Assembly (NCBI RefSeq): GCF_003003795.1
Contig: NZ_PVWK01000097.1
Coordinates: 62,001 to 126,000 of the forward strand
Length of the DNA: 64,000 bases
Reading direction: 5' to 3'
Source: Stenomitos frigidus ULC18
Lineage (GTDB): Bacteria; Cyanobacteriota; Cyanobacteriia; Leptolyngbyales; Leptolyngbyaceae
The notes under the pieces are model-generated. The model ran no database searches, was not told the DNA's origin, and worked only from the letters and a program-made list of their open reading frames with translations. Position numbers and translations under genes: made by a program. Position 1 is the first letter of the stretch, and each line of letters begins with the position of its first letter. Of this stretch, positions 1-64,000 are shown in pieces.

Positions 1-1
1 T

Positions 2-3000
2 GGCAAGTTTATCCGCGTTCAAGAAATCGAAGCAACGCAACGACAGGCAGAGCAAGAAGTGCGTCTGCTCCTGACTCTAACCCAACAGATTGCGGCGGCC
101 TCTGACTTTAACCAGGCGCTTGAAATCGCTTTACGGACTCTCTGTGCCGCAACGGGTTGGATTTATGGCGAAGTCTGGCTCCCCAATGCAGATGGCTCTG
201 TTTTGGAATGTAGTCCGATCTGGCATTGCAATCGGAATCATAAAACGCCCGCAGCGATCGCGCTCGTCGAACAATTTCGCCAGAAGATTGCGAGAACAAC
301 GTTGCAGTCGGGTCAGGGCAGTGCAGGACGTATCTGGCAAAGCCAGAAAGCAGAATGGATGCCGGATATTGAACGTTTTCTCAGAGATTCGCCCACGTCT
401 ACCCACTCTAATGATCGACGGTTGTCCTCCAATACGTTTGGGTTGAATGTCCATTTTGGTGTTCCCATCATGGTGGCGGGCGATCGCGGTGTAGCTAGTC
501 ACCTCAAGCAAGCGGAGCCGTTCCAGACTTCTGCTGACACATCTCAACCAAGCGTGGTGGCAATCCTGGTCTTCTTTATTGCGCAGTCCTCACCACAGGA
601 TGAGCGGCTGACCCAACTTGTTTCAGCCGTAGCAGCCCAACTAGGCATTATTTTGGCTCAGAAACAAGCCGAAGCCGAACTGCAAGCAGTCTTTAGAGCC
701 ATGACCGATGTCGTGGTTGCCAGGAATGCGAATGGACGCTGCCTCAAAATCGCCCCAACCAGCCCCAACCTGGTGAAGCCAGCCGGTGAAATGGTTGGTA
801 AAACGCTGCACGAAACCTTCCCGCCTGCGATCGCGGATCTGATCCTTAATGGCATTCGCACCAGTCTGGCAACGAACCAGACGATAGAACTGGAGTACAA
901 CGTCTCCATTCAGCAGCGAGAGGTGTGCCTGTCAGCACGCATTTCCCCGCTATCAGAGAAAGCGGTCATTCTGGTCGCACGCGATATTACAGAGCGCAAG
1001 CGTGTTGAAGGGGCACTGCAACAAAGTGAGGCTCAAAATCGGGCGTTTTTGGATGCCATTCCCGATCTGTTGCTGCGCGTGAATCGAGACGGCTATCACC
1101 TGGACTATATTCCGCCCAAAAACTTCAAAGATGTGTTTGGTCATTGCAATCGCTTGCATAAAACCATTTTTGAAACACTGCCGACTGAGCTCGCTCAGCA
1201 GCAAATGCAGTTTATCCAGGCAGCTCTAGCAACCGGTAAAACTCAGGTTTACGAACATCAGTTTGAGGACGTCGGCAACACCGTTTACGAGGAAGTGCGC
1301 ATCTCGGCCAGCGGAGAAGACGAAGCGTTAATGGTCATTCGGGATGTCACACAACGTAAGCAAACCGAAAATGCACTGCGAGAAAGCGAAGAACGCTTTC
1401 GTGCCATCTTTGAACAGGCAGCCGTTGGGATTGGTCTGGCAAATATGTCTGGTCAAATCATCCGAGTCAATAAAGGACTTTGTGATCTGTTGGGGTACAC
1501 ACAATCTGAATTAGTCGGTAAGACCTTTCAGGAGCTTACTCACCCAGATGACTGGCACCAAAGCTTAATCAGTATTCGTCGAGCCTTGGCAGGAGACGTT
1601 CAAACCTTCTCTCTAGAAAAGCGCTATGTCTGTAAGAGTGGTCAGTTGCAATGGGTGCATTTGACAGCGTCCTTAATGCGTGATATCAGCGGTGAACCCC
1701 AATATTTCATTGGCATTATTGAAGATATCCAGGAGCGCAAAGAAGCAGAGGAAGTTTTACAAAAGGCAAAAGAAGCGGCACTGAGAGAAGCGGCGCAAAG
1801 CGCAGATGCTAACCGCACCAAGAGTGAGTTTTTAGCCAACATGAGTCACGAATTGCGCACTCCACTCAACGCCATCTTAGGGTTTACACAACTGATGGTA
1901 CGAGACAGTTCACTGACTCAGACGGCTCATGAATACCTGCAAATTATTAGCCGTAGCGGCGAACATTTGCTTAACCTGATTAATGATGTTTTGGAAATGT
2001 CCAAGATTGAGGCAGGACAGGTTTTATTGCACCCCAGTTCTTTTGATCTATACGATCTGCTGCAAAATCTGGAAGAAATGCTGCAATTGAAAGCCGAATC
2101 CAAAGGGCTAGAGCTGATCTTCGACTGCGACTCCTCGATTCCTCGCTACATCCAAACAGACGAAGGCAAACTATGCCAGGTGCTCATTAATCTATTGGGT
2201 AATGCGATTAAGTTTACGCAACAGGGAGAGGTGACACTGCGCGTCAGGAATCAAGAGACAACTCAAAACGCTCTTCCCCACTCCTCGTTCCCCACTCCTC
2301 ACTCCCTACTCTTCGAGGTCGAAGATACCGGACCAGGTATTGCCTCACAGGAATGGGAACGTTTATTTGAGCCGTTTGTACAGTCAAGCAATGGGCAAAG
2401 CCATGAAGGCACGGGACTGGGCTTACCGATTAGCCGAAAGTTTGTGCAGTTAATGGGGGGAGACATTACCATTGACAGCGCCCTGAATCAGGGAACCAGG
2501 ATTCAGTTCGGTATTCAGGTGCAGTTGGCTCAACCGCATGATGTTCGGGTTCGACAGCCCCTGCGCAGGGCGATCGCTCTGGCTCCTGGGCAGGCTCCGT
2601 GCCGGATTCTGGTCGTAGACGATCACCCGGAGAGCCGTCAACTGCTCGTTCGCCTGCTGCAATCGCTGGGCTTTGAGGTGCAAGAAGCAGTCAATGGAGA
2701 AGCGGCGATCGCGTGCTGGCAAACCTGGCAACCACACCTCATCTGGATGGACATGCGCATGCCTGTGTTGAATGGCTTTGAAGCCACTAAGCGCATTCGG
2801 TCTGTAGAGACGTCGCCGGACACACCTTTACAGAGCACAATCATTATTGCTCTCACTGCGAGCGCTTTTGAAGAAGAGCGGGCAAAAGTTTTGGCAGCGG
2901 GGTGTAATGATTTTGTTCGCAAGCCGTTTCGAGAAGAAGTGATTTTGGAAAAAATTGCAAACCATTTGGACGTGCGGTATGTCTACGAGGACGGTGACGA

Positions 3001-3325
3001 GAGTAGAGATGGATCGGCCACGAATATTAGTAGAAAGGCGACTCAAGCATACGACACCCCTGAGTCCTATCCTCAAGGGCAGTCGCAACCCTACATCTCC
3101 CTACAACGGGAAAGCCAGGTACAGCCCTCATCTCTAAGTATCATGCCTGATGAGTGGAAACAACAGGTGCATCAAGCGGCCATCTTGGGCTCGGATCGAC
3201 AACTACTAGAATTGATCGAGCAAATTCCCGAAACCCACACCTCACTGGCAAATACGCTCACCAAATGGGTTCGCAACTTTCAGTTCGATCAACTCCTCAC
3301 CCTTACTCAGCCTGAGCTCAGATGA
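2..3325 (+). CDS. Hybrid sensor histidine kinase (GAF-PAS-PAS-PAS-HisKA-HATPase-REC), 5' end outside window
   Basis: The reading frame is open from base 2 and runs straight into the GTG at 59, so the true start lies upstream and this is a 3' fragment of at least 1107 codons. Counting from the GTG, a GAF domain covers about residues 1-205, three PAS domains follow to about 560, then HisKA with the SHELRTP box (His codon at 1847), a HATPase with N box and EDTGPG/GTGLGL boxes, and a receiver with LIWMDMRMP (Asp codon at 2750). The last 60 residues, from the ATG at 3143, are a helical module shared with four downstream proteins. By family it should autophosphorylate and relay to its own receiver. 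The signal is unknown. The stop overlaps the next start by 4 bp (ATGA), suggesting translational coupling. Confidence 0.95.
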   Translation, partial: GKFIRVQEIEATQRQAEQEVRLLLTLTQQIAAASDFNQALEIALRTLCAATGWIYGEVWLPNADGSVLECSPIWHCNRNHKTPAAIALVEQFRQKIARTTLQSGQGSAGRIWQSQKAEWMPDIERFLRDSPTSTHSNDRRLSSNTFGLNVHFGVPIMVAGDRGVASHLKQAEPFQTSADTSQPSVVAILVFFIAQSSPQDERLTQLVSAVAAQLGIILAQKQAEAELQAVFRAMTDVVVARNANGRCLKIAPTSPNLVKPAGEMVGKTLHETFPPAIADLILNGIRTSLATNQTIELEYNVSIQQREVCLSARISPLSEKAVILVARDITERKRVEGALQQSEAQNRAFLDAIPDLLLRVNRDGYHLDYIPPKNFKDVFGHCNRLHKTIFETLPTELAQQQMQFIQAALATGKTQVYEHQFEDVGNTVYEEVRISASGEDEALMVIRDVTQRKQTENALRESEERFRAIFEQAAVGIGLANMSGQIIRVNKGLCDLLGYTQSELVGKTFQELTHPDDWHQSLISIRRALAGDVQTFSLEKRYVCKSGQLQWVHLTASLMRDISGEPQYFIGIIEDIQERKEAEEVLQKAKEAALREAAQSADANRTKSEFLANMSHELRTPLNAILGFTQLMVRDSSLTQTAHEYLQIISRSGEHLLNLINDVLEMSKIEAGQVLLHPSSFDLYDLLQNLEEMLQLKAESKGLELIFDCDSSIPRYIQTDEGKLCQVLINLLGNAIKFTQQGEVTLRVRNQETTQNALPHSSFPTPHSLLFEVEDTGPGIASQEWERLFEPFVQSSNGQSHEGTGLGLPISRKFVQLMGGDITIDSALNQGTRIQFGIQVQLAQPHDVRVRQPLRRAIALAPGQAPCRILVVDDHPESRQLLVRLLQSLGFEVQEAVNGEAAIACWQTWQPHLIWMDMRMPVLNGFEATKRIRSVETSPDTPLQSTIIIALTASAFEEERAKVLAAGCNDFVRKPFREEVILEKIANHLDVRYVYEDGDESRDGSATNISRKATQAYDTPESYPQGQSQPYISLQRESQVQPSSLSIMPDEWKQQVHQAAILGSDRQLLELIEQIPETHTSLANTLTKWVRNFQFDQLLTLTQPELR
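2275..2311 (+). repeat. Heptamer-like CT-rich repeat inside kinase ATPase domain
   Basis: A degenerate run of 7-nt units related to CCCACTC/CTCACTC lies in the coding sequence between the N box and the EDTGPG box. It encodes a Pro/Ser/His-rich loop. It keeps the reading frame, and the three sibling kinases have different inserts at the same structural position. Confidence 0.6.
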
Positions 3326-4905
3326 ATCTCGACTCAACAGACATCATTAAAGGAACCATTCTGGTTGTTGATGATTCACCAGACAATCTGCGTGCCATGT
3401 CAATGACCTTAACCAAACGTGGTTATAGGGTTCGCTGTGCCACTAATGGCGAGACAGCCTTGGTTAGCATCGACAATTGTCTACCTGATCTCATTTTGCT
3501 CGATATTCGCATGCCCATTATGAATGGGTATGAAGTTTGTCAGCACTTAAAAGCCAATGCTGCAACAAAACACATTCCCATTATTTTTTTAAGTGCAGCG
3601 GATGATGTCGAGGGTAAGGTAAAAGCCTTTGCGATCGGCGGCGTTGATTACATCACCAAACCGTTTCAGACTGAAGAAGTTTTAGCTCGAATTGCCAACC
3701 AACTAACGATTCAACAACTACAGCAGCAACTGACTGAGCGCAACCAACGCTTACAGCAAGAGATTAAAGAACATAAGCAAACGATGGGAGCGCTGCAAGA
3801 TGCCGTAGAAGCGGCAGAAGCCGCGAATGAGGTGAAAAGCAAATTTCTGGCAACCATGAGCCATGAACTACGCACCCCCTTGAATGCCATCCTGGGTTTT
3901 GCTGAACTGATGATGAGCCAGTCCTCCCTCTCTGCGGAGCATCAGGATTATTTAGCCAGCATTAGTCAGAGTGGACAACACCTGCTTAAATTGCTCAATC
4001 ATCTTCTGGCAGTGACTAGCGCTGAAGCCAGTAACATTTCACTGCATCAGCGGGATTTTGATTTGCATCACTTACTCAAGATGATGGCCTCAATTTTGGA
4101 GCAAAAGGCAACTGAGAAAGGATTGGAGCTGCTGATTGAATGTGCTCCAGCCGTACCTCAACACATTCATGCCGATGAAAACAAGCTCCGCCAGGTGTTA
4201 ATGAACCTGCTAGAAAACGCCATTCAGTTTACACAACGGGGAACCGTATCGCTGCGAGTGAAGGTTGAGGGTGAGAGGACGCGGCAGCAGGACAGTGAGA
4301 GAAGCAATGAAACCCTCTCTCCCCAGAGCTCTATCGCCTCTTCTAATCTGTCTATTCCCCTGATTTTTGAGATCGAAGACACTGGAACAGGGATTGCTTT
4401 CCACGAAATCAACCATTTATTTCAGATGTTCTCACAGACCGAGACGGGGCAACGTTCTAAGCGAGGACTGGGGTTAGGGTTGTTTGGCAGCCGTCAGTTT
4501 ATACAAGTGATGGGTGGAGATATCACGATCGCCAGTACGCCTGGACAAAAAACGATGGTGCGGTTTTATATTCTTGTGCACCCAGTTGAGTTCGATTTGA
4601 TGCAACCCTCGGTTCAAGCGGGCGATCGTGCTACTGCTTTCCCCATTCAGGCTCTTGCTGAGCCGTCGCTCAACGATACCGAAGCATGGCTGCTGGAAGC
4701 AATGCGAATGGCGATGCCTGCCGATTGGCTAGCACACCTTCATCAAGCGGCGATCAAAGGGTTTGACCACCAAATTTCCCGGCTGATCCAGCGGCTTCCA
4801 CCAGCCCATGAGCCTCTTGCCAGAGCACTCACCGATTGGAACCAAAATTTTCAATTCGATCGGATTGTGACAATTACCCAGCAACTTTTGGAACGAACCC
4901 CGTGA
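3322..4905 (+). CDS. Response regulator-histidine kinase (REC-coiled coil-HisKA-HATPase)
   Basis: The 527-aa protein begins with a receiver domain (about residues 12-130; phospho-acceptor D61 in LILLDIRMP, K in ITKPF). A glutamine-rich coiled coil follows, then HisKA with SHELRTP (H181) and a HATPase domain with LRQVLMNLLENA, EDTGTGI and GLGLG boxes. There is no membrane segment, so it is cytoplasmic. The region after the phospho-His helix (LNHLLAVTSAEAS) departs from the INDVLEMSKIEAG form of its neighbours. Residues 465-527 are the C-terminal module common to this cluster. The start overlaps the upstream stop by ATGA, and the next gene begins 9 bp after its stop. The REC-first architecture suggests it receives phosphate from another kinase before signalling; that is inference. 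Confidence 0.94.
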   Translation: MNLDSTDIIKGTILVVDDSPDNLRAMSMTLTKRGYRVRCATNGETALVSIDNCLPDLILLDIRMPIMNGYEVCQHLKANAATKHIPIIFLSAADDVEGKVKAFAIGGVDYITKPFQTEEVLARIANQLTIQQLQQQLTERNQRLQQEIKEHKQTMGALQDAVEAAEAANEVKSKFLATMSHELRTPLNAILGFAELMMSQSSLSAEHQDYLASISQSGQHLLKLLNHLLAVTSAEASNISLHQRDFDLHHLLKMMASILEQKATEKGLELLIECAPAVPQHIHADENKLRQVLMNLLENAIQFTQRGTVSLRVKVEGERTRQQDSERSNETLSPQSSIASSNLSIPLIFEIEDTGTGIAFHEINHLFQMFSQTETGQRSKRGLGLGLFGSRQFIQVMGGDITIASTPGQKTMVRFYILVHPVEFDLMQPSVQAGDRATAFPIQALAEPSLNDTEAWLLEAMRMAMPADWLAHLHQAAIKGFDHQISRLIQRLPPAHEPLARALTDWNQNFQFDRIVTITQQLLERTP

Positions 4906-4914
4906 TTTAACGCC

Positions 4915-7900
4915 ATGACTACTTTGCTCGACAGTGCCATCAAACGTCACCCTCCCACGATCGCAGCGCATGCGTTTGTGCAGGAGGCGATCGTGGTACT
5001 GAACCAAGCAAACGACTCTTGCCTTCTGGTAGTTGACGCAGCGTCGTCTCGATTGATTGGCTTGTTTAACGAGCGAGATGTTGTGCAGCTCATGGCATCT
5101 AGTGCGGACGTGTCTACCCGACCTCTATCAGCCGTCGTAACCGCTCAGTGCCTGGCATTGAACGAAGCGGATCTCCAAGGGATTGATGCGATCGTGGCTC
5201 TGTTTGAGCAGCAGCAACTTTGTGCCTTACCGATTGTGAATGATCAAGGGCAACCGACGGGTCTTATTACCACCAGCAGTTTGTTACAGGCACTTAGTCT
5301 GAGAGCGCAGGACAGTCACAAAGAGATTGGCAATCGCCAGTCGCTTGAAATCAGTCACCAAGAGGCGGAAATAGCGCTGCGAAGGCAATTGAAACATACG
5401 CATTTGTTTCAAAAACTGACGGACGCAATTCACGCACAGTGCGGTTCTCAACGGATTTTTGAGACAACGGTGACTCAGCTTGGGCAGGTCTTTGGCATCA
5501 GTCAGTGCCATCTTTTAACCTACACAACCGCACCAACCTTCCGACTGGCTGTTGCCGCTGAGTATGCTGCCTTAGAGTCTCCGATGCCGATCGATGAGCT
5601 TCTGCTGACCGAAAATCCTTATGTGCTTCAGATCCTGGCACAGGATCATGCCATTGCTTCCCCCAATGTCTATGCCAATGCGTTGCTACAGCCCATGGAG
5701 CCACTGTGTCAGCGCCTCGGTTTAAAATCAACGCTGGCAGTGCGAACCTCATATCAAGGACAACCGAATGGCATCCTGACGTTACATCAGTGCGATCGCT
5801 TTCGACACTGGACACAGCGAGAAGTGCAATTAATCGAAGCGATCGCGGCTCAAGTTGGCATGGTCTTAGCCCAGATCGATCTGCTGGAGCAGGAGCAACA
5901 GCAACGGCAAGCGATCGAGCAACAAAACCTGATTTTGCAGCAAGAGATTCGTGAACGACAAGCCGCATTGCTTCATCTTCGGCAAGCAGAGGAGCGCTGG
6001 CAATTAGTTGTTCAGGCAAGCAATGACGGCATCTTCGATATCGATCTAACAACCGAGAATGTTTTTTACTCTGAGCAGTTTAAGCAAATACTGGGATACT
6101 CGAAGGATGAATTTTCGGATACCACCAGCCAATGGCGCGATCGCATACACCCTTATGATCGTGATCGCGTTATCGCTACAAAAGAGGCCTATCTCAGGCG
6201 AGAGATCCCGCAGTTGGCTCACGAGTATCGGCTTCGCTGCAAAGATGGTACTTACAAATGGATTTTCGATCGAGCGATCGGAGTCTGGGACGAATCTGGA
6301 ACCCCAGTGAGGCTTTTAGGGGGCAGTACTGATATCAGCGATCGCAAACAGTTGGAATTAGCCTTAAAACAGTCTGAAGCCAAGCTCAGTCATGTGCTGA
6401 ATAGCGCCAATGCCGCGATCGCTTCCATTCGAGTGTTTGGCACCCATACCTGGGAGGTGGAATATCGCTCGGTTGGGTATGAGAGAATCTTTGGCTTCCC
6501 TCTGGAACGATTTGTCGCCGACCCCAAGTTCTGGGCATCACAAGTGGTTTCAGATGATCTCAAGCAATATCAAGCACAACTCGTTGAAGACATTTTTGCT
6601 GGGCGCTCCGGTGTGGTGGAATATCGGTTTTATCACAGTGATGGCACGATTCATTGGATTTCTGAAATTTATACGCCCCAATGGGATGCCGCTGCAAATT
6701 GTTGGATTGTCACAACGGTTGATACCAACATTAGCGATCGTAAACGGATCGAAGAAACTCTGATACGGCAGCAAGAATTTCTCCGCTACGTGATTGATAC
6801 GCCACCCAATCTTATTTTCGCCAAGGATTGGAACGGCAACTTTGTGTTAGCCAACCAGGCAGTAGCAGAAATTTATGGCACAACCGTTGAAGACCTGATC
6901 GGCAAAAATGATGCTGATTTCAACCCTGACCAGGCTGAAGTTGAGCATTTTCTGCAAGACGATCGTGAAGTCATCAGCACGCGCCAACCCAAGCTCATTG
7001 AAGAAACAGTGACGTCTGCAGCCGGTGTAAGTCAATGCTTCCAGACGATTAAAAAGCCGATTACGTCGATCGATGGTCTCTCTACGTTAGTGCTTGGAGT
7101 GGCTACCGATATCACCGATCGCAAGCAAATGGAGCAAGCTCTGCGATTAATTGTTGAGGGCACCTCAGCTCAAATAGGGCATGATTTTTTCCATTCCCTC
7201 GTGTATCACTTGGCTGAAGTGTTGCAAGTTTCCTATGCCTCTATCGCCGAGTTAACCAAACCAGGAAAAAGCAAAGCACAGACGCTTGCTTTTTGGCAAG
7301 GGCATGAGTTGGGTGAAAATTTTGCCTATGATCTGGCTGGAACTCCCTGCGAACAAGTTTTAGCCGGAGCGGTTGTTTACTACCAAGATTCAATTCAGAC
7401 GCATTTTCCACAGGATCACTATCTGGTAGACCTGGGCGTAGAAAGCTATTTCGGCATCCCATTAAATGACTCACTGGGAAATGTCATCGGGCATATATCA
7501 GTAATGAATAGCAAGCCTTTACCTCAAAATCAAATTTTTGAGCAAATTCTGCGCATTTTTGCCGCAAGAGCCGGAGCCGAGTTAGAACGTCAACAAGCAG
7601 AAGATCTTTCATCAGCTTTGCTTGCCCAAACCCAACAGCAGTCGATCGAGCTTGAGAAAGCCAGAGATGCGGCTGAGTCAGCCAATCGCGCCAAAAGCAA
7701 CTTTTTGGCAAACATGAGTCATGAGTTGCGGACTCCACTCAATGCCATCTTAGGGTTCACTCAGATCATGAGCCACGATCGGCTGCTCAGCCTCGAAAAC
7801 CGGGAGTATGTCAATATCATCAATCGCAGCGGACAGCATTTACTGTCACTCATCAACGATGTGCTAGAGATGTCTAAGATTGAAGCCGGCAGGCTCAAAC

Positions 7901-9183
7901 TCTACGCTACTTGCTTCGATCTCTATCACCTGCTGGATACTCTTTACGAGATGCTCCATCTCAAAGCCAGTGACAAGCACATACTGCTTCGGTTTGATCG
8001 CTCCCACAACCTCCCGCAATACATCACCACTGATGAAGGAAAACTGCGTCAGGTTTTACTCAATCTGTTAGATAACGCGATTAAGTTTACGCAGAAAGGT
8101 AGTGTGACACTGCGAGTAGGCGTCGAGCGGGAGCCTGCGAGTATCGGAGAGCGGGAGAGCGTCGGCGAGAACCCCTCATCCTCTCATCTCTTCTTTGCGG
8201 TCGAAGATACCGGACCTGGCCTTGCACCCAGCGAATTGCAACGCTTGTTCACTCCTTTTGTGCAAACCCTCACGGGGCAGCAGTCTTCTGAGGGCACAGG
8301 CTTAGGGTTAGCCATTAGCCAGAAGTTTGTTCAGTTGATGGGGGGAACGATTAGCGTTGAGAGTGTGGTGGGTCAAGGCAGCCATTTTTGCTTTGCTATT
8401 CAGGTTTGTCCGGCTCAAGGAGCGCCGCCATCGGCACCCTACTTAGCACAACGAGTGATTGGGTTAGCCCCCGATTGCCCCCCCTATCGCGTGCTGATTG
8501 TCGAAGACCTCTGGGAGAACCAACAGATTTTAGAAAAACTGCTGAAACCTGCGGGCTTTGATGTGCTGGTTGCGAATAATGGACAGGAAGGCGTCCTTCT
8601 CTGGGAACACTGGCACCCTCATGTGATTTTGATGGACATGCGCATGCCGGTGCTGAATGGGTATGAGGCAACTCAGCAGATCCGCGCGAAAGAGTCATTG
8701 GTGAAGCGATCGGCTGGAGATGCCGCTGCGATTTATGATGAGCCCTTGACAAAAATCATTGCTGTAACTAGCAGTGCCTTTGACGAGGAACGCTCTGCGA
8801 TTTTGGCGATGGGATGTGATGACTTTATTAGTAAACCGTTTCGCGAAGAGGTGGTTTTTGCTAAGTTAGCGCAGCATTTGGGTGTGCAATATCTCTACGA
8901 AACCAAAGATACCGTTGGGATGGAGGCCCAAGGTGCCTATTCATCCTTGCCTGGTGCCTTTGACAGCGGTGCAGTCTTAGATGCTTCATCCTTTGATGAC
9001 ATGCCTGATGATTGGATTATGGCGTTGCATAAGGCAGCCATTTTGGGCAAAGATCGCCAAATGTTGAAGTTGATTGAGCAATTGCCAAGTACGCATGTAA
9101 GGCTGGTTCAGGCACTGCAGGCATTAGTTAACAACTTCCATTTTGAAGCGATCGTCGAACTGACCACGCCAATTCAGCGATAA
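4915..9183 (+). CDS. Hybrid sensor histidine kinase (CBS pair-GAF-PAS x3-GAF-HisKA-HATPase-REC)
   Basis: The 1422-aa soluble protein opens with a CBS pair (about residues 1-125), which in other proteins binds adenine nucleotides. A GAF domain (about 155-325), three PAS/PAC units (starting near 362, 492 and 622) and a second GAF (about 745-895) follow. HisKA carries SHELRTP (H936). The HATPase has LRQVLLNLLDNA, EDTGPGL and GTGLGL boxes. The receiver has D1241 in VILMDMRMP. The last 60 residues (from 1363) are the shared C-terminal module. It lies 9 bp after the previous gene and 12 bp before the fecR-like gene, so co-transcription is likely. The sensory ligands cannot be read from sequence. 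Confidence 0.95.
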   Translation: MTTLLDSAIKRHPPTIAAHAFVQEAIVVLNQANDSCLLVVDAASSRLIGLFNERDVVQLMASSADVSTRPLSAVVTAQCLALNEADLQGIDAIVALFEQQQLCALPIVNDQGQPTGLITTSSLLQALSLRAQDSHKEIGNRQSLEISHQEAEIALRRQLKHTHLFQKLTDAIHAQCGSQRIFETTVTQLGQVFGISQCHLLTYTTAPTFRLAVAAEYAALESPMPIDELLLTENPYVLQILAQDHAIASPNVYANALLQPMEPLCQRLGLKSTLAVRTSYQGQPNGILTLHQCDRFRHWTQREVQLIEAIAAQVGMVLAQIDLLEQEQQQRQAIEQQNLILQQEIRERQAALLHLRQAEERWQLVVQASNDGIFDIDLTTENVFYSEQFKQILGYSKDEFSDTTSQWRDRIHPYDRDRVIATKEAYLRREIPQLAHEYRLRCKDGTYKWIFDRAIGVWDESGTPVRLLGGSTDISDRKQLELALKQSEAKLSHVLNSANAAIASIRVFGTHTWEVEYRSVGYERIFGFPLERFVADPKFWASQVVSDDLKQYQAQLVEDIFAGRSGVVEYRFYHSDGTIHWISEIYTPQWDAAANCWIVTTVDTNISDRKRIEETLIRQQEFLRYVIDTPPNLIFAKDWNGNFVLANQAVAEIYGTTVEDLIGKNDADFNPDQAEVEHFLQDDREVISTRQPKLIEETVTSAAGVSQCFQTIKKPITSIDGLSTLVLGVATDITDRKQMEQALRLIVEGTSAQIGHDFFHSLVYHLAEVLQVSYASIAELTKPGKSKAQTLAFWQGHELGENFAYDLAGTPCEQVLAGAVVYYQDSIQTHFPQDHYLVDLGVESYFGIPLNDSLGNVIGHISVMNSKPLPQNQIFEQILRIFAARAGAELERQQAEDLSSALLAQTQQQSIELEKARDAAESANRAKSNFLANMSHELRTPLNAILGFTQIMSHDRLLSLENREYVNIINRSGQHLLSLINDVLEMSKIEAGRLKLYATCFDLYHLLDTLYEMLHLKASDKHILLRFDRSHNLPQYITTDEGKLRQVLLNLLDNAIKFTQKGSVTLRVGVEREPASIGERESVGENPSSSHLFFAVEDTGPGLAPSELQRLFTPFVQTLTGQQSSEGTGLGLAISQKFVQLMGGTISVESVVGQGSHFCFAIQVCPAQGAPPSAPYLAQRVIGLAPDCPPYRVLIVEDLWENQQILEKLLKPAGFDVLVANNGQEGVLLWEHWHPHVILMDMRMPVLNGYEATQQIRAKESLVKRSAGDAAAIYDEPLTKIIAVTSSAFDEERSAILAMGCDDFISKPFREEVVFAKLAQHLGVQYLYETKDTVGMEAQGAYSSLPGAFDSGAVLDASSFDDMPDDWIMALHKAAILGKDRQMLKLIEQLPSTHVRLVQALQALVNNFHFEAIVELTTPIQR

Positions 9184-9195
9184 ACACTCCGCAAA

Positions 9196-10059
9196 ATGCA
9201 GCTAAATCTATTTTTGCCACGTCACGTTCTACTAATCACTACGGCTACTCTCTTGCTGCTGGTGCTTTTCGAGCTTGCAGAAGCCCTCCCCCGTCCAGTG
9301 ACTGTGCGGATTAATCGCTGGTTGGCAATACGACAAAATTGGGGGCAGGTGACCTATCAGCAGCAGGGAAACTCGCGCACCGTAAAGCAGGGCGATCGCT
9401 TGCAAGCCGTTGGCGACGGGGTTACTACTGGAAAGCGTTCAGGCACCACCTTGGAGGTCGATACAGGTATTGGTTTTATCCAGGTGACAGAAAACACAAA
9501 GCTCAAGGTGCGATCGCTAGGAATCGCCTCGGATAATGGACGGATGACGGCGCTTGAGGTGCCGTATGGACAGGTTCGTCTACAGCTGCGGCGGTTTAAT
9601 CACAGAGGGTCTTACCTGAAGATCCAAACGCCTGCGGGGGTGAGTGCCGTTCGCGGCACGGTCTTTGGCATGAGTGTACAGCCCAACGGCAAAACCGGGT
9701 TGGCAACGTTGAGCGGCGGCGTGGCGACCACTGCTCAAGGCAAAACGGTTTTAGTGCCCGCTGGCTTTCAGAACCTGACGCTTCCAGGCGAAACCCCTTC
9801 TCCTGCTGTGCCGCTTCGGGATGACACGACGTTGAACTACAAGGTGGAACGACAAATTAAAGCGAGCCTTCGAAGCCTTCGCATTCAGGGACAGGTCGAT
9901 GCGGTGAATAGTGTTTTCGTTGGCGATACACCCCAAGCGACTGACCGGCATGGACGCTTTAGTCTTTTGCTTCCGGCCGCTTCTGTGCAGACACTTCAAG
10001 TGACGGTGCTTACACCCTTGGGACGGCGACAGGTTCACGAACTGTCTATTCGATTATGA
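9196..10059 (+). CDS. FecR-domain exported/anchored protein
   Basis: The 287-aa protein has an N-terminal hydrophobic segment (residues 9-31) that would act as signal peptide or anchor, so the rest should be periplasmic. Residues about 60-165 form a FecR domain: a GDRLQAVGDGVTTG start, a W-free beta-rich core and the TPAGVSAVRGTVFGM motif typical of the family. The C-terminal third is beta-rich with no recognised domain. FecR-domain proteins are frequently encoded next to CHASE2 proteins in bacteria. Here the stop overlaps the start of a CHASE2 kinase by ATGA, which supports a shared envelope-sensing role. That partnership is inference. No iron-uptake genes are nearby, so a true FecR role is unlikely. 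Confidence 0.9.
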   Translation: MQLNLFLPRHVLLITTATLLLLVLFELAEALPRPVTVRINRWLAIRQNWGQVTYQQQGNSRTVKQGDRLQAVGDGVTTGKRSGTTLEVDTGIGFIQVTENTKLKVRSLGIASDNGRMTALEVPYGQVRLQLRRFNHRGSYLKIQTPAGVSAVRGTVFGMSVQPNGKTGLATLSGGVATTAQGKTVLVPAGFQNLTLPGETPSPAVPLRDDTTLNYKVERQIKASLRSLRIQGQVDAVNSVFVGDTPQATDRHGRFSLLLPAASVQTLQVTVLTPLGRRQVHELSIRL

Positions 10060-13000
10060 AGCAGTCTCTAGTCCAACATTGCTGGCGTTTTCTTCCAGGG
10101 GGGCTGACCGCTGCCGCGATCGCTCTTCTTTTGAAGCTGGGCACTTTTCAGTCGTTAGAGCAGATCGCTTACCGCCACTTATTTCAAGCACGCGGCTCCA
10201 TGCCTTGGGATGATCGGGTCGTATTAGTGGCGATCGATGATGCCAGTTTGAAACAATTGGGTCGCTTTCCCTGGTCGCGGCGCTACTATACCCAACTGCT
10301 CAACACGCTTTCGTCTGCAGAATCGAGTGTCGTTGTTATTGATTTACTCTGGTCAGAACCTAGTGCTGAAGATGCCTCCTTGGCACAAGCAATGATGCAA
10401 CAGGGGCATGTTGTCTTAGCGCAGGCCTGGGATAAAACGGGAGCACCGCTATTGCCTGTTCCCGAACTGGCGACAGCAGCCATTGCCACCGGACATGTTT
10501 TGAAACGAGAAGAGGCCGATGGCTTAGTCCGGCAGGTGGATGTGCAGGTAAATGGGCAACTAGCGCTTGGAGTGGCCGCCGTGCAGGCATACAGCCTGGT
10601 ACAAAACCCTGTATCGCTACCCAAGTTAGACCAACCCTTTTGGGTCAATTGGGTCAGCCCTGCCTCGCAGTTAAAGTCCTATTCCTTTGTGGATGTTGTT
10701 CAGGGCAACATTCCTGTCCAAGCCTTTCGTAACAAAATTGTTTTGGTAGGAGTCACAGCTGCTGGGCTTGATCCGCTGGTGACACCCTTCGATCGGAGCC
10801 CACCGACTGGCAGCGTGTATCTCCATGCCACCGTGGTGCAAAACCTGCTGCGCCAAAACGCACTGCAGCCATTGCAAGGAAACGGCTTATGGCTACTGCT
10901 TTTGTTGAGTGCACCCAGTTTGAGTTGGCTGCTGTCAACCTGGAACACGCGTCAACAATTGGCAGTCATTACCGGACTGTGCTTTGGTTGGGGCTTGCTA
11001 AGTTTGCTGCTGTTTCGTGCTAACTATTTGCTGCCGATCGTGCCTCCCATGGCGCTCTTTGTCACAACAGCGGTATCGTTTGCCCTCAGCGATCGCCTGC
11101 GAGAAGACTATTTGCTGCGCCAACAGCTGGCTCATCTCTGGAAGCACTACCGCAAAGACCTGATGATCAATGCTTCAGAAACCGATCATCCGTTGATTCC
11201 GGTACAAAAACAGAAGCTACCCCAGCCCAAAGATGCCGTGTCGCGGGTAGCCCAACTAGCAGCTCTGGCAGAGCAGTTGGGGCGTGCTCAAGCCACGCAA
11301 GCCACGATCGCCCAGACGTTATCGATCGGCCTGCTGGCAGCTGATCTGGATAGCATTGTTTGGTTTTGCAACCCGGTTGCTGCCAGAGTTCTTCAGATCA
11401 CGGTGGGTAGCGACCTGAACGAGCAACTGATCCCTCATTGGCTCAGCCCACAGCAATGGCAGATCAGCCTGAAAGACCTGAAAGCAGGAGAAGCCGTCAA
11501 ACACAGCCATTTGCAACAGGGCGATCGCTGGTTTCATCTCATTTTGCAACCCCTGGCCTACCGCACCTTGACTACAGACACACATCAAACCAGCAAATTA
11601 GATGGCTTTTTACTGCTGTTAGAAGATATTACTGAGCACAAACAAACAGAAACTGAACTGCAACGGGCAAAAGAAACAGCGATTAGCGAAGCCACACGAA
11701 GTGAAGAGGCTAACCGTGCTAAAAGCGCTTTTCTGACAAACATGAGTCATGAACTGCGAACGCCACTCAATGTCATTCTTGGCTTTACCCAGGTCATGAA
11801 CCATGACGCATCAATGAGCCTGGAACATCAGAAACATCTGGAGATCATTAACCGTAGTGGACAGCATTTATTGGGCTTAATCAATGATGTGTTGGAAATG
11901 TCTAAAATCGAAGCAGGCCGAGTGCGGTTAAACGAAACGACATTTGATCTGCCTCATCTTCTGGATGATTTAGAAGCCATGCTGCGCAGCAGAGCCAGTG
12001 CTAAGCGCCTGCTCCTAACCTTTGAGCGCACATCTGCGTTACCTCGATACATCACTACCGATGAAGGCAAATTGCGCCAAGTATTGCTGAATCTGATTGG
12101 CAATGCCATCAAGTTTACAGAAGCAGGAAGGGTAACGCTGCGCGTCAGGAGCCAGGAACCAGGAGCCAGAAGTCAGGAGTTAAAGTCGTTGGCTCCACAA
12201 ACGACGCGGGAGTCGATGACGTTAGAAGGAGCCGGAAGGGCGGCCACTCAAAGCTCTCCCGCACTCCCTACGGCCTACTCCCTCGTTTTCGAAATCGAAG
12301 ACACTGGGCCGGGCATCACACAAGAAGAACTGAAGCATCTCTTTCAACCCTTTGCTCAAGCGAAAGCGGGTCAGCAAGCCAACGAGGGCAGCGGCCTGGG
12401 GCTCACCATTAGTCGAACGTTCATTAACCTGATGGGCGGGGACGTTATGGTGTGCAGCACGATCGCCCAGGGAAGTATTTTCACGTTTCATATCCGGGTG
12501 GCTCATGGCGATGCCATCACCATTGCCACGCCCTTGAACCGCGATCGCGTCATTACCCTTGCCCCTGACCAATGCACCTATCGCATTCTGATTGTTGAAG
12601 ACCAGTGGGAAAACAGCCAGTTTTTGGTCAAATTATTGGTGCCGCTTGGCTTTGAGGTGCGTGAAGCCAGAAATGGCAGCGAAGGCATCACCGTTTGGGA
12701 GCAGTGGCAGCCAGACCTGATTTTGATGGATATCCGAATGCCAGTGATAGATGGCACTGAAGCAACGCAGAAGATTCGAGCGATCGAGCACGACAGAGAA
12801 ACACAACGATCGGGCGATCGGGGAGATCCAGAGACACAGGGACATAGGGGTGATCCTGTCTCCTCCACCTCCCCGCTTCTTGTCTCACCACTCTCACTTC
12901 CCACCAAAATCATTGCCCTCACTGCTAGCGTCTTTGAAGAGACTGAAGCGGCTGCGGTTGCGATCGGGTGTGATGATTTTTTACGCAAACCCATTCAGGA

Positions 13001-13322
13001 AAATATGCTACTAGCTAAACTGGCAGAGCATTTGGGGGTACGCTATCTCTACGAAGCGTCCAAGCATCAGGAGGATACCGGGAGCGACGATACCACAGCC
13101 ACAGTCACAACGCCCAATCTGCATCTTCATCTTGTGCAAATGCCGCCTGCATGGGCTGAGCAACTTCACCAGTCTGCGATCAGAGGATCGGATCGTCTGA
13201 TCCTGCAATTGATTGAGCAGATTCCTGAACGCCATGCGCCTCTAGCTCACGTTTTAACAGACTGGGCCGATAACTTTCAATTTGATGAAATTATCAACTT
13301 AACGCAGTCGCTTTTGCCATGA
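10056..13322 (+). CDS. CHASE2 transmembrane hybrid histidine kinase with receiver
   Basis: The 1088-aa protein starts with one transmembrane helix, a CHASE2 extracytoplasmic sensor domain (about residues 30-270, with VVLVAIDDASL and GKFP-like GRFPWSR motifs) and three closely spaced hydrophobic helices (about 275-345), as CHASE2 proteins have. A PAS-like domain follows, then HisKA (SHELRTP, H565), HATPase (EDTGPGI, GSGLGL) and a receiver (D892 in LILMDIRMP). Residues 1029-1088 are the shared C-terminal module. The HATPase and receiver loops each carry long low-complexity inserts; one is five tandem 7-bp units at 12146-12180. It is translationally coupled to the FecR-domain gene. It probably senses envelope or periplasmic state, with ligand unknown. 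Confidence 0.94.
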   Translation: MKQSLVQHCWRFLPGGLTAAAIALLLKLGTFQSLEQIAYRHLFQARGSMPWDDRVVLVAIDDASLKQLGRFPWSRRYYTQLLNTLSSAESSVVVIDLLWSEPSAEDASLAQAMMQQGHVVLAQAWDKTGAPLLPVPELATAAIATGHVLKREEADGLVRQVDVQVNGQLALGVAAVQAYSLVQNPVSLPKLDQPFWVNWVSPASQLKSYSFVDVVQGNIPVQAFRNKIVLVGVTAAGLDPLVTPFDRSPPTGSVYLHATVVQNLLRQNALQPLQGNGLWLLLLLSAPSLSWLLSTWNTRQQLAVITGLCFGWGLLSLLLFRANYLLPIVPPMALFVTTAVSFALSDRLREDYLLRQQLAHLWKHYRKDLMINASETDHPLIPVQKQKLPQPKDAVSRVAQLAALAEQLGRAQATQATIAQTLSIGLLAADLDSIVWFCNPVAARVLQITVGSDLNEQLIPHWLSPQQWQISLKDLKAGEAVKHSHLQQGDRWFHLILQPLAYRTLTTDTHQTSKLDGFLLLLEDITEHKQTETELQRAKETAISEATRSEEANRAKSAFLTNMSHELRTPLNVILGFTQVMNHDASMSLEHQKHLEIINRSGQHLLGLINDVLEMSKIEAGRVRLNETTFDLPHLLDDLEAMLRSRASAKRLLLTFERTSALPRYITTDEGKLRQVLLNLIGNAIKFTEAGRVTLRVRSQEPGARSQELKSLAPQTTRESMTLEGAGRAATQSSPALPTAYSLVFEIEDTGPGITQEELKHLFQPFAQAKAGQQANEGSGLGLTISRTFINLMGGDVMVCSTIAQGSIFTFHIRVAHGDAITIATPLNRDRVITLAPDQCTYRILIVEDQWENSQFLVKLLVPLGFEVREARNGSEGITVWEQWQPDLILMDIRMPVIDGTEATQKIRAIEHDRETQRSGDRGDPETQGHRGDPVSSTSPLLVSPLSLPTKIIALTASVFEETEAAAVAIGCDDFLRKPIQENMLLAKLAEHLGVRYLYEASKHQEDTGSDDTTATVTTPNLHLHLVQMPPAWAEQLHQSAIRGSDRLILQLIEQIPERHAPLAHVLTDWADNFQFDEIINLTQSLLP
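12146..12180 (+). repeat. Five tandem heptamers (CAGGAGC type) inside the CHASE2 kinase
   Basis: Five consecutive 7-bp units read CAGGAGC, CAGGAAC, CAGGAGC, CAGAAGT and CAGGAGT. They encode part of a loop between the HATPase N box and the EDTGPG box. This is a coding-region example of the short tandem repeats known from filamentous cyanobacteria. Confidence 0.85.
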
Positions 13323-13358
13323 GGCTTCGTTTCAGATTGGTCGTTCAATTCATGTGAT

Positions 13359-15224
13359 ATGCGCTTTCTTCATCCTCAGTCTCAACGCTCTAAAGGCTTT
13401 CGTGGCGTGCCACTACATCTGGTTCTGGTAGTGCCATTTGTACTACAAATCTTTGCCGCCGTGGGATTGACTGGTTGGTTTTCGCTCCGCAATGGGCAGA
13501 AAGCCGTTAACGATCTGGCAATGCAATTACGCAACCAAACGAGTGCGCAAGTCACCCATCACCTTGAGGAACAATTGACTATTCCCAACCAAATTAATCA
13601 GCTTAATTTGGATGCCATCAACATCGGCACGCTGAGCTTACAGGACTTCGATCGCATGGGGCAGACCTTTTACCGACAAATGCAAACATTTAACGTCGGC
13701 TACATCAATTTTGCCAATCCTCAAGGGGAGTTTATTGGCGTGGAACGCTTAACTGACGGCACGCTTCTGATCAATGAAACCCGTAAACCGGCTCTTTCTC
13801 AGATGTCCATTTACAAAGCCGATGCACAAGGAAAGCGCCTTAAGTTAGAACGGACTGTTTCTGACCAGCCCTCAGTTACTTTAGAAGGCTGGTATGCCGA
13901 TGCTGTAAACGCTCGAAAACCGCTTTGGAGTGCTATTTATCAATGGGATGACAAGCCAGATGTAATGTCGATTTCATCCAGTTATCCGATCTACAATCGG
14001 CAAAAGCAATTGCTGGGGGTTGTCGGCGTTGATCTGATCCTTTCAGAATTCAATGAATTCTTACAAAACCAGCAGGCTAGCCCAACAGGGGAAGTTTTTA
14101 TTGTTGAGCGTAACGGCTTGCTCGTAGCCAGTTCTGCGTCAGAGGCACCGTTTCTGCTTCATAAGGGCAAAGCCCAACGAATGCCTGCTTCGGAAAGCCG
14201 TAACCCATTGATCAAAGCATCGGCTGATTACCTGATCAGCCACTTTGGCGATCTGACTAAAATTCAAGCCATTCATGCACTGAGCTTTCGCATGGCTGGG
14301 CAACAGCAATTCGTGCAGGTAACCCCCTGGCATGATCCTAATGGCTTGGATTGGCTAGTGGTGGTGGTGGTTCCAGAAGCCGATTTTATGGAGCAAATTA
14401 ATGCCAATACTCGCACCACTGTTCTGTTATGTCTGCTTTCTCTCATATTCGCCATCCTCTTAGGGCTTATGACTTCGCACTGGATTAGCCGCTGGCTTCA
14501 GCATTTAGTTAAGGTCAGCCAGCAGCTTGCTCGTGGCGACCTCGATCAAACGGCTGTGGCGCAGGGCATTAGGGAACTAGAAGACCTGTCCCAGTCCTTC
14601 AACCAAATGGCTGCTCAACTAAAAGCCTCTTTTACCGAACTGGACGATCGAGTGGCACAGCTAACAGCCGAGCTTTTTGAGGCTAAGAACGCAGCCGAAG
14701 CCGCAAACCGTGCCAAAAGTGAATTTCTGGAGGCCATGAGTCACGAATTGCGAACACCCCTCAACGCTATCTTGGGCGTGGCTCAAGTCTTGCAACACGA
14801 CACCTCACTCACACCAGAGCACCAAGAGCGTTTAAGCATTACGCAACGCAATGGTAATTATCTGTTGTCCTTAATCAACGACCTGCTTGAGATTGCCAAA
14901 ATCGGGATGCATCAGGAACCTTCAGCTATCAATCGCTTCGATCGCGACTTACGGTTGAAATTAGTCGCCAGCACTCAAACCATTGAAGAGAGTATCGACC
15001 AGGCACTCATGGTCTATCTAGCTCAGATGCCGCTGGAGTGGGTTGATCAGCTATACCAGGCTGCTATTAAAGGCTCTGACCAGGATGTTTTTGAGTTGGC
15101 AACCCAAATTCCGGCAGACGGTGCTCCTCTAACAACGAGTTTAACCGCCTGGGTGAAGGATTTTCGGTTTGATAAAGTGATTGACCTGGTGCACCATACC
15201 AAGGAAAGGCATTCCCTAAATTAA
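13359..15224 (+). CDS. Cache-HAMP-HisKA protein lacking ATPase and receiver domains
   Basis: The 621-aa protein has a first transmembrane helix (about residues 22-44), a large periplasmic double-Cache region (about 45-345), a second helix (about 346-366), a HAMP domain (about 367-420) and a HisKA dimerisation helix pair with intact SHELRTPLNAIL (H462). Right after the second HisKA helix (NDLLEIAKIG) the sequence leaves the kinase fold. About 45 unrelated residues lead straight into the C-terminal module (from 557) seen in the neighbouring kinases. No N box, G boxes or receiver are present and the frame is clean. By itself it cannot autophosphorylate; phosphorylation in trans or use as a scaffold is inference. 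It starts 36 bp after the CHASE2 kinase. Confidence 0.92.
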   Translation: MRFLHPQSQRSKGFRGVPLHLVLVVPFVLQIFAAVGLTGWFSLRNGQKAVNDLAMQLRNQTSAQVTHHLEEQLTIPNQINQLNLDAINIGTLSLQDFDRMGQTFYRQMQTFNVGYINFANPQGEFIGVERLTDGTLLINETRKPALSQMSIYKADAQGKRLKLERTVSDQPSVTLEGWYADAVNARKPLWSAIYQWDDKPDVMSISSSYPIYNRQKQLLGVVGVDLILSEFNEFLQNQQASPTGEVFIVERNGLLVASSASEAPFLLHKGKAQRMPASESRNPLIKASADYLISHFGDLTKIQAIHALSFRMAGQQQFVQVTPWHDPNGLDWLVVVVVPEADFMEQINANTRTTVLLCLLSLIFAILLGLMTSHWISRWLQHLVKVSQQLARGDLDQTAVAQGIRELEDLSQSFNQMAAQLKASFTELDDRVAQLTAELFEAKNAAEAANRAKSEFLEAMSHELRTPLNAILGVAQVLQHDTSLTPEHQERLSITQRNGNYLLSLINDLLEIAKIGMHQEPSAINRFDRDLRLKLVASTQTIEESIDQALMVYLAQMPLEWVDQLYQAAIKGSDQDVFELATQIPADGAPLTTSLTAWVKDFRFDKVIDLVHHTKERHSLN

Positions 15225-15296
15225 GCAAACGTCCGCACGTTCAAACTTGCTATAGATACCAGTTAATAAATTTTTAGATTTTTGGAGGCACTTGAG

Positions 15297-16409
15297 ATGA
15301 AAAAGTATTCAGCGGATGACCTTAGAGGCGATATTTTACTGGTGGATGACACGCCAGATAATCTACGGGTCTTATCCGCCATGCTAACCAATCAGGGCTT
15401 TGAAGTGCGCAAAGCGTTGAGCGGACAACGAGCGATCGCCTCTGTCCGGGCAGACCCACCCAATTTAATTTTGCTTGATATTAAAATGCCTGAAATGGAT
15501 GGTTATACAGTCTGTCAATATTTAAAAGATGATCCAACAACGTGTGAAGTTCCGGTCATTTTTATTAGTGCCTTGGATGATGCTCTGGACAAGGTGAGAG
15601 CGTTTGCGGTGGGTGGTGTTGATTATGTGACCAAACCGTTTCAAGAAATGGAAGTGTTAGCTCGAATCGAGCACCAATTACGGATTCAAAAATTACAGCA
15701 ACAGCTGATGGAGCAGAATCAGGAATTGGCTCGCTCCAATCGAGAATTGGAACAATTTGCCTACGTCGTATCCCACGATTTGCAACAGCCTCTGCAGAGC
15801 ATTACAGGCTTTGTGCGACTCATTCAACTAAAGTATCAACATTATTTAGATGACGTCGCCTTGGACTATCTCAGTCGGATTCATGATACGGGAAGCCGAA
15901 TGCAGCATCTGATTCAAGATTTGCTCATGTACTCAAAGGTGAGCAATCAGGTTCAAGAGTTGCAACCAATTGACTGCAATTTTGTGCTTAAGCAGGTGCT
16001 AGAAAATTTGCAGATGGCGATCGCAGAAAAGCAGGTGGCGCTGGTTTGTGACGTGCTCCCGACGGTGATGGGGTCAGAAACTCAACTGGTGCAACTGTTA
16101 CAAAACCTCATCAGCAATGCAATCAAGTTCACGCGCCCAGATACCACGCCACAAGTTGAAATCTCAGTCGCCAAACAAGAAAATCAATGGCTCTTTGGAG
16201 TTCATGACAATGGTATTGGCATTGACTCTCACAATATTGAACGCGTGTTTGAAATCTTCCAGCGCACTCAGTCGGCAAAAAAGTATCCTGGCACTGGCAT
16301 TGGGTTAGCGACGTGTAAAAAGATTGTTGAGAATCATGGTGGTCGCATTTGGGTCACCTCTCAGCTAGAGATGGGAACTACCTTTTATTTCACACTAGCC
16401 CTGGCATAA
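15297..16409 (+). CDS. Response regulator-histidine kinase (REC-HisKA-HATPase)
   Basis: The chosen ATG at 15297 has a good GGAGG at 15284-15288. An in-frame TTG at 15282 has none and would add 5 residues. The 370-aa protein has a receiver (D61 in LILLDIKMP; K in VTKPF), a short coiled coil and a phytochrome-type HisKA with the SHDLQQPL box (H160). The HATPase has LLQNLISNAIKF, HDNGIGI and GTGIGLATCKKI. The HATPase matches the bacteriophytochrome-like kinase group rather than its neighbours. It lacks the C-terminal module of the other cluster members, so it may be a separate acquisition in the same unit, 72 bp after the Cache protein. It is probably cytoplasmic and takes its input through the receiver. 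Confidence 0.93.
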   Translation: MKKYSADDLRGDILLVDDTPDNLRVLSAMLTNQGFEVRKALSGQRAIASVRADPPNLILLDIKMPEMDGYTVCQYLKDDPTTCEVPVIFISALDDALDKVRAFAVGGVDYVTKPFQEMEVLARIEHQLRIQKLQQQLMEQNQELARSNRELEQFAYVVSHDLQQPLQSITGFVRLIQLKYQHYLDDVALDYLSRIHDTGSRMQHLIQDLLMYSKVSNQVQELQPIDCNFVLKQVLENLQMAIAEKQVALVCDVLPTVMGSETQLVQLLQNLISNAIKFTRPDTTPQVEISVAKQENQWLFGVHDNGIGIDSHNIERVFEIFQRTQSAKKYPGTGIGLATCKKIVENHGGRIWVTSQLEMGTTFYFTLALA

Positions 16410-16613
16410 AAAACGTAGGCATAGATCCAGATGGATGGACAATCGCGATCGACGTTTATCGCTGCTAGAAGTATTCTTGCCGCTTGGTGATGAGGATGTT
16501 AGACTGCAGGCTCGATTTGAGAGTAACCAACAGACTTCTACGTTCGCTGTGGGGTTGTTGATTAAGAATTAAGGGGGCTGAGCAACTTATTCAGGGCTGA
16601 AAGGAATAATTAA
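16410..16613. other. Non-coding gap before a decayed receiver gene
   Basis: All frames are broken by stops and no family is recognised. It includes a HIP1-type site near 16444. It could be remains of the front half of the receiver-encoding gene that follows. Confidence 0.5.
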
Positions 16614-16931
16614 AGTTATCTCTAAGCCAAAGGCTATCGTCTACTGTTACCGAAGCATGGGCAAGTAGCTATCGACCTTGCCACCACTCACCAACCCGAT
16701 CTGATTTTGATGGATATCCAAATGCCAGTCATCAATGGCCTAGAAGCAATGAGACAAATTCGCCGCTTGCCTGGCCTGGGTGAAGTGCCGATGATCGCGC
16801 TCACCGCTCTCGCGATGACAGGCGATCGCGATCGCTGCCTGGATGCAGGCGCAAATGATTATCTGACGAAGCCAGTGAAGCTCAAGCAACTGGCTAGCAG
16901 TATTCAACAGCTTTTAAGTAAAGCCGTTTAA
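16614..16931 (+). pseudogene. Decayed response-regulator receiver fragment
   Basis: The frame reads SYL-stop-AKGYRLLL and then HQPDLILMDIQMPVINGLEAM, with TALAM and the NDYLTKPV lysine motif and a normal end, QQLLSKAV. This is the last three quarters of a receiver of the kind fused to the C-terminus of cyanobacterial hybrid kinases. The usual acidic residue before AKGY is replaced by TAA at 16623-16625. The first beta strand with the acidic pair (LLVEDN) is missing. A 74-codon stretch from a TTG at 16707 stays open but cannot fold as a full receiver. It sits downstream of the kinase array, so it is probably a dead end of that array. Confidence 0.65.
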
Positions 16932-16988
16932 GAGCTTGCAGCTTTCCTCTGTAGGGTGTAAAGCTGTGTGCCCTACGTGAGACGATCG

Positions 16989-17909
16989 CTAAAAATAATC
17001 CAGCGGATTGTGGGCCACTAGATTCACTCGGATTTCAAAATGCAGATGTGGGCCTGTGACATAGCCTGTGCTCCCAGACAGCCCAATGATGTCTCCCTGA
17101 GCGACTCGATCGCCCACACTCACCAGCAATTCATCTAGATGAGCATAGAGGGTTTCGTATGCAGCCTCATGTTGAATGATGATGGTTTTGCCATAGCCAC
17201 CATCCCAGTCAGCAAAGATAACCACTCCTTGCTTGGCGGTCTTCACAGGCGTGCCATTGGGTGTACCTAAATCAATGCCCTGATGGAAACGCGTGTCTCC
17301 AAACAAGGGATGAACGCGATTGCCAAAGCCGCTGGTCAGGGGGAACCCTTCGACCGGTTGGACGAACCCCAGGGCCGCACGATCGTGGACTGTCACCTTG
17401 GCTTGTTTCTGCGCGCTAGCGGCTCCAGAGGTTGTCGCGATCGATGCGTGTGACTGCAACTGGGACAAGTGAGAGCTGTTAGCTGTCGTTGCAGCCTCAC
17501 TTTTACCGACGATCGAGGTGGCTAAATTCAACGTGTGACCCAGCGTTGAATCGGAGGCGGTATGCGCACTCAGGCACAGCGATAGACCCACGCAGACAAA
17601 GGTAAGGCACTGGACAAAGGGGTTGATGCGGGACTGATCACGTTCTAGTGCTAAGGAGTCTGGTAAGTTGGACTGGCTTAAATCGGCCAGATTCAGACTA
17701 CAGAGTTGCCTGAGTTTCTCCATGCCAGAAACGTTGGCAGCGATCGCCTCTGTGCCCCAAACAGAGATTGGATTGGAGTCACTGGCGATCCAATCATTGG
17801 CGGGTGATTCTACACCCCATGTGGGGATTGGATTGGAATCACTGAACGACGGAAGGCTGGGGACACTGTACCGACGAGGAACTCCAACACTGAGAAAGCG
17901 GTAGCTCAT
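16989..17909 (-). CDS. M23 family metallopeptidase (LytM/peptidoglycan hydrolase)
   Basis: The 306-aa protein ends in a complete M23 domain (about residues 185-306). Zinc ligands are visible as HQGID (H and D of HxxxD), and HLHFE supplies the last histidine; GNRVHP and GDxVxxGD motifs are typical. A hydrophobic stretch near residues 95-112 (FVCVGLSLCLSA) probably works as a membrane anchor, placing the catalytic domain in the periplasm to cut peptide cross-links or activate amidases. The first 70 residues contain two copies of a 20-residue repeat starting SDSNPI. The ATG at 17907-17909 is the start used. It stands alone, convergent to the decayed receiver. Confidence 0.92.
   Translation of the reverse strand: MSYRFLSVGVPRRYSVPSLPSFSDSNPIPTWGVESPANDWIASDSNPISVWGTEAIAANVSGMEKLRQLCSLNLADLSQSNLPDSLALERDQSRINPFVQCLTFVCVGLSLCLSAHTASDSTLGHTLNLATSIVGKSEAATTANSSHLSQLQSHASIATTSGAASAQKQAKVTVHDRAALGFVQPVEGFPLTSGFGNRVHPLFGDTRFHQGIDLGTPNGTPVKTAKQGVVIFADWDGGYGKTIIIQHEAAYETLYAHLDELLVSVGDRVAQGDIIGLSGSTGYVTGPHLHFEIRVNLVAHNPLDYF
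17755..17844 (-). repeat. Two 60-bp-spaced repeats in the M23 N-terminus
   Basis: Two 30-bp copies, 17755-17784 and 17815-17844, share GATTGGATTGGA and ATCACTG-type ends. On the coding strand they give SDSNPIPTWGVE and SDSNPISVWGTE, a 20-residue period in the cytoplasmic N-terminus. Confidence 0.7.
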
Positions 17910-18223
17910 TGAGATGCTGATGGTAGATGCGGACCGGTTTTCAGGAGCAGATAGGGCTGTAGAAGCAAGCGCACAGACGCTTGAGCGATGAAATTAAGTA
18001 ACCGCGTGGTGCTTGCTGCTGGCCTCTCAGTGAAAGGCAACAGTGCTGCGACGAAGGCTGATGATTGCGATCGCACATACACGCGTTAATCGGTGTGATG
18101 ATTCACCCGGCTGATTTGCTTCTGCCTTAAAAGAATATTCACAAAGTATCATAACAGACAAGTAAAGTCCGCTTTTGCTTTTAGCAAAACTTCAAAGTGG
18201 TCGCTCAAGTGCCTTGGTGGTGG

Positions 18224-18242
18224 GTTTAGTCCGGGACTAAAC
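18224..18242. promoter_or_regulatory. 19-bp palindrome (possible operator)
   Basis: GTTTAGTCC and GGACTAAAC flank a single central G with no mismatch. A near-zero loop favours a dimeric-protein binding site over a terminator. No regulator can be assigned. Confidence 0.4.
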
Positions 18243-18390
18243 TTGCCCGTAGCTGTAGAGAACAGTGCTTACTTGGCACCAGTGATACTGAAGGCCTGCA
18301 TAGATTCAGCCGTCTGTCCCAAGTAACGCGGCTCACAAAAGCGTGTTTGAGTAAGGACGGCCATGCGCCCCGAGCAAGCATCTAACTTGT

Positions 18391-18462
18391 AGTAGAGTGG
18401 GCAATGCCCACAGACTTTGCAGCGAGGCTTTTTGAAAAATTGTGGGCACTGCCCACTCTACT
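18391..18462. repeat. Inverted repeat with 22-bp arms
   Basis: The left arm at 18391-18412 begins AGTAGAGTGGGCA. The right arm at 18441-18462 is its reverse complement with one mismatch, and the arms are separated by 28 bp. The GTGGGCA/TGCCCAC core resembles dispersed REP/MITE-like elements of cyanobacteria. It could also act as a structured 5' element for the Ser-rich gene. Confidence 0.65.
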
Positions 18463-18595
18463 GAAAATCGCTGTGACTCGTATCAGTGAGAAAAATTTTG
18501 CCCCATTGTCATCAAGGACTGCATAAACTTCAACCCCCATTCCTATCTAGTTGATGTAAGGGTTCACAACCCAACACCATCAACAAGGAGAAAGA

Positions 18596-19249
18596 ATGAT
18601 GAACCGCAAACTCGTTAGCTCTCTGATCGCCGCTACCACCCTGTTTACCTCTGTTCTGCCTGCGTTTGCTGGCGAACAACAGTCCTGGATTAATGGCGAC
18701 ACGCTGGCTAAAGACCCCAGAGCGTTGTGCAGTGATGTGGGTCTGGGCAGCAACACCCAAAACAACAACGGCTCGTCCAGTTCCTCTACCCGCAATGCTG
18801 CTGCCAACAGCAACTCGGCATCGGGCGCTAGCTCCAACTCTCAGTCCAGCAACAGCACCCATAGCGCTGGTGGTGGCGGCGGCTTCAGTTTCCTGGGGAT
18901 TGGTGCCAGCGGCAGCGGTAGCTCAAAAGGCAGCAACAGCAGCTCTGCAAGCAATTCCAACCGCTACGCTCAAGCCAGTGCGTCTAGCCAATCCAGCGCT
19001 TCTAGCCGTGCCAATGCCTTTAACCGGGATTCGTCCACCGTTGTTACTGGTAAGAACTGCGATGCGTTTGTGGGCGCTGCTGCCGCTAGAGATATCGCTC
19101 ACGATGACAATGTTACGGCGCGGTATGGGATTGATGCTCAAGTGAAAATCAACGACAGCAACAATCAAACGGCTGTACAATTGCTCAACTCACAACGCCG
19201 CTCTGGTGCTGTGAGCAACCTGACCCAATGGTATAGCCCTCAGCGCTAG
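18596..19249 (+). CDS. Exported Ser/Asn-rich protein of unknown function
   Basis: The 217-aa product has a clear Sec signal peptide (MMNRKLVSS... to PAFA, cleavage near residue 25), followed by a short conserved-looking stretch with one Cys. A long low-complexity segment rich in Ser, Asn, Ala and Gly follows (about residues 50-150), interrupted by GGGGGFSFLGIG. The C-terminal 65 residues are more complex (NCDAFVGAAAARDIAHDDN, then QLLNSQRR). AAGGAG lies 6-10 bases before the ATG pair at 18596/18599, so translation is well supported. The composition suggests a surface or sheath-associated protein; no family is recognised. It is flanked by inverted repeats on both sides. Confidence 0.85.
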   Translation: MMNRKLVSSLIAATTLFTSVLPAFAGEQQSWINGDTLAKDPRALCSDVGLGSNTQNNNGSSSSSTRNAAANSNSASGASSNSQSSNSTHSAGGGGGFSFLGIGASGSGSSKGSNSSSASNSNRYAQASASSQSSASSRANAFNRDSSTVVTGKNCDAFVGAAAARDIAHDDNVTARYGIDAQVKINDSNNQTAVQLLNSQRRSGAVSNLTQWYSPQR

Positions 19250-19325
19250 GTCACGGTTCCGTTTTCGGCGATTAATCAAAGCTGGACTGACGTAGTTGAA
19301 GCTGGAGATCCTGTTCCCCCCGTTC

Positions 19326-19370
19326 CCCCCTTGTGTAGGGGGGAACCCTAAAGCCCCCTACACAAGGGGG
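19326..19370. repeat. Inverted repeat with 17-bp perfect arms
   Basis: The arm CCCCCTTGTGTAGGGGG at 19326-19342 pairs perfectly with 19354-19370 around an 11-base loop. Each arm is itself close to palindromic. There is no T tract. It may end transcription of the Ser-rich gene, or be a dispersed repeat copy. Confidence 0.65.
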
Positions 19371-19456
19371 CTTCCCGAGTCGGTTCACCCCTTGCTTCTT
19401 CTTAAGACCATCCCAGTTTAGAATACCTAAGTTAACCCACGTCTGCGAATGAAACT

Positions 19457-20284
19457 ATGACCAGTCAGCTTCCCATCCCGGTTTTAGTCAATGGTGCGGC
19501 GGGCAAAATGGGTCGCGAAGTGGTGAAAGCGATCGCCCAAACAAACGACATTATATTGATCGGTGCCGTCGATCGCAGCCCTGAGTTTCAAGGACAAGAT
19601 ATTGGTGAATTGGCTGGTTGTGGACCGCTTGAGGTGCCTGTGACTGACCAGTTTGAGCCCATGCTGGCCATGCTGGCTCAAGAAAAGCAGCTTGGCGTGA
19701 TGGTGGACTTTACCCATCCCAATTCGGTGTACAACAACATTCGCTCGGCGATCGCCTATGGCATCCGCCCCGTTGTGGGTACGACAGGCTTGAGCCCTGA
19801 GCAACTACACGATTTAGCAGAGTTCGCGGACAAAGCCAGCACTGGTTGTTTGATCATCCCAAACTTTTCGATTGGCATGGTGCTATTGCAGCAAGCCGCA
19901 ATCCAGGCTTCTCAGCACTTTGATCATGTCGAAATCATTGAGCTTCATCACAACCAGAAGGCCGATGCACCAAGTGGTACCGCTCTGCAAACCGCTCAAA
20001 TGCTAGCAGAATTTGGCAAAACGTTTAACCCGCCCAGCGTGCAGGAAACCGAGAAGCTGCCGGGCGCACGCGGCAGCCTAGGGGATGCCGATATTCGGAT
20101 TCACAGTATCCGACTTCCTGGCCTCATCGCCCATCAGGAAGTGATTTTTGGCGCTGCTGGGCAAGTTTACACGCTACGACACGACACGAGCGATCGCGCC
20201 TGCTACATGCCAGGAGTGCTGCTAGCCATTCGCAAAATTATTCCCCTCAAAACATTAGTCTATGGTTTAGAGAAGCTGCTTTAA
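19457..20284 (+). CDS. dapB: 4-hydroxy-tetrahydrodipicolinate reductase
   Basis: The 275-aa protein matches DapB along its whole length. [13 protein letters not shown] is the nucleotide-binding loop. GTTG and IPNFSIG precede the catalytic [15 protein letters not shown] segment with the conserved His-His and Lys. It uses NAD(P)H in the lysine/diaminopimelate pathway and so supplies peptidoglycan precursors. Family size is about 270, so it is full length. It stands alone on the plus strand, with tatA convergent downstream. Confidence 0.98.
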
Positions 20285-20403
20285 GGTGATTTCCGAGAAA
20301 GAATTGATCGTTGGGTAGGGCAGGTTTTGTCAGAATCTTGACATGTAGCCGCTAACCTTGTTATTCAACCTGGACCCTACCGATCGCTGATTTGCTAGAA
20401 AAC

Positions 20404-20583
20404 TTAGCTACGGTAGTCTTCCTCTTGTTCATCTTGCTCTGCATCTGCCTGAGTCACTCCCTCTTTGAAGCCTCGAAGCGTTTTACCGAGTGTACTGCCC
20501 AGTTCTGGAATCTTTTTAGGGCCAAAGATGAGAACTGCCGCAATGAGAATAATGACAACTTCGGGCCAGCCAAGACCAAACAT
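20404..20583 (-). CDS. tatA: Twin-arginine translocase subunit TatA/TatE
   Basis: The 59-aa product starts MFGLGWPEVV, followed by one hydrophobic helix (IILIAAVLIF) and the signature FGPKKIPELG hinge. An amphipathic helix (STLGKTLRGFKEG) and an acidic tail complete it. This is the standard TatA layout, at the short end of the family. The ATG at 20581-20583 has GGAGA about 7 bases upstream on its strand. It forms the pore-forming part of the Tat pathway in thylakoid or plasma membrane. No tatC is adjacent, as usual in cyanobacteria. Confidence 0.95.
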   Translation of the reverse strand: MFGLGWPEVVIILIAAVLIFGPKKIPELGSTLGKTLRGFKEGVTQADAEQDEQEEDYRS

Positions 20584-20916
20584 ACCTGTCTCCTATAAGC
20601 TCAACGTTGGACAATCCGGTTAGACAAGGGACTTTGGACTGTAAGCGTTAAATCTTCCGTCCCCTCATCACTATAGACGGGTAGAGAACGGTTCTAACGC
20701 GTAAGGTTCTAACGTGTAGAGTTAAGCACAGTCCCTACGTAGGAACATCTTGATCGTTTGTATAGCGTCATAGCGCCCAAAAGCCATTCAGCAGAAGCTA
20801 CATTCAATCAAGGCTGAGAGAGCGTGTTTCAGGCGTTTAGTCATCTAGACTACAGTTACTCTCAGCAAAAAACGAGCTAGAATCAATGCGGAATCTAGTC
20901 GCATTACTATACGAGC
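20584..20916. other. Divergent intergenic region, tatA / TerB protein
   Basis: 333 bases with no gene. Near 20690-20724 a 15-16 bp segment (GGTTCTAACGCGTAA / GGTTCTAACGTGTAG) occurs twice in tandem. It may be a duplicated regulator site or a simple repeat. Promoters for both genes are expected here. Confidence 0.5.
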
Positions 20917-21639
20917 ATGACTAGCACGCTTCAATCTTCCTATACCAGCCAGCAGATCTCCGTCTGGCTACGTGGGCTTTTAACAATCGCTTGGGCTGAT
21001 GGACATTTCGATCCTGAGGAGCAACATCTGATTACTTCACTCATCAACCAGGAACTAACTGCCGCAGACACCTCGAAAGCATTAGATCCTGTTTCACCCG
21101 CTGAACTTGCAGAGGCACTTGGACAAGACCCTGCTCAAGCCGAAAACTTCATGAGAATGGCTGTAATGGTAGCCATTGCTGACGGCGTTTACTCGTTCTG
21201 CGAAGACGAATTACTCTTTCGCTACTGTCAAGCCTTGGGACTCAAAACAGAGGTGCTAGAAGTCTTACGCACAGCCCTACATGAGTCTGAGACAGAGGCT
21301 GAAGCAGCGCAATCGGTTCAACCGATGCTGGTGTCTAGCATTGAACGACCCATGCAGTCTTATGTTAACTTGCAGCCGCACCCAACAGTGCTTCAGCCAG
21401 TACGTGATTGGCTGGATAAGATGGATGTGCAAGATCCGAAAATTGCACATTTTCTTTGTAAGTTGATTCCGTCTCAGTGCCCCTTTGAGCGTGACATTAA
21501 CCTCTTTGGTCGGACGATCGCGCATATCCCGCCGCTTTGCAAGCTCAATCCTCTCTACGACCAACTAGTCGGTTTGCGCTTTCGAGCGCTCTCTTACTTA
21601 GCAGATACTTGTAGCGAAGATATATCTTCCTACTGCTAG
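20917..21639 (+). CDS. TerB-like protein with Mo-dependent nitrogenase C-terminal-type domain
   Basis: Two modules are visible in 240 aa. Residues about 8-125 are a TerB/tellurite-resistance-like helical domain with the two typical acidic motifs, WADGHFDPEE and IADGVYSFCEDE. Residues about 150-235 match the Mo-nitro_C domain, a cyanobacterial family named after an association with Mo nitrogenase: DWLDKMDVQDPKIAHFLCKL, QCPFERD, IPPLCKLNPLY and GLRFRALSYLA with several conserved Cys. The name of that domain does not prove a nitrogenase role and no nif genes are in view. Function is unknown; the acidic TerB motifs suggest metal binding. Confidence 0.87.
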   Translation: MTSTLQSSYTSQQISVWLRGLLTIAWADGHFDPEEQHLITSLINQELTAADTSKALDPVSPAELAEALGQDPAQAENFMRMAVMVAIADGVYSFCEDELLFRYCQALGLKTEVLEVLRTALHESETEAEAAQSVQPMLVSSIERPMQSYVNLQPHPTVLQPVRDWLDKMDVQDPKIAHFLCKLIPSQCPFERDINLFGRTIAHIPPLCKLNPLYDQLVGLRFRALSYLADTCSEDISSYC

Positions 21640-21665
21640 GTCAGATTCGGGCTTCTGGAGCTCGT

Positions 21666-22505
21666 TCATCGACCCATAATCCAAAGCATAACGCCCGTTA
21701 CACCCATGAGAAGCAGCCCCATGCCACCTGCAAGGGGCTGCTTTTTTAGCCCAGTCATCCATTCGGGTCCGCTATCGGTGTATTGGATGAGCTGTGCAGT
21801 ATCCAAACTGGCTATGCCCCAGACCCACCCAGCATGAAGTCCACAGGCGAGCCCAAGGCTGCCGCCATCTGTCCAACGTGCGATTACTAAGACGATCCCC
21901 ATCAGCCAAAGACCGGGCAATTGAGGCGAAATTTCAGTCCCTTCCCAAACCAGGTGCAGTAGCGCAAAAATGAGGCTTGAGCTTGCCGCTGCAACCCAGG
22001 TGGAGTAGTCATGCTGTAATTGGTTGAGCAGAAAACCACGAAAGACTAATTCTTCAATAAAGCTGACCACTAGCCCTATAGCTAAGGTAGGGAGCAAAGC
22101 CCCAAAAAACTGACGTTGGTTGGCTTGATTCAAGGTTATCCACCCGACCCAACGTTCGAGGCTAAATAATAGCCCAACCCCTAAAACACCTAACCCTAGC
22201 CCGAATAATAGTGAGATTAAACTTGAGCGGTTTAGGGTTAATCCATACGTCGCAAACGTCTTCTCTTCGATATGAGTGAAGCCCCATAGAACCAGAGGTG
22301 CCAACGCATAGAGCGACAAAACGAGAGGGATTTTTTGACCGATCTCAAGCGGCTTCGGCGGCTGCCATTTAAGGACGATCGCCAAGGGGATCGCAATGGG
22401 CAACCACAGGATCAGCCACATTAAAAAGAAGGCAAGCACCTTCACTGTCGCCGAGCTGTGTGAGATCGCCTCTACTAAAAGATTTAAGCGTTCTGAAATA
22501 GTCAT
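21666..22505 (-). CDS. CPBP family intramembrane glutamic endopeptidase
   Basis: The ATG at 22503-22505 is preferred over a TTG 15 bases upstream. The 279-aa polytopic membrane protein has about eight hydrophobic segments and the CPBP/Abi motifs: EELVFRGFLLNQL (Glu pair and Arg) and the LIFALLHL histidine motif. These form the active site of CAAX-type prenyl-protein or general intramembrane proteases. Substrates are unknown. It is convergent with the TerB gene, 26 bp apart. Confidence 0.9.
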   Translation of the reverse strand: MTISERLNLLVEAISHSSATVKVLAFFLMWLILWLPIAIPLAIVLKWQPPKPLEIGQKIPLVLSLYALAPLVLWGFTHIEEKTFATYGLTLNRSSLISLLFGLGLGVLGVGLLFSLERWVGWITLNQANQRQFFGALLPTLAIGLVVSFIEELVFRGFLLNQLQHDYSTWVAAASSSLIFALLHLVWEGTEISPQLPGLWLMGIVLVIARWTDGGSLGLACGLHAGWVWGIASLDTAQLIQYTDSGPEWMTGLKKQPLAGGMGLLLMGVTGVMLWIMGR

Positions 22506-23129
22506 AAGAATCTGGCACAAAGAGCCACAATCACCAAGCTCTCGTAGAGACCCTAGAAGCTTCGAGAAAATCTAGATCGAGTTTGATCAGCATGAAATAG
22601 TGATCAAACCACAAAGAGTGCATCATCAACACCGTTGATCGAACGCCTTAAATGAGGAGCCAACTCTAGAGGTCATAGCGGTAGATTGCTCCTCGCCGTA
22701 CCGAGTTAGAAAAAGTGTTGAAGCAGGATACCAACGGGTATAGAAAGCTTATGACAGAATGCAATCCCAAAAAACCTCGATTGCCCGTTCGCGAGTAATG
22801 TCCAGGGCTATTAGCCACCAACGCATGTGCGAGAAGAGCCTTTGAGCTGCATAAAAAGTATCAAATCGTTAGGTTTCAGAGTAAATCTAACGACGCTCGT
22901 CTAAGCGAGGCAATTTTTACCTAGAAAATCGTCAGAAGCAACTAAGGATCATGGATTTAATAAAACCGAACGTTTGTGCAAGATATGTAAAGCCGTTCTG
23001 GCATACGAGAAGAACCACAGTGCAACGCACCGACTCAAAGGCTTAATGAGCTAAGGCCACCGCCTTTAGCGAAGCTATGCCCTAGGCTTTACATATCCTA
23101 CAAAAACCGATGTTATTTAATTCTCATTC
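22506..23129. other. Intergenic region with inverted repeats
   Basis: No gene is seen in 624 bases between two minus-strand genes. A small hairpin (10-bp arms, one wobble) lies at 22867-22892. A 13-bp inverted pair, GATATGTAAAGCC at 22982-22994 and its exact complement at 23085-23097, bounds 116 bp. The stretch may hold a decayed gene, but none can be named. Confidence 0.5.
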
Positions 23130-23534
23130 CTAAGCATCGGCATGAGACCCGTTACTCTCGCCCTTGCCAGGATCTAACTGAATCAGATGAATATGTTTGT
23201 AGCCAAGCTTAATCTCAAACTCATCGCCGGGTTTCAAGCCCATTGCTTGAGTGTAAGCAGCACCAATGACAATTTGACCGTTTTTGTGAACACTCACTCG
23301 ATACGTTGGTTCGCGACCACGACCATCTTTAGAGCCTTCAGGACTTAATGGAATGCCTCTAGCACCCAGCACAGCGTCATAAAAGTCGGTCAAATTAACG
23401 CGAGTCTGGCTGTTCTTCGTTACTGTATAGTACCCGCAGCGCTTGGCTGTTTCTCGGCGCGGCAAGTGTGAAAGTTCTTTTACTTTTTGAAGTAATGCTT
23501 TTCCAGTCAGTGGAGTCGTTGCGGTATCAGTCAT
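23130..23534 (-). CDS. cyAbrB-type transcriptional regulator
   Basis: The ATG at 23532-23534 gives a 134-aa protein that fits cyanobacterial AbrB-like regulators; a longer frame to 23591 adds 19 residues of no family character. The N-terminal half carries the cyanobacteria-specific LTGKALLQKVKEL and AKRCGYYT segments. The C-terminal half is the DNA-binding AbrB fold (YRVSVHKNGQIVIG, MGLKPGDEFEIKL). Members of this family control carbon/nitrogen balance genes and often bind DNA with low specificity. An AGGA lies about 9 bases before the ATG on its strand. It is monocistronic. Confidence 0.93.
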   Translation of the reverse strand: MTDTATTPLTGKALLQKVKELSHLPRRETAKRCGYYTVTKNSQTRVNLTDFYDAVLGARGIPLSPEGSKDGRGREPTYRVSVHKNGQIVIGAAYTQAMGLKPGDEFEIKLGYKHIHLIQLDPGKGESNGSHADA

Positions 23535-24660
23535 CTCTCTATCCTGAGAACTCCAGGGTGATGAAGTAGGGTTAAACCAGTAACCTGGCACTATAGAAAA
23601 TATAGCCTTAAATCCATCAAACCTAACAATATTTTTTTTACGGTTTTACTATTAATCTTTTGCTTTATTCTTCCGATTTTCGTGTAAGCAGGGCGGTCTG
23701 AACTGAATTTCGGTAATAGCCCAGTTAATCAAACAGCTCTGATTCTTATGCGCCAACATTTGGCGATCGCGCCCATTGGCACTGTAGCGATACCATGCTC
23801 TACGAATTGCTGATGACGCATGAAACCCGTTTAAGATTCTGGCCTTTGGTTCCTAACTCCCTGGCAATTGTCATCTCGCCTTTGTGGAAGTTCATAGACT
23901 GATCGGGTGTCAGATCATCGAACCAAATACAAACACGACTCAAAACCTGGCGAATGAAATGCTTCAGCAAGCTTATGACACTCAGAAGATCTTTGATGCA
24001 GTCGTGATCTTTTTTCTCAGAGAACGAGGAGCACTCAAAGAAGCGAGGCGGATATCTCAAGGTTGCTTATCCAAAGTAGAGGGTTCTCGAAGGTCAAAGG
24101 ATTCTAGAACATTTGTAACCATTTTCTCATCACCCCCACAACGCACTCCAGAAAATCATCTAGGAAAAGGCAATCTGCAAACAAGTAGGACTTTAGGAGC
24201 TTTGTAGCAAACAAAAGACCCGTAGGAGCAGGTTTGATACCAAAGCGATCGGCTGGAGGCAAAGACGCTGGCAAAATCTGTCCTCTACCAAGCGGCACCC
24301 TTTTTCTCGCAAATCACCTTAGGCATTAATCTTTCCATTCGATGATACTTAGTGCCGTTCAGGATACTTGCTCTGCCATGTGGAGCGATCAGCATGACGG
24401 GAAACACGTTGCTCCCGCCATTACGCTACGAAGCCCTTTACTGCAACAGACTTTTTCTGAATGGTGCCTCATTCTCGATGCCTTAGCGTTAAGAACTCAA
24501 GCAGGAATGAGATTGAAACCCGGCAAAGCATCACTCAAAGTAATAACGTTTTGCAGCAGTAACCATTCATTGTCTGCATTCAGATAAAAAGTGTGACACC
24601 GCTTTGAACTTTTTAGCGGTTGCCAGCGTCTAACTTTACGTACATGACGTTCATCACCTC
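23535..24660. other. Long non-coding or decayed stretch upstream of the ABC ATPase
   Basis: Over 1.1 kb contains only unconvincing open frames: plus 23884-24207 from a GTG/TTG-type start, minus 23800-24060 and plus 24342-24587. None has a family match I recognise, a ribosome site or normal amino-acid texture. The stretch is poor in HIP1 sites. It may be the remains of the membrane-fusion and permease genes that normally precede a DevA-type ATPase, but no motif proves it. Confidence 0.4.
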
Positions 24661-25419
24661 ATGACTGCATATCAGTTGTCTCTAGCAGACTATTCAGAGC
24701 CGATCACCACTGCTCCCGCTTCGCTTCTACCTAAAACGGCTCTAGCAATCGCCGCAAAAGGCGTTGGCATGAACTTTCAGTCGAGGTCAGAACGCTATCA
24801 AGCACTCAAGAGTGTTGACCTGGAACTCAAGAGTGGCAAGATTCAGCTTTTGATGGGACCATCTGGCTCGGGCAAAACCACGTTGCTATCGATCTTGGCG
24901 GGTATTCTAACGCCCACAGAAGGCAGCGTTCGTCTACTGGGGCAGGAGATTACAGGCATGTCGCGATCGCAGCTAGCACGATTCCGCCTGGAGAACATCG
25001 GGTTCATCTTTCAAGGCTTCAACCTCTTTCCAGCGTTGACTGCTTTAGAAAATATTGAGGTGGCTCTCACTGTTAAAGGGGTACGGAAAAACGTAGCGGC
25101 GAAGCAAGCGCGCTCTTTGCTGGCACAGGTTGGGCTGACAGAGAAAGCGAACCAATTACCACGTGATTTGTCGGGTGGACAAAAACAGCGTGTGGCGATC
25201 GCGCGAGCGCTAGGGGGCGATCCCAAGCTGATTATGGCAGACGAGCCCACAGCAGCCCTGGATTCTCAAAATGGACATGCGGTGATTGAACTCCTCCATC
25301 GGTTAGCGAAGGAGCAGAACCGCACTGTGCTGATGGTGACGCACGATGCGCGCATCATGGATTTTGCTGACAGTGTCATTCAGCTTGAGGACGGGATGTT
25401 GAAACAGATGGTGAGTTGA
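24661..25419 (+). CDS. ABC transporter ATP-binding protein, DevA/MacB/LolD type
   Basis: The 252-aa ATPase has Walker A GPSGSGKTT, a Q loop (FIFQGFNLFPALT), signature LSGGQKQR, Walker B LIMADEP and the switch His in MVTHDAR. The NLFPALTALENIEVAL form and overall length place it with the MacB/DevA/LolD group, which powers export across the envelope; in heterocyst formers DevBCA exports glycolipids. A roughly 30-residue N-terminal extension precedes the ABC domain. No permease or membrane-fusion gene is adjacent on either side, which is unusual for this group. Confidence 0.93.
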   Translation: MTAYQLSLADYSEPITTAPASLLPKTALAIAAKGVGMNFQSRSERYQALKSVDLELKSGKIQLLMGPSGSGKTTLLSILAGILTPTEGSVRLLGQEITGMSRSQLARFRLENIGFIFQGFNLFPALTALENIEVALTVKGVRKNVAAKQARSLLAQVGLTEKANQLPRDLSGGQKQRVAIARALGGDPKLIMADEPTAALDSQNGHAVIELLHRLAKEQNRTVLMVTHDARIMDFADSVIQLEDGMLKQMVS

Positions 25420-25727
25420 GCAACTCCAAGTCAGCAGTCAGCAGTCAGCAGTCAGCCATTAGAGAAAAGTTGAGCGTTGATCCAATCGTGTCCGGTTATT
25501 TTGCAACGGACGCTAAAACACTCATTGCTAAAACACTGATAGCTGATAGCTGATAGCTGATAGCTGATAGCTGATAGCTGATAGCTGATAGCTCACAAGC
25601 AGTCCAGTTTCAGAGGATGTTTGAAAAGCCGTCCCTCCTTGCGTCACTGAATCTAAGCGTGCTGCCGTTGCATCTATAGATCGTTCACAGGAGAATGAGG
25701 GCATCGGAAACAGGATACCCTCAGGCA
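25420..25727. repeat. Intergenic region dominated by heptameric tandem repeats
   Basis: AGTCAGC is repeated four times at 25429-25456, and TGATAGC eight times without error at 25537-25592. These are classical short tandemly repeated sequences of filamentous cyanobacteria. No gene is present; an open minus-strand frame across the second array is an artefact of the repeat. Confidence 0.9.
25537..25592 (+). repeat. (TGATAGC)x8 heptamer array
   Basis: Eight perfect 7-bp units. The perfection implies recent expansion by slippage. Confidence 0.95.
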
Positions 25728-26918
25728 ATGACATTAAGCCTTTGCATGATTGTGCGAGACGAAGAAGCCACGTTGCGCCGCTGTTTGGCTAGCGTGTCGG
25801 GAGTCGTCGATGAAATCATTATTGTTGATACAGGTTCCAGCGATCGTACCGTTTCAGTCGCCAGAGCCTGTGGGGCAACGGTTCATCGCTTTACGTGGTG
25901 TGATGACTTTGCGGCTGCCCGTAACGAGTCGCTCAAGTATGCTCACGGTGACTGGATTTTAGTGCTCGATGCTGATGAGGTGCTGGTACCAGAAAGCGTG
26001 CCAGCGTTACAGCAGGCCATGCAACCAGAAGCGACGATCGCGATTACCCTTTTGCGAGAAGAACTCGGGACAAACCATCCTAAGGCTCAGCTTTCGCGAC
26101 TGTTTCGCAGGCATCCTGCAATCATTTTCACCCGTCCGTATCACGAGCTCATTGATGACAGCATCACTGCTCTCTTGGAACAAGAACCGCACTGGCAGGT
26201 GATGGCCTTACCAGGCATTGCCATTCAGCACACGGGCTATCAGGCTACCGCGATCGCCCAGCGCCAAAAGGTCGATCGTGCCCGCACCATTATGGAACGC
26301 TACCTGACGGCGCATCCCGATGATGCTTACATTTGCAGCAAATTGGGTGCCCTTTACACCGATCTAGGTGATCCAATGCAAGGCTTAGCACTCCTACAAC
26401 GGGGTCTGGACACTGCGATCGAGGCACCCGTACTGTATGAATTGCACTATCACTTGGGCAGTCTCTACGGTCAGCTACAAGCGTCAGCACAGGCAGCATT
26501 GCACTACCAAAAAGCGATCGAACAGCCGCTTCACCAGCACCTTAAACTAGGTGCTTATAACAACTGGGGTAATTTGCTCAAAGATCAGGGCGAACTGATG
26601 AAAGCAAAAACGCTCTATGAAACGACTGTCATGATCGACCCAAGTTTTGCTGTTGGCTACTACAATCTTGGGCTCACGCTCAAGGCAATGGGTCAGTTGA
26701 AGGATGCGATCGCTCACTACAACCGCGCCATTCAACTCCAGCCAACCTATGCCGAAGCGCACCAAAATCTAGGCGTTGCTTTATTAAAAGCAGGAAGTGT
26801 TGCAGAAAGCCTGGAATCTTTTCAAGAGGCGATCGCACTGTATGAACAGCAAGGATCACCGGAAGGGGCAAGTCTGCGGCATAGCCTTCAGCAAATGAGG
26901 CTTCTGAGGAAAGAGTGA
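25728..26918 (+). CDS. GT2 glycosyltransferase with C-terminal TPR repeats
   Basis: The ATG at 25728 gives MTLSLCMIVRDEE, the normal start of this family; an upstream in-frame ATG at 25695 has AGGAG only 3 bases away and adds 11 atypical residues. The 396-aa product has a GT-A fold N-terminus (residues 1-95; MIVRDEE, IIIVDTGSSDRT, and the metal-binding LDADEVL). A linker and about five TPR units follow (about 190-390; VGYYNLGLTLKAMGQLKDA type). Related proteins transfer sugars to proteins or lipids in the cytoplasm. The acceptor is unknown. A strong bidirectional terminator follows. Confidence 0.92.
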   Translation: MTLSLCMIVRDEEATLRRCLASVSGVVDEIIIVDTGSSDRTVSVARACGATVHRFTWCDDFAAARNESLKYAHGDWILVLDADEVLVPESVPALQQAMQPEATIAITLLREELGTNHPKAQLSRLFRRHPAIIFTRPYHELIDDSITALLEQEPHWQVMALPGIAIQHTGYQATAIAQRQKVDRARTIMERYLTAHPDDAYICSKLGALYTDLGDPMQGLALLQRGLDTAIEAPVLYELHYHLGSLYGQLQASAQAALHYQKAIEQPLHQHLKLGAYNNWGNLLKDQGELMKAKTLYETTVMIDPSFAVGYYNLGLTLKAMGQLKDAIAHYNRAIQLQPTYAEAHQNLGVALLKAGSVAESLESFQEAIALYEQQGSPEGASLRHSLQQMRLLRKE

Positions 26919-26926
26919 GCAGTTAA

Positions 26927-26972
26927 ATGACGCTCAAAGGATCGATGCCCTCATTGATTCTTTGAGCGTCAT
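26927..26972. terminator. Bidirectional hairpin terminator
   Basis: The 21-bp arms at 26927-26947 and 26952-26972 have only two wobble positions and a CCCT loop. It lies between convergent genes and overlaps the stop codon of the DUF1830 gene. T tracts are absent, so efficiency is uncertain. Confidence 0.75.
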
Positions 26973-27328
26973 GGGGCAGCAGTAGCAGGTGCTGTGGTTC
27001 TACCGCTGTCTGAATCAGTCCCTTCATTTGATCGCTCTGTCGCCTCTGTCAAGTCAAAGGGAGCACTAAGTTCTTCTTGAATGCAAAGGCGATCGCACGG
27101 AATGGTATCTGACAAAATGGCACTCGCCATCATGCCGCAGTGAATTTCTAGCTGGGCTTCTGGTAACGCCTCAAAAACCAACCGCTGGCCTGGAAACACA
27201 ACCCGCTCAAAGTACCAGTTAGAAACGTTGGTAATGCGAGCAACCTGAATACGGCTTGTAGCGTTGACATAGCAACACAGGATGGGGTTGGTGCTACTCG
27301 ACGGCAGCGGATCGAAGATTTGAGCCAT
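26969..27328 (-). CDS. DUF1830 family protein
   Basis: The 119-aa product contains the cyanobacteria-specific DUF1830 core at residues about 13-85: NPILCCYVNATSRIQVARI, WYFERVVFPGQRL, MMASAILSDTIPCDRL. The family has no known function. The last 30 residues are a low-complexity Ser/Thr/Ala tail. No signal peptide or membrane helix is seen. It overlaps the hairpin that ends the convergent glycosyltransferase gene. Confidence 0.92.
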   Translation of the reverse strand: MAQIFDPLPSSSTNPILCCYVNATSRIQVARITNVSNWYFERVVFPGQRLVFEALPEAQLEIHCGMMASAILSDTIPCDRLCIQEELSAPFDLTEATERSNEGTDSDSGRTTAPATAAP

Positions 27329-27922
27329 GGAGGAAGACCCACACCGAAACTATAAGGAATAACTTGAACGTAGCACTCCGCGATCCCGTTGGCTGTAAAC
27401 CCTATTACCAACCGCCTCTTTGATCGAAATTTCTACCTAAAGGCGCAGTGCTCAAGCATCGCAGAGGTATTTGAGCCTTCATAACATGCAGTCAATCGCC
27501 TCATAAACGGCTTCAAACTAGACTCTGGTCAGGTCTCTCGATCGGTTGAGACTAGCGGTGCGGCTTACTTGTCAGCTTTGTCAATAGAGGTTTTTCTCAT
27601 TTTTAGGTACTTTGCTGAGAAAATGCCGATGCAGCAAAAGAAAGTCAGTGGTATCGTAAAGTTATATGAAAATAGTTTTCAGAATTAGACCACTTAGACT
27701 TCGCGCTCAATGAGTCTTGCCCAAGGAGTTGCATTGAGTGTTGCTCTATCCACTTTGGTCTCGCAGTGTGGTAGCAGGATGGCGCTAATGGTCGCTAGTG
27801 ATTCGGTGCTGCATGCATCAGTGAATCCCCTTGCCCCGCCGCATAGCAACGCATCCTGAATCTGGGTTTGCTTAAATAAAGAAGATCGATTTAACGGTTG
27901 ATGTTTCAGAAAATACCTTGTG
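27329..27922. other. Divergent intergenic region, DUF1830 / radical SAM
   Basis: About 594 bases with no gene, repeat or hairpin that I can support. Promoters of both divergent genes are expected here. Confidence 0.5.
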
Positions 27923-29497
27923 ATGGCTAACCGGATCCTTTACGTTCGTCTCCCTTGCAATCCGATTTTTCCGATCGGGGTCGTTTATTTAGCTGACCAC
28001 GTCCACAAGCAGTTTCCAGAAGCTGAGCAGCGTATTTTCGACCTGGGCACTGTTGCACCACTGGACTACGCTTCGGCGCTTGATGCTTGTATAGACGAGT
28101 TTCGGCCAAACCTGCTGGTCTTTTCCTGGCGAGACATCCAGATTTATGCACCCGTTGGCGGGCGCGGTGGCAATCCACTGCAGCATACGTTTGAGTTCTA
28201 CTACGCGCGGAATCCGCTGGTGAAGCTGCGGGGCGCGATCGGGCTCCTTCGTGTCGCCCAAGGGTACTACGGTGAACTCTGGCGCAACCTGGGTTTGATT
28301 AAGCGTGGCATGAGACGTGCACAAAAGTACAACCCAGCCGTACGATCGGTGGTGGGTGGTGGTGCGGTCAGCGTCTTCTATGAACAGCTTGGCCGCAGCT
28401 TGCCCAAAGGTACGATCGTCTCTGTGGGTGAAGGCGAGGCGTTGCTGGAAAAGCTGCTGCATGGCAAAAACTTTCTCGATGAGCGCTGCTATATCGTGGG
28501 CGAAACTACAGCACGCGATCGCATGATCCATGAGGTACCGACGCCGATCGAGAAAACAGCTTGCGACTACAGCTACATCGAAACAATCTGGTCAGAGTTT
28601 GACTATTATTTGCAGGCACAAGATTTCTATGTTGGGGTGCAAACGAAGCGCGGGTGTCCACACAACTGCTGCTACTGCATTTACACCGTTATTGAAGGTA
28701 AGCAGGTACGTATCAACCCTGCTGATGAAGTGGTCGCAGAGATGCGCCAATTGTACGATCGTGGCATGCGTAACTTCTGGTTTACCGATGCCCAGTTGAT
28801 TCCAGCACGTAAGTACATCGACGATGTTGCAGAACTCTTGCAAAAAGTTCTGAACGCTGGCATGGAGGACATTCACTGGGCGGCCTACATTCGGGCAGAC
28901 AATCTCACGCCTGCCTTGTGTGACCTGATGGTGAAAACGGGCATGAACTACTTTGAAATCGGCATCACCAGCGGTTCTCAGGAACTGGTGCGCAAAATGC
29001 GCATGGGCTACAATCTGCGAACAGTGCTGGAAAACTGCCGTGATTTGAAAGCTGCTGGGTTCAACGACGTGGTTTCCGTCAACTACTCCTTTAATGTGAT
29101 TGACGAGCGTATCGACACAATTCGCCAAACGATCGCTTACCACCGAGAGCTAGAAAAAATCTTTGGTGCCGATAAAGTGGAGCCAGCAATCTTCTTTATT
29201 GGCTTACAGCCTCACACTCACTTGGAAACCTATGCCTTTGACCAGAAAATTTTGAAGCCAGGTTATGATCCGATGAACATTACTCCCTGGACAGTGCGAA
29301 AGCTGCTCTGGAACCCGGAACCACTCGGCTCGCTGTTTGGTGAAGTGTGCCTTCAAGCGTGGCAACAAAATCCCAACGATTTTGGTCGTGAAGTGATGGC
29401 CATTTTGGAGCAACGGCTAGGAAAAGCCGATTTGGAGTCGGCGCTGACGGCTCCGATCGTCTCAGCCACTAAGCCACTTGCGCTTTCCGCTTCTTAA
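27923..29497 (+). CDS. B12-binding-domain radical SAM protein, PSII high-light-acclimation type
   Basis: The 524-aa protein starts at the ATG at 27923 (a GTG lies one codon upstream). An N-terminal cobalamin-binding-like domain (about residues 1-190) precedes a radical SAM core with the [4Fe-4S] motif CPHNCCYC (C245, C249, C252). It closely resembles, from memory, a cyanobacterial family named for high-light acclimation of photosystem II; the N-terminal VRLPCNPIFPIGVVYLADH and SWRDIQIYAPVGGRGGNP stretches are characteristic. The reaction is not established. It is upstream of the DICT protein gene, 130 bp apart, on the same strand. Confidence 0.88.
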   Translation: MANRILYVRLPCNPIFPIGVVYLADHVHKQFPEAEQRIFDLGTVAPLDYASALDACIDEFRPNLLVFSWRDIQIYAPVGGRGGNPLQHTFEFYYARNPLVKLRGAIGLLRVAQGYYGELWRNLGLIKRGMRRAQKYNPAVRSVVGGGAVSVFYEQLGRSLPKGTIVSVGEGEALLEKLLHGKNFLDERCYIVGETTARDRMIHEVPTPIEKTACDYSYIETIWSEFDYYLQAQDFYVGVQTKRGCPHNCCYCIYTVIEGKQVRINPADEVVAEMRQLYDRGMRNFWFTDAQLIPARKYIDDVAELLQKVLNAGMEDIHWAAYIRADNLTPALCDLMVKTGMNYFEIGITSGSQELVRKMRMGYNLRTVLENCRDLKAAGFNDVVSVNYSFNVIDERIDTIRQTIAYHRELEKIFGADKVEPAIFFIGLQPHTHLETYAFDQKILKPGYDPMNITPWTVRKLLWNPEPLGSLFGEVCLQAWQQNPNDFGREVMAILEQRLGKADLESALTAPIVSATKPLALSAS

Positions 29498-29627
29498 GCG
29501 GGTGTCATGCTGTGCGATCGCGCTCAGGATGTTTGACTGATTCTTGCTATGGTTCGTAAAAGAAGGCAACCAACTACTGCCTACCGTCGATGATCATCTG
29601 TCGTTTCTCTTAATCGTCTCATCTGCA

Positions 29628-31076
29628 ATGTTAGAAGGTTCTATTCTCCAAGAGCTAGGGATTAGCCACCAAGCTGGTTACACTGGCAAACGACCGCTCA
29701 ATTTTGGCGTTTACTACAAAAACACGTTGGTGGCGTTGTGTCACGCTCTGGAAGATTGCATCCTCACTAGCAGTAGCCAGCCGCTGGTTGTCACTGCGTT
29801 TCAGCGGGGTAAATGGTATCTGCAGGAAGCCGATCGCTACGCTGACCTGGCGGAAGGATCGCAGCAAATTGTCATCATGGCAGCGCCTGATGGAGGGTTT
29901 GCGGAACACCCGACGAGCCAGAAAGCGAACGTCGAGTTGGTCAGCCTTGATCCGAGTGATCCAGTCTCGCAAGAATGGCACTTGATGATTTTTGCCCCGA
30001 CCTATTCGGCAATGGTGCTGTGTCAGGAGCTTTCGCCAGAAGATTATGGGGCGCAAGGGCAACCGACCCAAGATTTAGAGCGTAAGTTTTACGGCTTCTG
30101 GACGTTTGAAGCCAACCTGGTGCAGGAGACCATAGAACTATCGATCGCTCATATTCAGCGCTACGATTCGGCTCTTGCTGCCAAACTAACGGCGCAAATG
30201 GAGGCGATCGTCGCTGCCCAGACTGAGAAACGGGATGACCTTGGTCCGATCGTGGCGCGGGTCGTGGACTATTTGCAAGAAGGGCAAACTGAACTCAGCG
30301 AACAGATTCACGCTCACGATGCTGAACGACTCCATCGCGATCCTCTAGACAACAATCTGGTTTCCAATGAAGTGCAGGCCTTTCTTCGGATGGCGCAGTT
30401 GACGGATCAAGCCGATTCGACCAACTCCACGGCGGCGGCTGAAGTGGCGTCGCTGGCAGAAGCGATCGGACAACTGCTGGATCTACCTGTTTGGCAGTTG
30501 CATCGACTCAAGTTGGCAGGTTTACTGCATCGACTCGCACCACTGCAACGATCTGAAACCGTATTGAGTCCCGGTAGTTTTGGGCGCTATGCTGACGACG
30601 AGGCTCTCACCACTGCTCCAAGTTGTCCCTTAGTACCGGGAGCACAGGTGTTGCGGACGATGCCCCGGTTGCGGGCGATCGCCACGATCATCACACATTT
30701 GACAGAATGCTGGAATGGGTCGGGACAACCTGCTGGGCTGGCTGGAGACGAAATTCCGCTAGAGTCGAGAATCTTGGGGCTGGCGGCAGAGTTTCAGCAG
30801 CGCCTGGTGGAACTCCGCACTGCAATGCCCGCTTCCCACACGCCACCCGGCGCAGACGAGTGCATGGCCAAAGCGCTGGTTGACTGCCAACAACAGCAGG
30901 GCGATCGATGGGACCCAAAGTTGGTCGACACATTAGCGTTACTGGTCAGCGGTTTTCAACAAGGCTTAGACCTCTCTATCAGCGTGCCCAAAATCTCGGC
31001 TGGACTCTGGCTGATCGACTCCCACTATGCTGATGATCTATTTAAGGCAGCCAGTGAGGCGGAAAGCAAAAGATAG
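29628..31076 (+). CDS. DICT sensory domain protein with degenerate HD-GYP-like domain
   Basis: The ATG at 29628 (MLEGSILQEL) is the normal family start; an upstream TTG at 29544 adds 28 atypical residues. The 482-aa protein has a DICT domain at about residues 1-200 (RPLNFGVYYKNTLVALCHALED, WHLMIFAPTYSAMVLCQEL). DICT is found with diguanylate cyclases and two-component proteins and is linked to light sensing. Residues about 300-440 align with HD-GYP, but metal ligands are replaced: LLHRLAPL for the HD motif, HLTECWNGSGQP for HHExxDGSGYP, and LAAEFQQ for VADxFD. It is therefore probably a non-catalytic c-di-GMP-type sensor or scaffold (inference). The C-terminus ends before a repeat-rich gap. 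Confidence 0.85.
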   Translation: MLEGSILQELGISHQAGYTGKRPLNFGVYYKNTLVALCHALEDCILTSSSQPLVVTAFQRGKWYLQEADRYADLAEGSQQIVIMAAPDGGFAEHPTSQKANVELVSLDPSDPVSQEWHLMIFAPTYSAMVLCQELSPEDYGAQGQPTQDLERKFYGFWTFEANLVQETIELSIAHIQRYDSALAAKLTAQMEAIVAAQTEKRDDLGPIVARVVDYLQEGQTELSEQIHAHDAERLHRDPLDNNLVSNEVQAFLRMAQLTDQADSTNSTAAAEVASLAEAIGQLLDLPVWQLHRLKLAGLLHRLAPLQRSETVLSPGSFGRYADDEALTTAPSCPLVPGAQVLRTMPRLRAIATIITHLTECWNGSGQPAGLAGDEIPLESRILGLAAEFQQRLVELRTAMPASHTPPGADECMAKALVDCQQQQGDRWDPKLVDTLALLVSGFQQGLDLSISVPKISAGLWLIDSHYADDLFKAASEAESKR

Positions 31077-31126
31077 AGAACAGAAAGCTAAAGGCCAAAG
31101 AATAATCGAAGCGAATGCCTCACTGA

Positions 31127-31190
31127 GAACTCAAAACTCAAAACTCTCTTATCACTGACAATTCAAAACTCAAAACTCAAAACTCTCTTA
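31127..31190 (+). repeat. AACTCAA heptamer repeats in two blocks
   Basis: Two blocks, 31128-31148 and 31167-31187, each hold three units of the AACTCAA type and end in CTCTCTTA, so a larger unit has been duplicated. It lies between the DICT and pentapeptide genes. Confidence 0.85.
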
Positions 31191-31210
31191 CACCCTCTAT
31201 CCCTTTATCA

Positions 31211-31915
31211 ATGAACATCGACGCAATTCGCTCTGGTAAGGTAAAACAGCTTCTGGGTGCTGATCTGGAAGACGAAGATCTGTCTGGGCAAAATCTTCAA
31301 GGTGTCAATCTAGCAGGCGCACGTTTGATTGGCACCGATCTCAGTCGAGCCAAACTGACGGGGGCGTCGTTGGATGGTGCCAACATGGTTGGCTGCCAAC
31401 TGATTGCCGCTGATGTGCGAGCGAGCCTGGTGGGAGCGAACTTGATGCAGGCAGATTTGACCGAAGCGGATCTGCGTGGCAGTAATCTACGGGGTGCGAA
31501 TCTCATGCGGGCAAGCCTCAGCAAGGCAACCTTCTCGGGCGCATTTCTGAGTGGCGCCAATCTGATGGGCGTTAATTTACAGGGTGTCGACTTGCGCGGC
31601 GCAGACTTACGTGGTGCCAATCTCAGCGGTGCTAATTTGCACGGTGCGAACCTGAATCAGGCAGATTTGCAAGGAGCCTTGTTGACTGAGGCTAATCTTG
31701 AGGAGGCCGATCTCCAGGGTGCTAATCTGGCTGGAGCCAACCTGACTGGAGCCAATCTGCTGTGTGCTGAGCTGGAGAAGGCTAATCTGGATGGAGTGAA
31801 CTTAGCGGGTGCCTGTCTAGTCGGTACGTTACTCGATCGCTCAACCAATCGCCTCGATTTGCAAATTGCTCTAAAGCAGCCTGAAACGGAGCCGTCTCAT
31901 CGCTCAACGTTATAA
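31211..31915 (+). CDS. Pentapeptide-repeat protein
   Basis: The 234-aa protein is almost entirely A(D/N)LXX repeats (about 35 units from residue 20 to 210), which form a right-handed quadrilateral beta helix. The first 20 residues (MNIDAIRSGKVKQLLGADLE) are a short cap. There is no signal peptide, so it is probably cytoplasmic. Cyanobacteria carry dozens of such proteins with mostly unknown roles. It follows the DICT gene on the same strand behind a heptamer repeat. Confidence 0.93.
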   Translation: MNIDAIRSGKVKQLLGADLEDEDLSGQNLQGVNLAGARLIGTDLSRAKLTGASLDGANMVGCQLIAADVRASLVGANLMQADLTEADLRGSNLRGANLMRASLSKATFSGAFLSGANLMGVNLQGVDLRGADLRGANLSGANLHGANLNQADLQGALLTEANLEEADLQGANLAGANLTGANLLCAELEKANLDGVNLAGACLVGTLLDRSTNRLDLQIALKQPETEPSHRSTL

Positions 31916-31979
31916 ATCGCAGTGCTGGGATTTTTGGTCGTACCGATAGGATAGTCGTTCCTGTAGAATGACCTGAAGA

Positions 31980-32002
31980 TTGCGATTACCTTGCAATCGC
32001 AA
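31980..32002. promoter_or_regulatory. Small inverted repeat upstream of permease gene
   Basis: TTGCGATT (31980-31987) and AATCGCAA (31995-32002) form 8-bp arms 20 bases before the permease ATG. It could be an operator or leader structure. It is not a recognised Zur or ArsR box. Confidence 0.35.
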
Positions 32003-32021
32003 AACTGCAAGCGCATAACGG

Positions 32022-33083
32022 ATGAACTTAAATCAACTAAACAGCGCCTTTACACTCTTTTTGAGCCTACTGGTGGAAGCCATGCCCTTCCTCCTGCTAG
32101 GGATATTGTTTTCAGGGCTATTGCTGTTTTTTATTGATGAACGCAAACTGGTGCGCTGGATGCCTAAAAACCCCTTTTTGGGCGCTCTGACAGGTAGCTG
32201 CGTTGGGTTTTTGTTTCCCGTTTGCGAATGTGGCAATGTGCCTGTTGCCAGACGACTGCTGATGCAGGGCGCACCGACGCCCGTGGCGATCGGCTTCCTT
32301 TTAGCCGCACCCACCATTAACCCGATCGTCTTCTGGGCTACCTGGACAGCGTTCCGTGACCAGCCCGAAATTGTGTTTATGCGCGTTGGCTTTTCGCTGG
32401 CGATCGCCACAATCATTGGCTGGGTCTTTAGCGCACAGGCAGATTTACGTCCGCTGTTGCAGCCTGCCGTGGTACGAGCCATCCCTGTAAAGGCAGAGAG
32501 AGGAGAGAGGAGAGGGGAGAGGGGTCAGTCTAAGACCTCAACGTCACCCTTATTGCAAGCCGGGACATACTTTCTGGGGCAGTCGTCGCAGGCATTCTCA
32601 CCACAGCCGTTGCAGATTGATGGAGCAGAGCTACAAGCCAGAATGATGGGGGCAAACACAGCCGGAAAACCCCTGTCTCATAAGCTCATGTTGTTGCTGG
32701 AGAATACAGTACAGGAGCTACGAGAACTCGGTGGCGTATTGGTTCTGGGTAGTGCGATCGCGGCGATCGTTCAGGTCTTTGTTCCTCGTGATGTCATTCT
32801 GAATCTGGGGCAGAGTCCTGTAACCTCCATTCTTGCCATGATGCTCCTGGCAGCCGTGGTCTCTATCTGCTCAACTGTCGATTCTTTTTTCGCGCTGTCC
32901 TTTGCCTCTACGTTTACTAGCGGTTCGCTGCTAGCATTCCTTGTCTTCGGACCCATGATCGACTTGAAGGGCATCGGCTTAATGCTATCCATCTTCAAGG
33001 CCAGAGCCATTTTCTATCTGTTCGCGCTGGCAGCATTGATGACGTTTTTGTTTACGCTGATTGTGAATTTGTACATTAGTTAG
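32022..33083 (+). CDS. Permease (DUF318/ArsP-like family)
   Basis: The 353-aa protein has about eight to ten transmembrane helices with the family motif PVCECGNVPVARRL after the second helix and AAPTINPIVFWATW. The second half repeats the fold (VSICSTVDSFFALSF, GPMIDLKGIG). Relatives include ArsP-type organoarsenical exporters and uncharacterised permeases paired with TIGR03943 proteins, as here. The transported substrate is unknown; the CxC motif suggests a thiol- or metal-related compound. The cytoplasmic loop between the halves contains a GAGAGG-rich low-complexity insert at about 32495-32524. Confidence 0.9.
   Translation: MNLNQLNSAFTLFLSLLVEAMPFLLLGILFSGLLLFFIDERKLVRWMPKNPFLGALTGSCVGFLFPVCECGNVPVARRLLMQGAPTPVAIGFLLAAPTINPIVFWATWTAFRDQPEIVFMRVGFSLAIATIIGWVFSAQADLRPLLQPAVVRAIPVKAERGERRGERGQSKTSTSPLLQAGTYFLGQSSQAFSPQPLQIDGAELQARMMGANTAGKPLSHKLMLLLENTVQELRELGGVLVLGSAIAAIVQVFVPRDVILNLGQSPVTSILAMMLLAAVVSICSTVDSFFALSFASTFTSGSLLAFLVFGPMIDLKGIGLMLSIFKARAIFYLFALAALMTFLFTLIVNLYIS
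32495..32524 (+). repeat. GAGAGG-type short repeat within permease gene
   Basis: A purine-only run made of degenerate 7-nt units encodes the Glu/Arg/Gly-rich segment ERGERRGERG in the central cytoplasmic loop and keeps the frame. Confidence 0.7.
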
Positions 33084-33165
33084 CGGTCAGCGGTCAGCGT
33101 TAATTGAACACTCAAAACTCAAACCTTCCCCTGCTTGCCCCCCTCCCCCCCCCCTCATTCTCCCC

Positions 33166-33942
33166 ATGTCCCTCCGCTCCCCCCGTTCCCCCTCGTTCCA
33201 AACCGTTCTGCCCTGGCTGGATGTCGTGGCGATCGCGGCGTGGGGCATCTTATTTCTCAAGTACTGGCTCACTGGCAAGCTTAATCTGCTGATTCACCCC
33301 AACTATATGGGGCTGACGATCGTGGCAGGGGTCGTTCTACTTTTGGTCAGTGGTATTAAAGCGACTCTCTTGTACAAGCAAAGACAGCAATCAGTACGAG
33401 GTGGTGTAACAGAGCGACATCTGACGCTGTTTCCGCCGGGTTGGAGTACCGTATTGTTGCTGGGTACCGCGATTCTGGGCCTGCTGATTTCGCCCCGTGC
33501 CTTTGCCAGCCAGACGGCGATCGATCGAGGTGTAAACGATACCGTCACTTTGACGCGTGTGAAACCACAAGCCTTTCGGGCTGCCACCAATAGCGACGAA
33601 AAAACCCTGGTGGATTGGGTGCGAACGCTGGCCGTATATCCTGAGCCCGATGCCTATACAGGGCAAAAGGCAAAAGTGCAGGGCTTTGTCGTTTATCCCC
33701 AAGACTTGCCTAATGATTACCTGTTGCTTTCTCGCTTTGTCATTACCTGTTGTGCGGCTGATGTGTATCCCGTCAGCTTGCCTGTTAAGCTCTCCCAGAG
33801 CCGCGACGCCTATAAGCCAGACACCTGGCTCGAAATTGAGGGGCAGATGATGACAGCAGAACGGGCCGGTAAGCGCCAGTTGGCGATCGCCGCCAAAACG
33901 CTAAAACCCATCCCAGAACCCAAAAACCCCTACGACTATTAA
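33166..33942 (+). CDS. TIGR03943 family protein (YcgQ-like permease partner)
   Basis: The 258-aa protein has two or three transmembrane helices in the first 115 residues (LDVVAIAAWGILFLKYW, MGLTIVAGVVLLLVSG, STVLLLGTAILGLLI) and a C-terminal OB-like domain containing FVITCCAADVYPVSLPV. It is the usual partner of the permease encoded immediately upstream, and the two presumably form one transport unit. The 82-bp gap between them is a C-rich heptamer-like repeat that runs into the first codons (LRSPRSPS), so the exact start is uncertain; the ATG at 33166 is the first plausible one. Confidence 0.88.
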   Translation: MSLRSPRSPSFQTVLPWLDVVAIAAWGILFLKYWLTGKLNLLIHPNYMGLTIVAGVVLLLVSGIKATLLYKQRQQSVRGGVTERHLTLFPPGWSTVLLLGTAILGLLISPRAFASQTAIDRGVNDTVTLTRVKPQAFRAATNSDEKTLVDWVRTLAVYPEPDAYTGQKAKVQGFVVYPQDLPNDYLLLSRFVITCCAADVYPVSLPVKLSQSRDAYKPDTWLEIEGQMMTAERAGKRQLAIAAKTLKPIPEPKNPYDY

Positions 33943-33945
33943 GCG

Positions 33946-34182
33946 ATGCGCGTGGCACCTAACGTGATCACTCAATACGCCCATGAGCATATTCCCATTA
34001 CAAAGCATATGGGGATGACGGTTCTGGCAATCGATGATGTTCAGATTTCTGTCTTGGCTCCGTACGCACCCAACATCAATCACAGAGAGACGATCTTTGG
34101 TGGGAGTCTTTCGAGCCTGGAATCTTGGCGGGTTGGGCGCTCCTGTGGGCAAAGCTTCAGGATGAGAGTTTTGAGTTTTGAA
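33946..34182 (+). pseudogene. Frameshifted and truncated YiiD_C-type thioesterase
   Basis: The frame starts 3 bases after the previous stop and encodes the N-terminal half of a YiiD C-terminal-like hotdog thioesterase: IPITKHMGM, then APYAPNINHRETIFGGSL. After 34110 the family sequence ILAGWALLWAKLQDE continues in another frame, and one missing G at about 34119-34121 (CTGGAATC for CTGGGAATC) accounts for the shift. Even when repaired, the frame ends at about 34182 in GAGTTTTGAGTTTTGA, a heptamer-like repeat. The second half of the roughly 150-residue domain is absent. It is therefore dead twice over. Confidence 0.75.
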
Positions 34183-34326
34183 TGAAGGCAGTTGTTAGTG
34201 GATAGTTGTTGGTGACATCAGTGATTGTCCTTCTGACTTCTGGCTCCCTCACCTTCTACCCTCTGCCTCCTGCCTTCTATTTCATGCTTTACTAATCCCT
34301 TAGCCACACTCTCTACTCTCGCCACC

Positions 34327-35205
34327 ATGACTTCTACGCTCAACCAGCAAATTCAGCGGTTTTACGATGCCTCATCCGGTCTGTGGGAGCAGATCTGGGG
34401 CGAACACATGCATCATGGGTACTATGGTGCTGATGGTCGTCAGCAAAAAGATCGGCGGCAGGCGCAAATTGACCTGATTGAAGAACTGTTGCAATGGGCG
34501 CAGATCGATCGGCCAGAGCAGGGTTTACCAAAACAAATCTTGGATGTGGGCTGTGGGATTGGTGGCAGTTCGCTTTATCTTGCGGAGAAATTTAATGCCA
34601 ATGTGACAGGCATTACGCTGAGCCCTGTGCAGGCAGGTCGAGCAACCGATCGCGCCAGAAATGCAGGCATGTCGGGAAATGCAGGGACAGGCGCGATCGC
34701 TCAATTCCAGGTTGCCGATGCGCTGAATATGCCCTTTGCCGATCAGTCGTTTGACTTCATCTGGTCGCTGGAAAGCGGCGAACACATGCCTGACAAAGCG
34801 AAGTTCATGCAGGAGTGCTATCGGGTGCTGAAACCGGGTGGCACGTTTTTGATGGTGACATGGTGTCATCGACCCATCGATCGTGAGCCCCTTACAGCCG
34901 ACGAGCAAAAGCATCTAGCAGACATCTATCGCGTGTATTGTCTGCCCTACGTGCTGTCGTTGCCAGAATATGAGTCGATCGCGCATACCCTCAACTTTCA
35001 GCAAATCCGTACTGCCGATTGGTCTCCAGCCGTTGCGCCTTTCTGGGATGTTGTGATTGACTCGGCCTTCAATTTTGAGGCGATCGTGGGTCTGCTAACA
35101 TCCGGCTGGACGACTATCCAGGCAGCACTGTCGCTTGGTCTCATGCAGCGCGGCTATCAAAGTGGGTTAGTTCGGTTTGGGTTACTGTCAGCAACGCGGC
35201 AATAA
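34327..35205 (+). CDS. Gamma-tocopherol methyltransferase (tocopherol O-methyltransferase)
   Basis: The 292-aa SAM-dependent methyltransferase has motif I (ILDVGCGIGGSSLYLA). It matches the cyanobacterial and plant VTE4 family closely: FYDASSGLWEQIWGEHMHHGYYG, SLESGEHMPDK, TWCHRPID, PYVLSLPEYE and DWSPAVAPFWD. It methylates the chromanol ring of gamma-tocopherol to give alpha-tocopherol, protecting membranes from lipid peroxidation. Methylphytylbenzoquinol and other gamma-TMT-like substrates remain possible. It follows a decayed gene and a low-complexity gap on the same strand. Confidence 0.87.
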   Translation: MTSTLNQQIQRFYDASSGLWEQIWGEHMHHGYYGADGRQQKDRRQAQIDLIEELLQWAQIDRPEQGLPKQILDVGCGIGGSSLYLAEKFNANVTGITLSPVQAGRATDRARNAGMSGNAGTGAIAQFQVADALNMPFADQSFDFIWSLESGEHMPDKAKFMQECYRVLKPGGTFLMVTWCHRPIDREPLTADEQKHLADIYRVYCLPYVLSLPEYESIAHTLNFQQIRTADWSPAVAPFWDVVIDSAFNFEAIVGLLTSGWTTIQAALSLGLMQRGYQSGLVRFGLLSATRQ

Positions 35206-35314
35206 CTTCGCTGATGCTTCATCAATCGATGAAGAGAGGATAACTTGCGCCAGCGCATTGTCAATTCACCAGACCCATGTGAGCACTCTAAAACGTGCCC
35301 TCATAAGGAACTTG

Positions 35315-35560
35315 ATGATGCGATGGCTACTTGCGTTTGGGATGGGTTTGGCGATCGTGTTCATCCAATGTGCCCTACCCATCCCGTTAGGATCAGCGTC
35401 CTCTGGCTGTGATGCAGCCTATCCTGATGTTTGCCTTCCGTCTCCGCCGCCAGATCTCAACTGCAAAGATATTGCTTTCAGAAATTTTCGCGTTCTGCCT
35501 CCCGATCCTCATCACTTCGATCGCGACAAAGACGGTATCGGCTGCGAATCGAGACGTTAA
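35315..35560 (+). CDS. Small exported excalibur-domain protein
   Basis: The ATG at 35315 with AAGGA 5 bases upstream gives an 81-aa protein. An N-terminal signal peptide (residues 1-27, LLAFGMGLAIVFIQCALPIP) is followed by a short Cys-containing domain ending DRDKDGIGCESRR, the excalibur calcium-binding signature. The longer open frame from 35177 overlaps the methyltransferase gene and is not needed. It is probably periplasmic; the role is unknown. Confidence 0.83.
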   Translation: MMRWLLAFGMGLAIVFIQCALPIPLGSASSGCDAAYPDVCLPSPPPDLNCKDIAFRNFRVLPPDPHHFDRDKDGIGCESRR

Positions 35561-35634
35561 AACGTTTCTACTAGAGATAGACCCCTAAATCAACAAGTGC
35601 GATTACCTTAGCAAAGAAGCACTAAGAGAGTTGC

Positions 35635-37098
35635 ATGGACATTCAGACACCAGATTGGGTCAAGCACGCCGTTTTCTATCAAATTTTCCCCGATCGCTTC
35701 GCCCGTAGTCAGCAGTCCCGTAAGCGCTTATTGCAAAATGCTGCTTGGGAAGACTGGCACGCCATGCCCACGCTTCAGGGCTACAAAGGCGGCGACCTGT
35801 GGGGCGTGATGGAAAAGCTGGATTATTTGCAAGATTTGGGCATTACAGCCATCTATTTCACGCCGATCTTTCAGTCTGCTAGCAACCATCGCTACCATAC
35901 GCATGACTACTACCAGGTTGACCCCATGCTGGGTGGCAATCCAGCCTTCAAAGATCTGTTAGAGGAAGCGCACAGACGGGGTTTGAAAGTGGTTCTGGAT
36001 GGCGTGTTTAACCATGCCAGTCGGGGGCTGTTCTTCTTTCACGACATTCTGGAAAACGGTCCCCATTCGCCCTGGGTCAACTGGTTTAAGATCCACGACT
36101 GGCCACTGGCACCGTATACGGGCGAGTTTCCGGCAAATTACGAAGGCTGGGTGGGCAACCGGGCGCTGCCTGTGTTTAACCACGACAATCCAGAGGTGCG
36201 GGAGTATTTAATGGAGATTGCCGAATACTGGATTAAGTTCGGCATTGACGGCTGGCGCTTAGACGTGCCCTTTGAGATTCAAACGCCTGGTTTCTGGCAA
36301 GAGTTTCGCGATCGCGTCAAAGCCATTAACCCTGAAGCTTACATCGTGGGTGAAGTGTGGGGCGACTCGCGCCAGTGGCTCGACGGCACTCAATTTGATG
36401 GCGTGATGAACTACCTCTTTGCAGGCCCCACGATCGCCTTTGCTGCGGGCGATCGTGTCGACATGGAGCAGGTGCAAGGTCGTGACTATCAGCCCTATCC
36501 GCCGTTGTTTGCCAGAGAATACGGTGAAAAGATGCAGGCACTTCTGGAGCTCTATCCGTGGGAGATTCAGCTCACACAATTAAACCTGTTGGCAAGCCAC
36601 GATACGGCACGCTTGATCACCATTGCAGGGGGCGATCGGGCGAGCATTGAACTGGCAACCCTGCTACTACTCACCTTTCCTGGTGCACCCAGCATTTACT
36701 ATGGCGACGAAGTGGGATTGCCGGGTGCGATCGACCCCGATTCGCGCCGAGGTTTTCCCTTAGAAGCAGATTGGGACTACGAAATCTGGGCATATCACCG
36801 TAAGCTCATTACGCTGCGTCATGCCCATCCTGCCCTGCGTACAGGTGATTATCGTGTACTGTTCGCAGAGGGCACGGTCTATCTTTTTGCACGTACTCTA
36901 GGAGCAGAAGCGATTACGGTTGCCGTGAATGTTGGCAGCACCCCTAGCAAAGCCAGCCTCACGCTAGAAACAGCAGCATTCGAGCGATTACCTGAGACAA
37001 TCATCTTTGGCACTGGGCAATTGTCACTCCATACGGGCGAAGCAACAACCGGGTTCACCCTGGAGTTACCGCCACGCAGCAGTTGCATTCTGCTTTAG
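35635..37098 (+). CDS. GH13 alpha-amylase family glycoside hydrolase (neopullulanase-like)
   Basis: The 487-aa protein has the GH13 (beta/alpha)8 barrel starting near residue 10 (FYQIFPDRFARS). The catalytic set is complete: D210 (GWRLDVPFE), E240 (VGEVWG) and D323 (LASHDTAR), with AIYFTPIFQS and DGVFNHAS as conserved regions. A C-terminal beta domain follows. It has no signal peptide and no N-terminal CBM34-type module, so it is a short intracellular enzyme. It probably acts on maltodextrins or glycogen breakdown products. It is followed 37 bp later by the ParA-type gene. Confidence 0.92.
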   Translation: MDIQTPDWVKHAVFYQIFPDRFARSQQSRKRLLQNAAWEDWHAMPTLQGYKGGDLWGVMEKLDYLQDLGITAIYFTPIFQSASNHRYHTHDYYQVDPMLGGNPAFKDLLEEAHRRGLKVVLDGVFNHASRGLFFFHDILENGPHSPWVNWFKIHDWPLAPYTGEFPANYEGWVGNRALPVFNHDNPEVREYLMEIAEYWIKFGIDGWRLDVPFEIQTPGFWQEFRDRVKAINPEAYIVGEVWGDSRQWLDGTQFDGVMNYLFAGPTIAFAAGDRVDMEQVQGRDYQPYPPLFAREYGEKMQALLELYPWEIQLTQLNLLASHDTARLITIAGGDRASIELATLLLLTFPGAPSIYYGDEVGLPGAIDPDSRRGFPLEADWDYEIWAYHRKLITLRHAHPALRTGDYRVLFAEGTVYLFARTLGAEAITVAVNVGSTPSKASLTLETAAFERLPETIIFGTGQLSLHTGEATTGFTLELPPRSSCILL

Positions 37099-37135
37099 CT
37101 TGCCATCATCATCCCCTTTAGAGAGCCATTAGCCC

Positions 37136-37783
37136 ATGCCGTTGTCATCACCAAGAAAAATCCTCGTGGTTCTCAATGGCAAAGGAGGCGTTGGTAAAAC
37201 CACAACGGCAGTCAACTTAGCGGCTGCAATGGCAGATACCTACCGTGTGCTGCTGGTTGATGCCGATCCGCAAGGATCTGCAACCTGGTGGTTTGAGCAT
37301 GGCAATCAACCGATGGGCTTTGACCTTAGGCAGGAAACCCAGCCAGACCAACTTGCTGCACTACGCCAAGGGGGAGACTATGATCTGGTGGTAGTTGATA
37401 CGCCTCCTGCCCTGGCTTCAGAGGCATTGGCAGCCGTCATCCCTGTCGCAGACTACATGATTCTGCCCACACCACCCGCACCAATGGACTTAACCGCCCT
37501 CATTGAGACGGTCAGAGTGACTGTTACGCCCAAAGGCATTGCCCATCGGGTATTGCTGACGCGAGTTGATCCTCGCAGCATCAATGAAGCACTAGACGCA
37601 CAGGCAACGCTCAAAGAGCTAGGTATTCCAGCCTGTAGTGCCTTTATCCGCGCCTACAAAGCACATGAGCGAGCAGCATTAGAGGGTCTGCCAATTAGGT
37701 TGTGGAACGGTAACAACGCACGTGAAGCCGAAGCAGATTATCGTCGTGTTGCCGAAGAAATTCAGCGTGATTGGGAGCAGTAG
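37136..37783 (+). CDS. ParA/McdA-type ATPase (candidate carboxysome positioning McdA)
   Basis: The 215-aa ParA-family ATPase has a deviant Walker A box KGGVGKTT (residues 16-23), including the signature lysine K16. [11 protein letters not shown] is the second motif and VVVDTPP the Walker B. It is of the small orphan type with no DNA-binding N-terminus. The next gene encodes a basic, coiled-coil protein ending in Trp near the C-terminus, the layout described for McdB. McdA forms ATP-dependent nucleoid gradients that distribute carboxysomes. The assignment is inferred from gene context; a plasmid or other cargo system is the alternative. Confidence 0.85.
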
Positions 37784-38042
37784 CAAGCAGCGGGCAGAAG
37801 GCAGACGAGCTGAGAGAGCAGGGGAGGTAGATGAAGCACAAGGCAGCGAGCAAAAGACAGAAGGCAAAAGGCTGAAAGCTGATGGCTGATAACTGATAGC
37901 TAAAAGCTTAAAAATCACCGTGCTGTTTCGTTTGCAGATAGCAGTAGGTTTGTAGAGATACTTAAACAGGAATCTATATACAGCATTACCGGAACAGGTA
38001 TCGATTAAAGTATTAGTACGACGCATTGGGAACGGAGGACGC

Positions 38043-38621
38043 ATGGCTCGGAGACGACTATCAGATTTATTACGTGAGGAAGCAAACAAACCCTCAGAGG
38101 ATGCAACGGCTGCAGAAGGGGCTGCACAGTCAGTAGACGAAACTGATGCAGAAGCCGCTGAACCAGCAATGATCGCGTCATCGGCTCCCACTAAAGCCAG
38201 TACAACTGCAAAAGCCCGTTCGACCAAACGAACGACTACCGAACCAAACGCAACTCCCGAACCAACTACCGAATCAAACCAGGACGAAGCCTTGCAACAG
38301 AAGATTGAAGACCTTATGTCAACATTGGATGCTCAAAAAGCAACGGTCGAGCAATTGCAAACCGAGCTGGAGCAGACTCGCAAAGACGTGCGCCTCCTGA
38401 CAGACGCCAACGCTAAACTCACTCAAGAACTGAAAGCCTTGCAGACCCAAAAAGCGACAGTAGACACGAGTGCTGCTAAAGACACGAGTGCCGCTAAAAA
38501 GGCAGACGCACGCGCGCCGCAGGAACTGAAGTTAGCTCCGCTTCCTACTACTTCTGGGTCGGTTGAAGCCTCTGGGCACCCGCTGAATACCTTTAATCGG
38601 GATGTGGGTTGGTTTGATTAA
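38043..38621 (+). CDS. Candidate McdB-like coiled-coil partner of the ParA ATPase
   Basis: GGAGG sits 6 bases before the ATG at 38043. The 192-aa product begins MARRRLSDLLREEA, a basic N-terminus of the sort that stimulates ParA ATPases. A disordered Ala/Thr/Glu-rich segment (20-85), a coiled coil (about 85-140), a low-complexity linker and an ending TFNRDVGWFD follow. A near-terminal Trp flanked by acidic residues is a described McdB feature. There is no known enzymatic domain. It lies 259 bp after the ATPase gene with repeat debris between. If correct, it links McdA to carboxysomes and phase-separates. Confidence 0.75.
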   Translation: MARRRLSDLLREEANKPSEDATAAEGAAQSVDETDAEAAEPAMIASSAPTKASTTAKARSTKRTTTEPNATPEPTTESNQDEALQQKIEDLMSTLDAQKATVEQLQTELEQTRKDVRLLTDANAKLTQELKALQTQKATVDTSAAKDTSAAKKADARAPQELKLAPLPTTSGSVEASGHPLNTFNRDVGWFD

Positions 38622-38721
38622 GCGTTGACCTGACGATCGTCTCGATACGGATGATCATAGGTTTTACGGCAACAACGCAAACACCAAGGAATTGCTTGGT
38701 TCAAACGTATTGAGAGCTGTC

Positions 38722-39423
38722 ATGACAGAACAGAGACAGATTCAAACGCTTGCCGTTGATATTGGTGGCAGCGGCATCAAAGTGATGGTGTTGGATGAGA
38801 AAGGTAACCCCATCACGGAACGCGATCGAGTCGAAACACCTCAACCAGCAAAACCAGAGCCGATGCTTGCCGCGATCGTGGCTCTCGCTAACGGCAAAAC
38901 CTTTGATCGTGTTTCGGTTGGTTTTCCGGGTGTCGTTAAAGCAGGCATTACCAAAACAGCTGCGAATGTGGATGCTGAATGGATCGACTTCGACCTAGCA
39001 ACCGCCCTTTCTCAACACCTTGATAAGCCTGTGAAAGTGATTAATGATGCAGACATGCAAGGACTCGGAGCCATTTCTGGCCAAGGTTTGGAGTTGGTCA
39101 TTACGTTGGGGACAGGCTTTGGTGGTGCGCTGTTTTTCGACGGCAAGCTGGTTCCCAACCTGGAACCAGGTCATCACGAGTTTCGGAAAGGCAATACCTA
39201 CGAAGAACAGCTAGGCAATGCTGCTCTCGAAGCGATCGGCAAGAAAAAGTGGAATGAACGCCTTGCAAAAGCGATCGCAGCTTTAGAGCATTTGTTTAAC
39301 TACGACAGGCTTTACCTTGGCGGCGGCAACGCCAAATTCATCACCTTGCAGCTACCTCAGAATGTCAAGAGCGTGCCTAACATTGCCGGACTCTTGGGTG
39401 GCATCGCATTGTGGCGGGAGTAG
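38722..39423 (+). CDS. ROK-family kinase, polyphosphate glucokinase-like
   Basis: The ATG at 38722 gives 233 residues; the TTG at 38692 has a ribosome-site-like AAGGA only 1 base away. Motifs are the ROK N-terminal phosphate loop (VDIGGSGIKVMV), the GFPGVV sugar region, the catalytic VINDADMQGLG (Asp) and TLGTGFGGALF, with EPGHHEF as the sugar/zinc region in reduced form. The family includes polyphosphate- and ATP-dependent glucokinases. Relatives in cyanobacteria are usually annotated polyphosphate glucokinase. A substrate other than glucose is possible. It is followed by a CT-rich non-coding gap before tRNA-Ser. Confidence 0.88.
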   Translation: MTEQRQIQTLAVDIGGSGIKVMVLDEKGNPITERDRVETPQPAKPEPMLAAIVALANGKTFDRVSVGFPGVVKAGITKTAANVDAEWIDFDLATALSQHLDKPVKVINDADMQGLGAISGQGLELVITLGTGFGGALFFDGKLVPNLEPGHHEFRKGNTYEEQLGNAALEAIGKKKWNERLAKAIAALEHLFNYDRLYLGGGNAKFITLQLPQNVKSVPNIAGLLGGIALWRE

Positions 39424-39661
39424 GAAGGATGAAGGGCTGAGGGGGTGAAGAAGCAGAAATAGATAGCGCGCAAGGGGAGAGTTTTGAGGTTCAGAGTGTT
39501 GCCTGCTGGTTGCTGATGCTTGAGTACAAACCTCATCTCCTCATCTTCCCCTACTACTTCTACTTCCCCTCCTCTCCTTACCTTCTGACCTTTTCTCTAG
39601 CGACATCAACTACTGAGTCATCAGACAAGCTAATATAGACGACGTACTCGATGTACCTCGC

Positions 39662-39746
39662 GGAGAGGTGGCAGAGTGGTCGAATGCACTCGACTTGAAA
39701 TCGAGCATCGCGAAAGCGATCGGGGGTTCGAATCCCCCCCTCTCCG
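39662..39746 (+). tRNA. tRNA-Ser(UGA)
   Basis: The acceptor arms GGAGAGG and CCTCTCC pair, with discriminator G at 39746. The anticodon stem CTCGA/TCGAG holds the loop CTTGAAA with anticodon TGA. A long variable arm (ATCGC-GAAA-GCGAT) is typical of class II tRNAs. The T arm is GGGGG-TTCGAAT-CCCCC. CCA is not encoded. Confidence 0.97.
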
Positions 39747-40015
39747 TTTTTAGTCAGACGATCGGTTTTTCATCCAAAGAGACCCGATCAAGCTATGCAC
39801 AGGTTTTAGCAGTCAAACTATTTAGCTCCGTGCAAAAGCCACAGAATCGCTCCGCAGAGCAAGGGTTTGGGGTCAGTTTAATGACTCTAATTTTCGGTAG
39901 TGCTTTTTCGTAAAGGACAGATAAAATAGGCGAAAATTGTCCTTTGTATCCCTCATGTCAAGCATTCCTCCCTTCCGGCGTTGTCCCAGCTGGCGATCGA
40001 CCTGCATGCTTATCG

Positions 40016-40978
40016 CTAGCCCCAGTTCCACATCAACGGACTATCATCTAACGAGTCCGTGACGATGCGCCCAATCTGATCAATTTCTGCTCGATCAGCT
40101 TCGGTGAGCTTGATTGCGCCTGCTTTGGCATTTTCAACGGCTTGTTCGGCGTTACGGACGCCGACGATCGCGTTTGCCTGCGGTTGTGCAACCAGCCATG
40201 CCAATGCCAAATTGCCGAGGCTGGTTTGGTAACGATCGGCGATCGGGCGTAGCTTTTCTAGCGCTGTTTGAGCATGTTTGTAGTTCTCGCCTTGAAACAG
40301 CTTATTCTTCGCGCGATTATCTTCCGGTGGAAAGGTGTGATCGGGTCCAAATTTGCCTGTTAGTAGCCCTTGCGCAAGGGGCGAGTAGGCAATGATGGAA
40401 ATCTTGTGCTCAACGCAGTAGGGCACGGCATCCTGTTCAACATACCGCCAGAACAAGGAGTAAGGTGGTTGCAGGCTATCAATGCGTCCGTACTGTGCTG
40501 CTGCTTCAAGTTGTTTCTGGGAAAAGTTGGAAACGCCGATCGCTCGGATTTTTCCTTGCGCCTTTAGATCGTTGAGCGCTCGCATGGTTTCTTCGATCGG
40601 CACAATGTCGCTCTTAAAGGAGCCAGACGGCCAGTGAATCTGGTACAAGTCAATGCGATCGGTCTTCAGGTTTTTGAGGGACGCTTCGCAGGCAGCAAGC
40701 ACCTGATCGTATTTGAGGTGGTTGGAAAAGACTTTCGTTGCGTAGACAACCTGGTCGCGCACATCCGCCAGTGCTTCGGCAACCACCCGTTCAGAGTGTC
40801 CACTACCGTAAACTTCAGCCGTATCAACAGTTGTGATCCCGGCATCAAACGCAGCTCGAATCGCTTTGATGGTGTCAGCATCCTCAACGCCAACCCATTG
40901 GCTTTTCCCTGCCTGCCAGGTGCCCGTAATGATGGGCGTAATCTGGATGCCTGATGTACCGAGTGATCGCGTTTCCAT
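40016..40978 (-). CDS. Aldo/keto reductase family protein
   Basis: The 320-aa protein has the AKR catalytic tetrad D52, Y57, K82 and H115 (TVDTAEVYG, YATKV, DLYQIHWP). An NADPH-binding C-terminal half is present (GVSNFS, AYSPLAQGLLTGKF, NAIVGVRNAEQ). It resembles the tas/YhdN-like AKR group that reduces aldehydes or ketones with NADPH in the cytosol. Substrate is unknown. It is monocistronic and convergent with tRNA-Ser. Confidence 0.95.
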   Translation of the reverse strand: METRSLGTSGIQITPIITGTWQAGKSQWVGVEDADTIKAIRAAFDAGITTVDTAEVYGSGHSERVVAEALADVRDQVVYATKVFSNHLKYDQVLAACEASLKNLKTDRIDLYQIHWPSGSFKSDIVPIEETMRALNDLKAQGKIRAIGVSNFSQKQLEAAAQYGRIDSLQPPYSLFWRYVEQDAVPYCVEHKISIIAYSPLAQGLLTGKFGPDHTFPPEDNRAKNKLFQGENYKHAQTALEKLRPIADRYQTSLGNLALAWLVAQPQANAIVGVRNAEQAVENAKAGAIKLTEADRAEIDQIGRIVTDSLDDSPLMWNWG

Positions 40979-41058
40979 ACTGATTGCTAACCTAATAATT
41001 CAAAAATAGGATAACGCTGACGATGCCTAACGTGCATCGTCCTACAGATTTAGTGCAC

Positions 41059-41850
41059 TTACAGGTTTAAGGCTAGCTGAAGCTGCGACTTAGAGCGGCT
41101 TTCTGGCAACGGTGTCGGATTCGCGCTAACAGCCGAGCAGTAACGAGCAAACGTGCAGCGATCGCACTGCCGTCCAGGCTGTGGCTCCCAGCCGCGATCG
41201 TAGCGCAATCGCACTGCGAGATTGCTAACCATCGTTTCCACCTTCTCCTTGTGCTCAACAGTGGCCTCAAACTGAACTTTTTCACCTGTGCGTAGAAAGA
41301 GTAGGCTAAGGTATTTCAAACTCTGATGGTAAGTTTGCTCCAAGGCCAGGTAATACAGCCCAATCTGTACATCAATTTCGGTTGCGTCTGGCAGCTTCAC
41401 TTCGCGGCTGGACTTGTAGTCAATAAGCTCTAAGCCATCTGAGATAAAGTCAAGGCGATCGTACCGCCCAGTAATCAAAAACTCCAGGTTTTCGACCTGC
41501 AAGAAGCCTTGGATTCTACCCTCCACTGCCAGCGGCTGCGTTAGAGCAACTTTGCTGGCAATGAAGCGGTAGTAATAATTCTCTAAAATTTCAAACCCTT
41601 CTGATACCTGACTGGCGCTTAATTCTGTAGAATGCTGCCGCCAGCAGTGATGCACCCAATGTAAATCTGGTAGAGGCTCTTCGTAATGCCAGTCCCGATG
41701 GCATTGGGCAAGCGCCTGGTGAAGCGCAATACCCAACGAGGCTGAGCCAAAAAACTCATTCGTCGTTAGCCTTCGCTCATAGCGGAGGTAGTAGGCATAA
41801 GGGCAGCGGTTATATGCCTGAAGCTTCGTCGCTGAAATTTGGTAAGCCAT
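41059..41850 (-). CDS. PD-(D/E)XK nuclease family protein with iron-sulfur cluster ligands
   Basis: The 263-aa protein carries the RecB-like nuclease motifs: GIALHQAL (GxxxH), GRYDRLDF (GxxD), LELIDYKS (D and ExK-type Lys) and QIGLYYLAL (QxxxY). A first Cys (NRCPYAY, C16) and the C-terminal CDRCTFARYC cluster would bind a 4Fe-4S centre, as in Cas4 and AddB. No cas genes or helicase are near, so it is a stand-alone DNA exonuclease-type protein. Relatives occur widely in cyanobacteria, with probable roles in repair. Confidence 0.9.
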   Translation of the reverse strand: MAYQISATKLQAYNRCPYAYYLRYERRLTTNEFFGSASLGIALHQALAQCHRDWHYEEPLPDLHWVHHCWRQHSTELSASQVSEGFEILENYYYRFIASKVALTQPLAVEGRIQGFLQVENLEFLITGRYDRLDFISDGLELIDYKSSREVKLPDATEIDVQIGLYYLALEQTYHQSLKYLSLLFLRTGEKVQFEATVEHKEKVETMVSNLAVRLRYDRGWEPQPGRQCDRCTFARYCSAVSANPTPLPESRSKSQLQLALNL

Positions 41851-41964
41851 ACTGCTCGCTATGAATGAAAGGCATTACGAAGATGAATTGTGTCTAGCCC
41901 GTCGTTCGTAGTCCGTTGTTCATCTTTACTGACAACTAACGACTAGCGACTGACTCTTGACCAC

Positions 41965-42201
41965 TCAGTTGTTTTGCCCGATCGGACGCTTAAACAAGGC
42001 ATCCAGGTAAATACGCGAGGCTTGACGATGATTCTGCTTTTCGGGAGCGGAATCGGCGCTACGGTTTTGCAGTAAAAACAACGACAGGGCAGCCGCAAAC
42101 ACTCGGTCTTGATCCCAGTCAGGGCGTATTTCCAAATAATGCTTGAGCGAATCGTGCAGAACTTCAGGAACTTCAACTAACAGGCTAATGGTGCTATTCA
42201 T
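41965..42201 (-). CDS. DUF2811 family protein
   Basis: The ATG at 42199-42201 gives a 78-aa protein beginning MNSTISLLVEVPEVLHDSLKH, the conserved start of DUF2811, followed by PDWDQDRVFAAALSLFLLQN. A longer frame to 42315 adds residues unlike the family. It has the look of a ribbon-helix-helix-like or small helical protein, found almost only in cyanobacteria. Function is unknown. GGAGA is about 11 bases upstream. Confidence 0.88.
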   Translation of the reverse strand: MNSTISLLVEVPEVLHDSLKHYLEIRPDWDQDRVFAAALSLFLLQNRSADSAPEKQNHRQASRIYLDALFKRPIGQNN

Positions 42202-42586
42202 AGAAATTTTAGTTCTCCCTCTACTGGACAGGGTGAATGGTGGACATCTGAGAGCGCATGCGTCTAAGGCAGCAGAAAGCAGCGCAAAGCTAGACCTGAC
42301 TGGACACAACACCACCGCCGCAATGAAGACAGAGTGGGTTTTTACCAGTAACTGGTCAGCGCGCTTTCAAGCAGGTCGTCACATTGTGCAGTTGCTTTCA
42401 CTGTCTTGTCAATGCTGCGAAATGTTACGCCCAACTTTAGCCAATCAAAAGGTTCACGAGAGAATCATAGTTTGAGGCACTTTTTTGTTACATAACATTA
42501 TGAAGTTCACCCGCTTTTCCACCTCTGTACCCAAATGTCCCCAGTGAATCGATCGCGGCGGCAAAGCCCGATTGTTGCGTGGAGCC

Positions 42587-42680
42587 TGTGGAAAACTCAA
42601 GTAATCCTGTGGAGAACTTGTGGATTACGTGTGGAGAAGACGCCCCGCACTTGTGGAAACGATGTGGATTTTGTGGGGAA
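42587..42680 (+). promoter_or_regulatory. Array of seven DnaA-box-like 9-mers (candidate oriC or DnaA-regulated site)
   Basis: On the plus strand, boxes start at 42587 (TGTGGAAAA, the exact complement of TTTTCCACA, the cyanobacterial DnaA box), 42608 (TGTGGAGAA), 42619 (TGTGGATTA), 42630 (TGTGGAGAA), 42652 (TGTGGAAAC), 42663 (TGTGGATTT) and 42672 (TGTGGGGAA). Start-to-start spacings are 21, 11, 11, 22, 11 and 9 bp, close to whole helical turns. An inverted near-match lies at 42515-42523. An AT-rich segment follows directly. The box assignments are seen in the sequence; origin function is inference. Confidence 0.7.
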
Positions 42681-42766
42681 AAATGGGTGCAATGATAAGA
42701 ATTGCAAAAAGTGTAAAAGTCATCGGTTAGCAGCTTTTTATGGGTCGTCTGACCAGCAGCTAACAC

Positions 42767-42814
42767 AAAAGCGCCAAGAATAACGAGAACGCTCTCATTA
42801 TTTTTAGCGCTTTT
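42767..42814. terminator. Strong bidirectional hairpin, terminator of the PBP2 gene
   Basis: Arms of 24 bp (42767-42790 and 42791-42814) pair with four mismatched positions that are mostly wobbles. Outer ends AAAAGCGC/GCGCTTTT give a T run on both strands. It lies 27 bases past the PBP2 stop. Confidence 0.8.
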
Positions 42815-42840
42815 GAAACGGCATGCTTTTCGCGATCGTC

Positions 42841-44610
42841 TCACTGCTTTAGATGAGATTTAAAGTAGGTCTTGTAAATCTCACGAGCGATCGGCACAGC
42901 GGACACAGCCCCAAACCCGCCATTCTCCACTACTACAGCGACGGCAATCTGCGGGTTGCTTGCAGGGCCAAACCCGACAAACAACGCATTGTCAGGTTGC
43001 CCTGGCACTTCCGCTGTACCTGTTTTGCCACCCGTGAGTGGAATGGAGCCATCGTTAAGCTGGCTGGCAGTTCCCTGTTGTACGACTGCAATCAGTCCGG
43101 CTTTGATAATCGCGATCGTGCCCGGATCTAAGCCTGTTGCAGTGGGTTGCCGTTCCGGCATGCCAGTTTGTGTGAGCAGTAAATGGGGTTTGACGCGCTT
43201 GCCTCCATTCACGATCGCAGAGACCATAACGGCCATTTCCAGTGGCGTCACTTGTACCAGACCTTGACCGATCGACATACTCACCGTATCGCCGCCATAC
43301 CAGGGTTCTTTATAGAGCTTTTCTTTTTCGGCTGGAGTCGGCACTGACCCATGACTGCCACCTTCCAAACCCATATTGTCCGTCGTGCCAATGCCCAACC
43401 GATGTGCCCACTTAGAAATCTGCTCTGGCCCTGCAGCAAGCCCAACTTGATAAAAGAAGGTATTGCTACTGTACGCAAAGGCATCTCGGAAGCCAATGAC
43501 GCCATAGCCACTGCCATGCTCGTGAAACAGGTGTCCACCCAGGTTGAGCGCTGCAAAGGTGGCTAGCGTTGAGTCAGGAGAAAACTTGCCTGACTGGATC
43601 CCAGCTGCCGCCGTCACGACCTTAAAGGTGCTACCAGGCGGATAGCCCTGTAAGGCGCGGTTCAAAAACGGTTGATTTCGGCTCTGTAGCTGTTTCCAGT
43701 CTCCTGGCGAAATGCGACGTGTAAACAAGTTGGGGTCGAAGGTTGGTCCACTTGCCAGTGCCAGCACTTCACCCGTTTTGACATCCAGCACGACAACGGC
43801 TCCGCGTCGTTTTGCCAGCGCTTTTTCAGCTGTTTTCTGCAACTCTAAATCAAGGGTTAGCTGCATCGGCGCACCAGACTGAGACGGCTTCGTGCCAAGC
43901 GATCGCACAACTTGCCCAGTAGCATTGACTTCGAGCAGTTGCCCACCCCAAACGCCCTGGAGCGTTGCGTTGGCAAGACGCTCAATGCCCATCTGACCCA
44001 CTAGCATACCCATTGGGTAGTCGGGGTTTTGCTTCAAATCCTCGGCTGTCGCCTCACGGATGTAGCCCAGAATGTGAGATGCCAGGTCACCGTTCGGATA
44101 GTAGCGGTTTGACTCGCCTCGAATTTCTAAACCCGGAAACTGATTGTGTTTTTCTGATAAGGCGACAAAGGCAGAAAGGGACAAATCACGGCTGATACGC
44201 ACGGGGGTCGGGGCACGATAGCCCACTTGCTCTAGCTTAGCGAGAATCTCTTCGCGCGGCATGTTGAGGATGTGCCCTAATGTGGCTGCACTTTCTGCCC
44301 ACTGGGCTTTGGTTTCTTCTCTCGGTGAGAGGTACACCGATCGTGCTAGTCGATTAGCCGCCAGCAGCTTACCATTGCGATCGAGGATATTACCCCGATC
44401 AGAAGGCGTCGGCACCAGCGAAATTCGATTCTTATCAACAAGATGCCGATGATAGGAACCCTGTACAAGCTGGAGCTGGATCAACCGCAAAAGACAACCG
44501 CTAATCAAACCCGTCAGTACCAGCAGAAGAATAACGGATCGCTGCGATCGCTGCGTCAAAGCGACATGGATACGACGGCTTTTTGAATTGAGAGAAAGAC
44601 CATTAGCCAT
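42841..44610 (-). CDS. mrdA: Penicillin-binding protein 2 (transpeptidase)
   Basis: The ATG at 44608-44610 (MANGLSL) is preferred over a TTG three codons upstream. The 589-aa protein has a cytoplasmic N-terminus, one transmembrane helix (about residues 27-48), a PBP dimerisation domain (SDRGNILDRNG) and a transpeptidase domain. The active site is complete: PPGSTFK (S327), AYSSNTFF (SxN) and GGKTGTAE (KTG). It is the class B PBP of the elongation machinery working with RodA to cross-link lateral-wall peptidoglycan. No rodA or mreB is adjacent in the window. Confidence 0.93.
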   Translation of the reverse strand: MANGLSLNSKSRRIHVALTQRSQRSVILLLVLTGLISGCLLRLIQLQLVQGSYHRHLVDKNRISLVPTPSDRGNILDRNGKLLAANRLARSVYLSPREETKAQWAESAATLGHILNMPREEILAKLEQVGYRAPTPVRISRDLSLSAFVALSEKHNQFPGLEIRGESNRYYPNGDLASHILGYIREATAEDLKQNPDYPMGMLVGQMGIERLANATLQGVWGGQLLEVNATGQVVRSLGTKPSQSGAPMQLTLDLELQKTAEKALAKRRGAVVVLDVKTGEVLALASGPTFDPNLFTRRISPGDWKQLQSRNQPFLNRALQGYPPGSTFKVVTAAAGIQSGKFSPDSTLATFAALNLGGHLFHEHGSGYGVIGFRDAFAYSSNTFFYQVGLAAGPEQISKWAHRLGIGTTDNMGLEGGSHGSVPTPAEKEKLYKEPWYGGDTVSMSIGQGLVQVTPLEMAVMVSAIVNGGKRVKPHLLLTQTGMPERQPTATGLDPGTIAIIKAGLIAVVQQGTASQLNDGSIPLTGGKTGTAEVPGQPDNALFVGFGPASNPQIAVAVVVENGGFGAVSAVPIAREIYKTYFKSHLKQ

Positions 44611-45240
44611 CACTAACAATGCTCAACGATAGAAGCCTACTCATCATGACCTTAAGGGCAATCGCAAAAACAGGCAGTTAAATCATCTTTCATCAGTAGT
44701 AGCAAGCAACTATCTAGATGAATACCCTAGCTAGATCCACTTACTGACTCAACATACCCGCCATGTTTGTATGAATTTTGTATGAGTTTTACCGATCATT
44801 CAAGCTTCTTGTCTGACATCGCTTTCAATTGGCGTAGAGATTAGCTGTTGAGTAGCCCCAGTAACTGAACGCCCCAGCAACTGAACGCCCCAGCAACTGA
44901 ACGATAGTGCAGAGAGCATGGGGTACCCTAGCAATACAGAGCCACAATGCTGCAAAAGCCGATGCTATGCCAAGAACGTACCGTGTCGCTTGAGTTCATC
45001 CCAAACACTCTACACATATCAATCATACGCTTTTGTTTTGTATGTCACAGGCTACAGCCGTTCTCCAAATCATTTACTTCATCGCTAAATAAGTATCCAT
45101 GATTAGTCATTGTTAGGCAGCCAGCCGTGAAGCAAGGATAGCCATCAACTGAAGGTATTAATCGTCAAATCTACACCTTGCTGAAATACTTTTATAGTTA
45201 GAAACGTCGAAGAATTACTGTTAGCAAAGGGATCACTATT
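44611..45240. other. Divergent intergenic region with a 16-bp tandem repeat
   Basis: 630 bases between the PBP2 and STAS genes without a gene. Three 16-bp units lie at 44856-44903. The rest is AT-rich and should contain both promoters. Confidence 0.55.
44856..44903 (+). repeat. Three tandem 16-bp units
   Basis: CCCCAGYAACTGAACG is repeated at 44856, 44872 and 44888; only one position differs. At 16 bp it is not of the 7-bp class seen elsewhere in the window. Confidence 0.9.
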
Positions 45241-45579
45241 GTGATTAAAATTTTTAAGCCTGTAGGCATTCTAGACCGTATTCAAGCAAAGAAACTCCAT
45301 CTGGAAGTTGACAATGCCATCAAAGCAGGCAGCAAGATTGCGCTGATTGACATGCAAGCGGTGACATTAATCGATAGTTCTGCTCTCGGTGAATTGGTCG
45401 TGCTTTTGAAGGCCATTCGTACAAAGGACGGAAAATTGTGTTTCTGTTCAGTTGGGCAACAGCCCAAAATGGTCTTTGAGCTAACAGGCATGGAAAAAGT
45501 ATTTCATATTTTCAGTGATCAAGAAGCTTTTCATCAACACCAAATTGCAATAAATCCTGAACACCACTTACTCCGATGA
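45241..45579 (+). CDS. STAS-domain anti-sigma-factor antagonist
   Basis: The 112-aa protein starts at a GTG and is a single STAS domain (about residues 1-100) with the phosphorylatable Ser context LIDSSALGEL. Such proteins are phosphorylated by an RsbW-like kinase and dephosphorylated by a PP2C phosphatase; both are encoded within 2 kb. The coding sequence overlaps the 3' end of the convergent phosphatase gene by 12 bp. The target (sigma factor or another client) is unknown. Confidence 0.92.
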   Translation: MIKIFKPVGILDRIQAKKLHLEVDNAIKAGSKIALIDMQAVTLIDSSALGELVVLLKAIRTKDGKLCFCSVGQQPKMVFELTGMEKVFHIFSDQEAFHQHQIAINPEHHLLR

Positions 45580-46722
45580 ATCGGCACAAAAGCTAATGCG
45601 CAACAGCGACAAGTCGTCATCCAGAATCACTTTTGTGTTTAACGTTTTGACGTAATTCAAAATATAGTCTAGCCCGAACTGAGCGATCGTAGCTTGTTCA
45701 TCAACTAGCAAGGCGATAAAAGCATCGAAGCCCCAAATTTCATTATTTTCTCGGAAAACTTCATAGACCCCGTCACTGAAAATATACAGCACACTGGTTG
45801 GATCGATGTCGCAACGTTGATCAACAAAGCGTGTATCAGGCAGCATGCCAATCGGCATACCGGTTGTTCGTAGTTGAGTAGATTGGAGACCCTGCTTAGT
45901 CGTGTGATTGAGCAGAATCGCCGGTGGGTGCCCTGCACTGGAATAGACAAGTTGCCGTTTTGCCTGATTGTAAACGCCGTACCAGATCGTAAAGTATTTA
46001 TCGTTCTGGCTATCCATTTGAAAGGCTTCATTAAGAGCCGTTAAAACATGGCTGGGTTGATAGAAATTGACCCCATCCATAGACTGCGATCGCAGCATAT
46101 TTAAAACTGAGATCGACGGTAAGGCTGCGCCTAAACCATGCCCAGAAACGTCTAATAAGTAAATCGCTAGATAGTCGGGATCAAGCCAGTAATAGTCAAA
46201 GCAATCGCCCCCAAGATGCTGTGAGGGTATAAAGCGTGAATCAATCGTGACGCTACCGCTGAGTGGCTTTGGCAATAGCGATCGTACATACTCTGCGGCC
46301 TCTTTAAACTCTGACTCTAGTAGGTGTTTCTGAGCCTTTAAGTCTTGGCTGGCGTGATACAACCTGAGTCCAGCACGGACTCGCGCCTTCAATTCGTTCA
46401 GTTCAAATGGTTTCGTTAGAATATCGTCTGCACCATTGTCTAACCCATACACGCGATCTTCGATCGCATCACGAGAGGTGAGCAAGATAAAGAAAGCGCT
46501 TGATAATTCTGGATCTGCTTTGATCCTACGGCAGACGTCTAAACCATCCATCAACGGCATCAGCCAATCACAAATGATGAGGGCTGGGTGGAGTTGTTGC
46601 GCCTGATTGATGCCCTCTAAACCGTCACTAGCAACTGCCACTTCATAGCCCTGATCGCTTAGCACTTTCCTTAGAACGACCTGAATGGTTCGATCATCAT
46701 CAATTACTAGAACTTGGTGCAT
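45568..46722 (-). CDS. Response regulator with PP2C (SpoIIE/RsbU-type) phosphatase output
   Basis: The 384-aa protein has a receiver (residues 1-118; D52 in LIICDWLMP, K in ILTKPF), a short coiled coil and a PP2C serine phosphatase domain (about 190-380). Metal-binding aspartates are in GGDCFDYYWL and LDVSGHGLGAAL, and IFSDGVYE lies near the end. Phosphorylation of the receiver by a histidine kinase would switch phosphatase activity toward a phospho-STAS protein, presumably the adjacent one. It overlaps that gene tail to tail. The 1497-aa hybrid kinase nearby is a possible input (inference). Confidence 0.95.
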   Translation of the reverse strand: MHQVLVIDDDRTIQVVLRKVLSDQGYEVAVASDGLEGINQAQQLHPALIICDWLMPLMDGLDVCRRIKADPELSSAFFILLTSRDAIEDRVYGLDNGADDILTKPFELNELKARVRAGLRLYHASQDLKAQKHLLESEFKEAAEYVRSLLPKPLSGSVTIDSRFIPSQHLGGDCFDYYWLDPDYLAIYLLDVSGHGLGAALPSISVLNMLRSQSMDGVNFYQPSHVLTALNEAFQMDSQNDKYFTIWYGVYNQAKRQLVYSSAGHPPAILLNHTTKQGLQSTQLRTTGMPIGMLPDTRFVDQRCDIDPTSVLYIFSDGVYEVFRENNEIWGFDAFIALLVDEQATIAQFGLDYILNYVKTLNTKVILDDDLSLLRISFCADSSE

Positions 46723-46880
46723 AGAAGACAGCGTTAATGGTTAAAGAATCAGTTTGCCCAGGATCAAGGAGGCAAAAAATGAGAGTGGGTTCGTCAGACG
46801 TATAATTCTGTAATGCAGTCGGTGAGTAATAGCCTCTCAGTCGATGGGCATGATTAAACTAGAGATGATGTTCGGGATGA

Positions 46881-46928
46881 AAGTGGTGCAACCTTCCGCT
46901 TGGAGTCAAAAGGTTGCACCACTTTTTT
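46881..46928 (+). terminator. Intrinsic terminator-like hairpin in the leader of the RsbW-like gene
   Basis: Perfect 15-bp arms AAGTGGTGCAACCTT (46881-46895) and its complement (46910-46924) are followed by a T run at 46923-46928 on the plus strand. It points toward the gene starting at 46982 and lies between divergent promoters, so it may be an attenuator or the end of a short RNA. Confidence 0.75.
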
Positions 46929-46981
46929 ATAATTAGTCGCGACTATCCACTTATATTCAAGCAGCTAAATTAGAGGATTAT

Positions 46982-47425
46982 TTGCCCTTGCAACCCCTCC
47001 ACAAAGCTTTTCTTCAGGTCAACACAGACCTAAACGCGCTGGCTGAAGTGCTTTCATGTTTTGATCAGTTTAAGGGACCACCGCTTTCCGATCGCGACTG
47101 GTTGCAATGTCAACTGATTTTGGCAGAGGCGTTTACCAATGCTGTACGTCATGCACATAAAGATCGCCCAGTTGAACTTTTGATTGATATTGAAGTCATA
47201 ACGTTTGCTACACAAATCGAAATACGGCTTTGGGACTGGGGTGATCCCTTTAATTTAGCTCACACGCTTGAACGTCTACCGTTAACATTCGCGCAGGAAG
47301 CTGAGGGCGGACGCGGCTTACAGCTAATGCGAAAACTTGCTGATAGCTTGAGCTATACACGAACGGAGCATCGAAATTGTTTGCTGATTGTCAAATACTA
47401 CGACAAAGGATCAAGTAATACCTGA
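46982..47425 (+). CDS. RsbW-like anti-sigma-factor serine kinase (HATPase_c_2)
   Basis: The protein begins at a TTG with AGAGGA 5 bases upstream; no ATG fits. The 147-aa GHKL-type domain has N box LILAEAFTNAVRHAH, WDWGDPFN as the G1 region and EGGRGLQLMRKLAD as the G2 region, typical of RsbW/SpoIIAB anti-sigma kinases. It should bind and phosphorylate the STAS protein. With the STAS and REC-PP2C genes it completes a partner-switching module. The hairpin upstream may control its expression. Confidence 0.9.
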   Translation: MPLQPLHKAFLQVNTDLNALAEVLSCFDQFKGPPLSDRDWLQCQLILAEAFTNAVRHAHKDRPVELLIDIEVITFATQIEIRLWDWGDPFNLAHTLERLPLTFAQEAEGGRGLQLMRKLADSLSYTRTEHRNCLLIVKYYDKGSSNT

Positions 47426-47536
47426 ATAAATGCTATGAGGGTCTTCTGAGGCAGACAAGAAAGGTGAAACGTCCCTACAACCTTCCTCTCTCAATGCAGC
47501 ATCGTCGCATGAGCCCATGCTGCATGGTAAACGGAT

Positions 47537-50500
47537 TCAGCTTGTGGCTGCTAAAAAGAGGCGTACTTCATTCAGTATTTGTTGCAGTTGAGTGAGTTTT
47601 TCGGCCGCGCCCTGAAGTTCGTGCTGACGTGCCTGCCGTTCAACGTAATCGGCGATCGCAGACATTGCAGTTAAGCCAACATTAGCGCTTGCGCCTTTAA
47701 TATGATGAGCAGCATGTTCAAGGTCACAAAAATGACGCCGAGCGATCGCGCTTTCTAGCGCCGTGAGGTGATCGTCGGCATCTGCAACAAACACATGCAG
47801 TAACTCAAGTTCGAACGCTGCATTCCCGTCTGAGAGTTGATGGAGATGATCCCAATCAATGAATGAAAATTGTAGCGATCGAACGTTTGCATCGTGGGCT
47901 GACTGCAACAAGGTACTTGGCTCAGTGCCATCTGCTTCAGTGCTGTCTCTCCCATTGGCGGCGACCCTAGTAGAACCATGAAGGGGTCCTTGTACCGCTC
48001 TAGTTTGCGTAGCGGTGCCAAGAACTGGTGGCATCATAACCTGGTTGACTGACGCTATATGGCTACGTGCAAGCAGCACCTGACTCCAATCAGTCAATTT
48101 GGCAGCTAACACCTCCTTCAGCAGTGGTTTGCTGAGGTAATCATCCATTCCTACAGCAAGACAGCGTTCGCGGTCTTCTTTCATGGCATTGGCAGTGAGC
48201 GCGATGATGATGGTTGGCTGTTTTCCATCCAAGGCTTGTTCTCCTTCGAGACGCCTGATTTCGCAGGTTGTGCTGTAGCCATCTAGTACAGGCATTTGGC
48301 AATCCATGAGCACAATGTCGTAAGTGGTTTGGCTCATCATTGTTAGCGCCACTTCGCCATTACAGGCAACATCGGCCATATAGCCCAGATATTTAAGCTG
48401 GCTTAACGTTACACGCTGATTGACCGCGTTATCCTCGACCAGCAAAAGCTTGAGGGTAGATGGTGCTGGTGTCGAAGCCGTCGAGGTCACATCACTAACA
48501 GGCGCGATCGCAGTGAGATTCTTATCAGCGATCGACTCCTGAGCCTGATCATTAAGACAGAGTGACGATCGTTCCGTGGCAGGGCTGGCTGGAAGCGACG
48601 CTCTGATCAACGGATCACTTATCAGTGTATTTATGATGCAGTCCATTAAGCGAGACTGCTTGACTGGCTTCACCAAATAAGCAGCAAAGCCCAACCCTAA
48701 AACCTGGCTACCACTGCCTCGGTGACTCAGGGAGGTCATCATAATCAACTTAGTCTTTGCCAGCAGCGGCTCGGCCTTAATTTGACGACCCAACATTTCG
48801 CCGTCCATCACCGGCATTTGCATATCCAAAATCGCTAGATCGTATGGCATGCCCTCGTTCGCACGCTCTCGCAGCAGTTGCAGTGCAGCCTCAGCATCCG
48901 CCGCTTCATCGATCTGCATCCCCCAGGTAGACACTTGATAGCGTACGATTTTACGGTTGGTGGCATTGTCATCCACAACCAGCAATCTGAGTTGATTGAA
49001 GGGCAGCGCGATCGTCGCTTGGGCTAGTGTCGCAGGCGGGTCTGGTGCGCGATCGAAGGTCAGCATGACCCAAAACCGCGAGCCTTTCCCCACTGTACTT
49101 TCAACGCCAATTTTGCCGCCCATTAGCTCTACCAATTGGCGTGAAATGGCTAACCCTAAACCGGTGCCACCATAACGTCGTGTTGTAGACGGATCGACTT
49201 GAGAAAACGGCTTGAATAGACGCTCTAACCCAGCAGCAGGGATCCCGATGCCCGTGTCAGCAACAGAGAACAGTATGGTGGCTGTCGTAGCCGTTTCGGC
49301 CATCAGCGAAGCTTGAACAACGACTTCACCCGTGCTGGTGAACTTAATCGCATTACTCACCAAATTAGTGAGAATTTGGCGCAACCGATTCGCATCACCT
49401 CGAAGCTGCGTCGGTAAATTGCGATAGACCAGTGTAGCTAGCTCCAGCTTTTTGGCTTGGGCGACGGGTGCCAGAAGATCTGCCACTTCCTCAAGGCAAC
49501 TATTCAGGTCAAAAGAGAGCATCTCCAACTCCATTTCGCCCGCTTCCAGCTTGGAGAAGTCCAGGATTTGATTAATCAAGTTCAGCAGGGTTTCGCCACT
49601 CATCTGAATGGTTTCGACAAACTCCCGCTGCTCTGGGCTCAGAGGCGTGTCTTTTAACAGCCCAGTCATGCCCAGTACACCATTCATGGGTGTACGAATT
49701 TCGTGGCTGACGGTTGCCAGAAAAATACTTTTCATCTGAGACGCCTGCTCTGCTTCGCAGCGGGCTTGCTCTAGTGCAATGTTGTGCTGTGCAAGTTGTT
49801 CGCGCTGTTGGGTTTCGCGTGCCAGCAAATGCGCTTGTGCGAGAGCAATACCCACCTGATCCGCCAGTTGGGTCAGGAATTCCACTTCAAAAGCACGCCA
49901 ATGTCTGGGACCAGAACATTGATGAGCCACTAGCAGCCCCCAAAGCTGTGCTTTCCCGGTTGCACTACGCCCTTGAATAATGGGAACGACTAAGTTCGCT
50001 TTGACTTGAAATTGAGTCAGCAGGTCGCGATGGCAGTCAGTGAGAGTTGCGTGGTCAATGTTATCGATCGCCTGCGTTCTACCGCACTGATACCTTTGCC
50101 GATCGCCTTCACCGAGACAGGTATCCCGAATGACCGACCCTAAGGCAGGTGACCAGTTGGCATCGACTGATTCCACAACCACAGTGCCAGCCCAGTCGGG
50201 CTCAAAGCGATGGATCAGGACGCGATCGGCTTGCAGAAACTGACGCACTTCAGCAACCGTCGTACTTAAAATATCGTCTAGATCGAGCGATTGGCGAATG
50301 CGGAGAGTAATGGCTGTCAGCAGGTAGGCACGGTGATTTTGACTTTCTAGCGCTTCCTCTACCAGCTTGCGCTGAGTGACATCACGAACGATAATCACGG
50401 CTTCATTTTCACCACTAACCGCAATGCGAGCTTCTTCGTAGTGCATGCCATCAGCAAGCGCAAGCTGATATTCACAAAATTGGAGTTCACCCGTACGGAG

Positions 50501-52030
50501 CGCTTCGGCGAGGCAATGCTGGCGCTTTTGAACCACGTCCGGTGGCAGCACATCTCCCTCCCGCTTGCCGACAATTTCATCGAACGGGAGGAGGGCATCA
50601 AAATGCGTTGCCGCTTTGGCATCTAGATAAACACCCTCGTGGTTAACGCGTAGCATCAAGTCGGGAATGGCGTTGAGCAGAGCTTGTTGGCGGCTTTCGG
50701 TTTTACGGAGAGCTTCTTCAACCTGCTTGCGATCACTAATGTCGCTAAAGGTGCAAAGGACATGCTGGAGATCGCCATCAGAGTTGAAGTGGGGGTCTGC
50801 GTTGACTAAGAGCCAAACCTGGTCATCATGTTTTGGACGGTAAACACCCATGACAACGTTATGCACAGGCTTGCGAGTCGCGATCGCCTGGGGTACTGGA
50901 TGGGTTTCGCCAGAGAAAGGAGAGCCGTCCTCATGTATGACATGCCAGCGCTCGTCAAACGATGACATCCCCATCATTTGGGCTTCCTCCAACCCCAGCA
51001 TCGTCAGGGCGGCTGGGTTAACCAGTAGCATCTCAGCCTCTGCACCCTGTAAAGCAACGCCAACTTGAAGACTTTGCACTAAATCGCGGAAATGGGCTTC
51101 GCTCTGCTGCAGTGCTTGCTCAGTCAGCTTGCGCTGGGTAATATCTTGGAGCTGAGAGACAAAATGGAGTGGCTTTCCGTTTGCGTCTCGCAGCAGAAAA
51201 GCAGTCAGTAACGCCCATACCGTATGCCCTCGCTTGTGGAGATAGCGCTTTTCCAGTTGATAGGATTCAATCTCTCCTGCCAGCGCTTGCTGAAAATAGC
51301 CCACGTTAACATCGAGATCATCGGGATGGGTCAGCGCTTGAAAGCTTTTTGTGAGCAGTTCTGCTTCGGAGTAGCCAAAAATTGTACAGATGGAGCGGTT
51401 GACTTGGAGACAGCGACCATCCAGCCCAACCAACGCCATACCGATCGCGGCAAAGTTAAAGGCACTGCGAAACCGTTCTTCGCTTCGTTGCAGTGCAACC
51501 TCTACTTGCTGCCGTTCACCCATAGCAGTGAGCAAGGCACCAAGGTTGAGGCGGCACTCTAACTGACTGACAACCTGGCGACTCAGCCGACGGAGTGCCT
51601 CGATTTCTTGCTGCTGTGGTTCGCGGGGTACGCGATCCATTACACAAAGGGTGCCGATCGCACATCCATTGGGTGTAATCAAAGGAGCTGCAATATAGAA
51701 ACGGACATACGGCTCACTTGTAACCACCACATTTGTAGCGAATTGGGCATCGGCTGCTGTGTCAGGAATGATCAGCATCTCCCGTTGCTCAACGCATACA
51801 GGACAAAAGCCAACGTGCAGACCGACTTCGTCAATGACTAACCCGACTCTGGACTTAATCCATTGACGGTTATCAGCAACGAGCGTCATCATCGCCATGG
51901 GCGTACTACAGATCTGAGCTGCTAACTGAGTCAGATCATCAAATGCTTCTTCGGGAGCTGTATCCAGAATCTGATACTGGTATAAAGTTTCTAACCTTTT
52001 TGCTTCCTTATCCAGTCGGGCTGCCTTCAT
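47537..52030 (-). CDS. Hybrid histidine kinase (GAF-PAS x3-GAF-HisKA-HATPase-REC-REC-Hpt)
   Basis: The 1497-aa soluble protein has a GAF (about 25-165), three PAS/PAC units (about 183-560) and a phytochrome-like GAF (about 575-735; [14 protein letters not shown] and [15 protein letters not shown]). HisKA has [10 protein letters not shown] (H776), followed by an HATPase. Two receivers carry D1069 (LAILDMQMP) and D1243 (IVLMDCQMP), and a C-terminal Hpt domain has HHIKGAS (H1442). This is a full BarA/ArcB-type internal relay. The second GAF lacks a Cys in the usual chromophore position as far as I can see. It could feed the REC-PP2C protein 1 kb away; that is inference. It lacks the 60-residue C-terminal module of the first cluster. 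Confidence 0.95.
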
Positions 52031-52550
52031 GCTCTACCTTAAGTTGCCTGAAACGCTCAGTTGCACCTGCATCAACGTGATTAAAGAGAAATATACAGCC
52101 CAATGATTGATGCATCACCTTGATTCTGACCCATTTTACTTAGCGATCATGCTTGCAGTCTGTCTCTTTGAAGCAATTTTGTCAGAACAGTAAAAAGTCA
52201 CCTCAGTATGAATTCAATAGGCAGGCATGATCAGCTTTGTGTATCGATCAAAGGAATGAGTTTTGTTTACAAAGCTATAGCTGTTGCCACCGAGCTTAGG
52301 ACATTTGGATCAAAGCGGATGTGGTGAAGCTGCCTCCAGCCAAGGATTTCACCTCTGCACCATGTCCTAACCCAGCTATTGCTTATTTATAAATTCATAG
52401 GCCACACCTAGAACTTTGCCTCTAACAGGCTGAGGCTGTTAAGAGTCTGCCCCAATCAATCGTGAGACTTAACTATGCTTTAAAAATTGACTGTGGAGCG
52501 AACGCCGTATCAGCAAGATTATGCTTTCAGCAGACGATAAGGTGAACCCG
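52031..52550. other. Intergenic region upstream of the hybrid kinase
   Basis: About 520 bases with no gene, tRNA or clear repeat that I can support. The promoter of the hybrid kinase should be near 52040-52150. Confidence 0.45.
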
Positions 52551-52706
52551 TTAATCACCCAGACACCACGACAAGAGGGTTATCGTTCCTAGCCAATAGA
52601 TCCAGGCTGGCAAGCTGAAGGCATTCAGCCAGTCAAACGGCAGTAACAATAACTTGATCGACGAGAGGGTAATGATGAGCGTCATCATCAGCACGACTAA
52701 GGCCAT
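52551..52706 (-). CDS. Small hydrophobic protein, unknown
   Basis: A 51-codon frame starts at ATG 52704-52706 and encodes two hydrophobic helices: MALVVLMMTLIITLSS and, after LPFDWLNAFSLPAW, IYWLGTITLLSWCLG. The texture is that of a small membrane protein. No strong ribosome site is seen. The end of an IS1-type element is only 12 bases upstream of the start, so its original promoter region was probably displaced. Coding status is uncertain. Confidence 0.45.
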   Translation of the reverse strand: MALVVLMMTLIITLSSIKLLLLPFDWLNAFSLPAWIYWLGTITLLSWCLGD

Positions 52707-52717
52707 TGATCTTTTGT

Positions 52718-53463
52718 AGGTTGTGCATCAAATTATAGTGGGCTCAGTCATTAGATCATGCCAGGTCCGAGGCTTTGACGTTCATCCTGCTCGTTGAGCC
52801 GCTGTTGTTTGCAATCGACTCTGTCGCCAGATCCAATTGCAGTCACTGACGACTAATCGAGTCGTGGCTTTGGTTTGTTCCCATCGTTTGCCAACCTTAT
52901 TCTGTCTGCGGTGCCACCGCACCGTTTGTTGCCTGACAATGCCATTGGTTCTCTCCAGGCGTTGCGTCTTGTCTTTGCCAATATGGTGAAGCCTTTCTGG
53001 CTAGGCTGACCCCAGTCCAACAATCACCATGCTCTAACGCCCCAAGGAGACAGCGCTGCTGTTTTTTGAAACAAATGGCCATACGCTCACATCTTCGGTT
53101 TGCACCACTTGCACTTGAGCATGATGCACTAATGGTGCCTGCTAAGTGGCGGTACGCACAAGGCTGACAACAGTGTTATGAGCAAGTCCACGCGGCTAAT
53201 GCCTCGCTGACAGCTACCTTCACTATGTGCCTATAGCACCTGCCGGATTTGTTCTAGAGTGACAGACCGGTGGTCGTACAAGGTGTCAAACCGTTTGTTG
53301 AACGTTTGCTTGCAATGGGGACAGAAATATCGCTGGCTGCCATTGGGCGCTTTGCTGTGTTTGTGTGTAATGGGATGACCGCAGAGCCGACATGCCATAA
53401 GTCTTGCTTAAGAGTAGAGGTCTCTCCACTTTACCTAGCCCACCTTAGCTTGATGCACTACCT
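52718..53463 (-). mobile_element. Decayed IS1-family insertion sequence with terminal inverted repeats
   Basis: The ends are imperfect inverted repeats of about 26 bp. The left end at 52718 starts AGGTTGTGCATCAAATTA; the right end, read from 53463 on the other strand, starts AGGTAGTGCATCAAGCTA; both continue to GTGGGCT. The length of 746 bp is near the roughly 770 bp of IS1. The transposase inside is broken. No target duplication is obvious in the flanks. Confidence 0.75.
52728..53398 (-). pseudogene. IS1-type transposase remnant
   Basis: From ATG 53396-53398 the minus strand encodes a zinc-ribbon start (MACRLCGHPITHKH, NGSQRYFCPHCKQTF) and then VTLEQIRQVL followed by a TAG stop. Later pieces in other frames match the IS1 transposase body: CLLGALEHGDCWTGVSLARK, RTNGIVRQQTVRWHRRQNK and TTRLVVSDCNWIW, ending TWHDLMTEPTII and TGA at 52728-52730. 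At least one in-frame stop, several frameshifts and an internal deletion make it inactive. Confidence 0.8.
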
Positions 53464-53548
53464 GAAATTAAAACCATAAACTGACCAATGTGGACAACTT
53501 ATGATTGGAGCCACCTTGTCACTGTACAGCTTGAAACTGATACAAAAA

Positions 53549-53623
53549 GGGCGAACGATGGGACTCGAACCCACGAGTGGAGGAATCACAATCCTCTGCC
53601 TTAACCACTTGGCTACGCTCGCC
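53549..53623 (-). tRNA. tRNA-His(GUG)
   Basis: Read on the minus strand, acceptor GGCGAGC pairs with GTTCGCC (one G-T), discriminator C at 53549. The anticodon stem GAGGA/TCCTC holds loop TTGTGAT with anticodon GTG. The T arm is GTGGG-TTCGAGT-CCCAT. C73 is the His identity base. G-1 does not appear to be encoded. Confidence 0.96.
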
Positions 53624-53878
53624 GTGCGCTACTCATTATAGCATTGCTTGAAGCGTCGTGGTATTTTCGTTCAAAAATCCTGCTGCTGGCAATGTTTGAA
53701 GCTGCTTGTCGTTGATCTAATTGATTCTTTTACCTGATTGCGAAAGGATGTTCATTCATAGGAGATCCGCCATAATTGATACAGTCTTTCTACTTTGCTG
53801 AACTCAGGGGGGTTTGAGGGTAGGCCGAAGCCCAGTTTTGCCTCGTCTCGTTCCCACCGTAGATCATCACACTAAGCA

Positions 53879-54325
53879 ATGAGGTTGCAACAACCCAATA
53901 TGGTTAACCATCTTAAGCCCATCAAAACGATCGCCACTCAACGTGGTCGCAGGCAAACGCTTAAAATTGGTGCCATTGCGGGTGGTTGTATACTCGCAGC
54001 GTTAAGCGGAGTGCTAGGAATCACCAATCCTGACCAGAAAGCCTACAATGAATTCGCGACTCAGGCTGCGATCGGCTATCTGAAAGTAGAAGTTTGTGCT
54101 AAAGCCCCTACCGCTTTTGGTTTGCAAAAGCTTTGTCAATCAGAACTAGAATCGAATCAGTCTAAGATTAAGAAGATTATTGTTGATGGTACTCAGAGGC
54201 AAGACTTTGTCCTCTTCAGCCGCTACATTACTGATTTGTCAATTAGCCCAGACCTGCCTTCTTACCATGTAGAAAGCGTTGGTGTACTAGGGCAGTTCAT
54301 CATTTACAAAACGCAGAAGCAATAG
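53879..54325 (+). CDS. DUF4359 family protein
   Basis: The 148-aa protein has one transmembrane helix (about residues 30-48) followed by the conserved DUF4359 region: NPDQKAYNEFATQ, YLKVEVC, QDFVLFSRYITDLS and SYHVESVGVLGQFIIY. It contains two or three Cys that may form a disulphide in the periplasm or lumen. Function is unknown. ATG at 53879 is used; ATG 53900 is an alternative. Confidence 0.85.
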   Translation: MRLQQPNMVNHLKPIKTIATQRGRRQTLKIGAIAGGCILAALSGVLGITNPDQKAYNEFATQAAIGYLKVEVCAKAPTAFGLQKLCQSELESNQSKIKKIIVDGTQRQDFVLFSRYITDLSISPDLPSYHVESVGVLGQFIIYKTQKQ

Positions 54326-54359
54326 GGCGATAGAGAGTTTTAAGTAGTCAGAATTATCA

Positions 54360-54392
54360 TTTAGCTTTCAATGACCTTAATTGAAAGCTAAA
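54360..54392. terminator. Hairpin between convergent genes
   Basis: TTTAGCTTTCAAT (54360-54372) pairs exactly with ATTGAAAGCTAAA (54380-54392) across a 7-base loop, 35 bases after the DUF4359 stop. No long T tract follows. Confidence 0.6.
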
Positions 54393-54486
54393 TCGCTGAT
54401 TTAGCTAGCCTTCACTGTTGATAGAGTCGTTCTGAGAGGGATCTTGCTCGATCTCGTCTTTCCACGAAAGCATACTCCAGACAGTA

Positions 54487-55476
54487 CTAAAGTTTCTTTA
54501 GCCAGATACTCCCACCTCTATTCTTCAAGCACAAGGGCATATCAGATTTAAATTTGTCTTCATGAAAATGCTCTAAAAAGGTGTTGAAGAGGCAAATTTC
54601 AAAAGCCGTATTATACTGCAAAAAAGCCCTCAATAGGTAATCTTCGTTCCAGGCTCGACCTTCATAAACCCAAGCTTTGGGATACTCAAATGGGTAGAAA
54701 ATGTCGTGAAAATGAATGTATACACCATTCTGAAGACTGGGCAGAAGCTTAAAAAAGATATAGTTCACATCACTATCTACCTTTGATACATGAGTGGAGT
54801 CTATGAACAGAATATCTCCTGCAGAGAGTGACTGAAATACATCAACGTCTATCTCTTGAAGCTTTCGAGGGATGATTTTAATACGCTCTCGATCTTCAGG
54901 TTTGATTAAAGATTCCAATAGCTGAGGGTAAGGGTCAATAAATGTGCAAGAGATATGATTGTTAAAGAAAACTTCGTTTGTATCAAGCATGACGCAGGAA
55001 GAGTACCCTGAACCAACCTCTATAATGCTCTTCGGCTGTACATGGCGGATCATACAGTGTAGAAAAATTCCGTCAGAATAAGAATAGCTAGAATTTTCGA
55101 AAAAGTATCTTAACCCGTCTTTTTTACTTTCTGTAAAGGGTTGGCTGTTGTAATATTCCTGCAATGCCTTAAGCAATTCGAGTTGTTTCGGTTCGTTTAA
55201 TGCAACCCCAGGAATAGAAGTGGGTACAATATGAAAAATCTCATTCGCTCTAGTCTTGATGTCATCAATAGATGGAATCGGAGAATAGAAGTGGCCCGGT
55301 GGAACCCATGTTTGCCACTCTTGTCCTTGTTCTTGTAGAGGCTGGCTTTCTACTTCAGGCGGCTGTTCCTTTGCCGCGAGTAATGCATCTCTCTCAATAA
55401 AAACCGCTTTAAGACGTGGCCAATGCTTAATTAGATTAAAGAGATAATCACTTGCCAACCCTCTGATGCTTTTCAA
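54487..55476 (-). CDS. Class I SAM-dependent methyltransferase of the glycan cluster
   Basis: Start is a TTG at 55474-55476 with AGGAG 9 bases upstream. The 329-aa protein has a Methyltransf_24-like core in the middle: SIIEVGSGYSSCVML (motif I), FIDPYPQLLESL and ILFIDSTHVSKVDSDVNYIFF, then HFHDIFYPFEYP. The N-terminal 90 residues are amphipathic and Glu/Gln-rich. It lacks the AMxxSKFW tail of its neighbours. It is the last gene of the minus-strand cluster and probably methylates a sugar or lipid-linked intermediate (inference). Confidence 0.85.
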   Translation of the reverse strand: MKSIRGLASDYLFNLIKHWPRLKAVFIERDALLAAKEQPPEVESQPLQEQGQEWQTWVPPGHFYSPIPSIDDIKTRANEIFHIVPTSIPGVALNEPKQLELLKALQEYYNSQPFTESKKDGLRYFFENSSYSYSDGIFLHCMIRHVQPKSIIEVGSGYSSCVMLDTNEVFFNNHISCTFIDPYPQLLESLIKPEDRERIKIIPRKLQEIDVDVFQSLSAGDILFIDSTHVSKVDSDVNYIFFKLLPSLQNGVYIHFHDIFYPFEYPKAWVYEGRAWNEDYLLRAFLQYNTAFEICLFNTFLEHFHEDKFKSDMPLCLKNRGGSIWLKKL

Positions 55477-55539
55477 GATGACCTGCTCCTCTAGCTATTT
55501 TCTGATGCTCTTTGGCTGTTATATCGAAGCTCTTTAATC

Positions 55540-56631
55540 TTACGCGCTTCGCTCTTTGAATTTAAATTTCTTTAATTTTAAGCATGGTTGTTCAACAAAA
55601 AACCAGCTGCCGATACTCAGAAGCAAGGTTAGGACAAAAGAAAGTATGAAATAGGCGAAAAAGCCATACTTATTGTATCCAAAAAAGGTTAATGTTTGCT
55701 GAATAGGAAAGGCGTAAATATAGAGCCCATACGAAAAATCTCCGTACTTGTCAAAGCTTGAAAACGGCAAATAAATGGCTGTGCAGAAAACAATATAGCT
55801 GAGTAATATAGGAGCTATTGTAGGATAATATTGATACTTAAGGCTTAAAATTAGAACAGACAGGGCAAATAAGAGTATCTTTAGATCGATCAGAATTTCG
55901 GGAGCATAAAGATAAAATACGGCACCTGATAGGAAGTAAACGGACAACTTAAGATTTTGAATATCTAAGAAATAAGGTGAGACTTTAGCCGCTACTCCCG
56001 GAATGACAATATCAAGCGCATAGAGCAGCCAAAAACTCACGAACAAGCCCAGAATAGCGAAACGCTGCTTGCTCAGAATGCCTAACCACCCCAAAATAGC
56101 AACAGCGAGATAGCATCTGAACTCGTAAATTAATGACCATAATGAACCATTAAAAGCTCCTGGAAAAGGCATGTCCTTTTTTAAGAGTTGATTGATATCG
56201 TATTGCCTCATTTCTAGGAAGAAGTTAACCTTAAAATAGTCCAGTGGATTTTCAGGCTGAAATTGAAAATAATTTTGAAGACTCCCGTATTTTGCAAAGT
56301 GAATGATAGGTGCAAAAGCTAAGATCGTCAAAAGCATACATACCCAAAAGCCTGGGAAGATTCGTAGAGAGCGATTCCACAAGAAACGCCAAAGGGCTTG
56401 AGATTGTACATAGCTGCGAGTAATTAAAAAACCACTGATGACGAAGAAGCAGCAAACAGCAATACCGCCATAACTCTCTTGCTTGCTCCCAAGCATCCCT
56501 TCTAATCCAAAGTTTCCAAGAGAATGGCAGTGTGAAAAAATCACTAAAACAGCAAGCATGAAGCGAAGAAATCCAAAGCTGTTTTTTTTAGGATTGAATG
56601 CTTTCTGTAAGGGAATAGAATCTTTCGACAT
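55540..56631 (-). CDS. Acyltransferase family 3 membrane protein (OafA/YrhL type)
   Basis: The 363-aa polytopic protein has about ten hydrophobic helices and the acyltransferase-3 signatures: FLRFMLAVLVIFSHCHSLGN with the conserved His early, RSLRIFPGFWVCML, and FNGSLWSLIYEFRCY with the conserved Glu. Such enzymes O-acetylate sugars of exopolysaccharide, O-antigen or peptidoglycan. The gene is more AT-rich than the rest of the window. It lies between the 58-codon frame and the terminal methyltransferase gene, supporting decoration of a surface glycan. Confidence 0.9.
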   Translation of the reverse strand: MSKDSIPLQKAFNPKKNSFGFLRFMLAVLVIFSHCHSLGNFGLEGMLGSKQESYGGIAVCCFFVISGFLITRSYVQSQALWRFLWNRSLRIFPGFWVCMLLTILAFAPIIHFAKYGSLQNYFQFQPENPLDYFKVNFFLEMRQYDINQLLKKDMPFPGAFNGSLWSLIYEFRCYLAVAILGWLGILSKQRFAILGLFVSFWLLYALDIVIPGVAAKVSPYFLDIQNLKLSVYFLSGAVFYLYAPEILIDLKILLFALSVLILSLKYQYYPTIAPILLSYIVFCTAIYLPFSSFDKYGDFSYGLYIYAFPIQQTLTFFGYNKYGFFAYFILSFVLTLLLSIGSWFFVEQPCLKLKKFKFKERSA

Positions 56632-56734
56632 AAAATTTAAAATTTTGAATGAGGTACGAATTTAGGATTTATTTACAGAGAGTTCGGGCTTGCTGATATT
56701 TTATGGCTATGAATTGAAATTGCAATTTCCTATT

Positions 56735-56911
56735 CTATTCACTCTTGAAGCTTGAGATTTTTAACCGAGTGAGCGATCGCTCTAACTTCAAGTACTTTCT
56801 AAATACTTTCTCATCTTGATGAATATTCCATGCATTAAAACTAAATATTGATGACATATAACTCCATAAAAAACAATTAAACGGTATACATCCCAGTAAG
56901 AATTTACTCAT
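56735..56911 (-). CDS. Small ORF overlapping the glycosyltransferase 3' end, unknown
   Basis: A 58-codon frame starts at an ATG overlapping the GT2 stop by 8 bp and encodes a Phe/Cys-rich start (MSKFLLGCIPFNCFLWSYM) and a basic end (KLERSLTRLKISSFKSE). No family is recognised. It may be a coupled small membrane protein, a fragment of a lost gene, or spurious. Confidence 0.3.
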   Translation of the reverse strand: MSKFLLGCIPFNCFLWSYMSSIFSFNAWNIHQDEKVFRKYLKLERSLTRLKISSFKSE

Positions 56912-57932
56912 GCTGTCCAAGACCAATTTTTCGATTGAAGCGAAACCACACATTTCTCATCCTCCAAAATTTACTGGTTTTCATCGCACCGATTTTTGCT
57001 TGAGATTGATCTAATTGAGCTTGCAGGGCATGAACTTGAGCCTGCGAAGCCTCAACCTTAGCCCGCATACTCTGAAGCTCAGTTTGGGATTGACTAATTA
57101 AAGTATTGAGAAAATCTAAGGTTCTCTTTTCAGTGCCTGGTAAGGGGAAGAAAATCAGGTCTCGCTTCAGTATCGAAATTTTTTCTCTTGCTATTCTCCA
57201 GCGTTCTTGCTTCTCAAAATTAAAAGTACCACTCAGCTCATCAGTAAAATTACTGGAGTTGCTTCCGTCTAGTCGAAAGCGATATTCACAAGTGACTTCG
57301 GGATAATACTTGGGCTCATGAGCGATCGCCAACTTAAGTAAAAAAGCATAATCCTCCAGAAGTGTGAATGATTCATCGAAGTGAACTACATCATCCTTGA
57401 CTCGGTAGCGATCAATGATGTAACTATGTAACGGAATGAAATTTTCAAACCATAGCTCTGGGTAAAAAAACTTGGGTTTTCGAAAGAAGAAGTGATGCGA
57501 CTGAATGTATAAATCACCCAACGCGTCAATCTCACAAAGTGTGCCTACAGTATCTGCATAAGCCCAAGCTGATGAATAATTCGCCTCCAACGTCTTTACT
57601 AAAGAGGCGATATGAGTGGGGTATAAAATATCATCGTCATCTAAAAAACCAATATATCTACCTGCAGCGGCTGCAATGCCCAAATTTAAATTCTTAGCAC
57701 GCTCATCTGAATTCGTGCAGTTCCTAACAGTTTTTATTGGCAAACCACGCAGGATATATGTCTTACAAAGTTCTGTTACCTGTGCAAAATAATCATCACT
57801 TTTAGACTGCACAACTACCACAGCTTCACATTGTGCATAAGTATTACAAAGAACGCTAAACAGTGCTTGATCTAAGAAATCAATTCGGTTGGGAACTGTG
57901 CGTATCACAATTGACGCTTTTACATTTTGCAT
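56904..57932 (-). CDS. GT2 glycosyltransferase with C-terminal coiled coil and SKFW tail
   Basis: The ATG at 57930-57932 has AGGTGG 8 bases upstream; a GTG four codons before it overlaps the previous gene. The 342-aa enzyme has a GT-A fold: ASIVIRTVPNRIDFL start, NLGIAAAAGRYIGFLDDDD (DxD metal site) and TLLEDYAFLLKLA. Residues about 275-315 are a Gln-rich coiled coil, followed by AMKTSKFWRMRNVWFRF. The same tail ends two other proteins of the cluster. It is likely cytoplasmic or membrane-associated through its basic tail, and acts in glycan assembly. Confidence 0.92.
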   Translation of the reverse strand: MQNVKASIVIRTVPNRIDFLDQALFSVLCNTYAQCEAVVVVQSKSDDYFAQVTELCKTYILRGLPIKTVRNCTNSDERAKNLNLGIAAAAGRYIGFLDDDDILYPTHIASLVKTLEANYSSAWAYADTVGTLCEIDALGDLYIQSHHFFFRKPKFFYPELWFENFIPLHSYIIDRYRVKDDVVHFDESFTLLEDYAFLLKLAIAHEPKYYPEVTCEYRFRLDGSNSSNFTDELSGTFNFEKQERWRIAREKISILKRDLIFFPLPGTEKRTLDFLNTLISQSQTELQSMRAKVEASQAQVHALQAQLDQSQAKIGAMKTSKFWRMRNVWFRFNRKIGLGQHE

Positions 57933-57937
57933 CAGAA

Positions 57938-58795
57938 CTACCACCTAGACGGAGAAAAGTATCTGCCGTGATTAAAGTCAATATAAGTAGGCACCATATC
58001 TAAAGGAATCTTCTTGAGATCAACAGAGCAAATTTTTTGTAGCTCTTCTTGGCTGACCAATTCTCGCAACCTCAAAAGCTCTTTCTGGGTCGCATCAATA
58101 TTCCCGTACTTTGCAGCTAATTTATAAGCAGAAATAGTCATCTCTAAGTCTTGACGAGAGATATTTCTATCTTCGCCAAAAACATAGTGATAGAAGAGAG
58201 CATTTGGGACTGTGTAGCATTGATAACCAAGCATCTGAGCACGCCATGAAAGATCAACGTCTTCGCAATACAAAAAGAAAGATTCGTCGAACCCATCTAG
58301 ACGCTCATAAACTGGAAACGGTATTAATAAGCAGCAGCCTGAGCACCACCCAGTGGCAAAAGTTTTTGGATCATAGATTTTCGGGTGCTCAATAGGAAAT
58401 TGCCTGGCCTCAAACAATCCTTGATTGTTGCGAGCTTGAGCAAATACAACAAGATTTTCAATCATTCGCTGATGAGGAATTCCATCTGGATTAGCACAAA
58501 GGTAATAATCCATCTCTCTATTCATTGCTTGAAGATTGCGAAATAGACAGTTGTGTCCTGCGCCAAAGCCAATATTTTCCCCTTGTTGGCTCACAGAAAC
58601 GGACAAATTGAGATCGTCTGCAATCTTTAAAACCTGCCTCAATTGTGAGCCCTGGCTATTATCAATAATCCCCAACTCAATACTGATTGGCAGAGAAGAT
58701 AGTAATTGCTCCTTAAAACCAAGCAAGCTTTTGTAAAGGAGATTTAGATCGTTTTTATACAATACGATGCCAATAGCGAGTTGGATTGTGCCCAT
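57938..58795 (-). CDS. GT2 glycosyltransferase (rhamnosyltransferase-like)
   Basis: The 285-aa GT2 protein begins MGTIQLAIGIVLYKND. It shows IELGIIDNSQGS, GENIGFGAGHN (nucleotide-sugar loop), YLCANPDG (metal site in reduced form) and the acceptor region FFLYCEDVDLSWRAQMLGY, typical of WbbL/rhamnosyltransferase-like enzymes. It has no SKFW tail. It sits 53 bp after the preceding GT2 gene, and its stop is 5 bp from the next ATG, so it is co-transcribed. Confidence 0.92.
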   Translation of the reverse strand: MGTIQLAIGIVLYKNDLNLLYKSLLGFKEQLLSSLPISIELGIIDNSQGSQLRQVLKIADDLNLSVSVSQQGENIGFGAGHNCLFRNLQAMNREMDYYLCANPDGIPHQRMIENLVVFAQARNNQGLFEARQFPIEHPKIYDPKTFATGWCSGCCLLIPFPVYERLDGFDESFFLYCEDVDLSWRAQMLGYQCYTVPNALFYHYVFGEDRNISRQDLEMTISAYKLAAKYGNIDATQKELLRLRELVSQEELQKICSVDLKKIPLDMVPTYIDFNHGRYFSPSRW

Positions 58796-58848
58796 ATGCT
58801 TTATTTTTTGTTAATACTGCGAAGCCTTGCTACTTGTTTGTATCTAGA

Positions 58849-59853
58849 TTATTCTCTATTGCTTGAGCCCCATCCTACACTTTGCTTTAGGTAAAACCAA
58901 GCTCCTCTCAGCTTCCAAAATTTGCTGTTTTCCATAGCAGTAATTCTTTGCTGAGCTTGCTCCAATTTAATCTGCACTTGTACCAATTGTGTCTGAGCCT
59001 GCTGGAGGTGCGTCTGCGTTTGCACCAGTTGCGCATCAGTCTGCGCTAAGGTTTTCTCTAGAGCATTCTTCTGTGTTGCTAGATTAGTGTTGGTTTCCTC
59101 TAAGTTACCAATACGCAACTCGCGATCGCCAATCATTTGAGCGAAGTTGGTACGGTAGAGGCTGGCATGTTTAGTGCAAATGTACTTTAATAGGCGACTT
59201 CGATTTTCGGGTAAAGCACACTTTGTCACCATCGAGTCTGCTCGTACTCGATAGTCATAGAGCACTTCCGGAACATAATGAAAGTTCCATCCACGCTCGA
59301 TCGCACTTAGCCAGAGATCCCAATCTTCTAAGCCAGCTATTGGCATATGGGGGTCATAGCCACCACAATCTTCCCACATAGACTTTCGGTAAACAGCACA
59401 GGCATCAATATAGTTGCTTAAAATGAGCTTGGAGACATCGAATTTTTCCGGCAATTGCCATATGCGCTCGACCTCACCAAACCACTCGGGCTTACCATAT
59501 ACAACACCAATGTCTGGATTTTGGTCAAGAACATCAATGCCCTTGAGAATATACTCAGTACGTATCTTATTATCTGCGTCTAAAGGTAATATGTAGCGCC
59601 CTGATGCTTTAGCGATACCGTTGTTCCGGGCATGAGCCAACCCCTGATTATCCTGATCAAGAATAAAATAATCTTGCTCTTTTAGATAACTTAAGAGGTT
59701 AACCGTTAACGGATCGTGAGAACCATCGTTGACAATGATGACCTCATAAACCGGATCGAGACAAGCCTGAATGCTGGATAGTGCTTCCAGCAGGTATTCG
59801 CCATGGTTATAACAAGGAATTATAATGGAGAGTGCAACCGATTTAGCTGACAT
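58849..59853 (-). CDS. GT2 glycosyltransferase with coiled coil and SKFW tail
   Basis: The 334-aa enzyme opens LSIIIPCYNHGEYLLEAL and has VIIVNDGSHD, NGIAKASGRYILPLDADN (DxD site) and GLEDWDLWLSA. From about residue 245 a heptad-rich coiled coil with TQTHLQQAQTQL repeats leads to AMENSKFWKLRGAWFYLKQ at the end. It probably adds a sugar to the same product as the neighbouring transferases. Family length without the tail is about 240, so the roughly 90-residue extension is an addition. Confidence 0.93.
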   Translation of the reverse strand: MSAKSVALSIIIPCYNHGEYLLEALSSIQACLDPVYEVIIVNDGSHDPLTVNLLSYLKEQDYFILDQDNQGLAHARNNGIAKASGRYILPLDADNKIRTEYILKGIDVLDQNPDIGVVYGKPEWFGEVERIWQLPEKFDVSKLILSNYIDACAVYRKSMWEDCGGYDPHMPIAGLEDWDLWLSAIERGWNFHYVPEVLYDYRVRADSMVTKCALPENRSRLLKYICTKHASLYRTNFAQMIGDRELRIGNLEETNTNLATQKNALEKTLAQTDAQLVQTQTHLQQAQTQLVQVQIKLEQAQQRITAMENSKFWKLRGAWFYLKQSVGWGSSNRE

Positions 59854-59978
59854 AGCAAGATATTGGATAGTTTAAGAGAATCTCCTAAAAACTAGCTGAA
59901 AGGCAATGCTTTCTTTGTGAATGACATTGTCATCCGGTAGACTTCTCAGCTAGCTTCTCAAGTAAATCGCTAGGTAAC

Positions 59979-61604
59979 TCAAGCAACTGTTCCAGTTTTA
60001 AGAAGCCGTTGTTTGAGCCGTAGCCAATAAGTACGTAAACGCCAGAACTTAGAGGTTTGCATGGCCGCGATTTCCTTCCGCGATTCTGAGAGGGCGTTCT
60101 GAACAACTATAAGCTCATTCTGCGCTGTTAACAGCGCAGAATGAGCAGCTTCGACTTCAGCCTTCATTTGAGACACTTGACCTTCCAGAGGTTCGGTATA
60201 GTAACCCAGACTGGCTTGATAGGTTTTAGGGTGTACCACTTCCAAGGGAAAGTGACCAGCGTCTGGATCGGGTTTGGGTAGGTGAGGATAATCTTCCAAT
60301 CGCTCAGACCTGACAAAGAGCAATGTATTTTGGATATACCAGGGTTGAACGTACTCGTTGGACCAGAGGCGATGACGCAAGCAATCGATCGCGACATAGC
60401 CATAGTGTTCAAAAAGTTTCACCCAGTAGCCCGTCCATTGTTCATTCAAGTGTCCCGTTCCACCTTGAAAGGGTATTGCCGCTGAAAACAAAACCACATC
60501 TGACAGCTCAATGAGAGACTCAATCAAGGTGTTTGCGGCCTCAGGGGGTAAATGCTCTGCAACTTCTAGAGATACTGCTAAGTCAAACCGCCGATCGAGT
60601 TTGAGTGGTTGGGTCAAATCCTTTGCCAAAAAGGTTTCGACAGGAATTTGCAGCTGGCTAGCGTTAACATAGTCGCCATCTATCCCTAAAGAATCTTGTA
60701 CGCCTAATTCCCGAAATACCGACAGCCAGGCACCGAGACCACAACCAACATCGACGACGCTTCGGGGTTGAAGCCATTCTAGAAGCATCGGTATGACTTG
60801 CCTCGCTGAACCTCGAGCCCCCTCTAAAAGCGAATCAAAAAACGCTTGGTCATATAAAGGGTTGGTTTGTTTAACAGTATCTAAAAGCATCGGTTGGCTC
60901 ATACTCTGTGATAGTAAAGACGCACTAAATTCTTCCCCTGGTTTCATAGCCGTAACTAGGTAGGTAAGGCAAAGTCGCCGTGTAGGAAAGGCTTGATCAA
61001 GCCACAAAGCAACTCGATTTAACGCTCCAATTCCGAACGAAGCAAAGCGTCGGTAGTTGGCTAGCCAGCTAGCATGATATTCATCAATCAACATTTGGAC
61101 TAAGACCGCAAAGAGCCCTTCCAACGGTTGAACCTTAACATCAATGTATCCAGCTTGTTCCAACAAGTATTGCAAACCGTACTCTGTATAACGGTAGAAA
61201 TCTACAGGCTCCTCGTGTAAGCCCCAAACCATCGGAACTGTTAAGATAAGATTGCCATTAGGCTTCAAGAGTCTGTAAGTTTCTTTGAGCATTCGGCTAG
61301 GGGTTTCTAAATGCTCTAACACTTGAGTCGAAAGGATCGTATCAACTGAGTGGTCGGCTAGCGGTACGTCGTAACAATCCGCGCAAATGTCAACGTTTTC
61401 CGCATATTGCCGATCAACGCAAAGATATTCATTCACGTGGGTCTTGAACAACGCTTCGTATCCACGCGAATGCCCACTACCAATGTCTACCATTCGCCCT
61501 TTTATAGAGGGAGCCAATTTTGCCAAAGCGGCAATAATTGTCGAACGAGCAATATAGTGTGGATCTTGAGGATGGGGGTGCAGGTAGTAGTGAAACCCTT
61601 GCAT
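59979..61604 (-). CDS. Tandem double SAM methyltransferase with coiled coil and SKFW tail
   Basis: Two class I methyltransferase domains are joined in 541 aa. Domain 1 (about 1-225) has MVDIGSGHSRGYEAL and STQVLEHLETP, then VPMVWGLHEEPVDFYRYTE. Domain 2 (about 255-420) has VVDVGCGLGAWLSVF and SLEVAEHLPPE. The end has a coiled coil and AMQTSKFWRLRTYWLRLKQ. It starts 12 bp after the TylF-type gene. It may transfer two methyl groups during glycan capping or modification (inference). Two domains in one chain plus this tail are unusual. Confidence 0.9.
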   Translation of the reverse strand: MQGFHYYLHPHPQDPHYIARSTIIAALAKLAPSIKGRMVDIGSGHSRGYEALFKTHVNEYLCVDRQYAENVDICADCYDVPLADHSVDTILSTQVLEHLETPSRMLKETYRLLKPNGNLILTVPMVWGLHEEPVDFYRYTEYGLQYLLEQAGYIDVKVQPLEGLFAVLVQMLIDEYHASWLANYRRFASFGIGALNRVALWLDQAFPTRRLCLTYLVTAMKPGEEFSASLLSQSMSQPMLLDTVKQTNPLYDQAFFDSLLEGARGSARQVIPMLLEWLQPRSVVDVGCGLGAWLSVFRELGVQDSLGIDGDYVNASQLQIPVETFLAKDLTQPLKLDRRFDLAVSLEVAEHLPPEAANTLIESLIELSDVVLFSAAIPFQGGTGHLNEQWTGYWVKLFEHYGYVAIDCLRHRLWSNEYVQPWYIQNTLLFVRSERLEDYPHLPKPDPDAGHFPLEVVHPKTYQASLGYYTEPLEGQVSQMKAEVEAAHSALLTAQNELIVVQNALSESRKEIAAMQTSKFWRLRTYWLRLKQRLLKTGTVA

Positions 61605-61616
61605 CAGTTTAAACTC

Positions 61617-62438
61617 TCAAGCCTCGCGATGAGCTTGTTTGATAATATAGGCTGACGAAAAGTCAGGAATTGATCGAATCCGATGGTTCAAACCATGCTT
61701 ACCTAAATACTCATGGACTGCAACCGCACAACCATCCCAGGCATAATAGTCATCAATGATGATAATACCCTTCTCAGAAACAAGTGGATATAGGTTTTCC
61801 AGACAGACTTTGGTTGACTCATACCAATCACCATCAAGCCGAAGAATGGCAATCTTCGTTTCGGGATAACGCTTCACAAATTCAGGTACAGTTGTCTCAA
61901 ACCACCCCTTGTAAAATTGCACTCTAGCGTCTAATAGGCCAAGCTGAGCGAAATTTTGCTGCACCACCTCCAGTGAAGCCGCACAGTTGTCGAAATACCA
62001 TGGGCTATCGACCGCTTGCTGCCAGCCTGCTGCCATAGGGCCATCGATTGGCTGTACTGGTGGTAGGCCTTCGTAACTGTCAAAGAGGTGAAGTAGCCGT
62101 TGTGAGTCTGGTTGCAGTGCCAGTTCAGCCAACTTAATCGCCGCTGCACAGCCACCCTTCCAAACGCCACATTCAACAAAATCTCCCTCAATTTGCTGGT
62201 CAAACAGGGACTGAACCGATCGAATCAGGAACTCTATGCCTGAATCTGGCACCATACTATAGGGACGAACCTTCTGAAGCACCGTCTGCATCACTGTCTC
62301 TTCAGCACTCTCAGCTGTGGGCGCTTCGAGAGCAGGCTCCTCAACTGCTGGCAGATTAACGGCAGGCTCAGCGATCGTGGGTGCCCTGTCAGCTTGAAGT
62401 ACGTTCCTCAAAAATTTTGGTAGATAAGCAAGTAGCAT
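61617..62438 (-). CDS. TylF/MycF-family O-methyltransferase
   Basis: The ATG at 62436-62438 is used; it lies inside the second copy of a 29-bp tandem duplication. After about 55 low-complexity residues (Pro/Ala/Glu), the 273-aa protein matches TylF-type sugar O-methyltransferases: GDFVECGVWKGGCAA (SAM site), LFDSYEGLPP and ILRLDGDWYESTKVCLENLYP, with the metal-binding IIIDDYYAWDGC. It probably methylates a deoxysugar. It is the first gene of the minus-strand glycan cluster. Confidence 0.92.
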   Translation of the reverse strand: MLLAYLPKFLRNVLQADRAPTIAEPAVNLPAVEEPALEAPTAESAEETVMQTVLQKVRPYSMVPDSGIEFLIRSVQSLFDQQIEGDFVECGVWKGGCAAAIKLAELALQPDSQRLLHLFDSYEGLPPVQPIDGPMAAGWQQAVDSPWYFDNCAASLEVVQQNFAQLGLLDARVQFYKGWFETTVPEFVKRYPETKIAILRLDGDWYESTKVCLENLYPLVSEKGIIIIDDYYAWDGCAVAVHEYLGKHGLNHRIRSIPDFSSAYIIKQAHREA

Positions 62439-62471
62439 CAATTTTTTGGTAGATAAGCAAGCAACAGTAGC
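62414..62471 (-). repeat. 29-bp tandem duplication across the TylF start codon
   Basis: TTGGTAGATAAGCAAG occurs at 62417 and again at 62446, with flanking bases also repeated. The coding-strand upstream copy reads LLAYLPKN and ends in TGATG, sharing bases with the real start. Confidence 0.85.
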
Positions 62472-63068
62472 AACCTAAGGAAGTTTTAAATTAGCCTTTC
62501 ACGGTTTCTCTTACAGTTGAGGCGCACTTTGAATAATTTCACAGGGACGATAACGTTAGCTTTGGTGAATCATACCTCGACAAGACATTATCTCTAAAGC
62601 TTCGCTAAATCAACCCCTAACTGGGCATTCTGCCCAGCCTTTCTACTTTTGCTTGAAATCAGATGCCAACTGTACGGTCACCACCGTCTGTTTTTTCAGT
62701 GCTAGCTTGAGCAAGCCTTAAAAATCGTTAACACCGTGAATGTATCGACCATTGCCGCTTACGTGATCGCTAGCTGCGTCTGCCCCGGCAAGTCGAAACG
62801 AAACGAGTACTCTGGCAACGTGTAACACCAACATCTGTGGACTGGCTGCAAGGCTAGAGCCTGCTATGAGGTGTTGTTGCGGGACATCCAACCTGGGCTG
62901 TAAGGTGTCGTCTTAAGCCTAATCTGGGCATATTGGGGGAGCATGCTTGCCGCGATCGCTCCCCCAGGCGATCCTGCTTGAACGGACGAAAAGCTGGATT
63001 ATACTGGCACCAAGGGTATTGTCGCTCCTTCTTATCCCTCATTCTTGTTTCTCTCCAACGCACCAACG
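62472..63068. other. Divergent intergenic region
   Basis: About 600 bases with no gene that I can support between the glycan cluster and the final signalling gene. A minus-strand frame at 62854-63066 has no family character. Promoters for both directions should be here. Confidence 0.5.
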
Positions 63069-64000
63069 ATGGACGATCGCCTCACCATTTTATTGATTGA
63101 TGATTCGACAGAAGACAGAGCGATGTACCGCCGTTTCTTGGAGCGCGATGTCCATTTTACCTACGACATTTTGGAGGTCGCTTCTGCAGAAGAGGGGCTA
63201 GAGAGCTGTGAGCGCGATGATCCCGATCTAGTTTTACTCGACTACAGGCTACCCAATCGGGACGGGTTGGAGTTTTTGGCGGCGCTGACGTTGCGGTTGG
63301 GTCAACTTCGCCTACCGATTGTGATGCTGACTGGACAGGGCAATGAGGTTGTCGCGGTGCAGGCCATAAAGCTTGGCATCAGTGATTATTTAGTCAAAGG
63401 GTCACTGACCCAAGACAGTCTTTGCCGCACTGTGCGATCGGTGATGACGCAGCACCGCCTGCAGCAGCAACTGGAGCAGCAACAGCAACAGCAACAAGAG
63501 CTGCATCAGCGCCTACAACAGTTAAATGCTGAGTTAGACGCTAAAGTCCAGGAACGTACGGTCGCTTTGCAGGCGAGTGAGCGACAGTTCCGCAAGATTG
63601 CTGCTGAAAGCCAACAAATAGCGGACGCACTCAGAAGGAGTCAGTTTTTGTACGCGTCCCTGGTTGAGGCGCTGCCGATGTGCCTCTTTCGTAAAGATTG
63701 GAATGATCGGTTTACCTTTGTCAACAAGGCGTTTCTTGACCTGGTGCACTTGCCGCTAGAAGCCTGTCTGGGGAAAACGACTCGTGACCTAAACCCTCCA
63801 GATCTGGCAGAGAAATATCTTGCAGACGATCGACATGTGCTCCAGACAGGCGAAACGTTAGACCTGATTGAGATGGTCGAAGACCCAGAGACGGGTGTCC
63901 GCCGCTACGTGCAGACGGTGAAAGCGCCTGTGCGGAATGAGGCAGGCGAAATTGTCGAGATACAGTGCATTTTCTGGGACATCACCGATCGCAAACAGGC
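63069..64000 (+). CDS. Response regulator-PAS signalling protein, 3' end outside window
   Basis: From the ATG at 63069 the frame stays open to the end of the window (310 complete codons). A receiver domain (residues 1-122) has the acidic pair IDDS, D58 in LVLLDYRLP and K in DYLVKGS. A Gln-rich coiled coil (about 125-180) leads to a PAS/PAC domain (about 190-305) ending DITDRKQ. The protein is clearly longer; by layout it is likely a REC-PAS-histidine kinase or GGDEF protein. The output domain is not visible, so the class is open. Confidence 0.92.
   Translation, partial: MDDRLTILLIDDSTEDRAMYRRFLERDVHFTYDILEVASAEEGLESCERDDPDLVLLDYRLPNRDGLEFLAALTLRLGQLRLPIVMLTGQGNEVVAVQAIKLGISDYLVKGSLTQDSLCRTVRSVMTQHRLQQQLEQQQQQQQELHQRLQQLNAELDAKVQERTVALQASERQFRKIAAESQQIADALRRSQFLYASLVEALPMCLFRKDWNDRFTFVNKAFLDLVHLPLEACLGKTTRDLNPPDLAEKYLADDRHVLQTGETLDLIEMVEDPETGVRRYVQTVKAPVRNEAGEIVEIQCIFWDITDRKQ

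Follow-up and report, generated by a model that had tools for sequence, protein, structure and literature searches.

A phased array of DnaA-box sequences upstream of a cyanobacterial DUF2811 gene is a predicted DnaA-bound control element

The seven-site array at positions 42587-42680 of the window (the whole 64,000-nucleotide stretch analysed here) is probably an element through which bound DnaA controls the promoter of a gene, DUF2811, whose product is predicted to work with or downstream of DnaA. The array looks like an ancient control element placed before DUF2811, and since this gene is retained while dnaA is present and tends to go after dnaA is lost, the pattern points to DUF2811 as a so far unrecognised partner or target of DnaA. 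From sequence comparison we infer DnaA binding, regulation of either sign (activation or repression) and the function of DUF2811. The original prediction had set a replication origin beside a titration or regulatory locus as alternatives; the regulatory option is now favoured because the array stays with DUF2811, usually at a fixed distance from the promoter, and does so in paralogues and on some plasmids as well, while the origin is disfavoured by a dnaN-linked array with a DnaA-trio elsewhere in the genome.

The box array, its locus and the replication origin

The array is confirmed as a real row of DnaA-box sequences. All seven sites start where the original prediction had placed them, all read TGTGG[A/G] on the plus strand and are thus boxes of the minus strand, and their spacings of 21, 11, 11, 22, 11 and 9 bp agree with the 9-22 bp that had been proposed. 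By a definition of TTnTCCACA with the third base free, the CCACA core intact and at most one mismatch, six of the seven are boxes: TTTTCCACA (42587..42595), which is the last box, nearest the promoter, and is conserved in relatives; TTCTCCACA, a motif match that occurs twice (42608..42616 and 42630..42638); and, each with one mismatch, TAATCCACA (42619..42627), GTTTCCACA (42652..42660) and the box-like TTCCCCACA (42672..42680). The seventh, AAATCCACA (42663..42671), is a weak site with two mismatches. As many as six same-strand boxes fall within 110 bp in the window, whereas 200 random sequences of 64 kb, generated by a first-order Markov model, reached at most two. Across the 7-Mb genome TGTGGANAA occurs 208 times, against 145 for its reversed control, and close box pairs are confined to a few clusters. 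TTTTCCACA has been reported as the DnaA box of cyanobacteria, and paired boxes are bound in vitro by purified DnaA domain IV of Cyanothece (PMC4674748).

The genome to which the window belongs is that of a cyanobacterium near Stenomitos and Tildeniella. The array is flanked by the 3' end of mrdA/PBP2 and by the 5' end of the DUF2811 gene, which are 640 bp apart and both on the minus strand. The DUF2811 gene (41965..42201) encodes 78 aa and matches PF10929 with an E value of 1.1e-23; a comparison of the protein with NCBIfam gave no match. Between array and gene, and likewise on the minus strand, lies a promoter-like TTGACA-18-CACAAT (42383..42412), with 183 bp between the starts of the last box and of the -35. 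The AT-rich neighbour of the array that had been described is present and contains a conserved 11-mer, GCAATTCTTAT (42695..42705, minus strand), upstream of the array relative to the gene and, in many copies and families, separated by about 45 bp from the first strong box. Comparison across relatives also delineated three minus-strand blocks, GGGGACATTTGGG (42530..42542, GGGGATTT-like in other families), TATGTAACAAAAAAG (42480..42494) and ATTCTCTCGTGAA (42453..42465). No Rfam leader or sRNA model scored near its gathering threshold at the locus. PBP2 was considered as the gene to which the array is linked and was rejected: close relatives (four loci, L020-L023) keep the array there, and more distant ones have no array at that place. 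Directly 3' of DUF2811 and on the same strand is a PD-(D/E)XK nuclease gene (41059-41850) with Cas4/AddB-like matches.

In cyanobacteria oriC is usually linked to dnaN or dnaA. Neither gene is in the window, as the original prediction had noted: dnaA lies at G000:C147:19203 and dnaN at G000:C26:26641, on another contig and directly preceded by its own array of eight TTnTCCACA boxes, which occur in both orientations. One of these boxes is followed by CTCTACTACTACTG, a DnaA-trio; among the loci scanned, a trio of this kind follows a box at 16 of the 26 linked to dnaN and at none of those at DUF2811, the window array included. The trio is an unwinding element, and its position close to a box pair is a criterion for oriC (PMC8287927). 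Of the features that mark oriC, the window array therefore has the cluster of DnaA boxes and neither the trio nor the linkage to dnaN or dnaA. A look-up of dnaN and a GC-skew analysis had been proposed as checks. The former turned out against an origin; the latter, taken over the window, shows no switch, a result that weighs little, as many cyanobacteria have irregular skew (PMC7198777). The phasing of the boxes and the AT-rich stretch next to them would suit a chromosomal replication origin, main or secondary; nevertheless, since this genome has a trio-bearing origin of eight boxes at dnaN and a second DUF2811 array, since none of the DUF2811 arrays scanned has a trio, and since the boxes mostly share a single orientation and the window shows no skew switch, we regard an origin at this position as very improbable.

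Arrays upstream of DUF2811 across cyanobacteria

DUF2811 is near-universal in Cyanobacteriia. We surveyed 129 copies from dnaA-carrying genomes of 35 families, counting boxes up to 700 bp upstream, and found two or more same-strand boxes at 108 of them, compared with 2.0 expected in shuffles. A conserved position in relatives, which the original prediction had named as worth checking, is thus borne out, the array being kept upstream of DUF2811 in 32 of the 35 families. The boxes lie predominantly on the strand of the gene (375, against 35 in the opposite orientation), and of the 228 spacings that do not exceed 60 bp, 199 measure 11, 21 or 22 bp. When the copies were compared with the boxes as anchor, the distance from the last box to the -35 of the TTGACA...CACAAT promoter was 182-184 bp in 64 of the 83 copies scored; with 181-185 bp allowed, the number is 65, drawn from 16 families and from plasmids. 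This spacing is near-fixed, yet the gene itself lies anywhere between 78 and 449 bp from the -35. Further conserved blocks lie between the last box and the promoter across copies.

The linkage extends to additional copies of the gene. In this genome a second box cluster (C125) precedes a second DUF2811 gene, and three of five plasmid copies examined have upstream boxes; the plasmid copies L250-L254 are found in Acaryochloris, Nostoc and Leptolyngbya. A search of a phage collection for DUF2811 returned no copies. The array is absent within 700 bp upstream, despite the presence of both dnaA and DUF2811, in families f9 and f15 and in three g38 genomes, the latter having lost the boxes and kept the flanking elements. 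In the small-genome family f2 there are two to three DUF2811 copies per genome (L089, L092, L108, L134, L136, L138), several of which have, in place of a tandem array, a box facing an inverted box 44 bp away.

We also searched 39 related genomes for exact tandem TTTTCCACA pairs (the reversed control gave 0) and assigned clusters by hand tally among the matches listed, using protein matches and DUF2811 coordinates. Among those matches there are at least 91 clusters in 30 genomes: at least 26 at dnaN, at least 36 at DUF2811, at least 19 at the 3' end of guaA, at least two remnants near hemJ and at least eight others. The guaA cluster, by this tally present in at least 19 of the 30 genomes, occupies the convergent gap between guaA and a neighbour that we take to be DUF3318-like; in L012:5442-5502 (G000:C7:52441-52501) it consists of three TTTTCCACA boxes, all perfect, at spacings of 31 and 21 bp, and it looks like a titration-type site. 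At L198 (G013) and L215 (G009), two perfect boxes 21 bp apart lie near a hemJ-like gene, and a second DUF2811 copy appears to have been lost at both; a hemJ-like gene also follows DUF2811 in the second copy of the present genome.

These clusters bear on the idea that the window array is a titration or reactivation locus of the datA, DARS or DnaA-box-cluster kind, sequestering DnaA or resetting its nucleotide state, with DUF2811 a mere neighbour. Dense and conserved boxes away from the origin would fit such a locus, as would the persistence of remnants without DUF2811 at L198 and L215 and the existence of another conserved cluster, at guaA, that resembles a titration site. We nonetheless judge it unlikely as the explanation of this array, which also accompanies paralogous and plasmid copies of the gene and stays at its set distance from the promoter, and whose gene is itself lost with dnaA. 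Titration and promoter-control roles could coexist.

Retention of DUF2811 and dnaA

Across 141 Cyanobacteriia genomes, 124 carry both dnaA and DUF2811, 13 neither, four DUF2811 only and none dnaA only, so that every sampled genome without DUF2811 is also without dnaA (Fisher P 3e-15, shared ancestry being ignored). The groups with joint losses number at least five, namely two genera of f22 together with f27, f34 and f25. Co-retention was predicted beforehand for a set of 147 genomes of family f22, which partly overlaps the 141, and DUF2811 was present in 137 of the 137 genomes with intact dnaA. In the ten without intact dnaA it was absent from six, weakly matching in three and represented by a good copy in one (G331). 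In that genome dnaA is broken by stops and DUF2811 is still good, while in the dnaA-less G175 the DUF2811 match has two in-frame stops; these intermediates of decay suggest an order in which dnaA was lost first and DUF2811 after. Pieces of dnaA with in-frame stops were located at G331:C1:2163448-2164774 and G368:C95:26689-28002, in two genomes of one genus whose dnaA losses are apparently recent.

The boxes follow a similar course. The dnaA-less G085 is without the array and its dnaA-carrying sibling G149 has it, and fewer boxes are found at DUF2811 in G209, G293 and G331. Of 23 genomes that lack an intact dnaA, 19 have no exact tandem box pairs, whereas all 17 dnaA-carrying comparison genomes have them (Fisher P 7e-8); two of the four exceptions (G331 and G368) retain dnaA remnants. 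Clusters at oriC, at DUF2811 and at other places mostly vanish jointly upon the loss of dnaA, and this joint disappearance, together with the identity of the sequence to the cyanobacterial DnaA box, leaves it very improbable that a different DNA-binding protein recognises the TTTTCCACA-like sites and that the link to dnaA is indirect, for example because highly polyploid lineages have lost control of replication in general. Such a protein would accord with the missing array in some dnaA-carrying genomes and with the further conserved blocks, which suggest additional regulators.

Proposed control of DUF2811 and comparison with known systems

Three features of a DnaA-regulated promoter are found here: boxes conserved upstream of one gene (32 of 35 families), a constrained geometry (182-184 bp in 64 of 83 copies, and 183 bp in the window) and sites that depend on the presence of DnaA, with residual boxes after some losses. 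The sequence evidence for a predicted DnaA-dependent, promoter-linked element is strong. DnaA would bind the phased same-strand boxes, probably cooperatively, and would act from there on the TTGACA-18-CACAAT promoter over a near-fixed distance; transcription of DUF2811 may thereby track free or ATP-bound DnaA, and the product may be a small regulator or effector in the DnaA pathway. Against this control of DUF2811 by DnaA stand the distance of about 180 bp between array and -35, which is unusual and far for a simple activator or repressor, the missing array in f9, f15 and the three g38 genomes, and the array remnants near hemJ without DUF2811 in G009 and G013. Disruption of dnaA in Nostoc 7120, Synechocystis 6803 and Synechococcus 7002 caused no growth defect under optimal conditions (PMC7198777), so any such control of DUF2811 is not essential in those three strains.

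The protein itself gives few structural leads. An AlphaFold model from five sequences reached a pLDDT of 62, which is low confidence, and a PDB search gave no convincing match. The sequence pattern had led us to guess at a ribbon-helix-helix fold, but neither the PDB search nor comparison with an approximate three-sequence profile of that fold (hhalign probability 0.3) supported it. DUF2811 is named in no paper of the searched literature, a collection outside which most subscription journals fall. It is plausible, though short of probable, that DUF2811 is a dedicated cyanobacterial DnaA regulator and that array and gene have formed a feedback loop since early in the class, in which DnaA would sense itself through the array and set the level of a small protein that in turn would tune initiation or another DnaA function.

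For cyanobacteria that carry DnaA and replicate without need of it, the role of the protein has been called unclear (PMC7198777). The locus described here is a concrete candidate DnaA target in species where dnaA is deletable, and it suggests what this DUF family, near-universal in cyanobacteria, may do, as a possible component of the DnaA pathway beyond the regulators known from E. coli and B. subtilis. The feedback loop, if true, could explain why DnaA is kept by species that no longer need it for replication.

The closest parallels to the proposed control element are promoters that DnaA regulates. Such promoters include mioC and fliC of E. coli, and in B. subtilis there are eight DnaA-bound intergenic regions. 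The present array resembles these in placing several intergenic boxes upstream of a gene, away from oriC, and differs in being tied, in most of the cyanobacterial families sampled, to a single gene family that is uncharacterised, in its long and near-fixed distance to the promoter (182-184 bp in most scored copies) and in that the gene is lost along with dnaA. With datA and DARS1/DARS2 of E. coli and the DnaA-box clusters of B. subtilis it has in common that they are non-origin clusters conserved within a bacterial group. Those loci are defined by titration or by a change of the nucleotide state of DnaA, whereas the array is tied to a promoter and is also found on plasmids; the cluster at the 3' end of guaA is closer to their type than the DUF2811 array is. 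Finally, the array has the same TTTTCCACA boxes as the cyanobacterial oriC beside dnaN, but it is mainly same-strand and without a trio, in contrast to the oriC of this genome with its boxes in both orientations and its DnaA-trio.
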